A stretch of DNA of 64,000 bases from Elusimicrobiota bacterium (GTDB taxonomy: Bacteria > Elusimicrobiota > Elusimicrobia > UBA1565 > UBA9628). The DNA is taken from contig JACRDN010000023.1 in NCBI GenBank assembly GCA_016218575.1, positions 1 to 64,000 on the forward strand. Reading direction: 5' to 3'. Positions within the stretch are counted from its first letter, which is position 1. Each line of letters starts with the position of its first letter. Position numbers and translations under genes: made by a program. Shown piece after piece: positions 1 to 64,000 of the stretch. The notes beneath the pieces were generated by a model. The model did not search any database, was not told the DNA's origin, and saw nothing but the letters and a program-made list of their open reading frames with translations.

Positions 1-72
1 AGCAATGTTCCTGCGCTGGCCGCGATTGGAACCGAAGAGCAAGCGGAGGTGAGGCAACTAGTCGCGGCCTAA
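1..72 (+). CDS. C-terminal end of an unidentified protein (5' truncated by window)
   Basis: The first frame is open from base 1 to a TAA at 70-72 and gives 23 residues ending QLVAA. The residues are ordinary (Ala/Val/Glu-rich) and the next gene is convergent, so this is probably the tail of a plus-strand gene that begins outside the window. The piece is too short to name, and it could be a chance open stretch. Confidence 0.4.
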   Translation, partial: SNVPALAAIGTEEQAEVRQLVAA

Positions 73-107
73 AAAGTTAGAATGAATCCCTCACCAATTA
101 GGTTACG

Positions 108-932
108 CTACGCAATTTCCCCGGACATCGGGGCACGGCCGTCCGCGAGGCCGCTGAATTCTATGAATAGCGCTTGCCGTCCGGCGCCGGCGTCGAAAAT
201 GTGGATTTGCCGCGCTTCGATGCCGAGCGCGCTCAATTGGGATTTAATGTCGTTTACAGGAGACTGGTTCAGCGCGGCCCCGGGTATGAAGCGGTTCGGC
301 GGCGCGGGGATTACCGCCGAAGGCTCCTCCGCCCGGGAATCGCCCGAAAACGACCCAAAAGACTTCGGGAACAACAGCGCGGCACGCTCGGCCATTTCGG
401 TCATTTTATCGTGGACGGCCTTGCCGTAAAGCATGCCCATAGGATTGGAAAAAGCCTTGACCATGAGGAGCAGGTCGGCCCTGGCCACATCAGGCAAGGA
501 GCCGTCTCTCGTCGCGGCTTCCTCGTATTGAGCCAGTCGAGCCTCGAACTCATCTGTTTCCGCGAGAACAGAAAGCTCGGCCTTTTCTCTGAATTTCTCC
601 AACCGTTTCACGAGATTCTCCCTTTCAGCGTACGACAGGCTTTCGACATCGAGCATGGCTTGCCCGATATTCGAGCCATTCCTTTCGGAGCCGAACATGG
701 CATAAATAATGGGGCTAACGGAGGATAAGCCGTCGAGATCTTTCATTAGATCTCCGGGGACGGAGCTCCATGGCGAGTTCGGGTCTAAGATAGCGGCCCC
801 CTGCGGGGAGTGGGCGAAGGAGATGAACGAGGCGAATGCGGGAACCCAGCCGCTGTCGGCAAAGGGACGGGGGTCGAAAACCGATGCCTGGATCGGTCCC
901 GCGAATAGCACGGCCAGGATAACCGCCTTCAT
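108..932 (-). CDS. Hypothetical secreted protein
   Basis: A 274-residue product. I start it at the ATG at 932 because a signal peptide follows at once (MKAVILAVLFAGPIQAS). The frame stays open upstream, but those residues are Arg-rich and unlike an export signal. Residues about 95-180 are charged and helical. The C-terminal 50 residues look like a small alpha/beta domain (IEARQIHIFDAGAGRQ). No family was recognised. A TAAAAT box ends 7 nt before the start and there is no clear Shine-Dalgarno, so the message is probably leaderless. It lies just downstream of the dapA hairpin and is probably transcribed separately. Confidence 0.65.
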   Translation of the reverse strand: MKAVILAVLFAGPIQASVFDPRPFADSGWVPAFASFISFAHSPQGAAILDPNSPWSSVPGDLMKDLDGLSSVSPIIYAMFGSERNGSNIGQAMLDVESLSYAERENLVKRLEKFREKAELSVLAETDEFEARLAQYEEAATRDGSLPDVARADLLLMVKAFSNPMGMLYGKAVHDKMTEMAERAALLFPKSFGSFSGDSRAEEPSAVIPAPPNRFIPGAALNQSPVNDIKSQLSALGIEARQIHIFDAGAGRQALFIEFSGLADGRAPMSGEIA

Positions 933-939
933 TGGAGTT

Positions 940-945
940 ATTTTA
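940..945 (-). promoter_or_regulatory. -10-like TAAAAT box for the 108-932 gene
   Basis: On the minus strand TAAAAT occupies 945-940, which is 7 nt before the ATG at 932. This matches the close -10/start spacing seen repeatedly in this window. No convincing -35 was seen. Confidence 0.4.
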
Positions 946-999
946 TTACAAAGCGCGCCCCGGGGTCTGAGCCTTGTGGACCGTTTTGACAAGGCCAAA

Positions 1000-1020
1000 G
1001 GGCCTAGAAAATCTAGGCCC
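1000..1020 (-). terminator. Hairpin at the 3' end of the dapA operon
   Basis: A perfect inverted repeat has 9-bp arms (GGGCCTAGA / TCTAGGCCC) and a 3-nt loop. It overlaps the dapA stop codon at 1013-1015 and is followed in the minus direction by a short TTT. The position suits an intrinsic terminator, though the T-tract is weak. The adjacent AGGCC-N5-GGCCT palindrome at 992-1006 resembles the GGGCC promoter motif described under findings. Confidence 0.55.
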
Positions 1021-1891
1021 TGAATTTCTTGAGCGCGGCCTTGAGCGCGGCCTTGGTCTCGGGAGCCGCTTCGGTCAGGGGCAGGCGCAAGGTCCCGGAG
1101 CAGAGCCCCAGGATTTCCAGGGCGGCCTTGAGGGGGATGGGGTTGGTTTCTAGGAATAGCGTCTTTACTAGAGGAAATATTTTAAAATGAAGTTTCTTTG
1201 CTTTTGCCATGTCCCCCGATAGGGCCGAGCGGCAAAGCAAAGCGGTTTCCTTGGGGGCGACGTTGGCGACGACCGAGATCACGCCCTTGGCCCCGGCCGC
1301 CATCATGGGCCAGGTCAGGCTGTCGTCGCCGGAAAGGACGGAGAAGGGCGGGGGCATAAGGCCGAGGATTTCCGAGACCTGGTCGAGGCTTCCGGAGGCT
1401 TCTTTCACCGCCGCGATGTTGGGGCAGGCCTTGGCCATGCGGGCCAAGGTCTTGGGGAGAATATTCACCGCGGTGCGGCCGGGAATATTGTAGACCACCA
1501 CGGGCAGGCGCGTTCCCAGCGCCACCGCGCAGAAATGGCGGTAGAGTCCCTCCTGGGTGGGTTTGTTGTAGTAGGGTGCGAGCACAAGGAGGGCGTCGGC
1601 TCCCAGACTCTCGGCCTCCCGGGCCATCTCCAGAGCTTTCCAAGTGGCGTTGGTCCCGATCCCGGCGATGACCGGCACCTCGCCCCGGGATTCCTCCAGG
1701 GATATCTCGATGCAGCGCCGGAACTCCTCGTGGGTGAGGGTCGCGGCCTCCCCCGTGGAGCCGCAGGCGACCAGCCCCGCGCTTTTGCCCGCGATCTGCC
1801 GGCGGATCAGGGAGCGCAAGGCCGCCTCGTCGAGAGTCAGGTCCTTCTTGAAGGGGGTGGCCAAAGCGGCGTAGGAGCCTTCGAATTTCAT
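1013..1891 (-). CDS. dapA: 4-hydroxy-tetrahydrodipicolinate synthase
   Basis: This enzyme condenses pyruvate with aspartate semialdehyde, the first committed step to diaminopimelate and lysine, in the cytoplasm. The 292-residue length is normal for the family. The pyruvate-binding GSTGE loop is at 44-48, the proton-relay Tyr at 134 (VVYNIPGRT), Arg139 binds the dicarboxylate, and the Schiff-base Lys is 163 (AAVKEASG). The ATG at 1891 is chosen because AAGGAGA lies just upstream and the protein starts MKFEGSYAALATPF, as in homologues. It overlaps dapF by ATGA, which implies coupled translation, and it is the last gene of the operon. Confidence 0.97.
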   Translation of the reverse strand: MKFEGSYAALATPFKKDLTLDEAALRSLIRRQIAGKSAGLVACGSTGEAATLTHEEFRRCIEISLEESRGEVPVIAGIGTNATWKALEMAREAESLGADALLVLAPYYNKPTQEGLYRHFCAVALGTRLPVVVYNIPGRTAVNILPKTLARMAKACPNIAAVKEASGSLDQVSEILGLMPPPFSVLSGDDSLTWPMMAAGAKGVISVVANVAPKETALLCRSALSGDMAKAKKLHFKIFPLVKTLFLETNPIPLKAALEILGLCSGTLRLPLTEAAPETKAALKAALKKFRA

Positions 1892-2688
1892 AGCTCGATC
1901 TCTCCTTGAAAGGCGATTCGCGCGGGCCCCTCGAGGCGGACCTCGGACAGGCGCTGTCCCCGCGCCCGGAAATGGACCTTGAGCGTGTCCCCGCCGCGCG
2001 TGAGCACGCGGACGGGGGGACGGCACTTGCCGAGCAGGAACCCCGCTGCGGCCGCGGCCACGGCCCCGGTGCCGCAGGCCAAGGTCTCTGCCTCCACCCC
2101 GCGCTCATAGGTGCGCACGGCGACCGTTCCCGCGCGTATGCGGATGAAATCCACGTTGGTTCCCATCGGCTTGAAGGCGGGATGGCGCCTTAAGACCCGC
2201 CCGAGATCGAGGACCTGGGTCTTCTCCAGGTCCGAGACCTCGAGTACCGCGTGGGGAGCTCCGGTGTCGAGGAAGTGGACGCGCAAGATCCGGCCCGCGG
2301 CTTTCAAGCTCAGGCCGAGTCGGATATCCCGGGGCTCGGGCATGGAGAGGGAGACTTTTCCAGGACCGGCGATCCGGGCCTCCAAGCGGCCCTGGCTCGT
2401 GAGGATGCTAAATTGCTTCTTTCCGCGGGTCCGGCCGCTCCGGTACAGCCACCAGGCCGCGCAGCGCGAGCCGTTGCCGCAGAAGGCCTGGGAGCCGTCC
2501 GCGTTGAAATAGTCGAGAGCGGGCCTTGTCCGGGAGCCGGACAGGACCAGGAGCCCGTCGGCCCCGACGCCGAGGCGGCGGTCGCAAAGCCCTCGGGAGA
2601 GCTTTCCAAGGTCGGCGCCGCGCGGGCGGCTCGGCAGAAGCGCGAAGTCGTTCCCGGCTCCGGAGAGCTTGAAGAAGCGGATTTTCAC
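1888..2688 (-). CDS. dapF: Diaminopimelate epimerase
   Basis: Interconverts LL- and meso-diaminopimelate for lysine and peptidoglycan, in the cytoplasm. The 266-residue length is normal. The two catalytic cysteines of this cofactor-free racemase are both present: Cys70 in FCGNGSRC and Cys205 in ACGTG. The N-terminus KLSGAGNDF is diagnostic. The start codon is GTG at 2688 and overlaps the TPR gene stop as GTGA. Adjacency to dapA makes a lysine/DAP module at the end of a mixed operon. Confidence 0.97.
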   Translation of the reverse strand: MKIRFFKLSGAGNDFALLPSRPRGADLGKLSRGLCDRRLGVGADGLLVLSGSRTRPALDYFNADGSQAFCGNGSRCAAWWLYRSGRTRGKKQFSILTSQGRLEARIAGPGKVSLSMPEPRDIRLGLSLKAAGRILRVHFLDTGAPHAVLEVSDLEKTQVLDLGRVLRRHPAFKPMGTNVDFIRIRAGTVAVRTYERGVEAETLACGTGAVAAAAAGFLLGKCRPPVRVLTRGGDTLKVHFRARGQRLSEVRLEGPARIAFQGEIEL

Positions 2689-3632
2689 GGTTTGTCCGCT
2701 CTCAAAAGCTTGAGAAGGCTTGCCGCGGCCTGGGCCACGAAGGGCGTCTTGGCTCCGGCGCGGGAGGCGGCCTCGAGGTCGGCAAGGGCCGGGTTCGTGC
2801 GGTCGGTTCTCAAGTAAACCCGCGCTCGTATCCAGAGAGCGAGGGCGCTTTCCGGATCTTTTTTAAGGATAGGATCGACCACGGCCTCGGCTTCCGGGAA
2901 TCTCTTGGCTTCGAGCAGCCACAGGGCCCGAGCCAGAGCGATCTCCAGGCGTCTCGGCTCGCGCGCCCAAAGCTTGTCCAAGGTCTCGATGGCTTCCGCC
3001 AGCCGCCCGCTTTTTCTCTGGATCAGGGCCAAGGTCATGGCCGAGTCGGAGTCTGGGGAAAGCTCCAGGGCCTTGCGGATCGAGAGCTCTGCCGTGCGCC
3101 AATCCTTGAGCTCCAGGAGGAGCTCGGCGTACTCGCGCCAAACGGAGGCGTTGTCGCCCATGGTTTCCAGGGCCTTCTCGTAATGCTGGGCGCTCTCCTC
3201 CAAAAGCCCGAGGTTCTGGTCTATCTCGGCCAGTCCCAGGTGGGCAATCTTGTTGTTGGGATGGATTTTAAGCACGCGCTGATAAAGGGGCTCGGCGGAC
3301 TCCTCCAAACCCATGCGGTGCAGGAGATTGGCCAGCTCGCTCAAGAGATTGATGTCCTTGGGGAAAAGCTTGATCCCCAACTGGTAGACTCCCAGGGCTT
3401 TTTCCATTTGTTGGGACTGCTCATAGCTCGAGCCCAGGAAAAAGTAGGCCTGCCTCAAGTGCTCCCCTTTCAGCTTCTGCATGGCGTCCGGGGGCAGGCT
3501 CTCGATGTCGGAGGCGTAGTGGCGCTGCTGGTAGAGGGCTTTGGGTTTTTCGAGGGGATCTATGATCGAGCCCCAGAATCCGGCTTGGCAAGCCGGGGCG
3601 AGCCAAAGGAGCGCGAGCCAACCCCGCATCAT
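2685..3632 (-). CDS. Exported TPR-repeat protein
   Basis: About 315 residues. A signal peptide (MRGWLALLWLAPACQAG) is followed by a short linker and then tandem tetratricopeptide repeats from about residue 55 to the end (for example ALGVYQLGIKLFPKDINL and ESAEPLYQRVLKIHPNN). TPRs are protein-binding scaffolds, and this one should act in the periplasm. ATGATG at 3632 offers two starts; I use the first, which overlaps the patatin stop. It follows the patatin and TolC-like genes with coding overlaps, so it may help that envelope system. The partner is unknown. Confidence 0.85.
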   Translation of the reverse strand: MMRGWLALLWLAPACQAGFWGSIIDPLEKPKALYQQRHYASDIESLPPDAMQKLKGEHLRQAYFFLGSSYEQSQQMEKALGVYQLGIKLFPKDINLLSELANLLHRMGLEESAEPLYQRVLKIHPNNKIAHLGLAEIDQNLGLLEESAQHYEKALETMGDNASVWREYAELLLELKDWRTAELSIRKALELSPDSDSAMTLALIQRKSGRLAEAIETLDKLWAREPRRLEIALARALWLLEAKRFPEAEAVVDPILKKDPESALALWIRARVYLRTDRTNPALADLEAASRAGAKTPFVAQAAASLLKLLRADKP

Positions 3633-4609
3633 AAATTCTTGGCCGGCCGGGGCGGGATATACTCTGGAAGCAGAGAGGGCATCGAGAACAGGATGTACTC
3701 CTCCATGGCGGGATTGAGCCGCTTCTTGGCCGCCACGATGCCCTTGGCGATGGCCTCCTTGGTCCGGGAGGTTTCGTACATCCCGATGTCGCCCACCGGA
3801 GGCTCGATGAGGAAGTTGGCCTGGCGGCGCTGCTCGCGGGAAAGAAGGGAGCCGCGGATGTTTATTACCTGCTCCAAACTCTCGAGCACGTTTTCGGGCT
3901 TGGAGTGGGTGTAGTCGGGCTCGGTGACGCTGGCCAGCACCCATTGCGCGCCCAGGAGCTTGGCGGCGTCAACGGGTATATAGTCCACCACGCCTCCGTC
4001 CACGAGGTAGCGGTGGCGGTACTCGACCGGGGCGAAGATCCCGGGAAGGTTCATGCTGGCCCGCACGGCCGCGGCGAGATCCCCTTCCCGGAGGATGATC
4101 CCCTCTCCGGAGTAAAGATCCATGGCCACGCAGGCGAAGGGCTTGGGAAGATCCTGGAAGCGGGTCTTGCCCAGCACCTCCTGGACCAGCTTCTCCGTTT
4201 TCTTGGAGGAGAGCAGTTTGTCGCTTAGAATGAGGGAGAGGAGCCGGAAAGTGTTGAGGTTGTTCCCAGAGTTGATTTTGAGGGAGTTGGCCACTTTCCA
4301 GATCGTGGCCATGGGCTTCTCGGCGGCGACCATGGCGCCTAGGACCGCGCCCATCGAGGTCCCGGCCACGGCATCCACCGGGAAATCCACCGAGTCGAGC
4401 ACGGCCAGAACCCCAACGTGGGCCGTGGCGCGCAGGGAACCCGCGGAAAGGACGAGCCCGACCTTGGGCCGCCGCCCGGCGGGAAGGGCAGTGATCTCTC
4501 TCCAGAGATGATCGCGCAAAAGCGAGTCCTGGGAGAGGTCGGGAGCGGTCCGCCCGAGGGCCGGGAGGGCCATAAGCGCCAGGACGAAAGCCGCGTCCCG
4601 CGCCCTCAC
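3629..4609 (-). CDS. Exported patatin-like phospholipase
   Basis: A 326-residue serine acyl hydrolase of the patatin fold with an N-terminal export signal (FVLALMALPALGR). The nucleophile elbow GTSMG puts the catalytic Ser at 85, and DGG supplies Asp204, completing the Ser-Asp dyad. The glycine-rich oxyanion loop, normally GGGARG, reads SAGSLRATAH, so it has lost two glycines. The likely substrate is a membrane lipid acyl ester, but activity is unproven. The start is GTG at 4609 and overlaps the TolC-like stop as GTGA. Between an outer-membrane channel and a TPR scaffold, a role in envelope lipid turnover is plausible. Confidence 0.9.
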   Translation of the reverse strand: MRARDAAFVLALMALPALGRTAPDLSQDSLLRDHLWREITALPAGRRPKVGLVLSAGSLRATAHVGVLAVLDSVDFPVDAVAGTSMGAVLGAMVAAEKPMATIWKVANSLKINSGNNLNTFRLLSLILSDKLLSSKKTEKLVQEVLGKTRFQDLPKPFACVAMDLYSGEGIILREGDLAAAVRASMNLPGIFAPVEYRHRYLVDGGVVDYIPVDAAKLLGAQWVLASVTEPDYTHSKPENVLESLEQVINIRGSLLSREQRRQANFLIEPPVGDIGMYETSRTKEAIAKGIVAAKKRLNPAMEEYILFSMPSLLPEYIPPRPAKNL

Positions 4610-5913
4610 TGGGAGATTTCCCGCCCCACGGCGCGCGCGAGGCGCGCCTTGGCCAGGATATGCTCCATGACGGAGGAAAGATAGGCCAGGCGCAGGTCGA
4701 GGAGCGCCTTGCCGGCCCTGATCCGGCCGAGGGTCGGGCCGGAGCGGCGCGCCGACGAGTCATAAAGGGCCTGGATTTTTCGGAATTGGGCCTCGCGCAT
4801 GGGCCATTCCTTCTGCCAATACTCCAAGGTCTCGTAGGCCTGGCGGACTTCCAAGCGCACCCGATCCTGGAGTTCGGCGCGCTTAAGCTCCCCTTGGCGC
4901 TGCTCGGCTCTCTTTTGCTTCAACTGGCTCCAATAGTCGTAGGCGAAGGGGATGCGTATGCCGAGGGTGGCGTCCCAATTGTTGCGCCTCAAGGGGAACT
5001 GCGTCCCGGTGAGCTCGTAGTCTCCGGCGAGGAAAACGGTGGGGATTCGCCGGGCCGAGGCCAGGCTCACGGAGATGGCGTCCATCTGGGCCCGGTAGGT
5101 CTCCGACTGGAGCTCGGGCCTGAGCTCCATGGCCCAAAGCACGGCCTTGTCTATGTCGATGAGGGCGGGCTTGGTCTCGAGGGTGCCCGCCACTTTGAAG
5201 GAGGTGTCGAGCTCGATGTTGAGGCTCTTGAGAAAGGCCAGTCGGCTCAAATCCAGCTGGTGGCGGGCCTCGGACACCTCTGCTCGGGCTTGGGCCGATA
5301 GGGCCTCCGCCTCCACTTTCTCCCAGGAGTCCAAAGAGGAGCTCGCGGCCCACTCCTGCGCGTTCTCCAAAAAAGTTTCCGCGGCCAAGACCTTCTCCTG
5401 GGCCAGGATGAGGCGGTAGAAGACTTGCTTGACCTCGAGAGTCACGTCCATGCGCACGGAGTCGTAGTTGCTGTAGGCCTGCTTCTGGGCGGCCTGGGCC
5501 AGCCGCAAGGTGTTGATGGTCTTTCGGCCCTCGTAGATGGGCATGTGCATGTAGGAGCGCCCGGAGTAGATGTTGCCCGTATTGGGGGCGAAAAGCTGGG
5601 GGACGTCTGGGAAAAGCAGGATGTTGCGGGAATCTCCGGAGAGGCTGAAGGGGTAGCGAGCCTCGAATTTTGTGGCGCTGGCCTGCAGGCCGAACTCGGG
5701 GAGGAAAAGGAAGCGCGCCTCCTTGACTCTTTGCTCGGCGATGATCTTGTCCTGCTCGGAGGTGAGCAGTCTCGCGTCGTTGAGCAGGGCCAGGTGCCGG
5801 GCGTCATCCAACGTGAATACCTTTTCTGGCGCCGAGGAAGGTGAAACGGACTGGGCCGACAGGAGAGCCGGGAACAGCCCCAAGATTAGGGCAAGACGGG
5901 AGGTTTTGAGCAT
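4606..5913 (-). CDS. TolC-family outer-membrane efflux protein
   Basis: A 435-residue product with a signal peptide ending near SAQS. It has the long amphipathic helices and duplicated architecture of outer-membrane factors. The region TLDDARHLALLNDARLL is the usual first helix, and later segments such as YDSVRMDVTLEVKQVFYRLI and RVRLEVRQAYETLEYW repeat the pattern. It should form a trimeric channel for an export pump. No inner-membrane pump or membrane-fusion protein is encoded nearby, so its partner must lie elsewhere. Next to it are a HAMP protein upstream and a patatin downstream. Confidence 0.88.
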   Translation of the reverse strand: MLKTSRLALILGLFPALLSAQSVSPSSAPEKVFTLDDARHLALLNDARLLTSEQDKIIAEQRVKEARFLFLPEFGLQASATKFEARYPFSLSGDSRNILLFPDVPQLFAPNTGNIYSGRSYMHMPIYEGRKTINTLRLAQAAQKQAYSNYDSVRMDVTLEVKQVFYRLILAQEKVLAAETFLENAQEWAASSSLDSWEKVEAEALSAQARAEVSEARHQLDLSRLAFLKSLNIELDTSFKVAGTLETKPALIDIDKAVLWAMELRPELQSETYRAQMDAISVSLASARRIPTVFLAGDYELTGTQFPLRRNNWDATLGIRIPFAYDYWSQLKQKRAEQRQGELKRAELQDRVRLEVRQAYETLEYWQKEWPMREAQFRKIQALYDSSARRSGPTLGRIRAGKALLDLRLAYLSSVMEHILAKARLARAVGREISQ

Positions 5914-5923
5914 TCGGCTAATT

Positions 5924-6490
5924 TTAAACCTTGAACGATTTCGTCAGATGATCGAGCTCCACCTTGAGAGACTCCAGGTCCTCGCGCGCGGTCGAGCCCG
6001 CCCCGTTGTCTGGCAACCTCCTCAAGGCCGCACTCACGCGCTCCGAGAGGCGCCCGGCCAGATTGCGGTCCTTCTGCACTAGGGACTGGAGGCTCGCCAC
6101 CATGCCGTTGAACTCCTCCTGGAGCTCAAGGAGCTCGTCTCCCATGCGCAGGGAGACTCTGTGCGTGAGATCTCCCGAGGATATGATCTGGGCCGACTTC
6201 TCGAAGCGGTAGATGGGCCCCGCGAAGCGGTGCGAGACGTAGAGCGAGATGAGCAGGATCAATGCCAGGTACAGCCCGAGCTTGACCATGATGATGAGGT
6301 TGAAGTGGGCCAGGCTCGGCGCCAGCGCGGGGTTGTCCTCCAGTACCATGCGGGTCATGGTGTGGTAGACGTCGGCCCCAATGATGAGGCATGCCAAGAG
6401 CACGCTTACAAAGACCAGCCCGATGTACTTGAGCTGGAGGGAGCGCTTGACAAGGACCGTCTTTCGCTGGAACTTGGGGGGCTCAGGCAT
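5924..6490 (-). CDS. Membrane HAMP-domain protein without output domain
   Basis: The 188-residue product has transmembrane segments at about 20-42 and 66-88 flanking a short periplasmic loop (about 25 residues). A HAMP domain follows at about 89-140 (RFAGPIYRFEKSAQIISSGD), then a C-terminal coiled coil. There is no kinase, methyl-accepting or cyclase domain. It may be a signalling adaptor that works with a kinase encoded elsewhere. The ATG at 6490 overlaps the PFK stop by 8 nt, so it is probably translationally coupled to a glycolytic gene. Confidence 0.85.
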   Translation of the reverse strand: MPEPPKFQRKTVLVKRSLQLKYIGLVFVSVLLACLIIGADVYHTMTRMVLEDNPALAPSLAHFNLIIMVKLGLYLALILLISLYVSHRFAGPIYRFEKSAQIISSGDLTHRVSLRMGDELLELQEEFNGMVASLQSLVQKDRNLAGRLSERVSAALRRLPDNGAGSTAREDLESLKVELDHLTKSFKV

Positions 6491-7544
6491 TGACCGGCGC
6501 TCCTTGGGCCGCGGTCCTCTCCGTCATGACGTCCATGAGCTCGAACCAATCCGGGGTCACGGTCTTGAGCTTGGCCGTGGCTTCCTCAAGAGGAACGGGA
6601 AGCACGGCGTCGCCCTTTAAGGCCGCCATGTGGCCGAATTTTCCAGCGTGGACGAGTTCCGCGGCCTTGACCCCGACGCGGGTGCCTAGAATGCGGTCGA
6701 AAAGCGTGGGTGCTCCGCCTCGCTGAATATGGCCGATCACCGCGGCGCGGGTCTCGATGCCGGTCGCCTTCTGGACGGCCTCGGCGATCCGTTCTCCCAC
6801 CCCGCGCTCCTTCAAGATCATGTGCCCGAACTCGTCGAGCTTCTCCTCCTTTTCCTGACCGGTGAACTCCACCGCCTCGGAGGCCACGACCAGGGCCACG
6901 TTTTTTCGGGCGTGCGCGGCCGTGAGCTTCTTGGCCATGTCGTTTAGATCCACGGGCCTCTCGGGGATGCAGATGCAGTCGGCCCCGGCCGCGATGCCGG
7001 TGAAAAGAGCGACCCAGCCGGCGTGCCGGCCCATGACCTCCAGGATCATGATGCGCCGGTGGGAGCGTCCGGTGTCCACCAGGCGCTGGGCCGCGTCCAC
7101 CGCGATGGTGACCGAGGTGTCGAAGCCGAAGGTGTAGTCGGTGGCGGAAAGGTCGTTGTCCATGGTCTTGGGCACGCCCACGATCCTGGCCTTGTGCTCG
7201 CGGAAAAGCTTGGCGGCCACGCCCAAGGTGTCCTCCCCGCCCATGGCCACGAGGGCGTCCAGGGAAAGTTTCTTGAAGGTCTCTAGCACGGCCTGGGGCC
7301 CGCCTTCCTTCTTGTAGGGATTGGTGCGCGAGGTCCCGATAATGGTCCCTCCTTGGGAGACGATGCCCTCCACGCATTGCCGGGTGAGAGGCTTGGCGTT
7401 TCCGGATATCATGCCCTTCCAGCCTTCCTGGATGCCCAGGCACTCGTAGCCCAGGGCCGAGGCCTTCATCACGACCCCGCGGATGGCGGGGTTGAGCCCC
7501 GGGCAGTCTCCGCCGCCGGTCAGGATGGCGATGCGCTTGGCCAT
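6483..7544 (-). CDS. pfp: 6-phosphofructokinase, probably pyrophosphate-dependent
   Basis: Phosphorylates fructose 6-phosphate to the 1,6-bisphosphate; 353 residues. The family start GGGDCPGLN (about 10-18) and catalytic TMDND (Asp129) are clear. The donor-specificity positions read GGED at 102-105, with Asp105 where ATP enzymes carry Gly104, and PKT with Lys126 where they carry Gly124. In this family Asp plus Lys at these sites marks pyrophosphate use. A PPi enzyme is reversible and could serve glycolysis and gluconeogenesis. It is separated by 1 nt from the aldolase gene, so substrate and product enzymes are co-expressed. Confidence 0.93.
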   Translation of the reverse strand: MAKRIAILTGGGDCPGLNPAIRGVVMKASALGYECLGIQEGWKGMISGNAKPLTRQCVEGIVSQGGTIIGTSRTNPYKKEGGPQAVLETFKKLSLDALVAMGGEDTLGVAAKLFREHKARIVGVPKTMDNDLSATDYTFGFDTSVTIAVDAAQRLVDTGRSHRRIMILEVMGRHAGWVALFTGIAAGADCICIPERPVDLNDMAKKLTAAHARKNVALVVASEAVEFTGQEKEEKLDEFGHMILKERGVGERIAEAVQKATGIETRAAVIGHIQRGGAPTLFDRILGTRVGVKAAELVHAGKFGHMAALKGDAVLPVPLEEATAKLKTVTPDWFELMDVMTERTAAQGAPVNA

Positions 7545-7545
7545 G

Positions 7546-8631
7546 TCAATAATCCCCGTGCGTGGAGGCGGCCTTGCCGGCCTTCTCGCCCTCTCTTAGG
7601 TACCAGGTCGGGCTCACGGCAGAGGCCAAATCCTGGGTAGATATCCCGTAGCGCGTGGTCCAAGGTTGGGCCGAGGCGTCCACGATCCTGTTGAGGGTCT
7701 TCATGCGCTCAATGCCGGTCGCGGCCAGAAATTGCGCGCGGGCCTCGCGGGTTCCGTGGTCGAAATATTCATTGAAGATGGCGCGCCCGGCCATGTAGCC
7801 GGAACAGCCCGCCTTCATGGCGAGCTCCACCTGCTTGACGAAGAGGTCGAATTTCTCGCCCGCGGAGAGCAGGACCCAGGGCCGGATCGCGGCCTCGTTG
7901 AGCTTGCCCAGATTGTCTTGGAGCTGGGCGGGGCTTTCGGCCTTGATGTCCCCCGGGAACTCGAGCTTCAGGATGTCGGTGTGGGGACCGATGAGTCGGG
8001 TGGCTTCGAGGATGTTCTTGACCTTGCGCTGCTTGTAGGAGGGGGAGGACTTATCCTCGCCCTTGCGCGGGAAGGAGAGCTCCTCGGTCATGAGCAGGAT
8101 GTCGTGGCGCGCGCACTCGCGCGAGACTTTCTCGACGAAGATGAGTTGGGCCTTCACGTTCTCCTTGTCTTCGGCGTCGAGGTAGACCAGGAGCTTCACG
8201 GCGGAGGCGCCCATCCTCTTGATCTTCTCCACAGACCAGCCCGGCTCGTACTCCGAGGGGAGGCCGGCGTCCTTGGAGGCCTCGGAGCGGACTATGAGCC
8301 CCGCCCCTCTGGGCAGGGCGAAGGAATTGATGGCCTGGCGGGCGCCGTAGTTCACGTCCAGGAGCACCGCGCTGGCGTGAGCCCCCAGCACCCCCACCAT
8401 CTCGAGCTTGGTGTCGCGAATTTCCTCGTATCCGGGCTCGGCCGGTTTGCCCGCCTTCTCGTGCATGGCGCGCAAGGCCTTCTTGAAGGAATTGGACTGG
8501 TCCAGGGCCAAGACCTTGAAACGGTTGTTCTCGTCCGTGATCTGGCGCAGCCCCGAAAGCTTCCCGGCGCTCAACTGCAAAAAATGTTTCTTTAGATTCG
8601 AATCCGCCTTTACTGCGGTTGCGTTAGCCAT
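7546..8631 (-). CDS. lacD: Class I (LacD-like) tagatose/fructose bisphosphate aldolase
   Basis: A 361-residue TIM-barrel aldolase of the LacD type, which uses a Schiff-base lysine. LALDQ is at 41-45, KLLVYL near 146-151, and Lys222 in DILKLEFPGD is the best candidate for the Schiff base. Upstream is a strong AAGGAGA Shine-Dalgarno. In lactococci LacD cleaves tagatose 1,6-bisphosphate. Here the neighbour is a phosphofructokinase and no tagatose pathway gene is present, so fructose 1,6-bisphosphate cleavage in central glycolysis is the more likely job. It is the first gene of the eight-gene run that ends at dapA. Confidence 0.88.
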   Translation of the reverse strand: MANATAVKADSNLKKHFLQLSAGKLSGLRQITDENNRFKVLALDQSNSFKKALRAMHEKAGKPAEPGYEEIRDTKLEMVGVLGAHASAVLLDVNYGARQAINSFALPRGAGLIVRSEASKDAGLPSEYEPGWSVEKIKRMGASAVKLLVYLDAEDKENVKAQLIFVEKVSRECARHDILLMTEELSFPRKGEDKSSPSYKQRKVKNILEATRLIGPHTDILKLEFPGDIKAESPAQLQDNLGKLNEAAIRPWVLLSAGEKFDLFVKQVELAMKAGCSGYMAGRAIFNEYFDHGTREARAQFLAATGIERMKTLNRIVDASAQPWTTRYGISTQDLASAVSPTWYLREGEKAGKAASTHGDY

Positions 8632-8672
8632 GATGTTCTCCTTGCGCTACCTTCTGACACTAGCTGTTCCTG

Positions 8673-9506
8673 TTAAAAATTGCCGCTGTAGCGCAGCTGC
8701 ACGACGCGTTCGGGGCCGCGGGGGTCTCCCCCGTTGAAGCGTCCTCCCTGCCCGACGCCGCGAAACGCGAAATCCAGGTGGAAATGGGGGGTCATGTACA
8801 CCCGCAGCCCGGTGTTGAAGCGGCTGTCCGCGAAATTGTTGATGTTGTCCCACTCCACGAGGATGGAGGCCCTGTCCTGTATGTTGAAGCTCAAGGGCAG
8901 GGCGCCGAAAATGGAGTTGCTGTCGAAATCGGAGATGTTGAAGGAGGGGTGGGCCTGGAGGCCGGGAAGACCCAGTTCCTGGGTGGCTACGAAATAGAGC
9001 CCCCTCTGGCGGTGGTTGTAGCGCTTGTCCACCTGGTTGTACAGGTGGCCCTGGCCGTCGTAGCCCAGGGCCAAAGACGGGATTTGCCGGTCTCCGTCGA
9101 AAAAGCGGTACTTGATCTGTAGGTTCGGGGCGCGCAGGCGGACGGTGGAGTTGTTGCCGATGATGCCGTCCATGTTCAGGGAGGCGCCGAGGTTTAAGTT
9201 CTGGAAGACCCCGAAAGAGATGTGCTGCAAGACTCCGCCGTTGGCGAAGAATCGGCTCTGGGCCGCGTAGCCCCCGTAGTCGAGGACAGCCGTGGTCGGG
9301 GTGTCTATGGTGTCCACGTCGGGCTGGAGCAGCGCCCCTAGTTCCGCCCCCCCGGGCTCTCCTCTCTTGGGCCTGATCTTGACTGTCCCGCCCTCGGTTC
9401 CCGCCGGAACCGGCGGATCGGCGGCCAGGGCCGGCTGGGCGAGGCTCAAAGCCGCCAAGAACAGCCAAAGACAGCCCGAGCCCGACGGCGGCCGCGATTT
9501 CGTCAT
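8673..9506 (-). CDS. Predicted outer-membrane beta-barrel protein
   Basis: A 277-residue protein with a signal peptide (LFLAALSLAQPALAA). Alternating hydrophobic and polar strands follow, rich in Gly, Asn and aromatic residues (for example ISFGVFQNLNLGASLNMDG and TGLRVYMTPHFHLDFAFRG). It ends VQLRYSGNF with the terminal Phe typical of outer-membrane barrels. The family is not recognised. It lies 22 nt downstream of a response regulator gene and 41 nt upstream of the aldolase gene. Confidence 0.75.
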   Translation of the reverse strand: MTKSRPPSGSGCLWLFLAALSLAQPALAADPPVPAGTEGGTVKIRPKRGEPGGAELGALLQPDVDTIDTPTTAVLDYGGYAAQSRFFANGGVLQHISFGVFQNLNLGASLNMDGIIGNNSTVRLRAPNLQIKYRFFDGDRQIPSLALGYDGQGHLYNQVDKRYNHRQRGLYFVATQELGLPGLQAHPSFNISDFDSNSIFGALPLSFNIQDRASILVEWDNINNFADSRFNTGLRVYMTPHFHLDFAFRGVGQGGRFNGGDPRGPERVVQLRYSGNF

Positions 9507-9528
9507 GAAGGCATTTTATCTTTCTTGC

Positions 9529-9906
9529 CTAAGCTTTCGCAAGAATTTTAGAGATTTTTTCATGAAGGGCGTCCATTTCGAAGGGCTTCTGGATGATTTC
9601 GTTGGCGCCGCTCATGAGGGCGATGCCCTTTTCCCGGTTCGTGTCGCGGCTGGTGATGATGAGGATGGGGGGGGCTTTGGCGCCGAGCTTGTTGGTGACC
9701 TCATATGCCACGTGATAACCATCGACGTAGGGCATCATCACATCGAGGATCAGGAGGTCCAGCCGGCCCGAGAGCGCGGCCTGGAGGGCTTCCTTGCCGT
9801 TGGTCGCGGTCAGGATGTCGTAGCCCTGGTAGCCCAGGTCCATCTTTAGAAGCTCAAGAAGGTCCGGGTCGTCATCGGCAACTAGGATGCGCTTTCGATC
9901 CGCCAT
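9529..9906 (-). CDS. Single-domain response regulator (CheY-like receiver)
   Basis: A 125-residue stand-alone receiver domain. The acidic pocket is Asp11-Asp13, the phospho-acceptor is Asp55 (LLILDVMMP), the switch Thr is at 85 and the conserved Lys at 107 (QKPFE). No output domain follows, so it must act by protein contact. Its start lies 25 nt inside the dnaE 3' end in another frame. Two histidine kinases elsewhere in the window (19944-21524, 50593-52377) have no adjacent regulator and are possible partners. Confidence 0.95.
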   Translation of the reverse strand: MADRKRILVADDDPDLLELLKMDLGYQGYDILTATNGKEALQAALSGRLDLLILDVMMPYVDGYHVAYEVTNKLGAKAPPILIITSRDTNREKGIALMSGANEIIQKPFEMDALHEKISKILAKA

Positions 9907-12900
9907 GCTTTCTCCCCTAAAATTTTCTCGATAGAGTCTAGCAGTTTTTGCGACAGGCGCACGCCGTAGTCCAGCTCGAGCACGGCGGTTCCCTCCGGGG
10001 TCTCGTATTCCAGCGCCACGCGGCAGGAACCGTGGTGGCTTTCCAAGATTTCCTTGAGGGACTCGAGCAGGTTTCCCTCAAGGACGGAAGGGGGCGTTAG
10101 AAGTCGCAGTTTTTTCCCGCAGAGGAAAAGCGCCATGTCCAGGGGCATGATCTGCTCGACGATGAGCTCGGGTCCCGCCTCGACCTCGGTCCCTCCCGCT
10201 CCCCGAAAGCTGAGGCGTCCCGTTACCGCCACGATGGAGCCCACCTTGAGCTGGGCCCCGAGCCCCGCGGCATAGGACTTGGGAAACACAAGGAGGTTGA
10301 TTTCCCCGGTCAGATCCTCGAGCACGCCCCGAGCCCATTGCTCGCCCTTGCTCTTGGTGACCATGCGCTTGATTTGGGTGATAAGACCCGCCAACCGCAC
10401 CGGGCCGGTGATTTCTTGGCCGAGCTTGTCTATGGCGTGGCTGCTCACCGCCTTGAGCTTCTCCTGTATCCCCAAAAGCGGATGGCCGGAGAAGTAGAAG
10501 CCCAGCACTTCTTTTTCGGATTTGAGAAGGTCATGCTCGCTCATCGGCTGAACCTGGATCTTGGCTTCGGACGGATCCTGGGCCAGCGAGACCTGCGTCC
10601 CGAAGAGCAGCCCTTGGCCGCGCAGGAGATCCTCGCGCAGGCGGGTCTGTCGCCCCATGCAATCGTCGAGCCGGGCCGCTAGGTCGGCCCTTCCGGCAGC
10701 CGGGGGCGCGCCGGGGGCCAAGTTGTCCAGGGCCCCGGCCTTGATCAGGGACTCTAGGACCTTCTTGTTGCAGGAGTGCAGGTCCACGCGCGCGCAGAAG
10801 TCATCCAGGTCCTTGAAGGGGGCCTCTTTTCGGGCCTTGAGCATGGAATCCACCGCGCCCTCGCCCACGTTCTTGACCGCCACCAGGCCGAAACGGATGG
10901 CATTGGGGTCCTCGATGGAGAAGTGGGCTTGCGACTTTTGTATGTCGGGGGGCCGGATTTCGATGCCCATGGCGCGCGCCTCTTCCAAGTAGGTGACGAG
11001 CTTGTTCTCCTTCTCGTCGGTTCCGATGGCGGAATGCCCGATCTCTGAGGTCGCCACCGCGGCCATGAACTCCAGGGGGTAGTTGGCCTTGAGATGCGCC
11101 GTCTGGTAAGCGACGATCCCGTAGGCCACGGAATGGGAGCGATTGAAGCCGTAGCCGCCGAACTGGACCATATGGTCGTAGATCTTGTTGGCGAGCTTAG
11201 GCGAGATTTTGTGCCCGGCCGCGCCCTTGACGAAGGTGTCGCGCATCTTCTCTAGCTCTTCCGGGATCTTCTTTCCCATGGCCTTGCGCAGGCCGTCGGC
11301 TTGGCCCGGCGTGAAATCGGCGAGCTTCTTCGATATCTCCATGACCTGCTCCTGGAAAACCATGCAGCCGTAGGTGTCCTTGAGTATCGGCTCCAGGAGA
11401 GAATGGTCGTAGGATATCTTCTGCTTGCCGTGCTTTCGTTCGACGAACATGTCGAGCATGCCCGACTGCATGGGGCCGGGGCGGAAGAGCGCGATCAGGG
11501 AGACGATATCGTTGAAGTCCGTGGGTTTGAGGCGGACCAGGAGGTCGCGCATGCCCTGGCTGTCGAGCTGGAACACGGCCAGGGCCTTGCCAGAGCGCAG
11601 AAGCTCGAAAGCCTTGGGGTCGTCCATGGGTATCTTATCGATCGCGAATCCCGGGTCGTGCCGCGCCCGAATGGATTTGACGCAGTTCTCGATGATGGAC
11701 AAAGTGCGCAGGCCCAGGAAGTCGACCTTCAGGAGGCCTAGCTTGGGCAGGACGTCGCCGTCGTACTGGGTCGTGATCACGTCGGACTTTCCGCCGCGGG
11801 AAAGCGGCGTGTATTTCACCACCGGCTCCTTGGTGATAACGGTGCCGGCCGCGTGCACGCCGGTGTGGCGCTTCAAGCCCTCGAGCTTCAAGGAGAGGTC
11901 GAGGAGCTTCTTGATCTGGGGGTTCTTGGCCGCCTCCTGGAGTTCTGGAGACTTCTGCAGGGTCTGGTACAAAGTGACGCCGGGCCCGCCCGGAATCATC
12001 TTGGCGATACGGTCCACCTCGGCCAGGGGGACGTTCATCACCCGGCCCACGTCGCGCACCACCAGGCGCGCCGCCATGGAACCGAAGGTGATGATCTGGG
12101 CCACGTTGGCGGCGCCGTACTTCTGGCGCACGTAGTCTATGACTTTGTCGCGGCCGGTGTCGGCGAAATCGATGTCCAAGTCCGGCATGGACTTGCGGTC
12201 GGGGTTTAGGAAACGCTCGAAGAGGAGGTTGTGCTTCAAGGGATCGGCGTCCGTGATGCGCAGGGCATAGGCGACTAAGGCCCCGGCGCCGGAGCCGCGG
12301 CCCGGCCCCACGGGGATCCCCTCGCGCCGGGCGTAGGCGATGAAGTCCCAGACCACCAGGAAGTAGCCGGAGAACCCCATTCTCCGGATCACGGAAAGCT
12401 CGAACTTGAGCCGCTCTCCGTACGCTGGCGCCATGGCGCCTCCGAGGCGGATTTGCAGGCCTTTTAGGCAGAGGTCCTCAAGGTAAGAATCCTGGGTGAA
12501 GCCCTCCGGCACTTGGAATTCGGGAAGGAGGAGCTGGTCCGTGGGAATCTTGATATGGCACATCTCCGCGATCTTGAGGGTATTGGCGAGGCTCTCGGGG
12601 GCGAAAGAGAAGAGGGCCTGCATCTGGGCCGGGCTCTTGAGGTAGAACTCGTGGGTCTCGAATTTGAGGCGGTTGGTGTCCTCGAGCTTCCTCCCGGTGG
12701 AGATGCAGACACGCGCGTCGTGGGCCTCGAAATCGTTCTTGTGGGCGTAGTGGCAGTCGTTGGTCGCGACCAGGGGGATGCCGGTGCGCTTGTGGAGCTC
12801 CAAAAGGGCTTGGAGGACCTGGCGCTGCTTCTCGAGGCCATGGTCCATGATCTCGAGATAGAAGCAATCCGGCTCCAGGCTGTCTCGGAACCACGCCGCC

Positions 12901-13397
12901 AGCTTCTCGGCCTGGGCCAGATTCCCGTCCATGATGGCCTGGCTCATCTCGGATTTGAGGCAGCCCGAAAGGATGATGAGCCCCTTGGAGTGCTTGGCCA
13001 GGAGTTCCTTGTCCACCCGCGGGTCGTAGTAATAGCCCTCGGTGAAGCCCTTGCTCACCAGCTGCATGAGGTTCTGGTAGCCCTCGAAGTTCCTGGCCAG
13101 CACCGTCAGGTGACAATTCTCCTTCTGAGAGTGGCCGCGGTCGGTGAGCTTTCCCTTGGAGAAGTACATCTCGCAGCCCACGATGGGGTTGAGTCCGAGG
13201 GAGGAGCACTGCTGGTAGAACTCGACGGCCCCGTACATGTTGCCGTGGTCGGTGATGGCCAGGCCCTTGGCTCCCTCCTGGGCCAAGTCCTTCAAGGCTT
13301 CAGAGGGCTTGCCGTCGCGGTCGGAAAGGCGGATCACCCCATCGAGGAGGGAGTACTCCGAGTGGTTGTGGAGATGGACGAACTCGGTTTTGGGCAT
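9882..13397 (-). CDS. dnaE: DNA polymerase III alpha subunit
   Basis: The replicative polymerase catalytic subunit, 1171 residues, normal for DnaE1. The N-terminal PHP domain starts at once (HLHNHSEYSLLDG, then TDHGNMYG). The polymerase active site PDLDIDFAD is near residue 403, and the palm and fingers follow. A helix-hairpin-helix and an OB fold (GPVRLAGLITQIKRMV) occupy the C-terminal third. The ATG at 13397 is only 25 nt from the divergent NUDIX gene. A TATAAC box ends 6 nt before the start, so the message is predicted to be leaderless. Confidence 0.98.
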   Translation of the reverse strand: MPKTEFVHLHNHSEYSLLDGVIRLSDRDGKPSEALKDLAQEGAKGLAITDHGNMYGAVEFYQQCSSLGLNPIVGCEMYFSKGKLTDRGHSQKENCHLTVLARNFEGYQNLMQLVSKGFTEGYYYDPRVDKELLAKHSKGLIILSGCLKSEMSQAIMDGNLAQAEKLAAWFRDSLEPDCFYLEIMDHGLEKQRQVLQALLELHKRTGIPLVATNDCHYAHKNDFEAHDARVCISTGRKLEDTNRLKFETHEFYLKSPAQMQALFSFAPESLANTLKIAEMCHIKIPTDQLLLPEFQVPEGFTQDSYLEDLCLKGLQIRLGGAMAPAYGERLKFELSVIRRMGFSGYFLVVWDFIAYARREGIPVGPGRGSGAGALVAYALRITDADPLKHNLLFERFLNPDRKSMPDLDIDFADTGRDKVIDYVRQKYGAANVAQIITFGSMAARLVVRDVGRVMNVPLAEVDRIAKMIPGGPGVTLYQTLQKSPELQEAAKNPQIKKLLDLSLKLEGLKRHTGVHAAGTVITKEPVVKYTPLSRGGKSDVITTQYDGDVLPKLGLLKVDFLGLRTLSIIENCVKSIRARHDPGFAIDKIPMDDPKAFELLRSGKALAVFQLDSQGMRDLLVRLKPTDFNDIVSLIALFRPGPMQSGMLDMFVERKHGKQKISYDHSLLEPILKDTYGCMVFQEQVMEISKKLADFTPGQADGLRKAMGKKIPEELEKMRDTFVKGAAGHKISPKLANKIYDHMVQFGGYGFNRSHSVAYGIVAYQTAHLKANYPLEFMAAVATSEIGHSAIGTDEKENKLVTYLEEARAMGIEIRPPDIQKSQAHFSIEDPNAIRFGLVAVKNVGEGAVDSMLKARKEAPFKDLDDFCARVDLHSCNKKVLESLIKAGALDNLAPGAPPAAGRADLAARLDDCMGRQTRLREDLLRGQGLLFGTQVSLAQDPSEAKIQVQPMSEHDLLKSEKEVLGFYFSGHPLLGIQEKLKAVSSHAIDKLGQEITGPVRLAGLITQIKRMVTKSKGEQWARGVLEDLTGEINLLVFPKSYAAGLGAQLKVGSIVAVTGRLSFRGAGGTEVEAGPELIVEQIMPLDMALFLCGKKLRLLTPPSVLEGNLLESLKEILESHHGSCRVALEYETPEGTAVLELDYGVRLSQKLLDSIEKILGEKAWRIESAS

Positions 13398-13422
13398 TTT
13401 TTGTTATACTCAACTCACGGCC
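13398..13422. promoter_or_regulatory. Compact bidirectional promoter between dnaE and the NUDIX gene
   Basis: The whole intergenic space is 25 bp. GTTATACT carries TATACT on the plus strand (13405-13410, 12 nt before the NUDIX ATG). It also carries TATAAC on the minus strand (13409-13404, 6 nt before the dnaE ATG). The two -10-like boxes overlap back to back, and neither gene has room for a normal leader. Confidence 0.55.
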
Positions 13423-13977
13423 ATGACTAAGACTTCCGCGGGCAAGGCTTGCCTCGTCGAGACTCTGATCAAGAAAAACCCCGTTTACCGCGGCAACGCG
13501 GTCGATTTCTGCGTGGACCGTGTGCGTCTTCCGGACGGCCGCTCGGCCACGCGAGAGTACTTGGACCACCCGGGTGCTGTGGGAGTCGTCCCCTTCCTAG
13601 ACGCCAAGACCGTGGTGCTCGTTCGCCAGTACCGCCATCCCGTGGGCGAGATCACCTTGGAGCTGCCCGCCGGAAAGCTGGATCGCGGCGAGAAGGCCCT
13701 GGCCTGCGTCAGGCGCGAACTGCGCGAGGAGACGGGCTACTCCGCCGGGAAGATTCGATTCCTCCTCGATTATTGGCCGACCCCCGCCTTCGCCAGCGAG
13801 AGGCTCCACCTTTTTGTCGCCGAGGGCCTGGTCCCGGGTGTCCACGAGCCGGATTGCGATGAATTCATCGAAACGGAGGTCCTGCCTTTTAAAAGAGCCT
13901 TGGGCCTGGTCCGCTCCGGGAAGATACTCGATTCCAAGACCGTGATCGGGCTTTTGGCCTGCGCCTTTTGGGGCTAG
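13423..13977 (+). CDS. NUDIX hydrolase, ADP-ribose pyrophosphatase type
   Basis: Hydrolyses a nucleoside diphosphate linked to X. The 184-residue size, the GEITLELPAGKLDRGE approach and a complete NUDIX box at 84-106 (catalytic RELREETG) fit the ADP-ribose pyrophosphatase subgroup. The ATG at 13423 is used because upstream codons lie inside dnaE and the protein MTKTSAGKACLVETL has a normal N-terminus. It is divergent from dnaE and 37 nt before the patatin fusion gene. Confidence 0.92.
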   Translation: MTKTSAGKACLVETLIKKNPVYRGNAVDFCVDRVRLPDGRSATREYLDHPGAVGVVPFLDAKTVVLVRQYRHPVGEITLELPAGKLDRGEKALACVRRELREETGYSAGKIRFLLDYWPTPAFASERLHLFVAEGLVPGVHEPDCDEFIETEVLPFKRALGLVRSGKILDSKTVIGLLACAFWG

Positions 13978-13988
13978 GCCGTCCGAAT

Positions 13989-13994
13989 TATACT
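13989..13994 (+). promoter_or_regulatory. -10-like TATACT box for the CNB-patatin gene
   Basis: TATACT lies 20 nt before the ATG at 14015, in the short gap after the NUDIX stop. The leader would be about a dozen nucleotides. No Shine-Dalgarno was seen. Confidence 0.4.
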
Positions 13995-14014
13995 AAATGC
14001 CCTGACCCTCTAAA

Positions 14015-16069
14015 ATGACCCCTGAAGAAATCCCGGTCTGGGAGCCTTTTCTCAAGAGGGTTCCTCTTTTCTCCGGGCTATCCTTCGAGGACATCTCCCG
14101 CATCGCGGCGCGGATGCAGGCGCTCTCCTTGCCCAAGGGTTCGGTGCTCTTTTCCCAGGGCGACGAGCCGGACTCCCTCTACATCATCACTTCGGGTCAG
14201 GTGCGGCTCTTCCATTCCTTGAATGTTGGTGAGACCTTGGTGGCTTTCCTGGGCCGGGGCGAGACCTTGGGGGAGGGGGGGCTTTTGACCGGGGAGCCGC
14301 GCAGTGCCACCGCCAGGCTCAACACCACCTGCGAGTTCTTAAAGCTCTCGCGCAAGGACTTCGAGGCAATTTTAAGGGAGACTCCCTCCCTTCTCCTTCA
14401 TCTCTCCCGGATACTCGCCCGCAGGCTGGTCCCGCAGGTGGCACCCAAGCCCAGCAAAAAGGTCTCGAGCGCCCAGCTCATGGCCTTCAACGCGGCCCTG
14501 GGCAGGGCCGACGCGGCTCTGTTTTCCTGCCAGCTGGGGCTGGCTCTCACCGAGCAGACCCGCAAGCGGACGCTTCTTGTGGACATGGGGACGGACTCGG
14601 GGGCTATCGCCCGGGCCTTGGGACTCAAGCCCCAGGTCATCGCCGAGGCGGCCCTGCGCGAGGTGGACTTGAGGGACCCGGGGATGCTGCGGACCTTGGC
14701 CCAGGCCCACCCCTCTGGCTTGGAGATCCTAAGCCTCCCGGCCGCGACCTTGGGGGGGCGGCTCTATAGCGGCATTTATCTCTTCTTGAACTTCCTGCGC
14801 GAGGCCCACGACCTGGTCCTCGTGCATTTGAGCTCGGAGTTGGGCGACATCGAGAAGTCCGTGCTCGCCGAGGCCGACCAGGCCCTCCTGGTGGGGAACG
14901 CCGGGCACAAGCCGCAGTTTCGCCAGCTCGAGGGAGAGCTTCTCTCGGCCATGGATCGCAAGAAAATGCTCGAGGTTTGGCTGGGCGAGGCCGACTTCGA
15001 GGAGTCCACTTTGGCTTTGCCGTCCCAGCGGCAGACCATCCCCTGGTCCGAGGATCTGGCCGAGGTTTTCGAAAGGTCCGCCTCTCCCTACAAGGCCATG
15101 GAAGGCCATCCCAAGTCCCTGAGGGGCATCGAGCGTCTGGCCCGGCGCCTGGGCGGGGTCCAGGTGGGGCTTGCCCTGGGCGCCGGCGCGGCCCTGGGGC
15201 ATTCCCTGATCGGTGTCCTCAAGGTCTTCAAGAAGGAGGCAATCCCCATAGACATGCTGGCCGGCACCTCCATCGGCTCGCTCATCGGAGGCTTCGCGGC
15301 TCTCGGCATGGAACCGGAGGAGATCGAGGACCTGGCCGCGCGCATCGACAAGGCCTGGGTCTACGAGAACTTGTTCTGGGACCTCACCTTGCCGCGCTCC
15401 GGGATTTTCGCGGGGGAGACCTTGCTGAGGTTTGTCCGGTCGTATTTCGGGAACAAGGAATTCCCGGAGCTGGAGATGCCCTTCGCCTGTGTCGCCACCG
15501 ACATAGAGACCGGCGAGGAGGTCGTGTTGAAGGAAGGCCGCGCGGCCGAGGCCATTCGCGCGAGCTGCGGCCTGCCGTTGATTTACGCGCCGATACGCTT
15601 GAACGGCCGCTACCTGGTGGACGGGGGCCTGGTCAACCCCGTTCCCGCCAACGTGGTGGCCGACATGGGCGCCAACGCCCTGATCGCGGTCAACCTCACT
15701 TCTCCCGCCAGCGAACGCCCCACTCGCATCAAGGCCAGGCGCATGGCCCAGAAGACCACGCTCTTGAACGCGCCCGTGGATTTGGCGAGCTTGAAGGAAC
15801 TGGCCCTTCCGGAGCTGCTCAAGGCGCCCAGCATGCCCGAGATCTTCTTCCAGATGATATACACCATGGAGTACGAGATCGCGCAGACCCGCTTGGACCT
15901 GGCCGACGTGGTGATCCACCCCGATCTTCCCGGCTTCTCTTGGACCGAGATGCACCGCGCCAAGGAGATCATCAAGGCCGGCGAGCGCGTGGCCGAACAG
16001 TACCTGCCCCAGATCAAGGCCCTCATTCCCTACTTCTCGGACTATTGCCGGGTGCCCTCTCGCAAGTAG
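14015..16069 (+). CDS. Cyclic-nucleotide-binding / ParA-like / patatin fusion protein
   Basis: A 684-residue three-domain protein. Residues about 12-135 are a cyclic-nucleotide-binding domain (PLFSGLSFEDI, GEGGLLTGEPRSATA). Residues about 155-340 resemble a MinD/ParA NTPase (TLLVDMGTDSGAIARALGL), but the usual Gly-Lys-rich P-loop is absent. Residues about 382-580 are a patatin lipase with Ser419 (GTSIG) and Asp536 (VDGG). The oxyanion loop reads GAGAALG and lacks the usual Arg. No signal peptide is seen, so it should be cytoplasmic or peripheral to the inner membrane. Mycobacterial and neuropathy-target-esterase-like proteins share the CNB-patatin plan, which suggests a nucleotide-gated phospholipase. 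Confidence 0.92.
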   Translation: MTPEEIPVWEPFLKRVPLFSGLSFEDISRIAARMQALSLPKGSVLFSQGDEPDSLYIITSGQVRLFHSLNVGETLVAFLGRGETLGEGGLLTGEPRSATARLNTTCEFLKLSRKDFEAILRETPSLLLHLSRILARRLVPQVAPKPSKKVSSAQLMAFNAALGRADAALFSCQLGLALTEQTRKRTLLVDMGTDSGAIARALGLKPQVIAEAALREVDLRDPGMLRTLAQAHPSGLEILSLPAATLGGRLYSGIYLFLNFLREAHDLVLVHLSSELGDIEKSVLAEADQALLVGNAGHKPQFRQLEGELLSAMDRKKMLEVWLGEADFEESTLALPSQRQTIPWSEDLAEVFERSASPYKAMEGHPKSLRGIERLARRLGGVQVGLALGAGAALGHSLIGVLKVFKKEAIPIDMLAGTSIGSLIGGFAALGMEPEEIEDLAARIDKAWVYENLFWDLTLPRSGIFAGETLLRFVRSYFGNKEFPELEMPFACVATDIETGEEVVLKEGRAAEAIRASCGLPLIYAPIRLNGRYLVDGGLVNPVPANVVADMGANALIAVNLTSPASERPTRIKARRMAQKTTLLNAPVDLASLKELALPELLKAPSMPEIFFQMIYTMEYEIAQTRLDLADVVIHPDLPGFSWTEMHRAKEIIKAGERVAEQYLPQIKALIPYFSDYCRVPSRK

Positions 16070-16081
16070 CCTTAGTCGAAT

Positions 16082-17410
16082 CTAAAGGCTGGCCAGGATC
16101 GCGTGGGCCGCGTTCAAGTCTCCCGAGGCTATTTTAAGGAAGACGTCCTTGAGTTTTTCCTTGAGGGCTTCTTCCCGCTTGAGGGCCCGAGCCCGGGCGC
16201 TGCCGGGCAAAAAGCGCATGATGAAGTTGTCGGCCAGCTCCCGCCACCGGAGCTTCGGCTTGATGGCGCCGGCCAGGCGATAAGGGACCGCGGCGTAATC
16301 GGAGGCGGCGCGGCCGAGGGCCTGGCCCAGGCCGCTATTGCGGGCGATGAGGGCGTCTGCCCGAGAGAGGTCCGAGAGCCAACTCTCGGACTCCAGGAGC
16401 CGGATCGCCAGCTCGTCGCGGGCCTTGAGAGCGGAAAGCTTTTCCTTGAGGTCCGCCCCACGTCTTTTATAGGCCGAGAGGTCGGCCGCGCCGAGAGGGA
16501 GCCGGCCGATCAAGTCCAGGAGCTCCGGGGTCAAGAAATCCCGCTCCTGGTCCAGACGCTCGAGCTCCTCCTGGAGGCTGGCCAAGGCGATCCAGCGCGC
16601 CGCCTCCTTTTGCTTGGCCCCCAGGGCGATCACGAGCGAGCGGGTGATTTTCTCAGGGTCCTGGGCCGGCTGCGCCGCGGCCTCGAATTCCCGCAGGGCC
16701 GACGCGGCATTTTCCAGGGCCGATTGCCGCTTGGCTTGACGCGGGCTCTCCTTGATCCCCTTGGCGGCGGCTTGAGCCTGGAGCTGGGCTTCTATGACGG
16801 AGTCGAGGAGCTGCTCGGGGAGATAGCGGCGTTCCAGGCCCAGGGCCTTGGCCCAGGCGTAGTTCTTGGAAAGGCGCATCTTCATCTCGAGAATCCGGAT
16901 GTCGTGGCGGATGGAGTAGGCGGGATAGCTCAAAGTCTCGTAGTCGAGTTTTCCGGTCTCGATGAGCTTGGGAGCGCCGGGCGCCCGGCGCTGATTCAAG
17001 GCGCTTTGCAGGGTCTGGAGCTGGGGGGAATAGCCCCGCAAGTTGCTTCGGCTGAGCCGGTCGTAATAGCCAGAGCTCAAGGTCGAGGGCGCGCCCGAGG
17101 CCCCTTGGGCCGAACCGGAGGCTTGGCTCGGTTTCTGCTGGGTGATGATGCGGTTGTTTTGGCTGCCCTGGCCCTCGAAAAGGGTCTTAATGATCTCTCG
17201 CTTCTCCTCGTCGGCCATCTGTTCGTCCATGTTCGTCAGGCGCGAGTCCTTGCTGGCCTTCTTGAGCCGCCCGAAGAGGTTCTTGTCCGCTGCCGGGTTG
17301 GGTGCTAGATACGTGTCGGGAGGCTTGACCTTAGGCTGGTCTTGAGGGGAATCCGCGCCGTCTTGGGCCCACGCCGCCAGGAGGGCCAAGCCCAACAGGA
17401 GGGCCCTCAT
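16082..17410 (-). CDS. Hypothetical exported helical protein
   Basis: A 442-residue product with a signal peptide (MRALLLGLALLAAWAQ). A charged, low-complexity N-terminal third and long Ala/Leu/Glu-rich helices (about 220-440) suggest coiled coils. No family was recognised. The ATG overlaps the upstream gene stop as ATGA, making it the last gene of the kinase/tldD/prcB operon. It converges on the patatin fusion gene with a 12-nt gap. Confidence 0.72.
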   Translation of the reverse strand: MRALLLGLALLAAWAQDGADSPQDQPKVKPPDTYLAPNPAADKNLFGRLKKASKDSRLTNMDEQMADEEKREIIKTLFEGQGSQNNRIITQQKPSQASGSAQGASGAPSTLSSGYYDRLSRSNLRGYSPQLQTLQSALNQRRAPGAPKLIETGKLDYETLSYPAYSIRHDIRILEMKMRLSKNYAWAKALGLERRYLPEQLLDSVIEAQLQAQAAAKGIKESPRQAKRQSALENAASALREFEAAAQPAQDPEKITRSLVIALGAKQKEAARWIALASLQEELERLDQERDFLTPELLDLIGRLPLGAADLSAYKRRGADLKEKLSALKARDELAIRLLESESWLSDLSRADALIARNSGLGQALGRAASDYAAVPYRLAGAIKPKLRWRELADNFIMRFLPGSARARALKREEALKEKLKDVFLKIASGDLNAAHAILASL

Positions 17411-18126
17411 GGCTTAGGTTCCGCGTTGAAATCGAAGATCATTTTCTTTCCAGAGAAGACCTGTCCGTCGTTCGTTATCCGGGCCAGGCCCAGGCTGAGT
17501 TCGCCCGAGGGGATGTCCTTTCGCGCCTTGCGGGCGACGTCGAGAAAGGTATGGGTCGAGCTCTTGTCCAGCACGCTCCAGCGGGCCAGGGCGTAGCGGC
17601 CGTTGGGAGTGAGGGCCAGCATCTCGAGGCTCGGAAAGGGGCCGGCCTGCATGAGCTCGTTGCCGAGGTAATTCTTGACCGACGCGAACCACTTGTCCTG
17701 GACCCGGCGGCTCAGGAGCAAAGTCTCCTCGTCCTGGGAGAATAGGAGGGGCTCCCCGCCGTCCGGAATGTCGGCCTCCGCTTCGGACCAGAGCTCCAGG
17801 CCCTTGCCGCCGTAGAAGCGCAGGACCGCGCGGGACTCGAGTTTCTTGGTGCGCTGGGGATTCCAGGTCGCGGTGCGCTCCACGGTCCAGGCGAAATGCC
17901 CCAGGGAAGAGGCGCCGCCGCGGGTCTCGCGCGCGTTGATCCGGGAGCCGCTCGAGTCCTCCAGGACCCCGAGGCCGATCTCCTGGGAGAGGGTTCCCGC
18001 ATCGTCGTAATAGAGGAGCGAGGCTCCTTGCTTTAGCCAGACCGCGGCATGGGTCGCGGTCGAGCCGTCCACCTGGGCATGGGCCGCCGGGGTTCCGGAA
18101 AGAAAAAGTGCCAGAAGGAGGCTCAC
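17407..18126 (-). CDS. Hypothetical exported protein
   Basis: About 239 residues. I start it at the GTG at 18126 because a signal peptide follows directly (SLLLALFLSGTPAAHAQ) and the GTG overlaps the PrcB-like stop as GTGA. The rest looks beta-rich (THAAVWLKQGASLLYYD, KKLESRAVLRFYGGKGL). It may bind or sense something in the periplasm, but no family was recognised. The frame is open far upstream inside the prcB-like and tldD genes; those residues are a shadow. Confidence 0.7.
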   Translation of the reverse strand: MSLLLALFLSGTPAAHAQVDGSTATHAAVWLKQGASLLYYDDAGTLSQEIGLGVLEDSSGSRINARETRGGASSLGHFAWTVERTATWNPQRTKKLESRAVLRFYGGKGLELWSEAEADIPDGGEPLLFSQDEETLLLSRRVQDKWFASVKNYLGNELMQAGPFPSLEMLALTPNGRYALARWSVLDKSSTHTFLDVARKARKDIPSGELSLGLARITNDGQVFSGKKMIFDFNAEPKP

Positions 18127-18566
18127 TCGGCCTCCACCTTGACCGGTTTGGAGCTCTTGGGCAAGAGCTTGACGGCATAGGGCTGGGTCAGGGATTGTGT
18201 GGCCAAGCCCTGCGGGCTTTCGACCTTGTAGCGGATCGCGGTTTCTCCGGGGCGTGAGACGGGCTCCAGGAACCTGATCCCATAGCCGCCCGTGTTCTTG
18301 AGCCCGAGGAACACGGCCACCGCGAATTGGCGGCTGAAGTCGGCCGGAGGGGCCGGGCGGCCAAGCTCCTTCCAGAGGCGCTCCCATTCTTCTTGAGTTT
18401 TAACGATTCGCTCGCCGGGTTTGGACACCTCGCAATAGCCGCCGTGCCATTCCATGTTTTTCTTCCCCTGAGGCTTGCGCGAGAGGGCCAAAAGAGGCGA
18501 TAGGGTCAAGAGCGCCAGCAGGATGCCCCAGAGCCGCGAGGCCGCCTTGGCCGGGCTCTTATCCAT
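18123..18566 (-). CDS. PrcB-like (protease complex subunit C-terminal domain) protein
   Basis: A 147-residue product with one N-terminal hydrophobic segment (about 11-29), then a domain like PrcB_C. It shows TQEEWERLWKELG, FAVAVFLGLKNTGGYGI and a closing LTQPYAVKLLPKS. PrcB stabilises the dentilisin-type PrtP protease in Treponema; here no such protease is adjacent. It overlaps tldD by 8 nt. The association with the TldD protease may be functional, but that is inference. Confidence 0.72.
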   Translation of the reverse strand: MDKSPAKAASRLWGILLALLTLSPLLALSRKPQGKKNMEWHGGYCEVSKPGERIVKTQEEWERLWKELGRPAPPADFSRQFAVAVFLGLKNTGGYGIRFLEPVSRPGETAIRYKVESPQGLATQSLTQPYAVKLLPKSSKPVKVEAE

Positions 18567-19947
18567 GCTGTCCGCCGATCAAAATCCTGGGAATGCGCAG
18601 CGTGGGCTGGGCGTCCGAGACCGGAACCCCCTGGCCGTCCTTTCCGCAGGTGCCGATGCCCCAGCCGATATCCCAGCCCACGCGGTCTATGGACTTTAAG
18701 ATCTCGGGGCCTATGCCCAGGAGGTTGGCGTCCCTCACCATGTGCTTGACGATCCCGTCCTCGACCCAGAAGCCCTCGTCCACCTCGAACACGAACTCCC
18801 CGGTGGCGGTGTTGACCTGTCCCCCGCCCATGCGGGTCACAAGTATCCCGGCCTTGAGGCTTTTCACGATCTCTCGCGGATCATCCTTGCCGGGCGCTAT
18901 GTAGAGGTTGGACATGCGCGGGATGGGCCGGCAGTGGAAGGACTCGCGCCGGCCGTGGCCGTTGGAGGGCTTGCCTTCCTTCATGGCGGTCACGCGGTCG
19001 TAAAGGTAATCCGTCAAAACGCCGTTTTTGACCAGGTAGGTGGACTTGGCCTCCAAGCCCTCGTCGTCGAACCTGAAGCTGCCGCGTTGGAAGGGCAAGG
19101 TGGGGTCGTCCACGACCGAGATGTTTTCGGGCGCTATGGCTTGTCCGACCTTTCCGCGGTACGCTGGGGAGGAGCCTTCCTGGACGTGGTCCACCTCCAG
19201 GGAATGCCCGATGGCCTCGTGGATGAAGGTGCCTCCGGCGGAGCTCGCGATCACGATGGGCATTTCCCCGGCCTCGGCCTTGGGCGCGTCGAGCTTGGCC
19301 AGGGCCCGGCGGGCGGCCTGGCGCGCCAAGCGCAGGGGGTTGGAGTCGAGGATGAGCTCGTAGCCCTTGAGGGCGCCCAGGATCTCGGTCCCGGTCTGGA
19401 GCACGCCGTTTTTCTCGGCCACCACGTTCACTGCCAGTATCACCGCAGTTCGCTTTTCCTTGCGAAAAAAGCCCTCGGAGCTGAGGATCGCGGTTTCCCT
19501 TTGGCGCTCCCCGTAGGAGAGGCTTACCTGCCTCAGATTTTGAAACTCAGAGCGCAGGGCCTGGTCCATGGATTTGAGCAGAGAAATCTTGCTCTCGAGG
19601 GGAATTCCCCCGGGATCGACCCGGATGGGGTGCTCGTAGGCCGACAAGACCCCGGTCGGGGCGCGGCCCTCGGGGGCCCGCGGGCCCAACAGCCCGCGCT
19701 TGAGCCTGGCCGCGGCTTGGGGGTCGAAGCTTTGAACGCTGCCCTGCCAGGTTTCGACCGACTGGCCCGCCCGCTTCAAAAAGCGCAGACCCATGCCGAA
19801 CTCGGAGCTCGAGCTCATATCCTCGATTCGGCGGTCCTCAAGGCGCACGGAAAGGCCCTGGGAGATCTCCACAAAGGCCTCGCCGTAGTCGGTTCCGCCC
19901 AGGATCGCGGCGTAGTCCTCGGGGCGCAGGTCCGGGAGCCTTCTCAC
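18559..19947 (-). CDS. tldD: TldD/PmbA-family metalloprotease
   Basis: A 462-residue product. TldD works with TldE/PmbA in peptide cleavage, including maturation of modified peptides and CcdA degradation. The zinc motif HEAIGHSLEVD is at 243-253 (His243, Glu244, His248). The region NRSxxGxxF-like SNGHGRRESFHCRPI and the C-terminal TCGKDGQGVPV are family-typical. The start is GTG at 19947, overlapping the histidine kinase stop as GTGA. The TldE partner, which lacks the zinc motif, is not in this window. Confidence 0.92.
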   Translation of the reverse strand: MRRLPDLRPEDYAAILGGTDYGEAFVEISQGLSVRLEDRRIEDMSSSSEFGMGLRFLKRAGQSVETWQGSVQSFDPQAAARLKRGLLGPRAPEGRAPTGVLSAYEHPIRVDPGGIPLESKISLLKSMDQALRSEFQNLRQVSLSYGERQRETAILSSEGFFRKEKRTAVILAVNVVAEKNGVLQTGTEILGALKGYELILDSNPLRLARQAARRALAKLDAPKAEAGEMPIVIASSAGGTFIHEAIGHSLEVDHVQEGSSPAYRGKVGQAIAPENISVVDDPTLPFQRGSFRFDDEGLEAKSTYLVKNGVLTDYLYDRVTAMKEGKPSNGHGRRESFHCRPIPRMSNLYIAPGKDDPREIVKSLKAGILVTRMGGGQVNTATGEFVFEVDEGFWVEDGIVKHMVRDANLLGIGPEILKSIDRVGWDIGWGIGTCGKDGQGVPVSDAQPTLRIPRILIGGQHG

Positions 19948-21524
19948 GGCGTCCCGCCGTCCCGGCGGCGCGGCAGGATCACGGTCACGGTCGTGCCTTC
20001 TTGGAGCTTGGACTTGAGCTCGACCCGGCCCCCATGCCCCTCCACGATTTTCTTCACGTAGGGAAGCCCTAGGCCCCAGCCCTCCACTTGTCCGGTGAAG
20101 GAGTCCTCAATCTGGTGGAAGCGGCTGAAAATCTTGTCCTGTTCCTCCGGCGGGATGCCGGGGCCCAGGTCCTTGACGCGGAGATAAACCTCGTTGGCGC
20201 CGCCCTCGAGCCAAAGGGCCACCTTCTTCTCTATTTTGGGATCGAACTTGACGGCGTTCTCGACCAGGCTCTTGACCACTTCCTTGAGTTGGACCGCGTC
20301 TCCGGTGACCTCGTGAGAGCCGCCGGGTTCCCAGAGCACCGTGGCCTTGCGTGAGGCGAGCCAGGCCTTCATGCTTTTTAGGGCCTCGTCCACCACCGCG
20401 TCCAGGCGACAGGGGCCGGCCTCCATGGAGTCCTCGGGGTTGGCCAAGATCGTGTAGCGCAGGAGCTTGTCCACGAGATCGGCCAATTTATGGCCTTGGG
20501 TCGTGATGGCCTGAAGGGCCTTCCTCTCGATGTCCGAGCGCTGGCCCGCCTTGAACTCCTCCTTCAATATCTCGGCGTAGCCCATGACCGAGGAGAGGGG
20601 GGTCTTGAGCTTGTGCGAGATAAGGGAGAGGAAGGTGCGCTTGAGCCGCTCCTTGCGCCATTCCTCTGTCTGGTCCCGGAACACGCAGAGCCAGCCCGCC
20701 AGGGGCTCTTCCCCGGCCTTGCGCTCGAGGTTGAGATGTATGCGGGTGGCCTTTCCCGCGAGGAAGAGCTTTTTTGGCTGCTCGCGGGAGGCAGTGAAGT
20801 CGAAGGCGTCCGCCTGGCTCGTCATGATCTCGCTCCAGGAGGGAGCGACGGTCATGCCCGAGGTGGCCTCGTCGAGGGTCTTGGGCTCCGTGCCAACGCC
20901 CATGTATTTCTTGGCCGCGGGGTTGGCCATGAGGATCGCGCCGGCTTGGTCGGTGAGGACCGCCCCGTCCTGCATTTGGGCGAAAATAGTGTCCAGCCTG
21001 AATTTCTCCTCCTTCAAGGAGGAAAAGAGCCGGGCGTTCTCGATGGCGATGCTGGCCTGCGAGGCGAAGGCCTCGAAGGTCTTGAGGTCCTCGGCCGTGA
21101 AGGTTCCTTCGCGCTTGTTGATGGCCTCCACGACGCCGATGATCTTGCCCTTGAGTATCATGGGCGCGGCCAGGATCGAGCGGGTGTGAAATCCCGTGCT
21201 GCTGTCCACCGCGGAGGACCAGCGCGGATCGGCGTGGACGTCGTTGATGATGGAGGGTTCGCGCATTTTAGCCACGTGCCCGGCCACGCCCTGCCCGAGT
21301 TTGAGGCGCAGGCCCGAGGTGCGCTCCCCCAGCCCCAGGGCCACGTGGAAATAAAGCTCTTGGGTTTGCTCGTCTAGAAGCAGGACGGAGGCGCTCTCGG
21401 CCCCGACCACTCGGGCGGCGAGCACCAGGACGGTCTCCAGGAGCTCGCCCACGTCCAGCTTGGAGGACAAAAGCCGGCCGATCTCGATGAGCAGCTCCAA
21501 AGTCTCGGCTTGGGAGGAGGCCAT
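19944..21524 (-). CDS. GAF-PAS sensor histidine kinase
   Basis: The 526-residue kinase has no transmembrane segment, so it senses in the cytoplasm. A GAF domain covers about 10-165 and a PAS-like domain about 172-285. HisKA carries the phospho-His304 (SHKLKTPL). The ATPase domain at about 400-520 has the N box (VENAVKF), G1 (DLGPGIP) and G2 (GWGLGLPYVKKIV). It heads a five-gene overlapping operon with tldD and prcB-like genes. No response regulator is adjacent. A TATCAT box ends 11 nt before the ATG. Confidence 0.93.
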   Translation of the reverse strand: MASSQAETLELLIEIGRLLSSKLDVGELLETVLVLAARVVGAESASVLLLDEQTQELYFHVALGLGERTSGLRLKLGQGVAGHVAKMREPSIINDVHADPRWSSAVDSSTGFHTRSILAAPMILKGKIIGVVEAINKREGTFTAEDLKTFEAFASQASIAIENARLFSSLKEEKFRLDTIFAQMQDGAVLTDQAGAILMANPAAKKYMGVGTEPKTLDEATSGMTVAPSWSEIMTSQADAFDFTASREQPKKLFLAGKATRIHLNLERKAGEEPLAGWLCVFRDQTEEWRKERLKRTFLSLISHKLKTPLSSVMGYAEILKEEFKAGQRSDIERKALQAITTQGHKLADLVDKLLRYTILANPEDSMEAGPCRLDAVVDEALKSMKAWLASRKATVLWEPGGSHEVTGDAVQLKEVVKSLVENAVKFDPKIEKKVALWLEGGANEVYLRVKDLGPGIPPEEQDKIFSRFHQIEDSFTGQVEGWGLGLPYVKKIVEGHGGRVELKSKLQEGTTVTVILPRRRDGGTP

Positions 21525-21535
21525 TTTACAACCAT

Positions 21536-21541
21536 ATGATA
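21536..21541 (-). promoter_or_regulatory. -10-like TATCAT box for the kinase/tldD operon
   Basis: On the minus strand TATCAT ends 11 nt before the ATG at 21524. The sequence between lacks a Shine-Dalgarno. Confidence 0.4.
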
Positions 21542-21574
21542 CAATAACGGAAACAAAGCAAGCCCATAAGACAT

Positions 21575-21595
21575 AGCCTCCCCCGCGGGGAGGCT
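21575..21595. repeat. Perfect hairpin just upstream of tRNA-Ser
   Basis: AGCCTCCCC / GGGGAGGCT form a 9-bp stem with a 3-nt loop, ending 8 nt before the tRNA. No T-tract follows on either strand, so a terminator is doubtful. It may be a 5' leader structure of the tRNA precursor. Confidence 0.5.
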
Positions 21596-21603
21596 GATTA
21601 CGA

Positions 21604-21691
21604 GGAGGGATGGGTGAGCGGTTGAAACCGAGCGTCTTGAAAACGCTTAGAGGTCAAAAGCCTCTCGGGGGTTCGAATCCCTCTCCCTCCG
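21604..21691 (+). tRNA. tRNA-Ser(UGA)
   Basis: Type II cloverleaf of 88 nt. The acceptor GGAGGGA (21604-21610) pairs with TCCCTCC (21684-21690), and the discriminator is G. The anticodon stem AGCGT/ACGCT holds loop CTTGAAA with anticodon TGA at 21638-21640. The long variable arm (AGAGG/CCTCT) and GTTCGAATC T-loop are typical of serine tRNAs. CCA is not encoded. The gene reads UCA, and UCG/UCU by wobble depending on modification. Confidence 0.96.
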
Positions 21692-21704
21692 CATCTATTT
21701 CAGG

Positions 21705-22445
21705 CTAGGGGTGCGGCCGGCGGAAATCTTCGTACGAATCCATCGCCTGGTTCAGGGCTTTTAGCTCCGCCTTGGCCGATTCCAGGCGCAGTCGAGCCTG
21801 GTCAATCGCTCCTTGGCGAGCGTACTGGAGAGCTATTCGGACGTCCCTGCCGATCTCCGACGGCAGGTCTTCCATGAAGAAAGAGGTCCCGCCTGTCTTC
21901 AGGTGGACCGTCACCTCGATGGTCTTGAAGGGTTCTGCGTAGTAGTCCGCCAGGCGCAGGTAGCGCGCTTGCGCGGGCAGGACCTTGGTTCGAGCGAACT
22001 GAGCGATTTGCGCGAGGACACCCTTCCTGGATCCTCCCTTCTTATACTTCCCCATGTAAATTGAAACGTAATCGAGCAGTTTCCTGGCCGAGGCCAGGTC
22101 GTCCTTGGCCGCGCTGATGTCGAGGTCCAGCGCTCGGGCTTCGGCCCGGGAAAGATGCTTTTTGACGCCTTCCAGGACCGCGGCGGGTTTGACGAAGCCG
22201 GGGACGTACTCCGTGGTCTCCAATACGCTCAAGATGGATTCCGTGAAATCCTCGCCGAAATCCCCGCTGAGAGCCCGGTAGCGGCCTTGGGCTTGGGCCA
22301 GGCGCGCCTTCAGCGTCGACGTCCTGTGCAGAACCGCCTGTTTGAGGCCTTCTTGCGCGGCGCCGGCCAAGGGCGACTCTTGGGCCCCTGACCGGGCCGC
22401 GGCGAAGGCTAGCGAGATCAGAATAAATATCCTTGTTTTCCGCAT
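21705..22445 (-). CDS. Hypothetical exported helical protein
   Basis: A 246-residue product with a signal peptide (RIFILISLAFAAARSGAQ). Two predicted helical regions (about 30-130 and 205-240) flank a beta-like stretch (FKTIEVTVHLKTGGTSFFME). No family was recognised. The ATG overlaps the upstream gene stop as ATGA, so the two form a small two-gene unit. Its 3' end is 13 nt from the convergent tRNA gene. Confidence 0.7.
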   Translation of the reverse strand: MRKTRIFILISLAFAAARSGAQESPLAGAAQEGLKQAVLHRTSTLKARLAQAQGRYRALSGDFGEDFTESILSVLETTEYVPGFVKPAAVLEGVKKHLSRAEARALDLDISAAKDDLASARKLLDYVSIYMGKYKKGGSRKGVLAQIAQFARTKVLPAQARYLRLADYYAEPFKTIEVTVHLKTGGTSFFMEDLPSEIGRDVRIALQYARQGAIDQARLRLESAKAELKALNQAMDSYEDFRRPHP

Positions 22446-22882
22446 CAGTACACCTTGGGTCCGGGCGAGCCGTACACTTTCCCGCGACCGCCTTGGTCTT
22501 GGCGTTTGGGAACCAGCCGTATCTGGAATCTATCCATGTCTTCGTTGAGCGTGTTAATAATATCTAGTGCTTTATCCATTTCTTTTTTGTAAGACGTAAC
22601 GTCGCCGGATTCAGCTCCAAATCGAGCCCATTTCAACCGATTATATGCAGTGTTTAAGAGAGTACGCCAGTCAGCGCTAGAGGTAAATTCCTCTCCATAT
22701 TTTTGCTTTAGTTCTAAATGTCGATCCTGGGTGTTCCTGAGCTTGCTTTGCTTGAACCACTCGATTCTCTCCAGCATGATTTCCTTGCGCTTTTGCGCGA
22801 ACTTGGCCGAGAGGTCTTCCTGGGCCGTGGCGGGGGAGAATGTTCCGGCGAGCAAAGTGAAGGCCAGCATGATCTTTTTCAT
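22445..22882 (-). CDS. Hypothetical small exported protein
   Basis: A 145-residue product with a signal peptide (KKIMLAFTLLAGTFSPATAQ) and a charged helical body (KFAQKRKEIMLERIEWFKQ). The end is Gly/Lys/Pro-rich and disordered. I choose the ATG at 22882, which has GAGGTGA in front of it. An in-frame ATG at 22903 is also possible: it lies 6 nt after a TACACT -10-like box, as expected of a leaderless start here, and would add 7 residues. The promoter resembles the one at 25516-25583. No family was recognised. Confidence 0.68.
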   Translation of the reverse strand: MKKIMLAFTLLAGTFSPATAQEDLSAKFAQKRKEIMLERIEWFKQSKLRNTQDRHLELKQKYGEEFTSSADWRTLLNTAYNRLKWARFGAESGDVTSYKKEMDKALDIINTLNEDMDRFQIRLVPKRQDQGGRGKVYGSPGPKVY

Positions 22883-22909
22883 GGTCACCTCGATATGGGG
22901 CATGGTTCA

Positions 22910-22976
22910 AGTGTAGGGCTCCCGCCCAGCCCGCGCGAGGGCCTGTAGGGCCCGCGGCAGATAGGTCTAAAGGCCC
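22910..22976 (-). promoter_or_regulatory. Shared promoter module, copy A (GGGCC block plus TACACT)
   Basis: Reading the minus strand from 22976, GGGCC-TTTA-GA-CCTA is followed by a GGGCCCTACAGGCCCT block. TACACT follows at 22915-22910, 61 bp from the first G and 6 nt before the ATG at 22903. Copy B at 25516-25583 has the same blocks, order and spacing. Sequence 22977-23038 shows nothing else recognisable. Confidence 0.55.
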
Positions 22977-23038
22977 ATATTGGAGCTCTTGGGCAAAGGC
23001 CTTGCGCGAGTCGTCCACCTCGCGCAGAAGGGCACGGA

Positions 23039-23347
23039 TTAGGAGCCCAACAGTGTCTCTTTGGCGCTCTTGGAAAGGGCCTTGATCTTGGCTTCCCGCA
23101 CCAGGGCCTGGGAGCGCGTCAGTCCCGGCTCGCAGCGCACCAAGGCCAGGGGCCCGCGCGAGCGGGTGTAGGCCGCACCCCGCCCCTTGGAGTGCTGGCC
23201 CAGGCGCGCCTCGACGTTCTTGGCGATGCCCGTGTAGAGGCTGCCGTCGCCGCAGCGCAGCATGTACACCGACCAATCGGCGGGCTCGCGCTTTTGGCGC
23301 GCGCCATCGCGCTCGGCCATAAGCATGCGCTTGTACTTTTTATGCAC
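23039..23347 (-). CDS. GIY-YIG nuclease-superfamily protein (UPF0213-like)
   Basis: A 102-residue product with a single GIY-YIG module: WSVYMLRCGDGSLYTGIAKN carries the VYxLxC...YTGI core. It is followed by VEARLGQHSKGRGAAYTR, with the Arg and His expected, and by a Glu in the final helix. UPF0213/YhbQ proteins are stand-alone modules of uncertain role, possibly DNA repair. The start is GTG at 23347; a TAGAAT box ends 5 nt before it. It is divergent from the exported nuclease-like gene. Confidence 0.85.
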   Translation of the reverse strand: MHKKYKRMLMAERDGARQKREPADWSVYMLRCGDGSLYTGIAKNVEARLGQHSKGRGAAYTRSRGPLALVRCEPGLTRSQALVREAKIKALSKSAKETLLGS

Positions 23348-23352
23348 GGCTA

Positions 23353-23365
23353 ATTCTACTAGAAT
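23353..23365. promoter_or_regulatory. Symmetric bidirectional -10 element
   Basis: ATTCTA-C-TAGAAT is a perfect palindrome that provides TAGAAT on both strands. The plus copy (23360-23365) ends 6 nt before the ATG at 23372. The minus copy (23358-23353) ends 5 nt before the GTG at 23347. The intergenic space is 24 bp. Confidence 0.55.
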
Positions 23366-23371
23366 ACAGGA

Positions 23372-24190
23372 ATGAAAATCGCCCAGCTCGTCTTGTCCGC
23401 GCTCGCCTTGTCGGCCTCCGTAGCCCTAGCCGAGGAAAGCAAGCCATACTTCCGGTCGGCCTACCGTTCCAAGGAGGCGCATTGCGCGTCCTGGGGCGTG
23501 GAGCGCTTCAGCCGCGGCATAGACTACGGTCTTTTCGTTGGAGCCCAAGGCGCGGTGGGTCATGGCTTCACATACGAGATCCCATTGTCGCGCGCCGAGG
23601 GGGACGTCCTATGGTGCGCCTTGAACCCCGAGGTCGCGGGCCACAATCATGTGGACTGCAAGGACGTGGCCGGGGCTCCCGCTGGCCGGCCTTTCGCGGC
23701 TTTCGAAGGCAAGCCCGCGGTCTCGCCGGACCGCTTCCCTAATATGGAGAAGGAGCTTGAAACCCACCTGGCCTGGATCAAAGAGGAGGCCGAGCTGCGA
23801 GGGGGAGACGACTTCGGCAGGATGGGGACTAGTCTCGAATTCCTGGTCCCGCATTACTTGCAAATCGAGCGAGGGCTTTATCCCGACGCCGAGTACGCGG
23901 TCGAGGGAGGCGTCGAGTACCGCGAGAGCGCCCAGGGCCGCACCTTGGGAGAGCTCGACATTTTGGTCTACCGCAGGAAGGACTGCGCGGTCGCGGCCGT
24001 GGGCGAGGTGAAATTCTCGGGCCCCGCCGGCATGGAGCGCGCCTTGAAGAAGGCCAAGGAGCAGATCCAGCGCTTCAAGGCTTTCCTCGACCCGTACCTC
24101 AAGTCCAAGCTAGACGTCCGCCTTCCGGAGCGAGTCCAATATATTTTTGGCGAAGGCGGAGAGCGAGGGATCGCGGGCGCCCATCACTAG
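23372..24190 (+). CDS. Exported protein with a PD-(D/E)XK nuclease-like motif
   Basis: A 272-residue product with a clear signal peptide (QLVLSALALSASVALAEE). Residues 194-214 read GELDILVY...GEVKF, with Asp196, Glu212 and Lys214 spaced like the D...ExK core of PD-(D/E)XK nucleases. A conserved upstream Glu could be in the helix around 126-142. The remainder was not recognised. If it is a nuclease it would act outside the cytoplasm. Its last 81 nt overlap the convergent MurC-family gene, so the C-terminus may have grown by read-through into antisense sequence. Confidence 0.72.
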   Translation: MKIAQLVLSALALSASVALAEESKPYFRSAYRSKEAHCASWGVERFSRGIDYGLFVGAQGAVGHGFTYEIPLSRAEGDVLWCALNPEVAGHNHVDCKDVAGAPAGRPFAAFEGKPAVSPDRFPNMEKELETHLAWIKEEAELRGGDDFGRMGTSLEFLVPHYLQIERGLYPDAEYAVEGGVEYRESAQGRTLGELDILVYRRKDCAVAAVGEVKFSGPAGMERALKKAKEQIQRFKAFLDPYLKSKLDVRLPERVQYIFGEGGERGIAGAHH

Positions 24191-25468
24191 GACTAGGTCC
24201 CCGGTCTTCAAGGACTTGATGAGCTCGGGGATTATCGCCTCGCGCGACTCGAGAAAGCGCGCGTCCTTGCCCCGCTCCGACAGGGCCAAAGCGAAATCCT
24301 TGGCCGATATCGTTTTCTGGGCCGTGCCCCCGGCGTAATATATCTCGGGCAGCCACAGGACATCCCTGGCCCCGAGGCCCGCGGAAAGGGCCTCGATGAG
24401 CTCGCTCTTCATGAACCGCGCCGGAGTAAAGCCATGCAGCTGGAATATCGCGTGGACTCTGCGCGCCCTCAGGTGCGCGGCGGAAAGCGCGGCGGAGAGC
24501 TTGGCCGGGTTGTGCGCGAAATCGTCCACCACTTCGACCCCCTTGGCCGTTCCCAGGGATTGGAAGCGCCGGGCCACGCCTTGGAAGCGGGAGAGGCCCA
24601 AGGCCGCCTGACCGGGCTCGACTCCGGCCATTTTGCAGGCAGCGATCGCGGCCACGGCGTTTTCCAGGTTGTGCCGGCCGGGGACCGGTAGAGTGAAGTC
24701 GATTCCCGAGAGCCTGAAGCGGACTTTGTCCGGCTCCAGGAAAACGCTCTCGGGCTTGATCTCTCCGTCCTCGAGGCCGAAGGAAAGCTCCGGGTGCTCG
24801 AAGGCCGCAAGCCGGGACAAGGATCGCTCCACGGCGAAAATGGCGCAGTTGCGGCGGAAGGCCGAGAAAATCTCGAGGAGCTCGGCTTCGTCCTTGTGGT
24901 CTTTGCTGAGGTTGAGGAGAACTCCGAGCCAGGGCTTGTAGCGGGTGAGGCTTGCGTCTGACTCATCGGCTTCGATCACCAGGAGGTCGGAGGCGCCACG
25001 GTGGGCGTTTCCGAAAAAACCCTTGTTCTTGAGCGCAAGGAGCGCCCCCCCGGTGATGACGGAAGGAGACTTCCCTGCGGCCTCCAGGATCTCGTAAATC
25101 ATGGCGACCACCGTGGATTTTCCGCTGGTGCCGGCCACGGCCACGGTCTTGAACTGAGACACGTAGGAGGCCAGGAGGTCGGCCCGGTGGAGGATTCCCA
25201 GGCCCAGGGCCTTGGCGCGCTCAAGGTCCGGGTTGCCCGCCTCCACGGCGCTCGAGGCCACCACCGCGTCGGGCCCGAGCTCCGGGCCTTGCCCGTCTTG
25301 GGGCAGGATTTCGATCCCCAGCGCCTCGAGCTTGGAGCGCAGCTCCGCGGCCTCTCCCCGGTCGAAGGCGCGGTCGGAGCCGGTCGCGGCCCCGCCCCCC
25401 ATGGTGTGGAACTGGGCCAAGGCGCTCACCCCGGAGCCGGCCGCGCCCACGAAATGCAATTTTCGCAC
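24110..25468 (-). CDS. Mur ligase, MurC/Mpl family
   Basis: A 452-residue ligase with the three Mur domains. N-terminal HFVGAAGSGVSALA binds the UDP group. The ATP loop is GTSGKST at 113-119, where MurC and Mpl usually have GTHGKTT. DESDAS and LLNLSKDHKDE follow, and the C-terminal domain starts near GRHNLENAVAAI. The likely reaction is ATP-driven addition of L-Ala (MurC) or a tripeptide (Mpl) to UDP-MurNAc. The isolated gene position and loop change favour Mpl or a divergent paralogue over the housekeeping MurC. It starts with GTG at 25468; TAGTAT ends 7 nt before it. Confidence 0.85.
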   Translation of the reverse strand: MRKLHFVGAAGSGVSALAQFHTMGGGAATGSDRAFDRGEAAELRSKLEALGIEILPQDGQGPELGPDAVVASSAVEAGNPDLERAKALGLGILHRADLLASYVSQFKTVAVAGTSGKSTVVAMIYEILEAAGKSPSVITGGALLALKNKGFFGNAHRGASDLLVIEADESDASLTRYKPWLGVLLNLSKDHKDEAELLEIFSAFRRNCAIFAVERSLSRLAAFEHPELSFGLEDGEIKPESVFLEPDKVRFRLSGIDFTLPVPGRHNLENAVAAIAACKMAGVEPGQAALGLSRFQGVARRFQSLGTAKGVEVVDDFAHNPAKLSAALSAAHLRARRVHAIFQLHGFTPARFMKSELIEALSAGLGARDVLWLPEIYYAGGTAQKTISAKDFALALSERGKDARFLESREAIIPELIKSLKTGDLVLVMGARDPSLSAFAKNILDSLRKADV

Positions 25469-25475
25469 CGCCTAG

Positions 25476-25481
25476 ATACTA
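25476..25481 (-). promoter_or_regulatory. -10-like TAGTAT box for the Mur ligase gene
   Basis: The minus-strand TAGTAT ends 7 nt before the GTG at 25468. A GGCGG follows, but too close to act as a standard Shine-Dalgarno. Confidence 0.35.
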
Positions 25482-25515
25482 TGAAAATTCGAGGACGCGG
25501 GCACGAAATCGCCGT

Positions 25516-25583
25516 GGGCCTTTTGGCCTACGGAGGGCCTGGGCCATAAGGCCCTGTCAGGGGGGCGTCAAGGTCCCTACACT
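25516..25583 (+). promoter_or_regulatory. Shared promoter module, copy B (GGGCC block plus TACACT)
   Basis: GGGCC-TTTT-GG-CCTA starts at 25516. A GGGCCATAAGGCCCT block follows, and TACACT is at 25578-25583. The distance from first G to TACACT is 62 bp, against 61 in copy A. TACACT is 6 nt before an ATG at 25590, exactly as in copy A. Confidence 0.55.
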
Positions 25584-25604
25584 GGGGAGATGGAGGAGAA
25601 TGGC

Positions 25605-25766
25605 ATGAGTCAGAACGAATTCTCGCAAGCCGAACGGCTGAGGACCCGCATCAGCCAACTGGAAGCCCGGGTGAAGAGCTTGGAGCTCCAGATCAGTGCC
25701 GCCAACCAGGGCGACTGTCGGGGGCGGCTTGCCGCCGAGCTCAATCTGGAGGTCCGCCGCAATTAG
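25605..25766 (+). CDS. Small coiled-coil protein (53 aa)
   Basis: Reads MSQNEFSQAERLRTRISQLE and continues as a heptad-like helix to residue about 35 (LEARVKSLELQISA), then a short basic tail. The ATG at 25605 has GGAGGAGA 6 nt upstream. An in-frame ATG at 25590 lies 6 nt after TACACT and would add 5 residues. There is no signal peptide. It may be a small dimeric cytoplasmic protein. Its function is unknown. Confidence 0.6.
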   Translation: MSQNEFSQAERLRTRISQLEARVKSLELQISAANQGDCRGRLAAELNLEVRRN

Positions 25767-25793
25767 CGAAATAAATTTGCAACAGCAGCCTGG

Positions 25794-25799
25794 TATGCT
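25794..25799 (+). promoter_or_regulatory. -10-like TATGCT box for the small membrane protein
   Basis: TATGCT lies 7 nt before the ATG at 25807 and no Shine-Dalgarno precedes the start. Confidence 0.3.
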
Positions 25800-25806
25800 C
25801 CCTCAT

Positions 25807-25986
25807 ATGAACATCATCATGATAGTGGGGGCCAAGGCACAAAGCGGGCTTCTGAACGGAACCGGGCAATTCGGCGGATTATGCGCCTGGATCCTTCTCC
25901 TGGCCGGCAGCGCTTCTTTGGTCAAGGCCTTCCGCCTGCTGCGCAAGGTCCCCTGCGCCACCACGACCTCCCCGGTCTCGGACTAA
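25807..25986 (+). CDS. Small single-pass membrane protein (59 aa)
   Basis: Starts MNIIMIVGAKAQSGLLNG and has one hydrophobic helix at about 22-37 (GGLCAWILLLAGSASLV), followed by a basic segment (KAFRLLRKV). That predicts an inner-membrane protein with a cytoplasmic tail. Upstream in-frame codons exist but overlap the preceding small gene. No family was recognised. Confidence 0.5.
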   Translation: MNIIMIVGAKAQSGLLNGTGQFGGLCAWILLLAGSASLVKAFRLLRKVPCATTTSPVSD

Positions 25987-25989
25987 GTC

Positions 25990-26014
25990 GAATTCGGTGA
26001 CAGTTGCCGAATTC
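25990..26014. promoter_or_regulatory. Palindromic operator candidate 1 upstream of thpR
   Basis: GAATTCGG and CCGAATTC arms (8 bp, perfect) flank a 9-nt centre. The core CGGTGACAGTTGCCGAATT matches operator candidate 2 at most positions. It lies just after the small membrane protein stop. No T-tract follows, so it is unlikely to be a terminator. Confidence 0.5.
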
Positions 26015-26031
26015 CAAAAAAGCCAATTAAG

Positions 26032-26037
26032 TATACT
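26032..26037 (+). promoter_or_regulatory. -10-like TATACT box for thpR
   Basis: TATACT sits between the two palindromes, 29 nt before the thpR ATG. This placement would let bound repressor cover the promoter and the start site. Confidence 0.45.
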
Positions 26038-26046
26038 GTCGGGAAA

Positions 26047-26063
26047 TCGGTAACTGTTACCGA
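26047..26063. promoter_or_regulatory. Palindromic operator candidate 2 at the thpR start
   Basis: TCGGTAAC-T-GTTACCGA is a perfect 17-bp palindrome ending 3 nt before the thpR ATG. Its centre (26055) is 53 bp, close to five helical turns, from the centre of candidate 1 (26002). The two share about 17 of 21 positions. Confidence 0.55.
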
Positions 26064-26066
26064 ATT

Positions 26067-26639
26067 ATGAGGGCATTTTTCGCGGTTGCGGTCGAGGCGG
26101 CGCTGAAGGAGGGCGCGGGGCGGCTCATCGAGGAGTTGGGACGGACCGGAGCGGATTTCAAATGGGTGGACCCTGGCCAGCTGCACTTGACCTTGAGCTT
26201 TTTGGGGGAGGTTGCGGAGTCCAAGGTTCCGACCCTGGCCGGGGCCCTTGAGGAGGCCGTGGGGTCGCGCCCGGCCTTCGACTTGGTCTTCGACCGATGG
26301 GGGGCTTTCGAATCCTGGGATTATCCCCGGGTGATTTGGCTCGGGGCCTCTCAAGGCGAGGAGGAGCTCAAGGCCTTGGCGGAAGACCTCAGCAAGGCCT
26401 TGGCCCGCGCCCATCTCCTGCCCATCGGCCCCTCCGGCCGGGAGTTCAAGACCCACCTGACCTTGGGCCGCATGCGCAGCCCTTCGCGCCTCGATCCCCT
26501 GAAGGCGCTCATGAAAAATCCGCCGTCCCTGGAGGGGCTCAGGACCAAGGTCGAAAGCTTGGTCCTCTTCAAGAGCGAGCTCGGTCCGAAAGGGCCTTCC
26601 TACACTGTCCTCAATAGCGCCGGATTGCCGCGGCCGTAG
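26067..26639 (+). CDS. thpR: RNA 2',3'-cyclic phosphodiesterase (2'-5' RNA ligase family)
   Basis: A 190-residue member of the 2H phosphoesterase family. The two HxT motifs are His40 (HLTLSF) and His130 (HLTLGR). ThpR opens 2',3'-cyclic phosphates at RNA ends; the ligase reaction is a side activity. The protein is cytoplasmic. The ATG at 26067 follows directly after a perfect palindrome. Its end overlaps the convergent S41 protease gene by 29 bp. Confidence 0.93.
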   Translation: MRAFFAVAVEAALKEGAGRLIEELGRTGADFKWVDPGQLHLTLSFLGEVAESKVPTLAGALEEAVGSRPAFDLVFDRWGAFESWDYPRVIWLGASQGEEELKALAEDLSKALARAHLLPIGPSGREFKTHLTLGRMRSPSRLDPLKALMKNPPSLEGLRTKVESLVLFKSELGPKGPSYTVLNSAGLPRP

Positions 26640-28758
26640 CCTGGCTTGAGTACGATATCATGTCCGAAAGAATCCGCGCGGACTCCTCAAGTTCGACGTC
26701 GGGAAGGGGGGAGGAGGGCTTCTCGGTTTCCCCGGGCTCTGCCGTCACGGTGACCGGGCCTGTGGACAGGACAATCGGCTTTTGGGCCAGGGCGTCATCG
26801 AGGCTGATTGCGGCCGTGGTCAATCCCGCGGAGCGGCGCTTTAGGCGCTCAATCTTCCGCGCCTCGAGGCGCTCCTCATCGCGCTTCTTCTCTTCCAGAC
26901 GCTTACGCTCATTGAGGGAAATAAATTTCTCCTTCTTCTGCCGTTCGTAGCGCTGCATGTCCTCCTTGACCCAGGTGAACTCAGGCGACGCGGCAAGGCG
27001 CTTGGCCGAGCTTTCGCGTAATTGCTTCAGAAGTGCCGGCGTGACGGTGGCGCTGGGCTGGTAGGAGACCGGATCCACCTCGTCGTAAGGCAGGGCGCCA
27101 GGAAGCGAGGACTCCGTCATGTCTAAAAGGTCGTTGATCGAGGGCAGGTGGATGTCTGGAATGACCCCGCGGTGCTGGGTGGATCCTCCCGATATCCGGT
27201 AGAATTTTTGCACGGTCATCTTGATGGCTCCCGGCGGGTAGCTCTTGAGCGCGGAGGGCAGGTATTGCGCCAGCTCCGTGATGGACTGCACCGTGCCTTT
27301 CCCGAAAGTGCTTTTCTCTCCCACCACCACGGCCCGGCCGTAGTCTTGGAGGGCGGCGGCCAGTATCTCCGAGGCCGAGGCGGAGGCGCGGCTTGTGAGC
27401 ACGAGCATGGGCCCGGCGTAGGAGACGTCTGAGACGGTGTCCTTCAAAACCTTGGTGACTCCGCGCGCGTCCTTGATTTGGACCACGGGCCCCTTCGGGA
27501 TGAAGAGCCCGGTCAGGGACAGCGATTCCGGGAGCGAGCCTCCGCCATTGCGCCTCAAGTCCAGGATAAGCCCGGAGATGTCCTGCTTCTTGAGGTGCTC
27601 GAGGAGCTTCTCGACGTCTTGGGTCGTGCTTTTGCTCGAGATGATGGACTTGGTGTCGGCGTAGAAGGAGGGAAGGTCTATCACCCCGATCCGGAGGGCC
27701 CCGCCGGCCGGCTCTCGAAGTTCGATGAGGCGAGCCTTGGCCTCCTGGTCCTTAAGCCTGATCTCGTCGCGTACCAAGGAGACCACGACCCTGGTGGAGG
27801 GGTCTATGGCGTCGGCCGGAATCACGCGCAGGCGCACGACCGTGCCTTTTTCCCCGCGGATCATTCCCACCAGGCGGTCTAGCTTCATGCCCATGGCCTC
27901 CACGAAAGGCTCGTCCCCCTGGGCCACGGCCTCGATGCGGTCGTTGGGCTTGAGCCTCTTGTCGATGTCCGCCGGCCCTCCCGGGACCAGCGAGACGATC
28001 TTGGCGTAACCGTCTTCGGAGCGCAGCACAGCCCCGATGCCCACCAAAGAAAGCCGCATGTTGATGTTGAAGTTCTCCATCTGCGGCGCGGCCATGTAAT
28101 CGGAGTGGGGATCAAAGGTATGGGCCAAGGCCGTGAGATAGTTCTGGAGGATGTCGCTCGAGTCGAGCTCCCGGTAGCTGCGCAGGAGCCTCTCATAACG
28201 CAGCGAGATCGTCTTATTCCGCTCCTCGGGCTTGGCCTTGTTGAGGCGCTCCTGTAGGAGTTCGTATTTGATCCTCAAGCGCCAGAGAGCCTGGGCTTCC
28301 TGGGGCGTGCGGGACCATGGCTCCTCATGGCGGTTGATGTTGAGGCGGTCATCGGTATTGAAAGTGGGGGTGGAGCGCAGGATTTGCCGCACCAGGGCCT
28401 CGCGCTCCTCCAGGCGCTTCATGAAGCGTTCGAATATCTCGTAGGCCGGCCGCAGGTCTCCCTGCTTGGCCTGGGCGGCCAAGGCGTCGCCGTAGCGCGC
28501 CTTAAACTCGTCCACGTCCGACTTTTCAAAAATCATATGGTTGTAGTCGTACATGTCGAGGTATTGCGCGAGCAGGTCCTGGGAGGTCTTCTTGTCCAGG
28601 GGGTGATGGTTGTAGTGGTTGTTCTCAAGGATCCGGGCCACCATTTGCCCGATCAGGGAGGCCTCGGGGTCCGGCTCGAGCGCGGCCTGGCCCCAGCCCC
28701 CCGCGCAGAAGAGGAGCCAGGACGCGCAAACGACCTTTAGGAGGGGTTTGGAGCGCAC
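26611..28758 (-). CDS. Tail-specific (Prc-type) S41 periplasmic protease
   Basis: A 715-residue product with a signal peptide (WLLFCAGGWGQAA). A long N-terminal helical domain (about 35-235) is followed by a PDZ domain (about 240-330, RLSLVGIGAVLRSEDGYAKI). The S41 catalytic domain follows, with the Ser in SRASASASEIL near 455 and the Lys in GEKSTFGKGTVQ near 480. A DUF3340-like Lys/Glu-rich C-terminus completes the Prc plan. It should trim or degrade periplasmic proteins from their C-termini. The start is GTG at 28758, 1 nt after the PC4-like stop. Confidence 0.93.
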   Translation of the reverse strand: MRSKPLLKVVCASWLLFCAGGWGQAALEPDPEASLIGQMVARILENNHYNHHPLDKKTSQDLLAQYLDMYDYNHMIFEKSDVDEFKARYGDALAAQAKQGDLRPAYEIFERFMKRLEEREALVRQILRSTPTFNTDDRLNINRHEEPWSRTPQEAQALWRLRIKYELLQERLNKAKPEERNKTISLRYERLLRSYRELDSSDILQNYLTALAHTFDPHSDYMAAPQMENFNINMRLSLVGIGAVLRSEDGYAKIVSLVPGGPADIDKRLKPNDRIEAVAQGDEPFVEAMGMKLDRLVGMIRGEKGTVVRLRVIPADAIDPSTRVVVSLVRDEIRLKDQEAKARLIELREPAGGALRIGVIDLPSFYADTKSIISSKSTTQDVEKLLEHLKKQDISGLILDLRRNGGGSLPESLSLTGLFIPKGPVVQIKDARGVTKVLKDTVSDVSYAGPMLVLTSRASASASEILAAALQDYGRAVVVGEKSTFGKGTVQSITELAQYLPSALKSYPPGAIKMTVQKFYRISGGSTQHRGVIPDIHLPSINDLLDMTESSLPGALPYDEVDPVSYQPSATVTPALLKQLRESSAKRLAASPEFTWVKEDMQRYERQKKEKFISLNERKRLEEKKRDEERLEARKIERLKRRSAGLTTAAISLDDALAQKPIVLSTGPVTVTAEPGETEKPSSPLPDVELEESARILSDMISYSSQATAAAIRRY

Positions 28759-28759
28759 T

Positions 28760-29248
28760 TTACACGCTGTGGGCGGGCTGCCTTGTTTTTCCGTTGGCGC
28801 CCAGCCATTTCTGCATATCCTGGAGAAGGACCAAAGTCTTCCCGAGGTCCCCGTAGGAAAAGCGCACGCCCTTCTTGGACCAGCCCTTGTAGCCTTCCTC
28901 GTCCACCCACTCGCGCAGGTCGAGGCTCGTGGCGTCGCGGAAAATCGTGACCCTCAGGACGAGCTCGACTCCTATCTTCTTGGGAAAGCGCGCCAGTTCC
29001 TTCTCCTCCAGGGCTTGCGGCTCCTTGGGGAGCTTCGAGAGGCTCTCGACCAGTCCCGAGAGGATGGCGGCGTTCACGGTGACCCCCGACTTGGTGGGGC
29101 CTGTGTAGCCCTCGCCCTTGAGGAAGGTGCGGATGGAGCCGAATTGATGGCCCTTGAACTCGTCCGCGTAGAATTTGAGCTCGCTGTTCTCCGAAAGAGC
29201 CAAAGATCCGAACTCCTTTAAAGGCTTGAACTCCCTGGTTTCTGGCAT
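28760..29248 (-). CDS. Tandem PC4-like single-stranded nucleic-acid-binding protein
   Basis: A 162-residue product that I read as two PC4/YdbC-like modules. The first is about residues 13-72 (ELKFYADEFKGHQFGSIRTF, then TGPTKSGVTV). The second is about 90-155 (ELVLRVTIFRDATSLDLREW, then KGWSKKGVRFSYGDL). Each shows the strands plus basic turn plus helix of the PC4 fold, which binds single-stranded DNA. Bacterial PC4-like proteins are usually single modules that dimerise, so one chain may supply both halves here. I start at the ATG at 29248, preceded by GGAGGG. Confidence 0.7.
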   Translation of the reverse strand: MPETREFKPLKEFGSLALSENSELKFYADEFKGHQFGSIRTFLKGEGYTGPTKSGVTVNAAILSGLVESLSKLPKEPQALEEKELARFPKKIGVELVLRVTIFRDATSLDLREWVDEEGYKGWSKKGVRFSYGDLGKTLVLLQDMQKWLGANGKTRQPAHSV

Positions 29249-29332
29249 AGACCCTCCGTTGGCTGTGATCTTAGCAAATTGCGCCATTAGCTATACGAGC
29301 GACCCCCTCAAAAAGTTCCATGGGTAATGGGG

Positions 29333-29338
29333 TATAAT
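29333..29338 (+). promoter_or_regulatory. -10 TATAAT box for the CNNM-CBS-EIIA gene
   Basis: A perfect TATAAT ends 11 nt before the ATG at 29350. No Shine-Dalgarno lies between. Confidence 0.5.
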
Positions 29339-29349
29339 AGCACCCAGCC

Positions 29350-30858
29350 ATGGCATGGGTTCTGTTGGTCTCGGTTTTCCTCATCGGGCTCAACGCCCTT
29401 TTCGTCCTCATGGAGTTCGCCTTGGTCAAGGTGCGCTCCTCACACATCGAGATGCTGATCCGCCGGGGCAGCGCCAGGGCCGTGGGGGTCAAGGAGCTCC
29501 AAGGGCGTTTGGACGATTACCTGGCCGCCATCCAAATGGGCATCACCGTGATCGCTTTGGCCCTAGGGTGGATCGGGGAGCCCGCCCTCGCCCGGATGAT
29601 GGGCTCTCTTCTTCAATCCCTGCCGAGCCCCATGCCCATCCCGCTGCTAGAGAGCCTGGCCTTCGGGCTGGGTCTGCTCCTGCTCTCCTGGGCCCATATC
29701 GTGTTCGGGGAGCTTATCCCGCGCTCGATCGGCCTTCAAAAGGCCGAGTCCATCGCCTTGGGAGGGGTCTATGCCTTGAGGCGCTTCTCGAGCTTCCTGC
29801 GCCTGCCCGTGTCCTTCATGTCCTACTGCTCCCGGCTCTTTCTAAAGATTTTCGGTTTCAAGACCGCCGCGGAATCCGAGCCCGTCGTCTCTGAGGAGGA
29901 AATGCGCATCCTCCTGGGGGAGACCCAGGAGCGGGGGACCTTGCCCTTGGAGAGGCTGCTTCTTCTCGAGAATCTGTTCGATTTCGGCCGCACCAAGGTC
30001 TCCGAGATCATGGTGCCCAAGGACAAGATGGCCTTTCTGTCCTTGGCCAAGCCATGGGCGGAGAACTGGGACCTGGTCCGGTCCCGGAGACTCTCCCGCT
30101 ATCCCCTGTGCGAGAGAGACATAGAATCCGTCATCGGCATGGTGCACGTCAAGGACTTGATGTTACGGCCGCCGGAGAGCTCCCAGGAACTGAGGAAGAT
30201 CAGGCGAGACCTCGCCGAGGTCCGCGAGGGCGACTCCTTGGAAAAGCTTCTCAAGTATTTCCCGGACAAGGGCATCCACCTGGCCGCGGTGCGCGACGCC
30301 CAGGGCCAGCTCACGGGCTTCATCACGCTCGAGGACATCCTGGAGGAGCTGGTGGGAGAGGTGCACGACGAATTTGATCTTCCCCAGGCCTGGTCCTTGA
30401 TGGACGTCCTGGTGCCCCAGAGCGTCTCGGTCGAGCTCCAGGCGGCCGACAGCGCCGAGGCGATTTCCCGTCTTTTGGAGAGGCTCGCCGCGGCCTGCCC
30501 CACCTTGAAGAGGGATGAAATTTTCAAGGCCGTCTGGGAGCGCGAGGCCAAGTTCTCAAGTGCCGTGGGCCACGGTGTGGCCGTCCCCCACGCGCGCCTG
30601 GCGGGCTTCGACAAGACCTTGGTGGCCTTGGGGCGTTTTGTGAAGCCCGTCCCCTTTCCCGCCCCCGACGCCGTGCCCGTGCGCCTGATCTTTCTCATCC
30701 TCACCCCGGCCGCGACCCCGGTGGCCCAGCTCCGGGTTCTCGGCCGCATCGCCTCCCTCATGACCAATGAGACCCTGCGTCGCAAGCTCCTCCGCGCCAA
30801 GACCGCCGAATCCATGCTCGAGACCTTGCGCACCGCCGACACCTTGCTCGCGATTTAG
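29350..30858 (+). CDS. CNNM/CBS membrane protein fused to a PTS EIIA domain
   Basis: A 502-residue product. Residues 1-175 form a DUF21/CNNM transporter domain with about four membrane helices (VLLVSVFLIGLNALFVLMEF). A CBS pair at about 185-345 follows (VSEIMVPKDKM ... TGFITLEDILEELVGEVHDE). Instead of the usual CorC/HlyC tail, residues about 355-500 are a PTS EIIA type-2/Ntr domain. This keeps the phosphorylatable His in GHGVAVPHARL. CNNM proteins export or regulate Mg2+ and similar ions, so phosphorylation by HPr or EINtr may tune the transporter. It has its own leaderless-type promoter. Confidence 0.9.
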   Translation: MAWVLLVSVFLIGLNALFVLMEFALVKVRSSHIEMLIRRGSARAVGVKELQGRLDDYLAAIQMGITVIALALGWIGEPALARMMGSLLQSLPSPMPIPLLESLAFGLGLLLLSWAHIVFGELIPRSIGLQKAESIALGGVYALRRFSSFLRLPVSFMSYCSRLFLKIFGFKTAAESEPVVSEEEMRILLGETQERGTLPLERLLLLENLFDFGRTKVSEIMVPKDKMAFLSLAKPWAENWDLVRSRRLSRYPLCERDIESVIGMVHVKDLMLRPPESSQELRKIRRDLAEVREGDSLEKLLKYFPDKGIHLAAVRDAQGQLTGFITLEDILEELVGEVHDEFDLPQAWSLMDVLVPQSVSVELQAADSAEAISRLLERLAAACPTLKRDEIFKAVWEREAKFSSAVGHGVAVPHARLAGFDKTLVALGRFVKPVPFPAPDAVPVRLIFLILTPAATPVAQLRVLGRIASLMTNETLRRKLLRAKTAESMLETLRTADTLLAI

Positions 30859-30873
30859 GCGCCAGCCGTTAAC

Positions 30874-31431
30874 TTACTTAACTTGCTGCGGAATTAGTTC
30901 GGGATGCACGGCGCAATAGAACTTGCTTCCCTTAGGCGCATCGTGATCTTCAAATGATTCATCGTCTGACAGCTTGTATTTTAGGAGACGCACGGTTCCT
31001 ATATGGGAATAACTCTTGTCAAGGAAGTCGGCGTGGGCTCTTGGAACCGCGGTTTCGGCGAAGCTGACTTGGAGCATGAATTCCGCTCGCTCGGTTTTCG
31101 ATCGAATGAGGAAATAATCCCTGCCATGTTCAATAATGGCCTCGGAACCGTCCAGAATAGACGGACCTGAACCAAAGCATCCGGTCTGCCACAAGAAGGC
31201 GGACAATCGTTTGTCCTGGGATTCATGGAGTTTGAAGAAGAATCCGGTCGTGGTCCAATCGTTCTTTAGGTAACAAGAGACGAGCGTTTTCGGTTTTTGC
31301 GGAGAGAATTTTGGGATATCCTCGCTGACGGCTTGCAATTGCTGCTCCCATATGGGTTTGTCGAGCGCCCAGCAGGGCGAGACGAGCAGGAAGAGCTCGG
31401 CCAAAAGCAATCCGACATTTCTTGATTTCAC
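30874..31431 (-). CDS. Hypothetical exported protein
   Basis: A 185-residue product with a signal peptide (VGLLLAELFLLVSPCWA). The mature part has four cysteines (SCYLKND, TGCFGSG, FYCAVHP and the signal-end Cys) and a beta-rich pattern. No family was recognised. The codons are visibly less G+C-rich than the neighbours, which hints at later acquisition. It converges on the CNNM-EIIA gene with a 15-nt gap that contains the small repeat GTTAACTTACTTAACTTG. Confidence 0.65.
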   Translation of the reverse strand: MKSRNVGLLLAELFLLVSPCWALDKPIWEQQLQAVSEDIPKFSPQKPKTLVSCYLKNDWTTTGFFFKLHESQDKRLSAFLWQTGCFGSGPSILDGSEAIIEHGRDYFLIRSKTERAEFMLQVSFAETAVPRAHADFLDKSYSHIGTVRLLKYKLSDDESFEDHDAPKGSKFYCAVHPELIPQQVK

Positions 31432-31466
31432 AAACTCAGGATGGCCTGTTTCCGCGGTTGATTACA

Positions 31467-31532
31467 GGGCCAAAAGACCTAGATCAGACATAGGCACAGC
31501 ATCGGTAATTATGCCTCAAAATAAAATAAAAT
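31467..31532 (+). promoter_or_regulatory. Candidate hemE promoter with a GGGCC-type upstream motif
   Basis: GGGCC-AAAA-GA-CCTA at 31467-31481 matches the 5' block of the shared promoter modules. TAAAAT boxes are at 31522-31527 and 31527-31532; the second starts 60 bp after the motif. hemE begins at 31554 and has no clear Shine-Dalgarno. The rest of 31432-31553 shows only A/T-rich sequence. Confidence 0.4.
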
Positions 31533-31553
31533 AAGGCGTAATTTCCTTAAATT

Positions 31554-32573
31554 ATGGAACAAAGGTCGTCCTTTCTTAGCGCCTGCCGTGGGCAGGCCGC
31601 GAACCGGATCCCGGTGTGGTTCATGCGCCAGGCCGGGCGCTATATGCCGGAGTACCAGGCCATGCGCCGGAAATACTCGATTCTGGAACTGGCCAAGACC
31701 CCGGAGCTCGCCTGCGAGGTCACCCTCCAGCCCGTGCGCCGCATGCCCGTGGACGCGGCCATCATTTTCGCGGACATTCTCCTGCCTCTGGAGCCCTTGG
31801 GGGCCCGCCTGCGCTTTGCTCCTGGGCCGATCCTTGGCAATCCCCTTAAGGAAGCGTCCCAGGTGGCGCGCCTACCGGAATTTGACGTGGAGGAGAAGCT
31901 CGGCTTCGTGTTCAAGGCCATCGCCTTGGCCGTCAAGGAACTCAAGGGCCTGCCCTTGATCGGCTTTGCCGCCGCCCCCTTCACCTTGGCGAGCTACTTG
32001 ATCGAAGGCGGGTCCTCGAGCCATTTCCTGAAGACCAAGGCCTTCATGCACTCCGAGCCCCGGGCTTGGGACCTCTTGATGAGAAAGCTGAGGGCCGTCA
32101 CCGCCCGCTACCTCGAGGGCCAGGCCGTGGCCGGGGCCTCGGCCCTTCAGCTCTTCGACTCCTGGGTCGGGGCCTTGTCGCCGGATCAATACCGGAGCCG
32201 CGTCCTGCCGCATTCGGCTTGGGTCCTGGAGAGGCTCAAGAAAACCAAGGTTCCCTTGATCCATTTCGGCACCGGGACCGCGGGCTTCCTCGAGGATTTC
32301 GCCGGAGCGGGGGGGGATGTGGTGGGAGTGGATTGGCGCATCGATCTTTCCCAGGCCTTCAAGCGGGCCGGAAAAAAGGCGGTCCAGGGCAATCTTGATC
32401 CTGCGCTTCTCATGGTTCCCAAGAAGGCCCTCCGGCAAGCCGTGGACGATATCCTGCGCCAGGCCGATGGCCGCCCCGGCTATATTTTCAACCTCGGCCA
32501 CGGCATCCTTCCCCAGACCCCCTTCGAAAACGTGAGCGCCGTGGTCGATTGGGTGCACGGCTATCGCCGTTAG
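31554..32573 (+). CDS. hemE: Uroporphyrinogen decarboxylase
   Basis: Removes four carboxyl groups from uroporphyrinogen III to give coproporphyrinogen III, in the cytoplasm. The 339-residue length is normal. The substrate-binding RQAGRYMPEY is at 25-34, the catalytic Asp lies in FADILLPLEPLG and GFAAAPFTLASYLIEGG follows. Nine nucleotides separate it from hemY, so it is the first gene of a short heme operon. Confidence 0.97.
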   Translation: MEQRSSFLSACRGQAANRIPVWFMRQAGRYMPEYQAMRRKYSILELAKTPELACEVTLQPVRRMPVDAAIIFADILLPLEPLGARLRFAPGPILGNPLKEASQVARLPEFDVEEKLGFVFKAIALAVKELKGLPLIGFAAAPFTLASYLIEGGSSSHFLKTKAFMHSEPRAWDLLMRKLRAVTARYLEGQAVAGASALQLFDSWVGALSPDQYRSRVLPHSAWVLERLKKTKVPLIHFGTGTAGFLEDFAGAGGDVVGVDWRIDLSQAFKRAGKKAVQGNLDPALLMVPKKALRQAVDDILRQADGRPGYIFNLGHGILPQTPFENVSAVVDWVHGYRR

Positions 32574-32582
32574 TTCCAGCCC

Positions 32583-33989
32583 ATGAAGCGAGTTCTGGTC
32601 TTGGGAGCCGGCATTTCCGGGCTTTGCGCGGCTTATGAGATTGTGGCGAGGTCCAGGCGCGAGGGGTTGTCGGTCGAAGTTCTGGTCTTGGAGGCCTCCT
32701 CTCGCGTTGGGGGCAAGGTCTTCACCGAAGTCCGCGACGGTGCCGTTTTCGAGAGGGGCCCGGACTCCTTCCTGTCCGTCAAGCCCCGGATTCTTGAATT
32801 GGCGCGGGAGCTGGGGCTTGGCTCCGAGCTTGTGCCAACCAACCCCGCGCGCAAGGGAGTCTGCGTGGTCTCCCGTGGGGAAATGATTCCGCTTCCCGAG
32901 GGCGGGCTCCTGCCGAGGAAGTTTTCATCCTGGCTGGGCCTTGAGCTTTTGAGCCTGCGGGGAAAACTTCGGGCCGGGCTCGAGCCTTTCGTGCCCGCGG
33001 GCGAGGAAAACCTGGACGAGTCTTTGGCGGACTTCACCCGCCGCCGCCTGGGCTCCGAGGTCCTGGATAAAATCGTGGCCCCGCTTTTTGCCGGGATATA
33101 CGCGGGCGACGCGGAGAAGCTGAGCTTAGCAAGTGCGTTCCCGCAATTCAAGGAAATGGAGAAGAAGGGTGGGGTTTTGAGAAGCCTGCGCCGGATGCCC
33201 GCTCCTTCAGGCCGCGGGAACACGATGTTCATGACGCTCAAGGGAGGATTGTCCAGCCTCACACAAGCCTTGGCCCTGCGCCTGCCGGGGCGGACGGTCC
33301 GCACCGGGGCGCGAGTGGAGCGCCTCTCCCGCGAGGGGAGGCAGTGGAAGGCCTTTGCCGGCGCTGGGAGCTTCACCGCGGATGTCGTGGTCTCGGCTTT
33401 GCCTGCCAATGCCCTAGCATCCCTTCTGCAGGATCTCGATGGGGAGCTTGCGGCGATCTTGGGCGAGATATCCTTCGTTTCCACGGCCACGGTCTCTTTC
33501 CTCTATGAAAAAAAGGGCTTCCCCCATCCCCTGGACGGATTCGGCTTCCTGGCGCCCAAGAGCGAGGGCCTAACCGTGTCGGCCGCGACCTTCACCTCCA
33601 CGAAATTCCAGGGCCGCGCTCCCGAGGGGAAGGTCCTGGTGCGCTGTTTTCTGGGCGGGGCCGGGCGCGAAGAATCGGCCGAGCTTGCCGACGCGGAGGT
33701 CGAGCGTCTGGCCCGGGAGGACTTGGTAAGGCTCTTGGGTTTGGGTTCCGTCAGGCCCGTGCTCTCCCAGACCACCCGTTGGCTCAAGGCCAACCCGCAG
33801 TACACGGTGGGCCATGAGTTGAGGCTCCAGCGAATTGCCTCTTGCCTAAAAGGGCATTTAGGCCTTATCCTATGCGGGTGCTCTTACAAAGGGGTCGGCC
33901 TGCCTGATTGCGCGGCCTCGGGCCGCGCGGCCGGGGAAGCGGCGGTGAGGCTTCTGTCGGGACGTGCGCTCGACTCTTCCATGGTCTAG
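32583..33989 (+). CDS. hemY: Oxygen-dependent proto-/coproporphyrinogen oxidase
   Basis: A 468-residue FAD enzyme that oxidises porphyrinogen to porphyrin. The dinucleotide-binding GAGISGLCAAYEI is at 8-20 and EASSRVGGKV anchors FAD. The C-terminal GVGLPDCAASGRAAGEAAV closes the FAD site. Whether it uses coproporphyrinogen or protoporphyrinogen cannot be told from sequence alone. Together with hemE it implies heme synthesis, but the remaining hem genes are outside the window. Confidence 0.94.
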   Translation: MKRVLVLGAGISGLCAAYEIVARSRREGLSVEVLVLEASSRVGGKVFTEVRDGAVFERGPDSFLSVKPRILELARELGLGSELVPTNPARKGVCVVSRGEMIPLPEGGLLPRKFSSWLGLELLSLRGKLRAGLEPFVPAGEENLDESLADFTRRRLGSEVLDKIVAPLFAGIYAGDAEKLSLASAFPQFKEMEKKGGVLRSLRRMPAPSGRGNTMFMTLKGGLSSLTQALALRLPGRTVRTGARVERLSREGRQWKAFAGAGSFTADVVVSALPANALASLLQDLDGELAAILGEISFVSTATVSFLYEKKGFPHPLDGFGFLAPKSEGLTVSAATFTSTKFQGRAPEGKVLVRCFLGGAGREESAELADAEVERLAREDLVRLLGLGSVRPVLSQTTRWLKANPQYTVGHELRLQRIASCLKGHLGLILCGCSYKGVGLPDCAASGRAAGEAAVRLLSGRALDSSMV

Positions 33990-33998
33990 AGGATAAGA

Positions 33999-34628
33999 AT
34001 GATAAACCAAGACTTGATGAAATTGTTGATTTCGCTGTGCTTGGGCGGGGTCATCGGGCTTGAGCGCGAGGTGAGCGACAAGGCAGCCGGGCTGCGCACG
34101 CATATTCTAATTTGCCTTGGAGCCACCTTGTTCACGGTGCTTTCGGTGCGCTTCTATGGGGGAAGCGATCCCACCCGGATCGCGGCCCAAATCGTCTCGG
34201 GCATAGGATTTTTGGGCGCGGGGGCCATCATGCGCGAGGGCGACCGCGTGACGGGACTCACCACGGCGGCAACCATCTGGACCGTGGCCGCTATCGGCAT
34301 GGGGGTGGGCCTGGGCTACCACAACGAGGCGGCCTTCGCCACGGTTTTGGTGCTCTTCATTCAGCTTGCCTTCACCAAGCTCGACATCCTCATCGACGAC
34401 TGGCGTGAGAGGCACACCTACAAGATCATCTCCAAATTCGATCACGGCCATATCGAGGAGATCGCGGGCATTTTCCGGGAAGCCCGCGTCCGCATCATGC
34501 GCCGCAAGCTCATGAAGAAGAACGGCTTCTATTACAGCGAATGGTACACCACTGGCAGTCGGGCCAGCCAAGAGAAGGTCATGAAGAGGCTCATCGATTT
34601 CAAGGACGTCATGGAGGTCTCTTATTAA
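33999..34628 (+). CDS. MgtC/SapB-family membrane protein
   Basis: A 209-residue product with four to five hydrophobic helices in the first 130 residues. The family signature is GGVIGLEREVSDKAAGLRTH followed by IGFLGAGAIM and GLTTAATIW. The soluble tail at about 140-209 resembles the ACT-like end of longer MgtC proteins. MgtC inhibits the F-type ATPase during Mg2+ limitation in pathogens; many homologues have other, unclear roles. GAGGATAA precedes the ATG. Confidence 0.92.
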   Translation: MINQDLMKLLISLCLGGVIGLEREVSDKAAGLRTHILICLGATLFTVLSVRFYGGSDPTRIAAQIVSGIGFLGAGAIMREGDRVTGLTTAATIWTVAAIGMGVGLGYHNEAAFATVLVLFIQLAFTKLDILIDDWRERHTYKIISKFDHGHIEEIAGIFREARVRIMRRKLMKKNGFYYSEWYTTGSRASQEKVMKRLIDFKDVMEVSY

Positions 34629-34650
34629 TCTGGCGCGCGCCCAGGAGGTC

Positions 34651-35661
34651 TTGAAGTCGCTGGGGGCCCCGGCCTATCGCCTAGACCAGGTGAGGCGCGC
34701 TGTGTTTCAGGACGCGGTCCGCTCCTACGATGAGATTTCCGTGCTCCCCGCTGAGCTGCGCCGGGCTTTGGCCGAGAGGGCCCCGATCCAGAGCCTTTCC
34801 CCGCGCAGCCTTTCCGCGTCCAAGGACGGCCGGGCGCGCAAGGCGGCGCTAGCACTTCCGGACGGCGCCTTGATCGAGACCGTGCTTCTGAGGCCCAGCG
34901 ACCGGCGCTGGACCACATGCATCTCCTGCCAGGTGGGCTGTGCTGTGGGCTGCACGTTCTGCGCCACCGGCCTCATGGGGCTTTCCCGCAGCCTCACCGT
35001 CGATGAGATCACCGACCAGGTCCTGTTTTGGCGCCAGCATATGAAGGCGGAGAATCTCCCGGGACGGCTCGACAACGTGGTGTACATGGGAATGGGGGAG
35101 CCCTTCGCGGTCTACGAGACCCTCTCCGAGAGCCTGCGCGTCCTGATGGATCAGCGCCAGTTCGGCATCGGGGCCAGGCATATCTCGGTCTCGACCTCGG
35201 GGGTGGCTCCCAAGATCGAGCTCTTCGGCGCGGATTTTCCCCAGGTGAACCTGGCCATATCCCTCCACGCCGCCGAGGACGGCCTGCGCGCGCGCCTCGT
35301 CCCGCTAAACAAGGCCTACGACCTTTCCTGTCTTGCCCAGGCCTTGAAAGCGTATCTAGGGAAGAGCTCGCGCAAGGTCTTCTTCGAGTACGTCCTGCTC
35401 GCCGGAGAGAACGACCGGCCGGAGGACGCCCGCCGGCTCGTCGGCTACGTCAAGTCCATCGGAGCCCTGGAGCGCCTGCACGTTAATTTAATAGTATTCA
35501 ACCCCACCGACACCCCGCACAGGCCCTCCTCCGAGGAGCAGGCCCGGCGGTTTCAGAGGGCCCTTTTGGACGCGGGGCTCAAGGCCACGGTGCGCCAGAA
35601 TCTGGGGCAGGATATCCAGGGGGCTTGCGGGCAGTTAATCGTTCAGGAGAGCAAAATATGA
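34651..35661 (+). CDS. rlmN: 23S rRNA (adenine-2503-C2)-methyltransferase (radical SAM)
   Basis: Methylates A2503 of 23S rRNA and A37 of some tRNAs. The radical-SAM cluster motif CAVGCTFC has Cys97, Cys101 and Cys104. Sequences such as YMGMGEPFAVYETL and ISLHAAEDGLRARLVPLNK are typical. The annotated start is TTG at 34651 with AGGAGG only 2 nt before it, which is too tight. The reading frame continues upstream to about 34585, and those residues (LINLARAQEVLKSLG) resemble a normal RlmN N-terminus, so a non-standard start (for example CTG 34630 or ATT 34624) is possible. The gene overlaps msrC by ATGA. Confidence 0.93.
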   Translation: MKSLGAPAYRLDQVRRAVFQDAVRSYDEISVLPAELRRALAERAPIQSLSPRSLSASKDGRARKAALALPDGALIETVLLRPSDRRWTTCISCQVGCAVGCTFCATGLMGLSRSLTVDEITDQVLFWRQHMKAENLPGRLDNVVYMGMGEPFAVYETLSESLRVLMDQRQFGIGARHISVSTSGVAPKIELFGADFPQVNLAISLHAAEDGLRARLVPLNKAYDLSCLAQALKAYLGKSSRKVFFEYVLLAGENDRPEDARRLVGYVKSIGALERLHVNLIVFNPTDTPHRPSSEEQARRFQRALLDAGLKATVRQNLGQDIQGACGQLIVQESKI

Positions 35662-36176
35662 CGGAGCCGTCCTCGGCGCAAGAGAACTTGAAAGACAGGC
35701 CCTCGCGGGCGCGCTACAACAAGGTCCACCACGCCCTGGACACGAAATGGCGCCGGCGCACTTTGGAGGCTGAGCGCATGATGCGCGAGGTCGTCGACGA
35801 GCTCTGGGACCAGTTCGCGCAAAGCCCGTACTCTTGGTGCGGCTTCTACATCTTGGAACCGGCTAAAGAGCAGTTGACTGTGGGTCCCCACCGCGACAAG
35901 CCCGCCTGCTCTCCCCTTCCTTTGCACGGGGTCTGCGGGAAAGTGGCCCAAAGTGGGAAGCCCTTGATCGTCCCTGACGTTCGAGCCTTGGGCCAAGCCC
36001 ACATCGTTTGCGACCCCAAGAATCTCTCCGAAATCGCCCTTCCCGTTTTCGATTCCCAGGGCAAGGTCTGGGCCGTGCTGGATGTCGACAGTGAGGAACT
36101 CGGGGCTTTTGACACCATGGACCAGCGCTGGCTCGAGCGCATCCTCAAGCCCTTCCAAGACATCGGCAAGGACTAA
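35658..36176 (+). CDS. msrC: GAF-domain free methionine-(R)-sulfoxide reductase (fRMsr) type
   Basis: A 172-residue GAF protein. The three cysteines used by fRMsr are all present: Cys84 (KPACS), Cys93 (HGVCG) and Cys118 (HIVCDP). Sequences such as SWCGFYIL and VLDVDSEELGAFD match the fRMsr core. It would reduce free Met-R-sulfoxide. A 40-residue basic N-terminal extension precedes the GAF domain. The ATG at 35658 overlaps the rlmN stop (ATGA), with GGAGAG upstream. Confidence 0.85.
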   Translation: MTEPSSAQENLKDRPSRARYNKVHHALDTKWRRRTLEAERMMREVVDELWDQFAQSPYSWCGFYILEPAKEQLTVGPHRDKPACSPLPLHGVCGKVAQSGKPLIVPDVRALGQAHIVCDPKNLSEIALPVFDSQGKVWAVLDVDSEELGAFDTMDQRWLERILKPFQDIGKD

Positions 36177-36180
36177 AAGC

Positions 36181-36222
36181 GAGCCGCCCCTTCGCGCGGA
36201 GAGTCGCGAAGGGGCGGAGCTC
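36181..36222 (+). terminator. Strong GC hairpin after msrC
   Basis: CCGCCCCTTCGCG (36184-36196) pairs perfectly with CGCGAAGGGGCGG (36205-36217), and GAGC/GCTC extend the stem around a bulged A. It begins 5 nt after the msrC stop. No U-tract follows, so release may need Rho, or the hairpin may protect the 3' end. Confidence 0.6.
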
Positions 36223-36451
36223 CTGGTGATGCCGTCCTGTTGCCGTACTAAGCTGTCGAGCCGTTGTATGCGCCTTGGGATTAGTCTACCAGGACCCTGT
36301 GACAGAAACATTACATGCCTGTGAAAAGATTGTTAACGGCTATTCCGACACGCAGGAAGGCACGCAGCCCTTGGGAGCCTTCTTGAACAGGCTCAGAGAC
36401 CAGGGGACTTTTTGGCACATGGAGCACTTGTCTTTCTGATGTCGCCAAATC

Positions 36452-36480
36452 TTGACACGTTATAGTTCGGTTGTTATAAA
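36452..36480 (+). promoter_or_regulatory. Near-consensus sigma-70 promoter of the caspase-like gene
   Basis: TTGACA (36452-36457), a 17-bp spacer and TATAAA (36475-36480). The -10 ends 12 nt before the GTG start at 36493, and AGGGG lies between. This is the cleanest -35/-10 pair in the window. Confidence 0.8.
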
Positions 36481-36492
36481 CTTAGGGGCTTC

Positions 36493-37941
36493 GTGAAAAC
36501 ACCTCGATTTTTAGCCTTTGCCGCCATGGGCGCGCTGTTCTCCTCCTGCGCCACCGCACCCGTGGGGGGCCCTACGCAATACGCGCGGGAGCGCGCCGCC
36601 CAGCTGGCCCCGGGCGCGAGCCCCGACCTTGGCGGCGAGGAGCTTAAATTCGGCCTTCTTTGCGCCGGCAAGATGTGCTCCGAGGAGTACAAGGTCAACG
36701 CGGCGGGCTGGGTTCCAATTCTCGGGTTCGCCGCCCTGTTTCCGGACAAGCCCTCCACCGTGAAGATGTTCTCTCACCAGAGGAAATACCAGTCCCTGAA
36801 CTGGCTGGCGGACTACAATTCCCCGCAGGACAGCGATCTCATCATCAAGATGAGGCTCGCCAACGCCGGCAAGGCGGAGATGACCGAGGTGCTCTCGGCC
36901 TATTCGAGAAAACCCTTGTACCGCCTGCAGGGAGGCTACGTCGGCAGCGTGGGAGCCGCCGTATACGACGCCTTCAAGCCGGGGACCGCCTTGTATAGAG
37001 CCGTCGCGGCCGACCGGGAGGACTATTTCAAGCGCCGGGATCAGGCCTCCGCCGGGGGCGGCATCTCCAAGGAGGACCTAGAGGGCATCGTCAAAGCCGC
37101 GGTCTCAAGCGCGCAGGCCGTCCAGGTTCCCAAAGCCGCCGCCCCGGCCGCGGAGATCCGCTCCGACGTGGACGAGCCCTCCTACAAGGCCCCGGAGCGG
37201 CCGGATGATTTCGCCGTGGTGGTCGGCGTCGAGAGATACTCCGACCTGCCCGCGGCCCTCTACGCGGAGCGCGACGCCGAGGCCGTCAAGAATCATCTAC
37301 TGGCCTTGGGATTTCCGAGCCGGAACGTGATCCTGATGTTGGGGGAAAAGGCCAGCCGCACGGCCATCGAGAAATACCTGGAGTCCTGGCTGCCTCGGAA
37401 CGTCAAGGAGGAAAGCCGGGTGTTTTTCTATTTCTCCGGGCACGGCGCTCCGGACGTGAAGACCGGCGAGGCTTTCCTCGTCCCTTGGGACGGGGACGCC
37501 AACTTCTTGGAGAACACGGGCTATCCGGTCAAGCGCCTCTACGCCAGCCTCAATGCCCTGAAGGCCCGCGAGGTGCTCGTGGCTTTGGACGCCTGCTTCT
37601 CTGGAGCGGGAGGCCGCTCGGTGTTGGCCCACGGGGCCCGGCCCTTGGTCACCAAGGTCGAAACGGGCATCTTTCCCCAAGGCCGCATGTCGCTGTTCGC
37701 CGCCGCCGCTGAAAACGAGATCACCAGCACCTTGGACGGCCAGGGCCACGGCATCTTCACCTATTATTTCCTGAAGGGCCTCTCCGGCCAGGCCCGGGAC
37801 AAGGACGGCAACGTCACGGTGAGAGGCCTCCAGGAATACCTCAAGCCCAAGGTCCAGGACGAGGCCCGCCGGCAAAACCGCGAGCAGAACCCCGTGCTGA
37901 TGGGAGAGCAGAACGGGGACAAGGTGATTTTCCGGCCCTAA
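36493..37941 (+). CDS. Lipoprotein with C-terminal caspase-like (C14) domain
   Basis: A 482-residue product with a lipoprotein-type signal (AAMGALFSSC, Cys19). The middle (about 25-230) is unrecognised. Residues about 238-480 are a metacaspase-like peptidase: FAVVVGVERYSDLPAALYA, catalytic His317 in FYFSGHG and catalytic Cys368 in ALDACFSG. An acidic S1 pocket is likely but not provable by eye. The start is GTG, and the promoter is strong. It converges within 2 nt on a DUF4384 lipoprotein gene, a common partner of C14 peptidases. Confidence 0.9.
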   Translation: MKTPRFLAFAAMGALFSSCATAPVGGPTQYARERAAQLAPGASPDLGGEELKFGLLCAGKMCSEEYKVNAAGWVPILGFAALFPDKPSTVKMFSHQRKYQSLNWLADYNSPQDSDLIIKMRLANAGKAEMTEVLSAYSRKPLYRLQGGYVGSVGAAVYDAFKPGTALYRAVAADREDYFKRRDQASAGGGISKEDLEGIVKAAVSSAQAVQVPKAAAPAAEIRSDVDEPSYKAPERPDDFAVVVGVERYSDLPAALYAERDAEAVKNHLLALGFPSRNVILMLGEKASRTAIEKYLESWLPRNVKEESRVFFYFSGHGAPDVKTGEAFLVPWDGDANFLENTGYPVKRLYASLNALKAREVLVALDACFSGAGGRSVLAHGARPLVTKVETGIFPQGRMSLFAAAAENEITSTLDGQGHGIFTYYFLKGLSGQARDKDGNVTVRGLQEYLKPKVQDEARRQNREQNPVLMGEQNGDKVIFRP

Positions 37942-37943
37942 AC

Positions 37944-38879
37944 TCAGCGCTTAGCCTTGTAGATGGTAAAGGCCTGAGCGTCCTCGGCCCAGTCGATTTT
38001 CTGGGCGTTGAGGCGCCCCAGGACGGCAAGAAATCCCTGCGCCGGATCGGTGACTTTCGCCGGCAGGGGCTGCCTGGAGGCCACGACCCGAACGGTTTCA
38101 ACGGAGACGTCATAGCCCTCCGGGAGCTGGGCCGCCAAGGCCTTTACCCCCGCCCTGCGCGCCGCAGCGTCCGGATATTCCCAGGTTTGGCCCGCCTTGA
38201 GGCGGATCTCCGGAATCTGCGGGTTGGGCGCTATTAAGGACGTTTTCTGCCAGTCAAGCCACAGATCGTAGACGTATAGGTAGCAGTCCCGGGTCGCCGT
38301 GACGCTCAGCGTGACCTCATCTCCGTCAAAGAGGATGTCGCGCGAAAGGCCGAGGTCCAGGGAGAAGTCCTTGTCGGCGTAGCCGGGAGTGGGTAGGAGG
38401 CAGGTCTTGATCGCGGCGCGGTAGCGGCAGCGCGGACATCCTGGCGCGTCCTCGTAGCCGTCCCTAAGCACCTGCTCGTCCATGATGCGTCCTTGCCGGG
38501 TCGTGAGCAGCATGCTCTCGATGACCTGCTTTTGGTCGCGCAAGCCCTCCTGCTGGAAATCCATGGTGCGCGCTCGAACCGACACGCCCAGAAAATCCTG
38601 CATGGCCGAGCGCCTCGCCGCGTCCACGGCCTGGGCGCGCAGCTGGTGTGGGGTTTGATCCTCGCCGGCGGCGATAGACCCCTCGCTCGCGATCCAAGTG
38701 CAGCCGCGAGAATCCGGTCCTAGGACCGCCGCCTTGACCGGCTCTTTATTCTCCTCGAGAGCTTCGGCCCAAGCTCGCCGCGCGGCCTTGGGCGTCAGGT
38801 CTTCGCGGGAGGCCTCCCGCCTCTCATGGCAGGCTCCTAGAAAAGCTGCCAACGCCACCACGGCGATTCCGGGTCGCAT
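37944..38879 (-). CDS. DUF4384-containing lipoprotein
   Basis: A 311-residue product. I start it at the ATG at 38879, which gives a lipoprotein signal (VVALAAFLGAC). Residues about 90-150 are a helical/beta domain with CPRCRY. Residues about 175-260 match DUF4384, with FDGDEVTLSVTATRDCYLYV and SLIAPNPQIPE. DUF4384 often occurs in or beside caspase-like proteins and may bind peptides or polysaccharides. TATACT ends 7 nt before the start. Confidence 0.82.
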   Translation of the reverse strand: MRPGIAVVALAAFLGACHERREASREDLTPKAARRAWAEALEENKEPVKAAVLGPDSRGCTWIASEGSIAAGEDQTPHQLRAQAVDAARRSAMQDFLGVSVRARTMDFQQEGLRDQKQVIESMLLTTRQGRIMDEQVLRDGYEDAPGCPRCRYRAAIKTCLLPTPGYADKDFSLDLGLSRDILFDGDEVTLSVTATRDCYLYVYDLWLDWQKTSLIAPNPQIPEIRLKAGQTWEYPDAAARRAGVKALAAQLPEGYDVSVETVRVVASRQPLPAKVTDPAQGFLAVLGRLNAQKIDWAEDAQAFTIYKAKR

Positions 38880-38886
38880 GGGCTTC

Positions 38887-38921
38887 AGTATAACAAGTCT
38901 GTAACGTATTTTTTGTACTAT
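38887..38921. promoter_or_regulatory. Divergent leaderless-type promoters
   Basis: On the minus strand TATACT (38892-38887) ends 7 nt before the ATG at 38879. On the plus strand TACTAT (38916-38921) ends 7 nt before the ATG at 38929. The two boxes are symmetric in a 49-bp gap. Confidence 0.5.
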
Positions 38922-38928
38922 TAGCCCT

Positions 38929-39741
38929 ATGAAAGGCGGGTTTTTCGCCTGGGCCGTTGCTTTGGGCTTGGCGGTGCTCTCAGGTTGCGCCGAGGTCCCG
39001 GTCTCGACGGCGCCGGCCGGTCCCGCGGCGGTTATTCCCGGGGCCATGAAGACCGACGCCCAGATCACCAACGTCCTGGTGGATCTTCTCGAGCATCAGG
39101 ACCAGGCCACAGTGGACCTGTCCAAGGCCGAGGGCGCGCCCGTGGGCGAGATTTTGAAAGTGGGCTCCCCCATCGGCTATTCCCTGCGCAACCGCTATCT
39201 CAATATCGGCATTCCCCTGGCCGAGGCCCTGTCCCGCAACCAGGACCCGGTGTTTCGCGGCCAGCTTGTCAATCTAGCCCGCTGGGACCGCAACGGAGAG
39301 ACTCGCGCCGCGGCCTTGGTGGCTTTGGCCCGGGCCCAGGACTTGCGCGACTACGACGTGTTCCGGGAGGCTTTGGTGCACCTCGACCCGGCCGTGCGCT
39401 TCGGGGCCTTGGAGGCCCTCCAGGCCTGGGGCCACCCCGAAAAATCCTTGCCTCTTCTTGGAGCGGTGGCCGAAAGGGAGGTCGAGCCGATCCTTCGGGT
39501 CTACGCCTCCGCGGCCTTGGCCCGGCTCGGCGACTCGGCGGGTCTCAACCGCCTGCGCGCCTTCCTCGATGACGGAAGCTGGCTCGTGCGGGCCATGGCG
39601 GGGCGCTATTTGGGGGATTTCGGCGCTGGCGGGGATTATGACCGCCTGGTGGCCCGGATCGGGCGGGAGGCGGGCAACGACTTCGTGGTCGCGGAGTACT
39701 GTATCGCGGCCTTGAAGTTGTTTCCCAAGAAAGGCTCGTGA
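38929..39741 (+). CDS. HEAT-repeat lipoprotein
   Basis: A 270-residue product with a lipoprotein signal (LGLAVLSGC). Helical HEAT-like repeats follow from about residue 120 (RAAALVALARAQDLRDYDVF, then PAVRFGALEALQAWG). It is a paralogue of the next gene, with which it shares several blocks. Likely an outer-membrane-anchored scaffold. It begins a run that leads into ExbB/ExbD/TonB. Confidence 0.82.
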   Translation: MKGGFFAWAVALGLAVLSGCAEVPVSTAPAGPAAVIPGAMKTDAQITNVLVDLLEHQDQATVDLSKAEGAPVGEILKVGSPIGYSLRNRYLNIGIPLAEALSRNQDPVFRGQLVNLARWDRNGETRAAALVALARAQDLRDYDVFREALVHLDPAVRFGALEALQAWGHPEKSLPLLGAVAEREVEPILRVYASAALARLGDSAGLNRLRAFLDDGSWLVRAMAGRYLGDFGAGGDYDRLVARIGREAGNDFVVAEYCIAALKLFPKKGS

Positions 39742-40562
39742 AAATCGCGCTTGCGGCGTTCTTGATAGGGTTGAGCCCGGGCCTTATGGCACAGACCGGG
39801 GCCATCCCAGATTCGGCCAGCGTTCTTCAGCTAGAGCCCTTGGTGATCACGGCCCCACGCCTTAAAATCCCCAAGAGGCTCGCCATAGACCCCCAGATCA
39901 ACCTGCATCTCTTAAGGCTCCTGCGCGAGCGCCAGGACGCCCGTCCCCAGTCGCAGGAGGCCCTGGACGCCTCGGTCGGCAACTTGAACAAGCTTAGCAC
40001 CCTCACCGGCTACAACTTAAAGACCCGCTACACCGAGCTCGGCTTTCTCCTCACCGAGGGCCTGGCCGGGGTGACCGACTTCGAGCTTTCGAGCGAGCTC
40101 GAGAAAACCGTGCGCCTGGGCAAGAACACCCAGACCCGCGCCGCGGCCTTGGTGGCCTTGGCCTACGCCAAGGATTTGCGCTACATGAACCTGTTCCAGT
40201 CCGCCCTCCAGGACCCCAATATGACCGTGCGCTTCGCGGCCTTGGAGTCCCTCCTCGTCCTGGGCGATCCCTCGGTCCAGTTCCTGGTCTCCAACGCGGC
40301 CCGGGACGACAACTCGCTCGCGGTCCGGATATACGCCGCGGCTGGGATGTGGCGCATGGGGGACATTTTCGGCCGAGAGATGCTGCTGCGCCTCTACCAG
40401 CACGAGGACTGGTTCGTGCGGGCCATGACCGCGCATTATCTCGGGGAGTTAGGCAAGGGCGACGAGTACCGCAGGCTTTTCCTGCAATTGGGCCAGGAGA
40501 GCCATCCGGCGGTCAAGGCGGAGCTTTGCTCGGCGCTTCTGCGCCTTCAGAGGTACCAGTAG
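39738..40562 (+). CDS. Exported HEAT-repeat protein
   Basis: A 274-residue product with a signal peptide (ALAAFLIGLSPGLMAQ) but no lipobox Cys. A short motif resembling the TonB-dependent receptor N-terminus, LEPLVITAPR, follows at about 34-43. HEAT repeats occupy about 120-274 (RAAALVALAYAKDLRYMNLF, MTVRFAALESLLVLG). It is a tandem duplicate of the upstream lipoprotein. It starts with GTG, overlapping the upstream stop as GTGA, and is 13 nt before exbB. It may be a periplasmic partner of the energy-transducing complex. Confidence 0.82.
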   Translation: MKIALAAFLIGLSPGLMAQTGAIPDSASVLQLEPLVITAPRLKIPKRLAIDPQINLHLLRLLRERQDARPQSQEALDASVGNLNKLSTLTGYNLKTRYTELGFLLTEGLAGVTDFELSSELEKTVRLGKNTQTRAAALVALAYAKDLRYMNLFQSALQDPNMTVRFAALESLLVLGDPSVQFLVSNAARDDNSLAVRIYAAAGMWRMGDIFGREMLLRLYQHEDWFVRAMTAHYLGELGKGDEYRRLFLQLGQESHPAVKAELCSALLRLQRYQ

Positions 40563-40575
40563 TTCCGAGGGGGAT

Positions 40576-41202
40576 ATGGACATAACGTGGATTCTGGCCC
40601 TGGCGCTCACCGGCGGGGATTGGGTGGTTTACGGACTGCTTCTGTGCTCGGTCCTGTCTTTGGCCATCATCATCGAAAGGGGAGTCCTGTTGTTTCAGGA
40701 GGAAAAGGATTTTTCGGAGCTCCGCCAGGCTTTGATCAAGGACTTTGGCCGCGATCTCTCTATTTTGGAGAAAACGGCCCATAGGCACCAGGGGGCCGCG
40801 GCCCGCATCCTGCGCACGGCTTTGGCCCAGTCCCACCACGGCCCGGCGGGAGTGGAGGACTTGCTCCTGGCCGCGAGCTTCGAGGAGAAAAACCGCCTTG
40901 AGAAAAGGCTCTTGGCCCTTGGGACCTTGGGCAACAACGCCCCGTTCGTGGGACTGTTCGGCACGGTGCTGGGCGTTATCAAGGCCTTCCATGACCTCTC
41001 CCAGGCCAGCGCCGGGCCGGAGGTGGTCATGAAGGGACTTTCCGAGGCCCTAATCGCGACCGCGGTGGGGCTTTTCGTGGCCATCCCCTGCGTGGTGAGC
41101 TACAACTATTTCCAGAAGAAGGCCAAGGACCTGCTCCTGGGCACCGAGTCCCTGGGACGCTTCCTCATCGCCCAGATCCGGGCCGCCAAGGGCTCGCCAT
41201 GA
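40576..41202 (+). CDS. exbB: ExbB/TolQ-family proton channel subunit
   Basis: A 208-residue inner-membrane protein with three predicted helices: about 15-35, 117-137 and 152-175. The second contains LGNNAPFVGLFGTVLGVIKAF and the third EALIATAVGLFVAIPCV, both standard ExbB/MotA features. It forms the proton-driven motor with ExbD that energises TonB. A GAGGGGG Shine-Dalgarno precedes the ATG. exbD overlaps its stop by ATGA. Confidence 0.95.
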   Translation: MDITWILALALTGGDWVVYGLLLCSVLSLAIIIERGVLLFQEEKDFSELRQALIKDFGRDLSILEKTAHRHQGAAARILRTALAQSHHGPAGVEDLLLAASFEEKNRLEKRLLALGTLGNNAPFVGLFGTVLGVIKAFHDLSQASAGPEVVMKGLSEALIATAVGLFVAIPCVVSYNYFQKKAKDLLLGTESLGRFLIAQIRAAKGSP

Positions 41203-41606
41203 GCGCGCATGCCGCGGGAGACGAGGGTCCGATCACCGGGATCAACGTCACTCCCCTGGTGGACATCATTTTAGTCGTGCTCATCATCTTCATGGCGACG
41301 GCCCCCCTTATCCAGCGCCGAGCCCTCAAGGTGGACGTGCCCAAGGCCGCCCATCACGAGCGCGCCGCCACCGAGGCCGTGGCCGTCGTCTACAACGCCA
41401 AAAGGGAGATCCTCATGGGAGGGGTCGCGATGAGCCCGCAGGCCCTGGCCGGGGCCCTCTCGCGCCTGGTCCAGAGCCGTCCGGGAGCCGCGGTGACTTT
41501 GTCCGCGGACCGGGCCCTGTCCTACGGCGACATCGTCTCCCTTCTGGACTCGATCCGGGCCTCCGGGGTCAAGAAAATCGGCCTCGAAGTCTCCATTGGT
41601 AAATGA
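41199..41606 (+). CDS. exbD: ExbD/TolR-family proton channel subunit
   Basis: A 135-residue product with one N-terminal transmembrane helix. The proton-accepting Asp22 sits in NVTPLVDIILVVLIIFM. The periplasmic part ends with the DIVSLLDSIRASGVKKIGL motif. Works with ExbB. Overlaps the TonB gene by ATGA. Confidence 0.95.
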   Translation: MSAHAAGDEGPITGINVTPLVDIILVVLIIFMATAPLIQRRALKVDVPKAAHHERAATEAVAVVYNAKREILMGGVAMSPQALAGALSRLVQSRPGAAVTLSADRALSYGDIVSLLDSIRASGVKKIGLEVSIGK

Positions 41607-42328
41607 GGGCGGCAAGCCCGCATTTTTTCAGGAATTGCCTGGCCGCCTCCTTCGCTCTCCACGCGGGTTTCTTCGGCGCCGTCAAATTGTGGATTGCCCG
41701 TCCATTCCCGCCTCTCGTGGAGGTGGATCTGACCATCCCCATGCTGGGGACGGGGCCCGCGAAGCTCGGGGCCCCGAAGAAAGCCGCGGCCCGGCCTCTG
41801 CCGGGCCCAAGCCTTCCGGCTGAAAGCGCCAAGCCCCAAGAGGCGCTTAAAAAGCTCGTTGCCCCCAAGGACTGGGTCTTGCCCGGCCCCAAGACCGAAA
41901 AGATCGAAGCCGCTCCCGAGCCTTCCCCCACGCCCGGGGGAACCCCGGAGGGAGGGGGGACCTCGCCCCTGCCCGGGGGTTCCGGCGCGGGAGCCGATTA
42001 CGGGGTTCCCGGCGGGACCGGGAATGGAGGTGCGGCCCTTCTGCGCCTGCCCCAACTCCTCAACCGCGATGAGGTCCTGGCCAATTTGCGTCGTTTCTAT
42101 CCGGAGAGAGAGCGCCGGGCGGGGCGGGAAGGGGTGGTCAAGGTTATCCTCCACATCAGTCAAAGCGGGCGGGTGGCTTCCGTGGACGTCCTGGAGTCGG
42201 GGGGGGAGGCCTTCGACGAGGCAGCCGGGCAAGTGGGCCGCCTCATGCGCTTTTCCCCGGCTTTGGGGCCGGGGGGGGCGGTCGCGGTCAAACTCGGCCA
42301 AACCATGGTTTTTCGCCTGGAGGAATAG
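41603..42328 (+). CDS. tonB: TonB-like energy transducer
   Basis: A 241-residue product with an N-terminal membrane anchor (about 10-30). A Pro/Gly/Lys-rich spacer at about 45-150 spans the periplasm. The C-terminal TonB domain runs about 155-240 (VLANLRRFYPERERRAGREG, VVKVILHISQSGRVASVDVL). It transmits motor energy to TonB-dependent receptors. The preceding HEAT proteins suggest a dedicated system rather than the general siderophore one. No receptor is adjacent. Confidence 0.92.
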   Translation: MRAASPHFFRNCLAASFALHAGFFGAVKLWIARPFPPLVEVDLTIPMLGTGPAKLGAPKKAAARPLPGPSLPAESAKPQEALKKLVAPKDWVLPGPKTEKIEAAPEPSPTPGGTPEGGGTSPLPGGSGAGADYGVPGGTGNGGAALLRLPQLLNRDEVLANLRRFYPERERRAGREGVVKVILHISQSGRVASVDVLESGGEAFDEAAGQVGRLMRFSPALGPGGAVAVKLGQTMVFRLEE

Positions 42329-42338
42329 ACAAATTTGG

Positions 42339-42344
42339 TAAAAT
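42339..42344 (+). promoter_or_regulatory. -10-like TAAAAT box for the glucan phosphorylase
   Basis: TAAAAT ends 5 nt before the ATG at 42350, and there is no Shine-Dalgarno. A leaderless start is predicted. Confidence 0.45.
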
Positions 42345-42349
42345 AGGCC

Positions 42350-44491
42350 ATGGATTCCATATTGAAATGGGAAACGCCGGCGAGGCTCTCCCGCCTCAAG
42401 GATTTAGCCTACAATCTCTGGTGGTGCTGGCATCCCGAGGCGCGAGCCCTTTTTAAGCAGATAGACCGCACCCTCTGGTCCAACACCCACCATAATCCCG
42501 TCCTTCTCCTTCAGCAGTCGCTTCCCCGTTTGGAGGCTTTGGCCAAGGATTCCCGTTTCCTGGCCCACTACGACTCGGTGATCCGGGCTTTCGACCAATA
42601 CCTGGGAGACGAGGCAGCCTGGTTCAAGAGGAAGCACCCTGAATTCGCGGGCAAAAGCGTGGCTTACTTTTCCGCCGAGTTCGGCGTGCACAATTCCCTA
42701 AGGATTTACTCCGGCGGCTTGGGCATCCTGGCCGGGGATCATTGCAAGACGGCCTCGGATTTGGGCGTGCCCTTGGTGGGGGTGGGCTTCATGTACCCCC
42801 AGGGTTATGTCCAGCAGCATGTCTCGTCGGACGGCTGGCAGCAGAACGTTTACGAGCACATCGATTGGAACACGGCCCCGGTTCGGCCCGTGTTGGGGCC
42901 CTCTGGCGAGCGCCTGATCGTGGGCTTGAGCGTGGGCTCCTGGCAACTGCGCATCGCGGTCTGGGAAGTCACGGTGGGTCGGGTCAAGCTCTATCTCATG
43001 GACACCAACGTGGACGGCAACCCGCCGCACGACCGGGAGATTTCCGGCCGGCTCTACGGGGGCGACCGTACCACTCGCCTGCGCCAGGAGATCGTCCTGG
43101 GCATCGGGGGCGTGCGCATGCTGCGTGCCTTGAACATCCCCACCGCGGTCTACCACGCCAACGAGGGCCATTCCTCCTTCCTTTGCTTGGAGCTCATCCG
43201 CGAGTTGGTGGCGCAAGGCAAGAGCTTCTCGGAGGCGGCTCGGGAAACGGCGGCGGCTTGCGTGTTCACGACCCATACCCCGGTCGAGGCCGGGCACGAT
43301 GTTTTCGACGAGCAGTTGGTGGCCGAGTATTTCCGCAATTATTGGCCCTCCTTGGGCCTGGACCAGCAGTCCTTCCTCGATTTGGCCCGCTCGCCGGGGG
43401 GGGGGCCGGGCTGGAACATGACGGCGCTGGCCTTGAGGCTGAGCGGGCGTCGCAACGGGGTGAGCCGGCGGCACGGGCAGGTTTCCCGCCAGATGTGGCG
43501 GAAGCTTTGGCCGGCCGAACCCGAGGAGAAGGTTCCCATCGCCCACGTCACCAACGGCGTGCACCTGGCTACCTGGGTCCAGCAGGACCTGGGCTGGACG
43601 TTTTCCAAGTACCTGGGGCAGGACTGGTGGGAGAACCAGGACGACGCGGCCCTATGGTCCCGGGTGGCCGCCATCCCGGACGAGGAGCTTTGGCAGGTGC
43701 ATCAGCGTTCCAAGGAAGAGCTTTTTAATCTTCTGCGCGGCAGGGCCCGCCGATCCTGGATCGAGGGGCGCTCGGATTCCTCCCAGGTCGTGGCCCAGGG
43801 GGCGCTCCTGGACTCCACGGCCCTCACCATTGGGTTCGCGCGGCGCTTCGCCGGCTATAAAAGGGCGGCCCTCATCTTGCGCGACCTGGACCGCTTGAAG
43901 CGACTGCTCCTCGACCGCTGGCGGCCGGTTCAGATCGTTTTCGCGGGCAAGGCCCATCCCGCAGACGACTCCGGCAAGGCCTTGATCCAGCAGGTCTACC
44001 GCCTGGCCAAGGATACTGCCTTCGGCGGGCGCATCGCCTTCGTCGAGGACTACGACATGCACATCGCCCGCTATTTCGTGCATGGCTGCGACCTGTGGCT
44101 CAACAATCCCCTGGCTCCCCTCGAGGCCTGCGGCACCAGCGGCATAAAGGCCGCGGTCAACGGGGTTCCGAGCCTCAGCATCTTGGACGGCTGGTGGGAG
44201 GAGGGCTACAACAAAGGAAACGGCTGGCCCATCGGCGAGCCCGGAGGCCGGGGTTCGGGCGAGGCGGCCGACGCCGCGGACGCCCAGGAGATTTATGGCG
44301 CTTTGGAGAACGAGATCATTCCGCTCTTCTACGAGCGGGACCTAAGCCGCGTGCCCCACGGCTGGGTCAAGGTAATGAAGGAATCCATCCGCAGCGTCTC
44401 CCCCAACTTCTGCGCCAACCGCATGGTCAAGGAGTACGTGGAGCGGTTCTATGTTCCCGCTTTAGCGGCTCCCATCGGCGCCAAAATCTAA
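42350..44491 (+). CDS. glgP: Alpha-glucan (glycogen/maltodextrin) phosphorylase
   Basis: A 713-residue enzyme that releases glucose 1-phosphate from alpha-1,4-glucans, in the cytoplasm. It is of the shorter bacterial/archaeal type with an N-terminal DUF3417 domain (LAYNLWWCWHPEARALF). The active site includes AEFGVHNSLRIYSGGLG and HANEGHSS. The likely pyridoxal-phosphate lysine is in GTSGIKAAVNGV. No other glycogen gene is present here. Its stop overlaps the convergent small membrane gene by 4 nt. Confidence 0.95.
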   Translation: MDSILKWETPARLSRLKDLAYNLWWCWHPEARALFKQIDRTLWSNTHHNPVLLLQQSLPRLEALAKDSRFLAHYDSVIRAFDQYLGDEAAWFKRKHPEFAGKSVAYFSAEFGVHNSLRIYSGGLGILAGDHCKTASDLGVPLVGVGFMYPQGYVQQHVSSDGWQQNVYEHIDWNTAPVRPVLGPSGERLIVGLSVGSWQLRIAVWEVTVGRVKLYLMDTNVDGNPPHDREISGRLYGGDRTTRLRQEIVLGIGGVRMLRALNIPTAVYHANEGHSSFLCLELIRELVAQGKSFSEAARETAAACVFTTHTPVEAGHDVFDEQLVAEYFRNYWPSLGLDQQSFLDLARSPGGGPGWNMTALALRLSGRRNGVSRRHGQVSRQMWRKLWPAEPEEKVPIAHVTNGVHLATWVQQDLGWTFSKYLGQDWWENQDDAALWSRVAAIPDEELWQVHQRSKEELFNLLRGRARRSWIEGRSDSSQVVAQGALLDSTALTIGFARRFAGYKRAALILRDLDRLKRLLLDRWRPVQIVFAGKAHPADDSGKALIQQVYRLAKDTAFGGRIAFVEDYDMHIARYFVHGCDLWLNNPLAPLEACGTSGIKAAVNGVPSLSILDGWWEEGYNKGNGWPIGEPGGRGSGEAADAADAQEIYGALENEIIPLFYERDLSRVPHGWVKVMKESIRSVSPNFCANRMVKEYVERFYVPALAAPIGAKI

Positions 44492-44808
44492 GAATCCACT
44501 TCTTCTAGGGCTTCGCCCTGGTCATTGAGAACAAAGAAAGCCGCAGGTTCTCCCTGGGCCCGGGCCGAGGCCCGGGCCCTATACATCTCATCCACGGCCT
44601 CGGGTTGCTTCTCGAAATCGCCCAGGAAATCAACCCCCGAGGCGCGGCGCTTGACCACCCTGAAATAACCCTTCTCGATCGGGCGCTCGGCATAGAGGAG
44701 CGCCACTTCCGCGGGGATTTTCGGGCGGCCGTATTTCTTGATGATTTTAATGAAGACCCAGCCCAGGAGGAAGGGCAGGACGAGGTAATAGAACACCAGG
44801 ACGAGCAT
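44488..44808 (-). CDS. Small single-pass membrane protein
   Basis: A 106-residue product with one N-terminal helix (MLVLVFYYLVLPFLLGWVFI). The body is charged and cytoplasmic (RRASGVDFLGDFEKQPEAVD). No family was recognised. Its start overlaps the upstream FprA-like stop (TAATG), so it may be a membrane tether or partner of that reductase. Confidence 0.75.
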   Translation of the reverse strand: MLVLVFYYLVLPFLLGWVFIKIIKKYGRPKIPAEVALLYAERPIEKGYFRVVKRRASGVDFLGDFEKQPEAVDEMYRARASARAQGEPAAFFVLNDQGEALEEVDS

Positions 44809-46205
44809 TAGGCGCTTTTCAAGGCCTGGAGCATGTCCTCGACGCGGGTGAATTTCTCGCGGATCTTCCTTTGACGCGAGCCATTCTCCACTTCGAGCTT
44901 GTCGAGGACCTTCCAGGAGGGAAAATCAATGAAGCGGACGCCGCGCTCGAGCAGGAGGCGCGGCATGGCCTCCGGGTCGGAATCGGGGGCCTCGGCCTTA
45001 AACAGCCCTTTGGCCGCGTCCTCGAGCATGGCCTTGACCGTGGCCACGGAATCGGCGCGATTAGTGCCGATGAGCCCCGAGGGGCCGCGCTTGGCCCAGC
45101 CCACCGCGTACTCCGCGGGAAGGACTTGGCCCGAGGCAGAGTCGAGGACGCGCCCGTCCTTGTTCGGGATCTTGCCGCTTTTTTCGTCGAAGGGCACTCC
45201 CGGGATCGGGATGCCCCGGTAGCCCACCGAGCGAAAGACCAGCCCCGCGGGAATGGTCTCGTATTGCCCGGTGCCCTTGGCGGAGACTCCTCCCTTGCCG
45301 TCCGGGACCAAAGCGTTCTTCTCGAGTTTGAGGGCCTTGACTTTCCCATCCGCCCCCAGAGCCTCCACGGGAGAGACGCAGAAGCGCAGGCGCACCTTCC
45401 TCTCCCGGCTTCCCTCGCCCAGCCGTGCGCGGCAAGCCGCGTACTCGACGTTCTTTTTGGTCTCCAGATCGGAGAGGGCGGCCTTGGAGGCCTCGTCGCC
45501 CAACTCGATTTCTTTGGGGTTGACCACCAGATCGGCCGATTCCAAGTGGCCGATCTCCTGGATCTCGGCAGGAGAATAGGCGGCTTGGGCCGGGCCGCGC
45601 CGACCCAGAAGGTAAATCGTCTTGATCCGGCTCTTCCTCAAGGCTTCCAAGGCGTAGCCCGCGATGTCGGTGCTCTTGAGCTTCTCCGGGTCCTGGGCCA
45701 GGATGCGGGTGACGTCCATGGCCACGTTGCCGATGCCGATGACGGCCGCGGACTCGCAGGACAGGTCGAAGGATTCCTCGCGATAGTCGGGATGGCCGTT
45801 GTACCAGCCCACGAAGGCCGTGGCGGAATGGTTGCCCGCCAGATCCTCCCCTGGAATGCCGAGGCGGCGGTCGCTTTCGTTGCCCACGGCGTAGACGATC
45901 TGACCGTAGCGCCGGCGCAAGTCCGCGGCCTGTATGTCCCGTCCGAGCTTCACGTTGCCGAAGAACCTGAACTCGGGCATGACCGCGATCTTTTCGTAGA
46001 CCACGGTGACGCTCTTGATCTTCTGATGGTCGGGAGCGACCCCTCCGCGCACCAGGCCGTAGGGGGTGGGCAGGCGGTCGAACATGTCCACCCGCACGGG
46101 AATTTCTTTTTGCTTGAGAAGGGCCTCGGCGGCGTAGAAGCCGGAGGGGCCCGAGCCGACGACGGCCACGCGCAATGGGCGGCTGGCGCTTCCTCTGTCA
46201 GTCAT
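44808..46205 (-). CDS. FprA-type ferredoxin/adrenodoxin-NADP+ reductase
   Basis: About 465 residues. FAD site VVGSGPSGFYAAEAL is near the start and DRLPTPYGLVRGGVAPDH is diagnostic of the adrenodoxin-reductase family. The NADP site is IGIGNVAMDVTRIL, and GWAKRGPSGLIGTNRADS is also typical. It passes electrons between NADPH and ferredoxin. I use the ATG at 46205, which has GAGGTG 6 nt upstream, rather than GTG at 46214. Its redox partner is not in the window. Confidence 0.93.
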   Translation of the reverse strand: MTDRGSASRPLRVAVVGSGPSGFYAAEALLKQKEIPVRVDMFDRLPTPYGLVRGGVAPDHQKIKSVTVVYEKIAVMPEFRFFGNVKLGRDIQAADLRRRYGQIVYAVGNESDRRLGIPGEDLAGNHSATAFVGWYNGHPDYREESFDLSCESAAVIGIGNVAMDVTRILAQDPEKLKSTDIAGYALEALRKSRIKTIYLLGRRGPAQAAYSPAEIQEIGHLESADLVVNPKEIELGDEASKAALSDLETKKNVEYAACRARLGEGSRERKVRLRFCVSPVEALGADGKVKALKLEKNALVPDGKGGVSAKGTGQYETIPAGLVFRSVGYRGIPIPGVPFDEKSGKIPNKDGRVLDSASGQVLPAEYAVGWAKRGPSGLIGTNRADSVATVKAMLEDAAKGLFKAEAPDSDPEAMPRLLLERGVRFIDFPSWKVLDKLEVENGSRQRKIREKFTRVEDMLQALKSA

Positions 46206-46232
46206 GGATGTCACCTCATTTTATCAAAAATC

Positions 46233-46925
46233 TCAGAAACGCCTCAGACGCAACATTAGGACCAAGTGGTTTTTCAGTTCCCGCCACCGGTTTAGCTTGG
46301 AATAGCCCTGCTCGCGCGTGGAGAGCACGGCTGGGATCTCCTCGAGCTTGCGGTGATTTTTGACGAAACGCACCGCGATCTCGGCGTTAAGCTCGAAGCC
46401 GTTCGAGACAAGGCGCATGGCCTTGAGAAGAGAGGCCCGGTAGAGCCTGAAAATCGTGGTGTACGAGGTCAGGCGCCGAGAGAAGAGCAGACGGTAGAGG
46501 CCGTTGATGACCGCGCTCGGAAGCCTCCGGGTCCATGACACCTTAGCCAGGCCCTCGGGCGTGAGTAAGGGGGAGCCGGAGACCATGTCCGCCCAGGTCT
46601 CCTTCTGGTGGGCCAGAAGCTGGGCGATTTGGGATGGGTGGAAGGTAAGATCGGCGTCCAAGGTCATGATCCACTGGCCCTTGGCTTGGGCAAACCCAGT
46701 TCTTAGGGCCGCGCCCATGCCGCGATTGGAGCCGTGGCTCAGCACCTTGATGGAGGGATAGGCGGAGAGGACTTTCATGGCCTCGGCGCTGCCGTCCGTG
46801 GAGCCGTCGTCAACGAGGATGACCTCGTAGAGCATGCCTAGGCTTTGCAGGGAGGGGCAGAGTTCCGTCTCGAAGCGGCGTATGTTCTCCTCTTCGTTGT
46901 GGCAGGGGATGATGACCGAGAGCAT
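46233..46925 (-). CDS. Family 2 glycosyltransferase
   Basis: A 230-residue product starting MLSVIIPCHNEEENIRR with the GT-A fold markers VDDGSTDGS and DADLTFHP. There is no C-terminal membrane domain, so it resembles soluble dolichyl-phosphate-mannose-synthase-like enzymes. It lies 9 nt from the UDP-xylose synthase gene and shares its strand. It probably transfers a sugar to a lipid carrier or polysaccharide. Confidence 0.9.
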   Translation of the reverse strand: MLSVIIPCHNEEENIRRFETELCPSLQSLGMLYEVILVDDGSTDGSAEAMKVLSAYPSIKVLSHGSNRGMGAALRTGFAQAKGQWIMTLDADLTFHPSQIAQLLAHQKETWADMVSGSPLLTPEGLAKVSWTRRLPSAVINGLYRLLFSRRLTSYTTIFRLYRASLLKAMRLVSNGFELNAEIAVRFVKNHRKLEEIPAVLSTREQGYSKLNRWRELKNHLVLMLRLRRF

Positions 46926-46934
46926 GGCCGCGGC

Positions 46935-47867
46935 CTACTTCAGGCTCTGGCGGAAATAGTCGATGGTGGCCGACAAGCCCTTCTCGAGGCCGATCCGGGG
47001 CTTCCAGCCGAGTCGGGACCAGGCCAGGGATATGTCCGGGCAGCGGACCTTGGGGTCGTCCGTGGGCAAGGGCTTGAAAACGATTTTCGACCTGGAGCCG
47101 GTGAGGCGCCGGATGGTCCGCGCGATTTCCAGGATGGCGGTCTCCTGGGGGTTTCCGATGTTGACGGGGCTTTCGACGCCGCCATGCAGGAGAAGATCGA
47201 GTCCGCTCACGAGGTCGTCCACGTAGCAGAAGCTGCGAGTTTGGGAGCCATTTCCGTATATCGTGAGGGGCTTGCCCTTCAGGGCCTGGGTGATGAAATT
47301 GGGAACGGCCCGGCCATCGCTTTGGCGCATGCGGGGCCCGTAGGTGTTGAAGATTCGGGCGATGCGCACGGGCATCTTGTGCGAGCGGTGGTAGGCCGTG
47401 GCTAGGGCCTCGGCGAAACGCTTGGCCTCGTCGTAGACTCCCCGCGGGCCTATGGGATTGACGTTGCCCCAGTAAGTCTCGGGCTGGGGGTTGACCTGGG
47501 GGTCGCCGTACACCTCCGAGGTGGAGGCCAGCATGAACACGGCCTTCTTGTCCTTGGCCAGGCCCAGGGCTTTGTGGGTTCCCAAGGCGCCCACCTTGAG
47601 GGTCGGTATGGGGAATTTGGCGTAGTCCTCGGGGCTGGCGGGACTGGCGAAATGGAGCACTGCGTCGAGAGGGCCAGGCACGTGGATGAAATTGGTCACG
47701 TCCATCTTGATGAAGGAAAACTTGGGGTTCTTGAATAGCTCCTGGATGTTCTCGGGCTGTCCCGTGATAAGGTTGTCGAGGACGATGACATAATGGCCCT
47801 GCGAGAGAAAGCGCTCGGCCAGGTGGCTGCCCAGGAAGCCCGCGCCGCCCGTGATGAGGATGCGCAT
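46935..47867 (-). CDS. UDP-glucuronate decarboxylase (UDP-xylose synthase)
   Basis: A 310-residue short-chain dehydrogenase-type enzyme. The NAD loop is GGAGFLGS (7-14) and the catalytic pair Tyr145/Lys149 is in [12 protein letters not shown]. The block STSEVYGDP and [12 protein letters not shown] are typical of UXS. It converts UDP-glucuronate, the product of the adjacent UDP-glucose dehydrogenase, to UDP-xylose. The two adjacent genes thus form a pathway from UDP-glucose to UDP-xylose. Confidence 0.93.
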
Positions 47868-47876
47868 GGTGAGAAG

Positions 47877-49211
47877 CTAAGGCTTGCCCACGCCGCGGTA
47901 AGTGAAGCCCGCCTTGCGCAGGTCCTCGCCGGAGTAGAAGTTGCGGCCGTCCAGGAGGAGGGGCACGCGCATGATCTTCTTCAAGCGCTTCCAGTCGAGC
48001 TCGCGGAACTGGGGCCAGTCCGTGACGAGAGCGAGCGCGTCGGCGCCCTGGGCGCAGGCGTAGGCATCGCGGCAGAACTCGACGCCTTTCAAGGCCGCGA
48101 GCTTCTTGGCTCCCGGCATGGCCACCGGGTCCGTGGCCCGGACGCGGACCCGGCGCTCCAAGAGCATGCGGACGATGTCGAGGCTTGGGGCGAAGCGCAT
48201 GTCGTCGGTGTGGGGTTTGAAGGAAAGCCCAAGGAGGCCCACCGTCTTTCCCTCGAGATTCCACAGGGTTTCCTCGATCTTGCGCGGGATCCAGGTTTTC
48301 TGGTGCTCGTTGATGTCCTTGACCACCTTGAGGAGCGAGAAATCGTAGCCCTTTTGCTTGCTGATCCAATAGAAGGCCTCGAGGTCCTTGGGAAAACAGA
48401 AGCCGCCGAAGCCGATCCCCGCCTTGAGGAAAAGCGGCCCGATGCGCCGGTCGAGGCCCATGCCGTGCGCCACCTGCGTCACGTCGGCGCCCACCTTCTC
48501 GCAGAGGGTCGCGACCGCGTTGATGTAGGAGATCTTGGTGGCCAAAAACGAGTTCGAGGCGTGCTTGATGAGCTCGGCGCTTTTCACGTCGGTGGCGATC
48601 ACCGGGGCTGAGATCGGCTTGTAAAGCTTGCGCAAGGCCTCCTCGGCCCGCGGCGAAGATATCCCGAGCACGATGCGGTCGGGGTGGAGGAAGTCGTTGA
48701 CAGCGCTTCCCTCGCTCAAGAACTCGGGGTTGGAGGCGACGTCGTAGGAAAACCCGTTCTTCTTGTGACGCGATATGGTGCGGCTCACCCATTCGCCCGT
48801 CTCCACAGGCACCGTGGACTTGTCCACGATCACGGCGTACTCCTTTAAATTTTTGGCGATCTCCTCGGCCACCGCCTCCACGGAGGAAAGATCGGCCGAG
48901 CCGTCGTGGCGGGGAGGAGTCCCCACGGCGATGAAGATGATCTCGGCCTGTCGCTTTCCCTCGCGCATTCCCGCCTTGACGCTGGAGACGAAGCGCAGGC
49001 GGCCTTCCTTGAGGTTTCTGGAGAAGAGCTCGGCAAGGCCTGGCTCGTAGATGGGAAGCCGCCCGGCCTTGAGTGCCGCGATCTTGCGCGGGTCTGAATC
49101 CACGCAAACGACCCGATGGCCGATTTCGGCAAGACAGGTTCCCGTGACCAGACCCACGTAGCCTGAACCAATCACGCAGACCTGGCAGAGGTCGGGATCA
49201 CACTTGACCAT
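47877..49211 (-). CDS. ugd: UDP-glucose 6-dehydrogenase
   Basis: A 444-residue NAD-dependent enzyme oxidising UDP-glucose to UDP-glucuronate. The NAD site is VIGSGYVGLVTGTCLAE and the catalytic Cys near 272 is in GFGGFCFPKD. I use the ATG at 49211 (MVKCDPDLCQVCVIG). Further upstream residues would overlap the divergent promoter. It supplies the next gene with UDP-glucuronate. Confidence 0.95.
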   Translation of the reverse strand: MVKCDPDLCQVCVIGSGYVGLVTGTCLAEIGHRVVCVDSDPRKIAALKAGRLPIYEPGLAELFSRNLKEGRLRFVSSVKAGMREGKRQAEIIFIAVGTPPRHDGSADLSSVEAVAEEIAKNLKEYAVIVDKSTVPVETGEWVSRTISRHKKNGFSYDVASNPEFLSEGSAVNDFLHPDRIVLGISSPRAEEALRKLYKPISAPVIATDVKSAELIKHASNSFLATKISYINAVATLCEKVGADVTQVAHGMGLDRRIGPLFLKAGIGFGGFCFPKDLEAFYWISKQKGYDFSLLKVVKDINEHQKTWIPRKIEETLWNLEGKTVGLLGLSFKPHTDDMRFAPSLDIVRMLLERRVRVRATDPVAMPGAKKLAALKGVEFCRDAYACAQGADALALVTDWPQFRELDWKRLKKIMRVPLLLDGRNFYSGEDLRKAGFTYRGVGKP

Positions 49212-49259
49212 TGTATAATTCCCATTCTTACAAAAAATGTCCGCCTTGTAAACGGAGCA

Positions 49260-49288
49260 TTGCAAGAAGCGGATTTGTGAGTTACAAT
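49260..49288 (+). promoter_or_regulatory. Promoter of the WbpA/WecC-like gene
   Basis: TTGCAA (49260-49265), a 17-bp spacer and TACAAT (49283-49288), which ends 9 nt before the ATG at 49298. The rest of the 86-bp divergent gap contains TATAAT on the plus strand (49214-49219) and a TTACAA/TTGTAA inverted repeat. Confidence 0.6.
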
Positions 49289-49297
49289 ACCACCTTG

Positions 49298-50593
49298 ATG
49301 GATTTCTTGGACCGCCTGAGGGAGCGCTCGCTCACCGTCGGGGTCTTGGGCCTGGGCTATGTCGGGCTGCCCCTGGCCATGGAGTTCTGCCGCAAGGGCT
49401 TCAAGACCGTGGGCTTCGAGGTCAACCCGGAGCGGGTCGCGGATCTCAAGCGCGGCAAATCCTACGTCTTGGACGTTTCCTCTGGCGAACTCAAGAAGTA
49501 CCTGGAGGCCGGCCTCTTCCGGGCCACGGACGCCGTCAAGCTCCTGCCCGAGTGCGACGTCATCTTCATCTGCGTGCAGACTCCCTTGCGCAAGAGCAAG
49601 GAGCCCGACGTCAGCAACATCTGCGCCGCGGCCGAGCGCATTTCCCATAACCTGAGGAAGGGCCAGCTCATCATCCTCGAGAGCACCACTTTCCCCGGGA
49701 CCACCGACGACATCATCCTCCCCATCCTCAATAAAAATGGGCGCAGGCTGGGCCGGGACTTTTTCCTGGCTTTCTCTCCCGAGCGGGTGGACCCCGGCAA
49801 TAAGAATTTCAACATCGCCAACACCCCGAAGGTGGTGGGCGGCACGGACCCCATGTCCCGCAAGCTTGCCCAGGCGGTCTACTCCGAGATCGTGCGCGAG
49901 GTCGTGCCCGTCTCCTCCACTCAGGCGGCCGAGATGGTCAAGCTCTTGGAGAACTCCTTCCGCGCCGTCAATATCGCGCTCGTCAACGAGATGGCTCAGA
50001 TTTGCAACAAGCTGGGACTCGATGTCTGGGAGATCATCGCGGCCGCGGCCACCAAGCCCTTCGGCTTTACTCCCTTTTACCCGGGGCCCGGGATCGGCGG
50101 GCACTGCATCCCCAAGGACCCCCAGCTCCTGGCTTGGAAGATGAAGACCCTCAATTTCGAGCCGCGCTTCCTCCAGATCGCCTCGGCTATCAATGGCACC
50201 ATGCCCCGCTACACCGTGGAGCGCATCGCCCATCTCCTCAACGAAAGCCGCAAGCCGTTGAACGGCAGCCGCATCCTGATCCTGGGCGTGGCCTACAAGC
50301 CCAATACCTCGGACTACCGGGAGTCCCCTTCCTTGGACGTGATGCAGCTTCTCATCGAGGCCAAGGCCCAGGTCGCCTACCACGACCCCTTCGTGCCCAA
50401 GCTGTCCTTGGCGGGCCAGAGCTTCAGCTGTTCGCCGCTGACCGCCCAGGCGCTCAAGGCCAGCGACTGCGTCGCCATCCTCACCGGCCATCGGGACGTG
50501 GATTACGACAAGGTTCTGCGTCACAGCCCCTGGGTTTTCGACGCCCGCAACGCAACCCAGGGAATCGCCCGTCCCAATCTCCAGAGGCTTTGA
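49298..50593 (+). CDS. UDP-N-acetylglucosamine/mannosamine 6-dehydrogenase (WbpA/WecC type)
   Basis: A 431-residue nucleotide-sugar dehydrogenase. The NAD site is VGVLGLGYVGLPLA and the catalytic Cys270 lies in GPGIGGHCIPKDP. The pattern FTPFYPGPGIGGHC resembles WbpA, which makes UDP-GlcNAc uronate, more than UDP-glucose dehydrogenase. The substrate is not certain. I start at the ATG at 49298. It is divergent from ugd and joined to the downstream kinase gene by TGATG. Confidence 0.92.
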   Translation: MDFLDRLRERSLTVGVLGLGYVGLPLAMEFCRKGFKTVGFEVNPERVADLKRGKSYVLDVSSGELKKYLEAGLFRATDAVKLLPECDVIFICVQTPLRKSKEPDVSNICAAAERISHNLRKGQLIILESTTFPGTTDDIILPILNKNGRRLGRDFFLAFSPERVDPGNKNFNIANTPKVVGGTDPMSRKLAQAVYSEIVREVVPVSSTQAAEMVKLLENSFRAVNIALVNEMAQICNKLGLDVWEIIAAAATKPFGFTPFYPGPGIGGHCIPKDPQLLAWKMKTLNFEPRFLQIASAINGTMPRYTVERIAHLLNESRKPLNGSRILILGVAYKPNTSDYRESPSLDVMQLLIEAKAQVAYHDPFVPKLSLAGQSFSCSPLTAQALKASDCVAILTGHRDVDYDKVLRHSPWVFDARNATQGIARPNLQRL

Positions 50594-52377
50594 TGCCCGA
50601 GGCCAGCCCCTCGCCGTTCGAAAGGCAGTCCCTCGAGGCCTTGAAAGGCTTGGGCAAGGCCTTGGGGCAGATGTCGCTCTATAAGGTGGGCCATCCCGCG
50701 GTCGCCGAGACCCTGAAGGCGGTTTTGGCGGAGCTATCGGCGGTCTTGGAACAAACTTCCGAAGGGGAGCTCGCCTATTCCCTGGACCAAGACAAGCTCA
50801 TCGCCAATGGCCGCATCGCGGGGCTTCTGTCGCGCCTGCCCTCGGCTATTCCGGCTTTTTTCACGCGCTTTAAGATAGGCAGTCTCACTTTGAAGCGGGG
50901 CTTGGAGTATCAGGAGTTGGTGGCGTTATGCGAGCTCTCGGCGGCGCGGCAGGACTTGGGCCAGCCGGGCCAAGCCTTCCTCGACGCTAAGGGAGCCTCC
51001 CATATCCTTCTCAACGAGGCGGTCTACACCAAGCTCAAGGCCGTGGACCTCAACGAGGCCCTGCAGAACAAGTCAGCGGAGAGCACCATCCAGGCCCTCA
51101 TCCAGAAGGCCGTGCCCAACGCGGCCCAGCACGGGGAGCTTTACGAGAAGGTGATGCATCTGTTGCAGGACGACGTGGAGCGCCGCGTGGAGGAGGTCGT
51201 CTCGCCCATCCGCAAGGAGAAGAGCCGCCTCGAAAACGAGCAGGCCCGTACCATGAGCGTGCTCCAGAACGTGGCGGAGGGCGTGGTCATGGTGGACGAT
51301 CAGGGCCGGGTTCTCATGATGAACCCCGCCGCGGAGCAGATTTATGGGGCCTCCTTGGCCCAGCTGGCGGGCAAGCCCCTGTCGGAGGCCGTGGGGGAGA
51401 ACCATGTCACGGCCTTGGCCGCCGAGATCGCCACGCCCACGGACCGCCCCATCAAACCAGAGGTCAAGGTGCTGGCCGACGAGGAGACCCGCAGAGTGGT
51501 CAAGGCCGCCGGGGCCATGGTCCAGAACGAAGCCGGCAAGGTCGTGGGCATGGTCTCGGCTCTCACCGACTCGGTCAAGCATAAGGAGTTCCAGAGCCTC
51601 CAGCGCGACTTCGTGGCCCACGTGACCCACGAGCTGCGGGCTCCCCTGTCCTCCATACGCGCGGCGTTGGAGATACTGCAGGACGAGGTCTCGGCCAAGA
51701 TCGAGCAAAAGGATAACCAGGTTTTGGGCACGGCCATCCGCAACAGTGAGAGGCTCTCGGGCCTCATCGACAGCATTTTGGATTTCTCCAAGATCGAATC
51801 GGGGCAGATGACGGTCTACCCCAAGAGGGCCTCCGCAGAGAGCCTGGCGCGCGAGGCCGTGGAAAGCCTGACCCCCTGGGCCAAGAAGCAGGGGCTGGCC
51901 CTGACCTTGTCGCTGGGGCAGGCCTTGCCTCTGGTCGCGGCCGATGCCAAGCGCACCGTCCAGGTCCTCGTTAATCTCATCTCGAACGCCATCAAGTTTA
52001 CCCCAGCCGGGGGCCGAATCACGGTGAGCGCCAACTGGCCCAAGGCGCTGGGCAAGGCGTCTCTGGGCGAGAAGCAGCTTCTTTTTTCGGTGGTGGACAC
52101 GGGCTGCGGGATTGCCAAGGACGATCAGGACCGGATATTCGAGAAATTCGTCCAGATCGCATCGGGCGAGCTGCACGTGGGAGGGACGGGCTTGGGGCTG
52201 GCCATCGCCAAGGCCCTGGTCCACATGCAGGAGGGCAAGATGTGGGTGGAAAGCGAGTCCGGCAAGGGCTCGACATTTTATTTCACTTTGCCCGTGCACC
52301 ACGAGCCGGCCGAGCCGGCTTTGCGCAAGCCTGCGCCGCGCTCGCTCTGGCAGAGGATACTCGGCCTTTTTCAATGA
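50593..52377 (+). CDS. Soluble sensor histidine kinase with a long N-terminal domain
   Basis: A 594-residue product without transmembrane segments. Residues 1-210 form an unrecognised helical domain. A PAS domain follows at about 225-335 ([20 protein letters not shown]). HisKA carries His346 ([12 protein letters not shown]), and the ATPase domain at about 455-570 has [15 protein letters not shown] and [14 protein letters not shown]. The start codon overlaps the sugar dehydrogenase stop (TGATG), an odd pairing. No response regulator is adjacent. Its last 95 nt overlap convergent comF. Confidence 0.92.
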
Positions 52378-53029
52378 GCTGCCGGGCGAAGACGTAGCCC
52401 AGCGCCTGCGTCGCGCCCGCGTCGAGCAGGGCCTCCGCCGCGGCCTCCAGAGAGGCTCCGCTGGTGCAGACGTCGTCTATGATCCAGAATCTTCCTCCCT
52501 CGAGCCGTTGCCGCGCTTGCATGGAATGCTGGAGGTTCTTGAGGCGCTCCTGGCGATTGAGCTCGAGCTGGGGCTTGGTTTTGCGCGTGCGGACCAAGAG
52601 CTCCCGCACGGGAATGCTGCAGGCCCGGGAGAGGGACTCGGCCAGGAGCAGGGACTGGTTGTACCCGCGCTCTCGCAGACGGGACGGGTGCAGGGGTACT
52701 GGCACCAGGGCCCGGGGCCGCTCAAGCTCGGGGAATCGGGCCAGCTCCGCCGCCATCCACAGACCCGCGGCCTTGGCCGCGCTTTTCTGGCCCCTGTATT
52801 TGAAGGCGTGAACTACTGATACCGCCGAGCCGCGGTAGAGATAGGCCGCGCGCAGGAGGGGGCAGCGCTTAAGGCCTCCCGAGGGGGAAAATTCCCAAGG
52901 CACGAGCAGCAGCAGGCAGGCCCGGCAAAGCGGTCCATCCGCGCCCTTGGGCAAATCCTCCCGGCAATGCGCGCAAGTCCTCGGCCAAATCCAATGCCAT
53001 AGAGTTTCCCGCGCCCATTCCCAGCCCAT
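52283..53029 (-). CDS. comF: ComF-family phosphoribosyltransferase-like protein
   Basis: A 248-residue product. An N-terminal double zinc ribbon has Cys19/22 (CAHC) and Cys35/38 (CRAC). The phosphoribosyltransferase-like domain carries the PRPP loop IIDDVCTSGAS. ComF acts in DNA uptake by competent cells; a role in DNA repair or nucleotide scavenging is also suggested. The last 30 residues ([20 protein letters not shown]) are low complexity and lie in the overlap with the kinase gene, so they may be non-functional. TATAGA ends 5 nt before the ATG. Confidence 0.88.
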   Translation of the reverse strand: MGWEWARETLWHWIWPRTCAHCREDLPKGADGPLCRACLLLLVPWEFSPSGGLKRCPLLRAAYLYRGSAVSVVHAFKYRGQKSAAKAAGLWMAAELARFPELERPRALVPVPLHPSRLRERGYNQSLLLAESLSRACSIPVRELLVRTRKTKPQLELNRQERLKNLQHSMQARQRLEGGRFWIIDDVCTSGASLEAAAEALLDAGATQALGYVFARQLIEKGRVSSARASAAQACAKPARPARGARAK

Positions 53030-53034
53030 GCCTA

Positions 53035-53040
53035 TCTATA
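53035..53040 (-). promoter_or_regulatory. -10-like TATAGA box for comF
   Basis: On the minus strand TATAGA ends 5 nt before the ATG at 53029 with no Shine-Dalgarno. Confidence 0.35.
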
Positions 53041-53081
53041 CGACGCTCCCCCCAAAAAGGTTCCACCTGCCAACTGGCAGC

Positions 53082-53179
53082 TGGTGTCAGACTATTAACT
53101 TATGCAACTTGTGCAACTTATTTGAATTTCCTTGACGAAGAAAGTTTAATAAGTTGCATAAGTTAATAGTCTGACACCA
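53082..53179. repeat. 98-bp inverted-repeat element between comF and the PBP gene
   Basis: Left arm 53082-53122 starts TGGTGTCAGACTATTAACTT. Right arm 53148-53179 is its exact reverse complement over 32 bp, apart from a 9-nt duplication (GTGCAACTT) inside the left arm. A 25-nt centre separates them. The sequence is far more A/T-rich than its surroundings. It resembles a non-autonomous miniature or REP-like mobile element, but I see no target duplication or transposase. Confidence 0.75.
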
Positions 53180-53182
53180 TTC

Positions 53183-55156
53183 GTGAAAGCGTTATTCTTG
53201 GGTTTGCTGGCGGCGGCAATTGCCGCGGCTGCGTTCTTGGGCCGCGGGTTCTGGACTTACAAGAACCTCGAGAGATCCGTGGTCCAGCGCATGGATCAAT
53301 ATTACCTTGCCATCACATCGCCCGGCCGCGAGGCGTATCTCCTGGGGAGCGACGAGGTTTTCGAGGTGCCGTACATGGCATCCAAGCTTTCGGTGGAGGC
53401 CCTGCCCACGCAGATATTAGACGCCCAGGATAGGCTCCTAGGAGAGTTCAGCCCGCGAAAGGGCCTGTACGTCTCCGACCCGGAGGATATCCCCGATTCC
53501 CTCAAGAAGGCTTTGGTCGCGACCGAAGACGGGAATTTCTACCAGCACCACGGCGTGAACTGGCGCGCGCTCCTGCGCGCCGCGGCGGTCAACCTCAAAA
53601 ACCTACGGGTCAAGCAAGGAGGAAGCACCTTGACCCAACAGCTCGCCAAGATGATGTTCACCACCCGCCAGAGGACTTTCGGCCGCAAGCTCTTCGAGCT
53701 CTTTTGCGCGAGGAAGCTGGAGGGCAAGTTCACCAAGGACCAGATACTCCTCATGTATCTCAACTTCGCCTACTTCGGCGGCGGTTGCTACGGGATCGAA
53801 TCCGCGGCCCGGGCCTATTTCGGCAAGTCCGCCAAAGAGCTCGAACTCGAGGAATCCGCGATGTTGGCCGGGCTCGTGGCCAGTCCTAGCCGCTACTCCC
53901 CATTCGAGAATCTGGAACTGGCCAAGGCCAGGCAAAGGACCGTGCTGACGCGCATGGCCCGGCTCGGCTTCATCTCTTCATCGGCGGCGAGAAACCAATC
54001 CCCGCAATTTTGGCGGCGGTTCGAGGCGGGGTCCGCCGTTCCGGAGATTTCTTTCTGGCGCATGGAAGTCAACGAGGCCCCTTATGCGGTGGAGTTCCTG
54101 CGCCGCCAGCTCCTCACCCGCTTCAGCCAGGAGAGGCTGATCAAGGGGGGATTGCGCGTTCGCACGACTTTCGACTTGGACATCCAACGCGAGGCCCAGC
54201 GCGCCTTGAAGGAGGGGCTGGCCCGCGAGAACCGGGGCTTGAGCCGGGAAACCCCTCCCGTGGAGGGGGCCTTGGCCGCCGTGAATCCTGAAGACGGGGC
54301 CGTTCTGGCCCTGGTCGGAGGCAGCGCTTTCAATTTCCAGAATCAGCTTATCCGCGCCGCGGACAGCCGCAGGCCCATGGGTTCGACAGTGAAGCCCTTC
54401 ATTTTCGCGGTGGCTCTCGCCTCGGGCCGGTTCAGGCTTGAGGATGAGATAACGGACGCGCCGAGGCGCTACCCCATGGGCGGCGGCCGCGTTTGGTCGC
54501 CGCGCAATTACGGGAACAAGTATTACGGCGAGGTGACTTTGCGCTTGGCCCTGCAGAAGTCCTTGAATTCCGTGGCTGTCCAGCTTCTACGCGACGCGGA
54601 CAAGGACGCGGTGGCGCGTATCCTCTCCCAGGCTTCAGGAGCGCCCGAGGCCCGGTTTCCCCGAAATCTGTCGCTGGCCTTGGGCGCTGCGGATCTCTCG
54701 GCCCTCGAGACGGCCCGGGCTTACGCCGTTTTCGTCAACGGCGGCCGCGCGGTGGAGCCTTACTTTATCCGCTCCATCCAGGATCGCGAGGGGCGGACTC
54801 TGGAGGAGCGCAAGCCCGCCGGGGAGCTACCGCAGGTGCTCGATCCCGGGGTCAGCCGGGCTCTCCTCGAGGCTCTCCGGGGAGTGCTCGGGCCCGAGGG
54901 AACGGCTTACGCCGCGGCCCAAAGGGCGGGATTCAGCCTGCCCGCAGCCGGCAAGACCGGGACTACGGATGACTACCGGGACGCGTGGTTTGCCGGGGTC
55001 ACGGCGGACGTTTCGGCGGCGGTCTGGATCGGGCATGACGACGCCCGGGTCGCTCTCGGGGCTGGCAAATCCGGCGGGATCGTGGCGGCTCCGATCTGGA
55101 TGGATTTCGTCAAGGGAATCTACCGCGGCAGGCCTACTCGGCCTCTTCCCAATTAG
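53183..55156 (+). CDS. Class A penicillin-binding protein (transglycosylase/transpeptidase)
   Basis: A 657-residue bifunctional enzyme with an N-terminal membrane anchor (LFLGLLAAAIAAAAFL). The GT51 glycosyltransferase is at about 80-250 (ATEDGNFYQHHGVNW, QGGSTLTQQLAKMMF). The transpeptidase has Ser401 and Lys404 (GSTVKPF), an SxN (KSLNSVAV) and KTG (AGKTGTTDDY) near 590. It builds peptidoglycan in the periplasm. The GTG start lies 3 nt after the inverted-repeat element, so the promoter and leader must be inside that element. TTGACG at 53132-53137 is a possible -35. Confidence 0.95.
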   Translation: MKALFLGLLAAAIAAAAFLGRGFWTYKNLERSVVQRMDQYYLAITSPGREAYLLGSDEVFEVPYMASKLSVEALPTQILDAQDRLLGEFSPRKGLYVSDPEDIPDSLKKALVATEDGNFYQHHGVNWRALLRAAAVNLKNLRVKQGGSTLTQQLAKMMFTTRQRTFGRKLFELFCARKLEGKFTKDQILLMYLNFAYFGGGCYGIESAARAYFGKSAKELELEESAMLAGLVASPSRYSPFENLELAKARQRTVLTRMARLGFISSSAARNQSPQFWRRFEAGSAVPEISFWRMEVNEAPYAVEFLRRQLLTRFSQERLIKGGLRVRTTFDLDIQREAQRALKEGLARENRGLSRETPPVEGALAAVNPEDGAVLALVGGSAFNFQNQLIRAADSRRPMGSTVKPFIFAVALASGRFRLEDEITDAPRRYPMGGGRVWSPRNYGNKYYGEVTLRLALQKSLNSVAVQLLRDADKDAVARILSQASGAPEARFPRNLSLALGAADLSALETARAYAVFVNGGRAVEPYFIRSIQDREGRTLEERKPAGELPQVLDPGVSRALLEALRGVLGPEGTAYAAAQRAGFSLPAAGKTGTTDDYRDAWFAGVTADVSAAVWIGHDDARVALGAGKSGGIVAAPIWMDFVKGIYRGRPTRPLPN

Positions 55157-55157
55157 C

Positions 55158-55163
55158 TAAAAT
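55158..55163 (+). promoter_or_regulatory. -10-like TAAAAT box for the PPC lipoprotein gene
   Basis: TAAAAT ends 6 nt before the ATG at 55170, in a 13-nt gap after the PBP stop. No Shine-Dalgarno. Confidence 0.4.
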
Positions 55164-55169
55164 CGCATC

Positions 55170-56729
55170 ATGCTGCGCGCGGCCCGATTTCCAGTCGTTC
55201 TTTGGGCGGCCCTCCTCTTCTGTTCCTGTTCCCGGACCACGCGGGAAATCGAGCCTAACGACGATTACGGGCAGGCCACCCCCATCAGGGCGGGACTCAG
55301 CGAGGGCACTATCGCCCATGCCCGGGACGTGGACATCTTTCGCATCGAAATAAAGCAGAAGACGGCCGCCCTCTCGGCTCATCTGGAAGGAGTCAGGGGC
55401 GTGGATTTCGCGCTGAGTTTCCGGGACGGCCTCAGGCGCGAGCTCAAGCGCTACGATGAGACCGCGGTCGGGGGCGATGAGGAGATGCTTGACCTGGGAG
55501 TGAGCGAGGGGGTCTATTACATCGTTGTCTCCAACAAGAACGAAAAGGGCGCAAACCCGAGCCAGGAGTACCAATTGCGCGTGAGGCTCGACCCGGGCCT
55601 GGGCCATGAGAGGGAGCCCAACGACAGCCCGCAGACGGCCAGCGTCCTGGAGCTTCCCGGAGTGACCAAGGGCCATTTTTTCCCGTCCAAGAATCTTCTG
55701 GCTCCGGACAAGGATTTCGAGGAGGAGGATTGGTTCCAAATCGATATCCCCCAAAGCGGCTTGTTTCTCCTGAACTTGGTCGTGAGCGAGGTGTCGCAGA
55801 TCGATCCCTCCGTCGAGATATACGACTCCAATTCGTATAAAGTGAGGGAGTCGGACGCGGGAGGGCTCGGGGAGGGGGAAAGCCTGCGCCATTTCGGCGT
55901 GAGAGGTCCGGCCGCGTATTACCTGCGCCTGCGCAGCAAGCGCCGCAACGCCTCCCAGCCCAACACGTCCTATGAAATCCTGAGCGAGCTTGTCCCTTAC
56001 CAGGGGCGCACCGAGTTCGAACCCAACGACCAGAGGACCGACGCCACCCCGCTCGAGGTCGAGAGCATATCCGGGGTTTTGTCCTCCGCGCAGGACGCGG
56101 ACTGGTACAAGCTCTCCGTTCAGGATGACTTAAAGCAAATCCTGCGCGCCAATCTCTCCGGAGTCGAGGGTCTGGACCTGGTCCTGCGCTTTTACGATTC
56201 CTTCGGCAACGAGCTTTTGAGCGTGGACAACATGGGCATGGGCCAGGCCGAGGTCCTGACTGGCGTCGGGGTCGGCCGTGGAGATTGGTATTTCTCGGTG
56301 TCCGAGAAATCAGGGAGGAAGGCCAATCCCGGCCAAAGCTATTCCTTGGGCTGGTCCCGGATCCCATTCCCGGCGGGGCTCGAGTACGAGATCAACGACA
56401 GCTCGGGTTCGGCCCAGCCCATCAAGATCGGAGAGTCCGTGGACGGGTATCTCGCCCCCAAGGGGGACGCGGATTGGTACACCTTCAACGTCTACCACAA
56501 AGGTCTGGTTCTCTTCGACGTCACCGGCGTGCTCAATGTGCGCGGCCGAGCCGCGCTCTATGACCAGGAATTGACCGAGCTCGGCGTTTGGACCGGCTCG
56601 CGCGCCGGGGAAAACATCTCCTTCGAGAAAGAGCTCGAGCCCGGGACCTATGACCTCGAGCTTCGGGCCGCGGATCCCGCGCAATCCAACGTCAGGGACA
56701 AATACACCGTGGGCCTGCGCATCCGCTGA
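55170..56729 (+). CDS. Exported protein with four PPC-like beta repeats
   Basis: A 519-residue product. The hydrophobic leader ends LLFCSCS, with Cys at 18 and 20, so it is probably a lipoprotein, although the lipobox is imperfect. Four repeats begin with the acidic signature seen in pre-peptidase C-terminal (PPC) domains: EIEPNDDYGQATPI, EREPNDSPQTAS, EFEPNDQRTDATPL and EYEINDSSGSAQPI. Each includes DWYKL or DWFQI-type strands. These domains usually accompany secreted proteases but here stand alone. Surface binding is a guess. Confidence 0.8.
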   Translation: MLRAARFPVVLWAALLFCSCSRTTREIEPNDDYGQATPIRAGLSEGTIAHARDVDIFRIEIKQKTAALSAHLEGVRGVDFALSFRDGLRRELKRYDETAVGGDEEMLDLGVSEGVYYIVVSNKNEKGANPSQEYQLRVRLDPGLGHEREPNDSPQTASVLELPGVTKGHFFPSKNLLAPDKDFEEEDWFQIDIPQSGLFLLNLVVSEVSQIDPSVEIYDSNSYKVRESDAGGLGEGESLRHFGVRGPAAYYLRLRSKRRNASQPNTSYEILSELVPYQGRTEFEPNDQRTDATPLEVESISGVLSSAQDADWYKLSVQDDLKQILRANLSGVEGLDLVLRFYDSFGNELLSVDNMGMGQAEVLTGVGVGRGDWYFSVSEKSGRKANPGQSYSLGWSRIPFPAGLEYEINDSSGSAQPIKIGESVDGYLAPKGDADWYTFNVYHKGLVLFDVTGVLNVRGRAALYDQELTELGVWTGSRAGENISFEKELEPGTYDLELRAADPAQSNVRDKYTVGLRIR

Positions 56730-57169
56730 TGAAATCGCTTGGGGCTTTCTGGCTCGCCGTCATAGCGCTTGCCGCATCGGGCTGCGGCGGCTTCAAGGCT
56801 TTGCGCGCGGACTCCGGAGCCTGCCCTAATTGCAATTTCGAGTTGGAGTCCTCCGAGGCCGTGCCCGGGCTGGAAGAGGATTCGCCGGCTTACGTCCAAA
56901 TCTACATTGACGGCCTCCCGGCGGGCCGCACCGCGGCCCTTCCCAAGTCCCAGGAGAAAAAATGGGGACGGCGCCTGCCCGCCGGCAACCATCTTTTTCG
57001 CTTTGAGTATTGGACCCAAGCCGCCGGGGGCGCATGGGCCCCCGCCGAGGCCTCCCGCCAGCCCCACGAGCGCTTCATCCGCGTCGAGCGCGAGGGCCGG
57101 GCCAAGATTGTCCTCAAGTTTTACGACGGCGGCCGCAAGCATTCCTTCCAAGTCCTGCGCGAGCCATAA
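56729..57169 (+). CDS. Small lipoprotein, hypothetical
   Basis: A 146-residue product with lipoprotein signal AVIALAASGCGG (Cys19). The mature part has CPNC (32-35) and a beta-rich domain with YVQIYIDGLPAGRT and LPAGNHLFRFEYW, as in a PEGA-like fold. The start overlaps the PPC gene stop (TGATG), so the two are probably made together. A TTTTTT run follows the stop, without a hairpin. Confidence 0.72.
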   Translation: MKSLGAFWLAVIALAASGCGGFKALRADSGACPNCNFELESSEAVPGLEEDSPAYVQIYIDGLPAGRTAALPKSQEKKWGRRLPAGNHLFRFEYWTQAAGGAWAPAEASRQPHERFIRVEREGRAKIVLKFYDGGRKHSFQVLREP

Positions 57170-57236
57170 TTTTTTCCCATTAGACCCACGGGGGGTATGG
57201 GCCGATTGCCTGGAGACTTGAGCGCCTTTTCGCCGC

Positions 57237-57263
57237 TTGAGCATTTTTTCTTTTCGATATAAT
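57237..57263 (+). promoter_or_regulatory. Promoter of the nucleotidyltransferase-like gene
   Basis: A perfect TATAAT (57258-57263) ends 8 nt before the ATG at 57272. TTGAGC at 57237-57242 is a weak -35 with 15-bp spacing. Confidence 0.5.
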
Positions 57264-57271
57264 CCCTGCCG

Positions 57272-58711
57272 ATGGCGCGGCAGAACTTGCGTCTTGCGGC
57301 CTGTCTCTTCCTTCTCCGCGCGTTTCCCCTTCCTTTAAAAGCGACCGTCCATCAATATCCATCTGGGACCCGGCCCCAAACGCCCCTTCCGCGGGAGTTA
57401 TCCCTCTTCAAATTTGTTCCGACGGCGGCCTACGAGATTCGGGCGCGAGCCAGGCTCGCGCGGCGGCTGGAGGGGCCCATGCCCGGGGAAAGCGCCTCGG
57501 CCGTGGCGCGGGCCATGTTCGCGGAAACGGCGCCGCATTCGCCTGAGTCCGCCGTGTTTTTAACGGCGGAAGGCCGGGCCGAGACTTTCGCGCCCCTGGC
57601 GCGGCCTTTCCCGGCGCCCAGTCACGGCGAGGCGGCCCGGGTCAGGTCCCCCAAGATCCGCTTTCCGGAAGCCGGCTGGAGGCAGCGCCTTAGAGAGGAG
57701 CTGTTCTTTGGCTCCCTCTATTGGCAGGGGCTCAAGTGGTATCTTTTCGACCATATTCTCGACGTCTGGTCCCTGCACAAACGGGACGCGGCCTTGGCCG
57801 CGTCCCGAGGGGAAACCCTTCCCATCGCCAAGCGTCGTGAATTCTTTTCCTACATGAGAATCATGGGCATTCAGGGGACTTACTACGTCTTGGGCCACAG
57901 CTCCCTGGTTGATGAAAAAGTGATGCGCGAGGCGCGCGTGGCCTTCCAAAAATATTTCGTCTCTCCGGGAGTCGGGGGCAAGGAGAAAGCCGCCTTCGAG
58001 GCCTTCATGGCGCGGGCCCTGGCCTACAATCGCGCCGGGATATCCCAATCGAACTTTCGTCAGAGGCTGAGGGACGCCCTTCTCAAGGGGTCGCTTAAGC
58101 TCGCGGCGGAACTGGCGCCGTACTTCGACAGCCTGGTCTCGGAAAGCCTGGCCGAGGAAACGGCCGAGTTCCAGAAAAACAAGCAAGCCGAGGTGCTGAC
58201 GAGCTTCCAGCAGGCGGTCGAGGAGACCCTGCGCGAGGAAAATCCCGCCGCCCCCGGCGGCGTACTGGCCGCCGTACTTATTGGGAGCTTCGCCTACGGC
58301 TCGGCCAACCCGCGCAGCGATTTCGACCTGGAGCTCGTTAGCGAGGGGGGCCAGGCCCGGGCCGCGGAGGCCTTCGTCAAGCGCATTGAGGAGCGCTGGG
58401 GGCGGGGGCCTTACGGAAAGCCTCATCCGGTCATGGTCCACGAGCGGCCCTATCCCTTGTCCAAGAACCTCATGCTGCGAATCCACGACGTGCCCTACCT
58501 GGTATTCTCGGTCGATCCCGAGATCGCCTCGTACTTGAGCCGCGGCCCTGCAGACCCGCCCTCGTTCAAGACCGAGCGTCGCGGAAGCTGGGTAGGCCGC
58601 CTGCTGCGCTGGCTTCAATGGGGAGTGGTCCACCTCACCACCTACTGGGCGGATTTCAAAGACGGTGCCGACGGTTCCGGCGCGGCCTCCCGCGCCATTT
58701 CCAAGATTTAG
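57272..58711 (+). CDS. Nucleotidyltransferase-like protein with possible export signal
   Basis: A 479-residue product. Residues 1-24 (LRLAACLFLLRAFPLPLKA) look like an export signal. The middle (about 120-315) is unrecognised. Residues 335-360 carry the nucleotidyltransferase motif: Gly338-Ser339 (IGSFAYGSANPRSDFDLEL) and Asp350/Asp352. GS-x10-DxD is the catalytic signature of minimal nucleotidyltransferases. If truly exported, that activity would be odd. The N-terminus may instead be a membrane anchor. Confidence 0.75.
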   Translation: MARQNLRLAACLFLLRAFPLPLKATVHQYPSGTRPQTPLPRELSLFKFVPTAAYEIRARARLARRLEGPMPGESASAVARAMFAETAPHSPESAVFLTAEGRAETFAPLARPFPAPSHGEAARVRSPKIRFPEAGWRQRLREELFFGSLYWQGLKWYLFDHILDVWSLHKRDAALAASRGETLPIAKRREFFSYMRIMGIQGTYYVLGHSSLVDEKVMREARVAFQKYFVSPGVGGKEKAAFEAFMARALAYNRAGISQSNFRQRLRDALLKGSLKLAAELAPYFDSLVSESLAEETAEFQKNKQAEVLTSFQQAVEETLREENPAAPGGVLAAVLIGSFAYGSANPRSDFDLELVSEGGQARAAEAFVKRIEERWGRGPYGKPHPVMVHERPYPLSKNLMLRIHDVPYLVFSVDPEIASYLSRGPADPPSFKTERRGSWVGRLLRWLQWGVVHLTTYWADFKDGADGSGAASRAISKI

Positions 58712-58726
58712 CCGCCGGCGCGCTGA

Positions 58727-58732
58727 TATAAT
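58727..58732 (+). promoter_or_regulatory. -10 TATAAT box for the methyltransferase gene
   Basis: Perfect TATAAT ending 5 nt before the ATG at 58738. A start site at or within two bases of the ATG is expected. Confidence 0.5.
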
Positions 58733-58737
58733 TATCC

Positions 58738-59496
58738 ATGACCTCATTAAGAGACTGGACCAAATCCTTTTTTAACAGCCGGATTTTCTCGCCGGGACAA
58801 TCCGAGGCCATGGCGGCCGCGGCCGGGGAAGCCGCCTTCGCCGCGCGGGCGCTGGGCCTGAAGAAGGGCCGCAAGGTCCTGGACCTCTGCTGCGGCACCG
58901 GCCGGCACAGCCGGCTTCTGGCCCGGCGCGGGATCCTCGTGACCGGCCTCGACGCGACGCCGGCGTATTTGAGGCAAGCGCGCCGCCTTTCAGGCGCCGG
59001 GAATCCGCGCTACGTTCTGGGCGATATACGGCGACTGGCCTACGACGAGGAATTCGATGCCGTCCTGAATCTTTGGACAAGCTTCGGATATTTTCTCAAC
59101 CCCCTGGAGGACTTTGAGAGCCTCCGGGGGATATGCAGAGCCCTTAAGCCCGGCGGGCTTTTCCTGATTGACGTCGTCAACGCGGGATACCTCCGGCGCC
59201 ATTTTCTTCCCAGGAACTGGCGCCGCCGCGCCGACGGCTCTTATCTATTGGAGGAGGCCGAGCTGCGCTTCGGACGAGATCCCTCGGTCGTCAGCACCTG
59301 GACGGTTATAAGGCCCGGCCATCGTCCGGCCTCCGCCGCCCACTTCTTGCGCCTCTACGATGACAAGCGCCTTTCCCGGGCCCTCTCCGCCGCGGGCCTG
59401 GAACCCCTGCGCCGCTGGGGCAGCCTTGAGGGCGGCCAGTTGCTTGCCGACAGCAAGCGCTTGGTTATTCTAGCCCGGAAGTCCCTTCCCAAATGA
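58738..59496 (+). CDS. Class I SAM-dependent methyltransferase
   Basis: A 252-residue product with the SAM-binding motif I VLDLCCGTGRHSRLLARRG at about 49-67. The acidic motif II (VTGLDATPAYLRQAR) and motif III (LNLWTSFGYFLNP) follow. The substrate cannot be assigned from sequence. It is probably cytoplasmic and has its own leaderless-type promoter. Confidence 0.9.
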   Translation: MTSLRDWTKSFFNSRIFSPGQSEAMAAAAGEAAFAARALGLKKGRKVLDLCCGTGRHSRLLARRGILVTGLDATPAYLRQARRLSGAGNPRYVLGDIRRLAYDEEFDAVLNLWTSFGYFLNPLEDFESLRGICRALKPGGLFLIDVVNAGYLRRHFLPRNWRRRADGSYLLEEAELRFGRDPSVVSTWTVIRPGHRPASAAHFLRLYDDKRLSRALSAAGLEPLRRWGSLEGGQLLADSKRLVILARKSLPK

Positions 59497-59768
59497 CCGC
59501 CTTATTTGTGGCCAGTGGTGTTTTCCTAAACGTGCCATGTCTTTACGCGGAAAATGCTTGGAGTAAAAATATGGATAATCATTTCGCATTAATGCGGCTG
59601 CAGAACAGAACAGAACCATCGAATTAGCCAAGACGGCGGCGTTGTGATCGCTGCTGTTACCCGCCGATCCCAAATCAATCGACGCGCTAAAAATAATACT
59701 TGACAGTTAAATAGTACTATCTATATAATAGTTATATCAGGACAATAACCCAGTAAAGGAGAACGAAT
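59497..59768. other. AT-richer intergenic region
   Basis: This 272-bp gap is markedly richer in A+T than the rest. It contains a 12-bp palindrome CGCATTAATGCG (59585-59596), a promoter with internal operator (59700-59729) and a leader with Shine-Dalgarno AGGAGA. No gene was seen in it. Confidence 0.6.
59700..59729 (+). promoter_or_regulatory. Promoter with internal operator palindrome
   Basis: TTGACA (59700-59705), an 18-bp spacer and TATAAT (59724-59729). The palindrome ATAGTACTAT (59711-59720) lies inside the spacer, where a bound regulator would block polymerase. The downstream winged-helix protein is the likely repressor. The leader is about 33 nt with AGGAGA, unlike the leaderless genes nearby. 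Confidence 0.7.
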
Positions 59769-60386
59769 ATGAACACGAACGAAGCCGCAGAAGCTATGAA
59801 GCAAATCGAGGAGATTCACAAAGTTATCGAGGGCAGCAATAAGGCCATATTTTCAGGGGGGAGAATGATTGCAATTGGCATCATCGTCACTCTGATCCCG
59901 GCCATTGAATGGGTGACGCAGGGCTTGACCTTCGGAATCGAAGCGCTCTCTCACCTGGGAATGGCGACCATTTTAATTCATACTGGGTTCTACTGGGGAC
60001 TGTGTTCTCTGGCCGGAAAACTTCTCCATTACAAGAAAATGGATCCTTCCGATCTCCACCCGCTAATCCAGAAGGCCTTTGGCGTAAAGAAGGCATTCTT
60101 GTTCGCGTTAATCGGAACTATATGCTCATTCAGCGCGATTGGGCAGGGCCAGCTCATTCATCCAATGGTTTTTATCCTATTGGGATTCCTGTTCAGTCTC
60201 TACGGAATGTTTTCGATTTCAGCGGTGTCCTACATCGCCTGGAGCTACCTCTTCTGCGGCGTTGTCTACGCCTACCTGACGAAGTTCAACATCCCGTATC
60301 TCCCGCTCGGATTCGCACTCTACAACGGGCTGAGCCTCATCATGATGGGCTTCTGTCTCCGCAAGGAACATGGGGCCGCAGAATGA
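59769..60386 (+). CDS. Multi-pass membrane protein, hypothetical
   Basis: A 205-residue product. A helical N-terminus (about 1-27) is followed by about five hydrophobic segments (for example MIAIGIIVTLIPAI, KAFLFALIGTICSF, MVFILLGFLFSLYGMF, YIAWSYLFCGVVYAYL). Codons are less G+C-rich than the neighbours. AGGAGA 7 nt before the ATG is a good Shine-Dalgarno. It is coupled to the winged-helix gene by ATGA, a pairing typical of membrane sensors or transporters regulated by their own repressor. Confidence 0.82.
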   Translation: MNTNEAAEAMKQIEEIHKVIEGSNKAIFSGGRMIAIGIIVTLIPAIEWVTQGLTFGIEALSHLGMATILIHTGFYWGLCSLAGKLLHYKKMDPSDLHPLIQKAFGVKKAFLFALIGTICSFSAIGQGQLIHPMVFILLGFLFSLYGMFSISAVSYIAWSYLFCGVVYAYLTKFNIPYLPLGFALYNGLSLIMMGFCLRKEHGAAE

Positions 60387-60667
60387 ACGAGCTCGATAAG
60401 GTCATTCATCAGACTGTTCGAACTCGAATAATGGCTCACCTCATTAACGTGGGTCAATGCGACTATACCGCGCTAAAAAATACGCTGGCCCTCTCTGATG
60501 GCCATATGAGCACACACATGAAGGAGCTTCTAGGCGCCGGCTATGTCGAAATGAAAAAGACCTTTGTGGATAACAAACCCAAAACCACTTATAAGGTCAC
60601 GAAGGAGGGTAAGAAGCGATTCGCGGAATACGTGAACACATTAAAAGCACTCATCGCGATGAAATGA
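60383..60667 (+). CDS. Winged-helix transcriptional regulator (MarR/ArsR-like, HTH_27 type)
   Basis: A 94-residue single-domain DNA-binding protein. RTRIMAHLINVG is the first helix, CDYTALKNTLALSDGHMSTH the recognition helix region and FVDNKPKTTYKVTKEGKKRF the wing and closing helix. It starts at the ATG at 60383, overlapping the membrane-protein stop (ATGA). It probably binds ATAGTACTAT in its own operon promoter. A ligand is not identifiable. Confidence 0.9.
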   Translation: MNELDKVIHQTVRTRIMAHLINVGQCDYTALKNTLALSDGHMSTHMKELLGAGYVEMKKTFVDNKPKTTYKVTKEGKKRFAEYVNTLKALIAMK

Positions 60668-60719
60668 AGCACCTGGACTGGACAGGCGGACCCGGATCGC
60701 CTTGTTTCGAGACAGCAGC

Positions 60720-63700
60720 CTAGAATTGGAACGTGAGCGTCGTCCCGAACTGGTAGGAGATGAAGTCCTCCTCCTTCAAGAACCGGTGCCAAAGGCGGGA
60801 CATGGAGCCGTTCAAGGTCATGCGCAGGTTCTTGGCGATCTCGTAGTCGCCGCTCGTGTTCAAAGTGAAAAGCCGGGAGTTGTCGGCGATGGTGATGGGA
60901 GACGAGCGCTCTGCCAGGGCCATGGTGGTGGTCCAGATGATGCGATTTGAGAAAAGCAAAGTCTTGCTCGAGCCGGGCAGCCTCAGGCCCCGCGGGAGGG
61001 CCAAGTCCGCGCGGACGAGGAGGCTCGGTGTTACCACGGTCACGTCCTGGGTCCTCACCCCGGTGCCCAGGGACGTGGTGTCGTGGGTGTAGTCGGTTTT
61101 CGGGGTGAACCGGAACTTGCCCACGTCGAAGGTAACCTGGGCGGTGGCGTCCTCGTGCCCGGTTTTCTGGGTATTGGCGTCCACCAACAGGTTCCGGTTG
61201 GCCGCCGCGCGCCAATTGTAGCTGAGCAAGGTGTCGAAGCGCCGGCGCACGATGCTGCGCAGGTCTGTGCCGAAGCCCTGATCCGTGTTGATGGTCTGCC
61301 CTACCGTCTCCACCCGGTGGGCCGAGTACTTGAAGTTTATCTGGGTGTTGCTCATCCAGGACTCGGTGCGCCAGAGCTGTTCGAGTTGGGAAATGTTGGC
61401 CACTGCGTCGGGGAAGGTGGTCGAGATGGTCTTGGAGGGCGTGCCCGTGACGTCGGTTCTCTGGATGCTGCGCACGAAATTGTTCGAGAGGGACAAAGTC
61501 CTGAAGGCGCTCTTTCGACCCCGCAGATCGAAGGCCTCGAGGGGAGACCAGCGCTGGGTGGAGTTGAAGGTGTCGCGCAAGGTCTGGTTCTGGCGTACCG
61601 CGGCCGGCCCCTTGGGCCTGAGCGGCGTGCGGATCCAAAGCGAGTATTGCGAGCTCAGGCCGCTCTCCACGTTGTTCCAGACGTCGCCGTCCTGGATTTG
61701 ATAGCCGGAGGCGATGTTCATGGAGCGCAGGAGCCGGCTCGAGAAGATGTCTCCCAGGGCTATGGGGAGGTTCATCGAACCGTTGGCCGAACGGTTGATG
61801 GTCTTTATTTGACCCACGTCGAAGACGTGGGTCGAGGCTCCCACCACGAAGGTGGAGACGCTCAGGATGTTGTTCTCGATGGTATCGATCGAGTAGTTGA
61901 ACTGCGGGTTGAGCCATGAGGTGACCTTGAAGTTCGATGTGAACCCGACCGTCTGGTTCATGGACTTGGGATAGCGGAGATTGCGCTCCGCAGCGCCGGT
62001 GAAGTCGGAGCGGTTCTCATGGACCTTGGTGAGGGAGTAGTTGGGGTTGAACGAGGAGCCCTCCCAGGGCGCGAAGGTGAGGCGCGTTCCCACGGTGTTG
62101 CTGAACTCGTTGGTGTTGAAGTTTCCCGCCACGCGGCGCGCGGCCAGGGACTCGAAGCTCACGTCGTAGCGCGAGTGGGAGTAGTTGGCGTCTATGGTGC
62201 GGGGGAGCCATCGGCTCTGCCAAGGTACCCCGTACTGGAGCGTGCCGCTGTAGGTCTTGCGGTCGTCGAGCCTCGTGAGCAGGGAGTATTCGACGCGGTT
62301 GCGCACGTGGCTGAGGCTTACCCGCGGATAGGCCCCGAGCGCGAAATTTCCTTGGGCGCTTCCGGTCCAGCTCGTCACCTTTCCCTGCTGGAGGAGATTG
62401 ACGAAGTTGGAGAGGTCCCCGGTCTGGAAGGTGCTCGGCGTGTCCGTGATGGAGCGGGAGAGGTTGAAGGTCATGGGGAAATACGGCATGCGCGTGAAGT
62501 TGAGGTAGGCCGAGTCCTCGCGCCGGTCCTGGTTCGACACCACCGAGGTCGGGGTCTGGAAGTTGCGGTCCACCTCGCGGTATTTCCCGCCGAAGGTGGC
62601 CCAGCCGGGCACCTCGAAGGCCATCTCGATCTTCTTGGCCGTTCCCGTCCGCGCCACGGGCTCGGCCAGGTGGATCTCGTTGAGGTAGGCCCGGCCCCGC
62701 GTGGTGCCGGCGCCGCTCACCCCCAAAGAGCGCACGCCGGCCACCAAAGAGGCCACTTGCTGGAGGCTGGGGGTGCCAGAGCTCACCACGACCGTTCCCG
62801 CGGTCTTGGCCTTCCAGGCGTCGGCGATGGAGTCTCCATTGGTGTCGGCCTGGACCACCTGGATCTTCTTCCAACCGGTGTAGTTCAAGGGCACCCGGAC
62901 CTCGAAGAAGTTCGCGTCATTTCCGACGCGCAGGAAGAACTCATGGTCGGCGTTGTTGACGTTGTTCAAGTCCGCGTTTCCGAAGAGCAGGAAATTGAAG
63001 GCCCGGTGCTGGCTGATGTCTATGGCGCGCGTGAACAGCCTCTTGGTCGTGACCACCGCCCCCGTGCTCATGCCCACGAACTCGAGTTGGAGGGCCTGCT
63101 CGGAGAGGTTCTTGGAGCCGGACTGCTTTTGAAGAGAGGCTAAATTCCCATAGAGATCGTTGAATACTTGCGTGGCGTCGCCGCCGGCGTTGAAGATGGG
63201 GGTGTAGTTTGGATTGTCCACGTTGTTGACCGGGGTGACGGTCATGCTCTCGCTCGCCACGGCCGGGGCGTTGGTGGCCGGGTCCAAGGCTTGGCCCCGC
63301 TGCCAGGTATTTCCGATCACCGCGATCCGGGCGAATTTCATCGTGCCGACGTTGTTGCCGCCGTTTCGGCGGCGCAGGGAGATGCGCAGCTGCTTGATGT
63401 TGGTCCAGCGGCTGGCCGTGGCCGTCGAGATGTTGAGGGGGATCTGGAAGACCTTCCAGTTGGTCCCGCCCCCGAAGTTGATGAAGCTGTGGGTGCTCGA
63501 GTCCGTGGCGTTGAAGAGGAAATTGTTGCCCGTCACGGTGTTGGAGCTGTAGCCGAAGTCGTCGCCGGAAAAATCGTCTGGGTCCAGGCGGCCGTTGGCG
63601 TTCAAATCCTCGGTGTCTATGCGGCCGTTGCCGGCGCCGAGCCTGGTCGAGGGTTTGCCGGCGGGATTGTAGAGCCAGCCGATGTCCTCGGAGGGCTGGA

Positions 63701-64000
63701 GGATTCCGTCGTTATTGGCGTCCTCCGTGTCGAAGACCCCATCGCCGTCGGCGTCCTCGTTGACGCCGCCCAGATGGAAATCGATCTCGTTGTTGGAGTT
63801 GTCGCCGAGCATGACCACCTCGAGGAGCGTTTTTTGCGAGAAGTCCATGCCCGTGGTGGAGAAGGGGTAGACGATCGAGGCCTCGGTGGAGAGGGTGTTG
63901 GTGAAGTCGTAGTTCAAGTCCAGGACCTTCTGGGTCTCCTGGCTGCCGGCCTGGGCGCGGGGGTTGATCTCGAGGACCTTCACGTCCTCGGTCAGCCAAT
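60720..64000 (-). CDS. sprA: SprA-like giant surface/outer-membrane protein, 3' part
   Basis: The frame is open to the window edge, so the N-terminus is missing; at least 1092 residues remain. Acidic dockerin/EF-hand-like stretches near residues 70-115 (DADGDGVFDTED, DTEDLNANGRLDPDD) are seen in SprA-like proteins. Several jelly-roll-type beta domains follow, then a long Asn/Ser/Arg-rich strand pattern. It ends QFGTTLTFQF with a C-terminal Phe, typical of an outer-membrane barrel. SprA forms the outer-membrane channel of the type IX secretion/gliding machinery in Bacteroidota; here that role is inferred from resemblance only. No partner genes are in view. Confidence 0.75.
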   Translation of the reverse strand, partial: WLTEDVKVLEINPRAQAGSQETQKVLDLNYDFTNTLSTEASIVYPFSTTGMDFSQKTLLEVVMLGDNSNNEIDFHLGGVNEDADGDGVFDTEDANNDGILQPSEDIGWLYNPAGKPSTRLGAGNGRIDTEDLNANGRLDPDDFSGDDFGYSSNTVTGNNFLFNATDSSTHSFINFGGGTNWKVFQIPLNISTATASRWTNIKQLRISLRRRNGGNNVGTMKFARIAVIGNTWQRGQALDPATNAPAVASESMTVTPVNNVDNPNYTPIFNAGGDATQVFNDLYGNLASLQKQSGSKNLSEQALQLEFVGMSTGAVVTTKRLFTRAIDISQHRAFNFLLFGNADLNNVNNADHEFFLRVGNDANFFEVRVPLNYTGWKKIQVVQADTNGDSIADAWKAKTAGTVVVSSGTPSLQQVASLVAGVRSLGVSGAGTTRGRAYLNEIHLAEPVARTGTAKKIEMAFEVPGWATFGGKYREVDRNFQTPTSVVSNQDRREDSAYLNFTRMPYFPMTFNLSRSITDTPSTFQTGDLSNFVNLLQQGKVTSWTGSAQGNFALGAYPRVSLSHVRNRVEYSLLTRLDDRKTYSGTLQYGVPWQSRWLPRTIDANYSHSRYDVSFESLAARRVAGNFNTNEFSNTVGTRLTFAPWEGSSFNPNYSLTKVHENRSDFTGAAERNLRYPKSMNQTVGFTSNFKVTSWLNPQFNYSIDTIENNILSVSTFVVGASTHVFDVGQIKTINRSANGSMNLPIALGDIFSSRLLRSMNIASGYQIQDGDVWNNVESGLSSQYSLWIRTPLRPKGPAAVRQNQTLRDTFNSTQRWSPLEAFDLRGRKSAFRTLSLSNNFVRSIQRTDVTGTPSKTISTTFPDAVANISQLEQLWRTESWMSNTQINFKYSAHRVETVGQTINTDQGFGTDLRSIVRRRFDTLLSYNWRAAANRNLLVDANTQKTGHEDATAQVTFDVGKFRFTPKTDYTHDTTSLGTGVRTQDVTVVTPSLLVRADLALPRGLRLPGSSKTLLFSNRIIWTTTMALAERSSPITIADNSRLFTLNTSGDYEIAKNLRMTLNGSMSRLWHRFLKEEDFISYQFGTTLTFQF

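Follow-up and report, generated by a model that had tools for sequence, protein, structure and literature searches.

A putative miniature transposon with TIRYT-type ends provides the leader of a class A PBP gene in an Elusimicrobiota bacterium

The hairpin element directly upstream of a class A PBP gene in the window, the whole 64,000-nucleotide stretch analysed here, most likely is a miniature transposon made of the joined ends of a TIRYT. We propose, with a probability of roughly 0.85, that it was mobilised in trans, replaced the promoter box and first codons of the PBP gene, and now gives this gene its leader and probably its promoter. The element is organised as follows:

53082 to 53179, no strand: family-A element, two TIRYT-type terminal inverted repeats (TIRs) fused head-to-head (MITE or TIR dimer)
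53082 to 53110, plus strand: left arm, perfect part, TGGTGTCAGACTATTAACTTATGCAACTT, with imperfect pairing on to 53119
53111 to 53150, plus strand: element centre, longer than the centres of other copies, with the best promoter-like match (a consensus match only) inside
53151 to 53179, minus strand: right arm, perfect part, with imperfect pairing from 53142

A 98-bp AT-rich inverted-repeat element had been described at these positions in an earlier note on this DNA, and it is indeed present, with a GC content of 33% versus 62% in the window. Two details of that description needed correction. The perfect arms measure 29 bp instead of 32 bp, and reach 38 nt at 92% identity when mismatches are allowed, while the internal duplication, TGCAACTT, is exact over 8 nt rather than 9. 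The longest perfect arm in 100 dinucleotide shuffles of the whole window was 15 bp. The layout is a tip, GGTGTCAGAC, followed by AACTT repeats, with two such tips placed head-to-head. RNA folding of positions 53065 to 53230 yielded -78 kcal/mol (z = -9.8). Such a very stable hairpin directly before a start codon would suit a regulator of the PBP gene that evolved in place, either an ordinary stem-loop or an attenuator. Conversely to this, no Rfam family matched the element above its gathering score. The only matches were of miRNA type, below the gathering scores, and we rejected these as long-hairpin artefacts.

The distribution of the element also speaks against a stem-loop that evolved in place. 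The host genome assembly is 2.82 Mb long and 97% complete. A search of all of it for the 17-nt tip with up to three mismatches returned 14 matches, four of them exact, versus one in the reversed-pattern control. Family A includes at least five two-ended copies in this genome (98, 89, 86 and 58 bp, and one collapsed to 30 bp) and at least five one-ended copies. Nearly all are located at the borders of different, unrelated genes, and in three genes the tip adds, in frame, the C-terminus -LV(S/A)D(Y/F)*. The genome-wide search that the earlier note had called for thus shows a dispersed, multi-copy element, which is absent from orthologous PBP genes (see below), rather than a single copy conserved there. 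Dispersed copies at unrelated genes refute the stem-loop as a complete account, and we consider it highly improbable.

Outside the host genome, the 340 other Elusimicrobiota genomes contained only two isolated tip matches, with two mismatches each, and no family. An exact pattern scan of the genome contig collection for the tip plus AACTT found no match, and the literal tip string occurred in the literature in unrelated papers only. By eye, neither a target-site duplication nor a target consensus was seen in the listed flanks of copies and units. GG is often preceded by a T or C in these flanks; this base is complementary to the A or G that follows CACC and is therefore part of the TIR.

The element lies in the spacer between the PBP gene and its divergent neighbour, and the surrounding features are as follows:

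52283 to 53029, minus strand: comF-like gene, divergent neighbour
53038 to 53064, minus strand: ECF-sigma-like promoter motif of comF, GGAACCTTTTTGGGGGGAGCGTCGTAT, one of six in the genome
53065 to 53081: 17 bp between the comF motif and the element, with a small palindrome, CTGCCAACTGGCAG
53183 to 55156, plus strand: class A PBP of the PBP1A family that starts with GTG and whose N-terminus is 3-9 residues shorter than those of 10 relatives

The PBP ORF scores above the cut-off for TIGR02074 and contains Transgly and Transpeptidase domains, which confirms the class A assignment; its closest named relatives are from Elusimicrobia MAGs. As had been claimed, only 3 nt separate the element from the GTG at 53183. 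The claim that the gene has no other upstream space also holds, since comF starts at 53029 on the opposite strand and its motif fills 53038 to 53064, leaving 17 bp.

The earlier note had also suggested a look for empty sites in relatives. Read by eye, none of the relatives' stretches upstream of the PBP gene carries the tip, and the hairpin is absent from these orthologous loci. Where comF and the PBP gene are divergent in relatives, the spacer has GGAAC...CGTAT-like boxes on the comF side. Five comF-syntenic relatives have a TATCAT or TATGAT box a short distance upstream of the PBP start, whereas the window lacks it. The distance from the PBP start to the MD motif is 36 residues here versus 39-45 in ten relatives, a comparison with genera that are about 60% identical in PBP sequence. 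Considering the missing box and the shorter N-terminus, the element seems to have replaced the promoter-like box together with the first three to four codons. The relatives' box, TTTGGTATCAT, is similar to the tip of the element, TGGTGTCA(T/G), which is either coincidence or target similarity. In one genus, three genomes (G007, G014 and G019) have a RAYT gene (L102, L101 and L100, respectively) directly downstream of the PBP orthologue, meaning that both sides of the gene were struck by one element class.

It follows from this anatomy that the element supplies the 5' leader of the PBP gene, as had been claimed, and we regard this as near-certain. Whether it also supplies the promoter is a weaker case. 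TTGAAT (53122-53127) and TTTAAT (53145-53150), separated by 17 nt, form a sigma-70-like match that clearly outscores all others in the spacer, although 4.8% of element shuffles equalled its score under a crude hand-made matrix. The TTGACG at 53132, previously put forward as a -35 box, exists, but its best partner scores far lower than TTGAAT-N17-TTTAAT, and we rejected it. The two other full copies would have TTCAAA or TTCAAT as their -10 and have centres that are shorter by 9-12 nt, so the promoter match is peculiar to the PBP copy. Promoter activity as a general property of family A was rejected: in two copies promoter-like boxes are found beyond the element, upstream of A3 and downstream of A4.

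Alternatively, the element may be a true MITE with no promoter role, which forms only the untranslated leader of a transcript started upstream of 53082. The marginal score of the in-element promoter and the TTGGCC-N18-TATAAT upstream of copy A3 (contig C9) are in line with this. Conversely, the best plus-strand matches in 53030-53182 include none that is located 5' of the element. In a transcript from upstream, the whole hairpin would also reach to within 3 nt of the GTG, so that no ribosome-binding site would stay free. We therefore consider a leader-only role less likely than not and promoter function possible to probable. An element-borne PBP promoter at TTGAAT-N17-TTTAAT is plausible but weak on this consensus match, and that the element regulates cell-wall synthesis, as the earlier note had it, is speculation. 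The domestication that this note proposed would likewise be conjectural.

To trace the origin of the element, Y1_Tnp genes of the host genome and relatives were fetched and their borders read. Several of these genes sit within units of approximately 0.9-1.4 kb with long TIRs, which include GGGTGCCAGTCATTTACATTCTTAACTTACTTAACTTCC (host unit L044), TGGTGTCAGACATTGCGTAACTTGC (genome G009), GGTGTCATACTTTAACTTTTTAACTT (genome G020) and others. The RAYT units of the host (G000), G009, G015, G020 and G014 have GGTGYCA-type TIR boundaries, mostly with AACTT repeats. Genomes with such units contain short elements in which both unit ends are fused. In the host genome these form family B, an 83-bp fusion of the L044 ends with a TIR identical to that of L044. 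One family-B copy has a tip that provides the ATG of a neuA-like gene. Genome G009 contains several 65-bp fusions of its own unit ends and a larger group of shorter related elements (59 tip matches, versus none in the control). Family B and its probable relic in the window are located as follows:

C17:158134-158218, C19:208782-208866 and C23:154110-154184: family-B copies, two ends of RAYT unit L044 fused
30858 to 30886, plus strand: probable family-B relic, one end, GCGCCAGCCGTTAACTTACTTAACTTG, that directly follows a stop codon, with 16-nt identity to the TIR of the resident RAYT unit

The similar string that had been noticed within this relic is real at 30869-30884 (expected 0 by chance), but it matches family B, and we rejected it as a family-A copy.

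An IS200/Y1-type transposase had been predicted, and the kind was correct: the host genome has two RAYT genes, but neither has exactly the family-A ends. The L044 tips, GGTGCCAGTC, are related to those of family A but different. A unit with exactly these ends was found neither in the host assembly nor in the 340 other Elusimicrobiota genomes, so the cognate transposase is lost, unassembled or unsampled. While family B and the G009 elements match the ends of a Y1 unit exactly, family A agrees only in architecture and tip. Judged by its sequence, the window element is most probably a non-autonomous TIR-repeat MITE of the TIRYT (Y1, HUH) kind, since its layout matches the TIRs of RAYT/TIRYT units and family B consists of joined ends of a resident unit.

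The resident transposases score above the Y1_Tnp cut-off and have weak C-terminal HTH_23 or Bac_DnaA_C matches. L044 contains NHLH and RYIHFNP, with 49 bits for Y1_Tnp and an HTH_23 match (E = 0.006) under its cut-off. In NCBIfam REP_Tyr_transpos the two resident transposases score 77.4 and 72.5, just below the cut-off of 80. These scores, together with paired inverted units at gene borders, are reminiscent of a classical GTAG-tagged REP or REPIN of a RAYT. However, the halves of the element have neither a GTAG or GTGG head nor a separate hairpin of their own, and the whole element is a single hairpin of two complementary TIRs, as in TIRYTs. A classical REP or REPIN is thus highly improbable. 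The mobile, REP-like origin that had been suggested is well supported by the dispersed copies, the Y1-unit-end architecture, the absence from orthologous PBP genes and a family without copies in other genomes. The element lies outside the classical REP/REPIN definition.

In the history that we favour, the two ends of a TIRYT, the TIR-flanked unit of a RAYT (a Y1 HUH tyrosine transposase), would have been joined back to back. The product presumably moved as single-stranded DNA, mobilised in trans by a transposase for which no matching gene was found in the assembly. It would have landed in the divergent comF-PBP spacer, where the ancestral PBP promoter box and first codons were replaced, either through a deletion that accompanied the insertion or through erosion afterwards. 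The PBP gene would then have come to start at a GTG 3 nt outside the element, making the element its 5' leader, probably with a promoter in its centre.

TIRYTs have been described as TIRtrons, RAYT-like genes with long flanking TIRs of which copies, many of them dimers, occur elsewhere in the genome (Di Nocera et al. 2013, PMC3733652). Quentin et al. 2018 (PMC6006769) assigned most of them to TnpA_REP subclass 2.1, which has C-termini of the Bac_DnaA_C or HTH_23 type. Among the literature searched, the term TIRYT occurs only in these two papers, and neither mentions Elusimicrobiota. The units described here likewise combine a RAYT-like HUH/Y1 transposase and a C-terminal HTH with long flanking TIRs instead of REPs, and the moderately abundant TIR copies, many of them dimers, correspond to the TIR-repeat families. 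Unlike in the described cases, the tips here read GGTG(T/C)CAG rather than GGGGWSAS, no cognate transposase of family A was found and one copy occupies a PBP leader. The family-A TIR lacks GGGGWSAS, with GGTGTCAG one mismatch from GGGGTCAG; this motif is found in some but not all described TIRYTs and is not strictly defining (PMC3733652).

REPINs of REP-RAYT systems are also non-autonomous inverted pairs that are tied to a RAYT and located at gene borders, with a proposed single-strand mechanism, but the halves of this element lack a GTAG-tagged palindrome and its copies number no more than tens. MITEs of DDE insertion sequences (Correia, RUP; PMC2817692) are similarly short and AT-rich, with two TIRs and no gene. 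In contrast to these, no target-site duplication was seen here in the listed flanks, and the ends correspond to those of Y1-transposase units rather than to those of a DDE insertion sequence. Classical IS200/IS605 elements have subterminal hairpins and no TIR, unlike the long TIRs here. The element extends the range of TIR-repeat MITEs to the Elusimicrobiota and is a concrete case in which a cell-wall gene seems to have had its promoter and start overwritten by one of them.

Six copies of the comF motif, GGAAC(N)TTTNNGGGG...CGTAT, are present in the host genome, versus none in the control. They precede comF, RAYT L044, three further genes and an ECF sigma gene at 83.8 kb on C22:

Window 53038-53064 (minus strand), C23:71709, C22:83811, C16:113993, C19:525504 and C20:73271: GGAAC-N17-CGTAT sites

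In relatives, where 37 genomes contained no reversed-pattern matches, the motif precedes comEC (two genomes), radC, comF, HNH genes, an ECF sigma gene and a RAYT, and is also found 121 nt upstream of a recA. With a looser pattern at a nearly fixed distance, it was present on 17 of 20 RAYTs with an intact NHxH and on none of nine with a broken one (Fisher p = 2e-5), counts that are not independent because the genomes are related.

We infer that the ECF sigma factor binds the motif, and the motif-bearing genes are a candidate competence regulon that includes a transposase. Our suggestion that Elusimicrobiota TIRYT transposases belong to an autoregulated ECF-sigma regulon with transformation genes (comEC, comF, radC, recA) is tentative, somewhat short of an even chance. 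If true, the entry of single-stranded DNA into the cell would turn on a single-strand transposase, whose miniature by-products would rewire gene starts, such as the PBP leader. Little is known about the timing and causes of RAYT-type transposase expression, a question that the motif pattern makes directly testable.

The broken-HUH RAYT-like proteins (L045, L079, L086, L088, L093, L094, L103, L104 and L106) have, for example, SEVH or SYVH, and their Tyr region is mostly intact. That none of them has the ECF-like promoter suggests that they may be immobile, adopted relatives.
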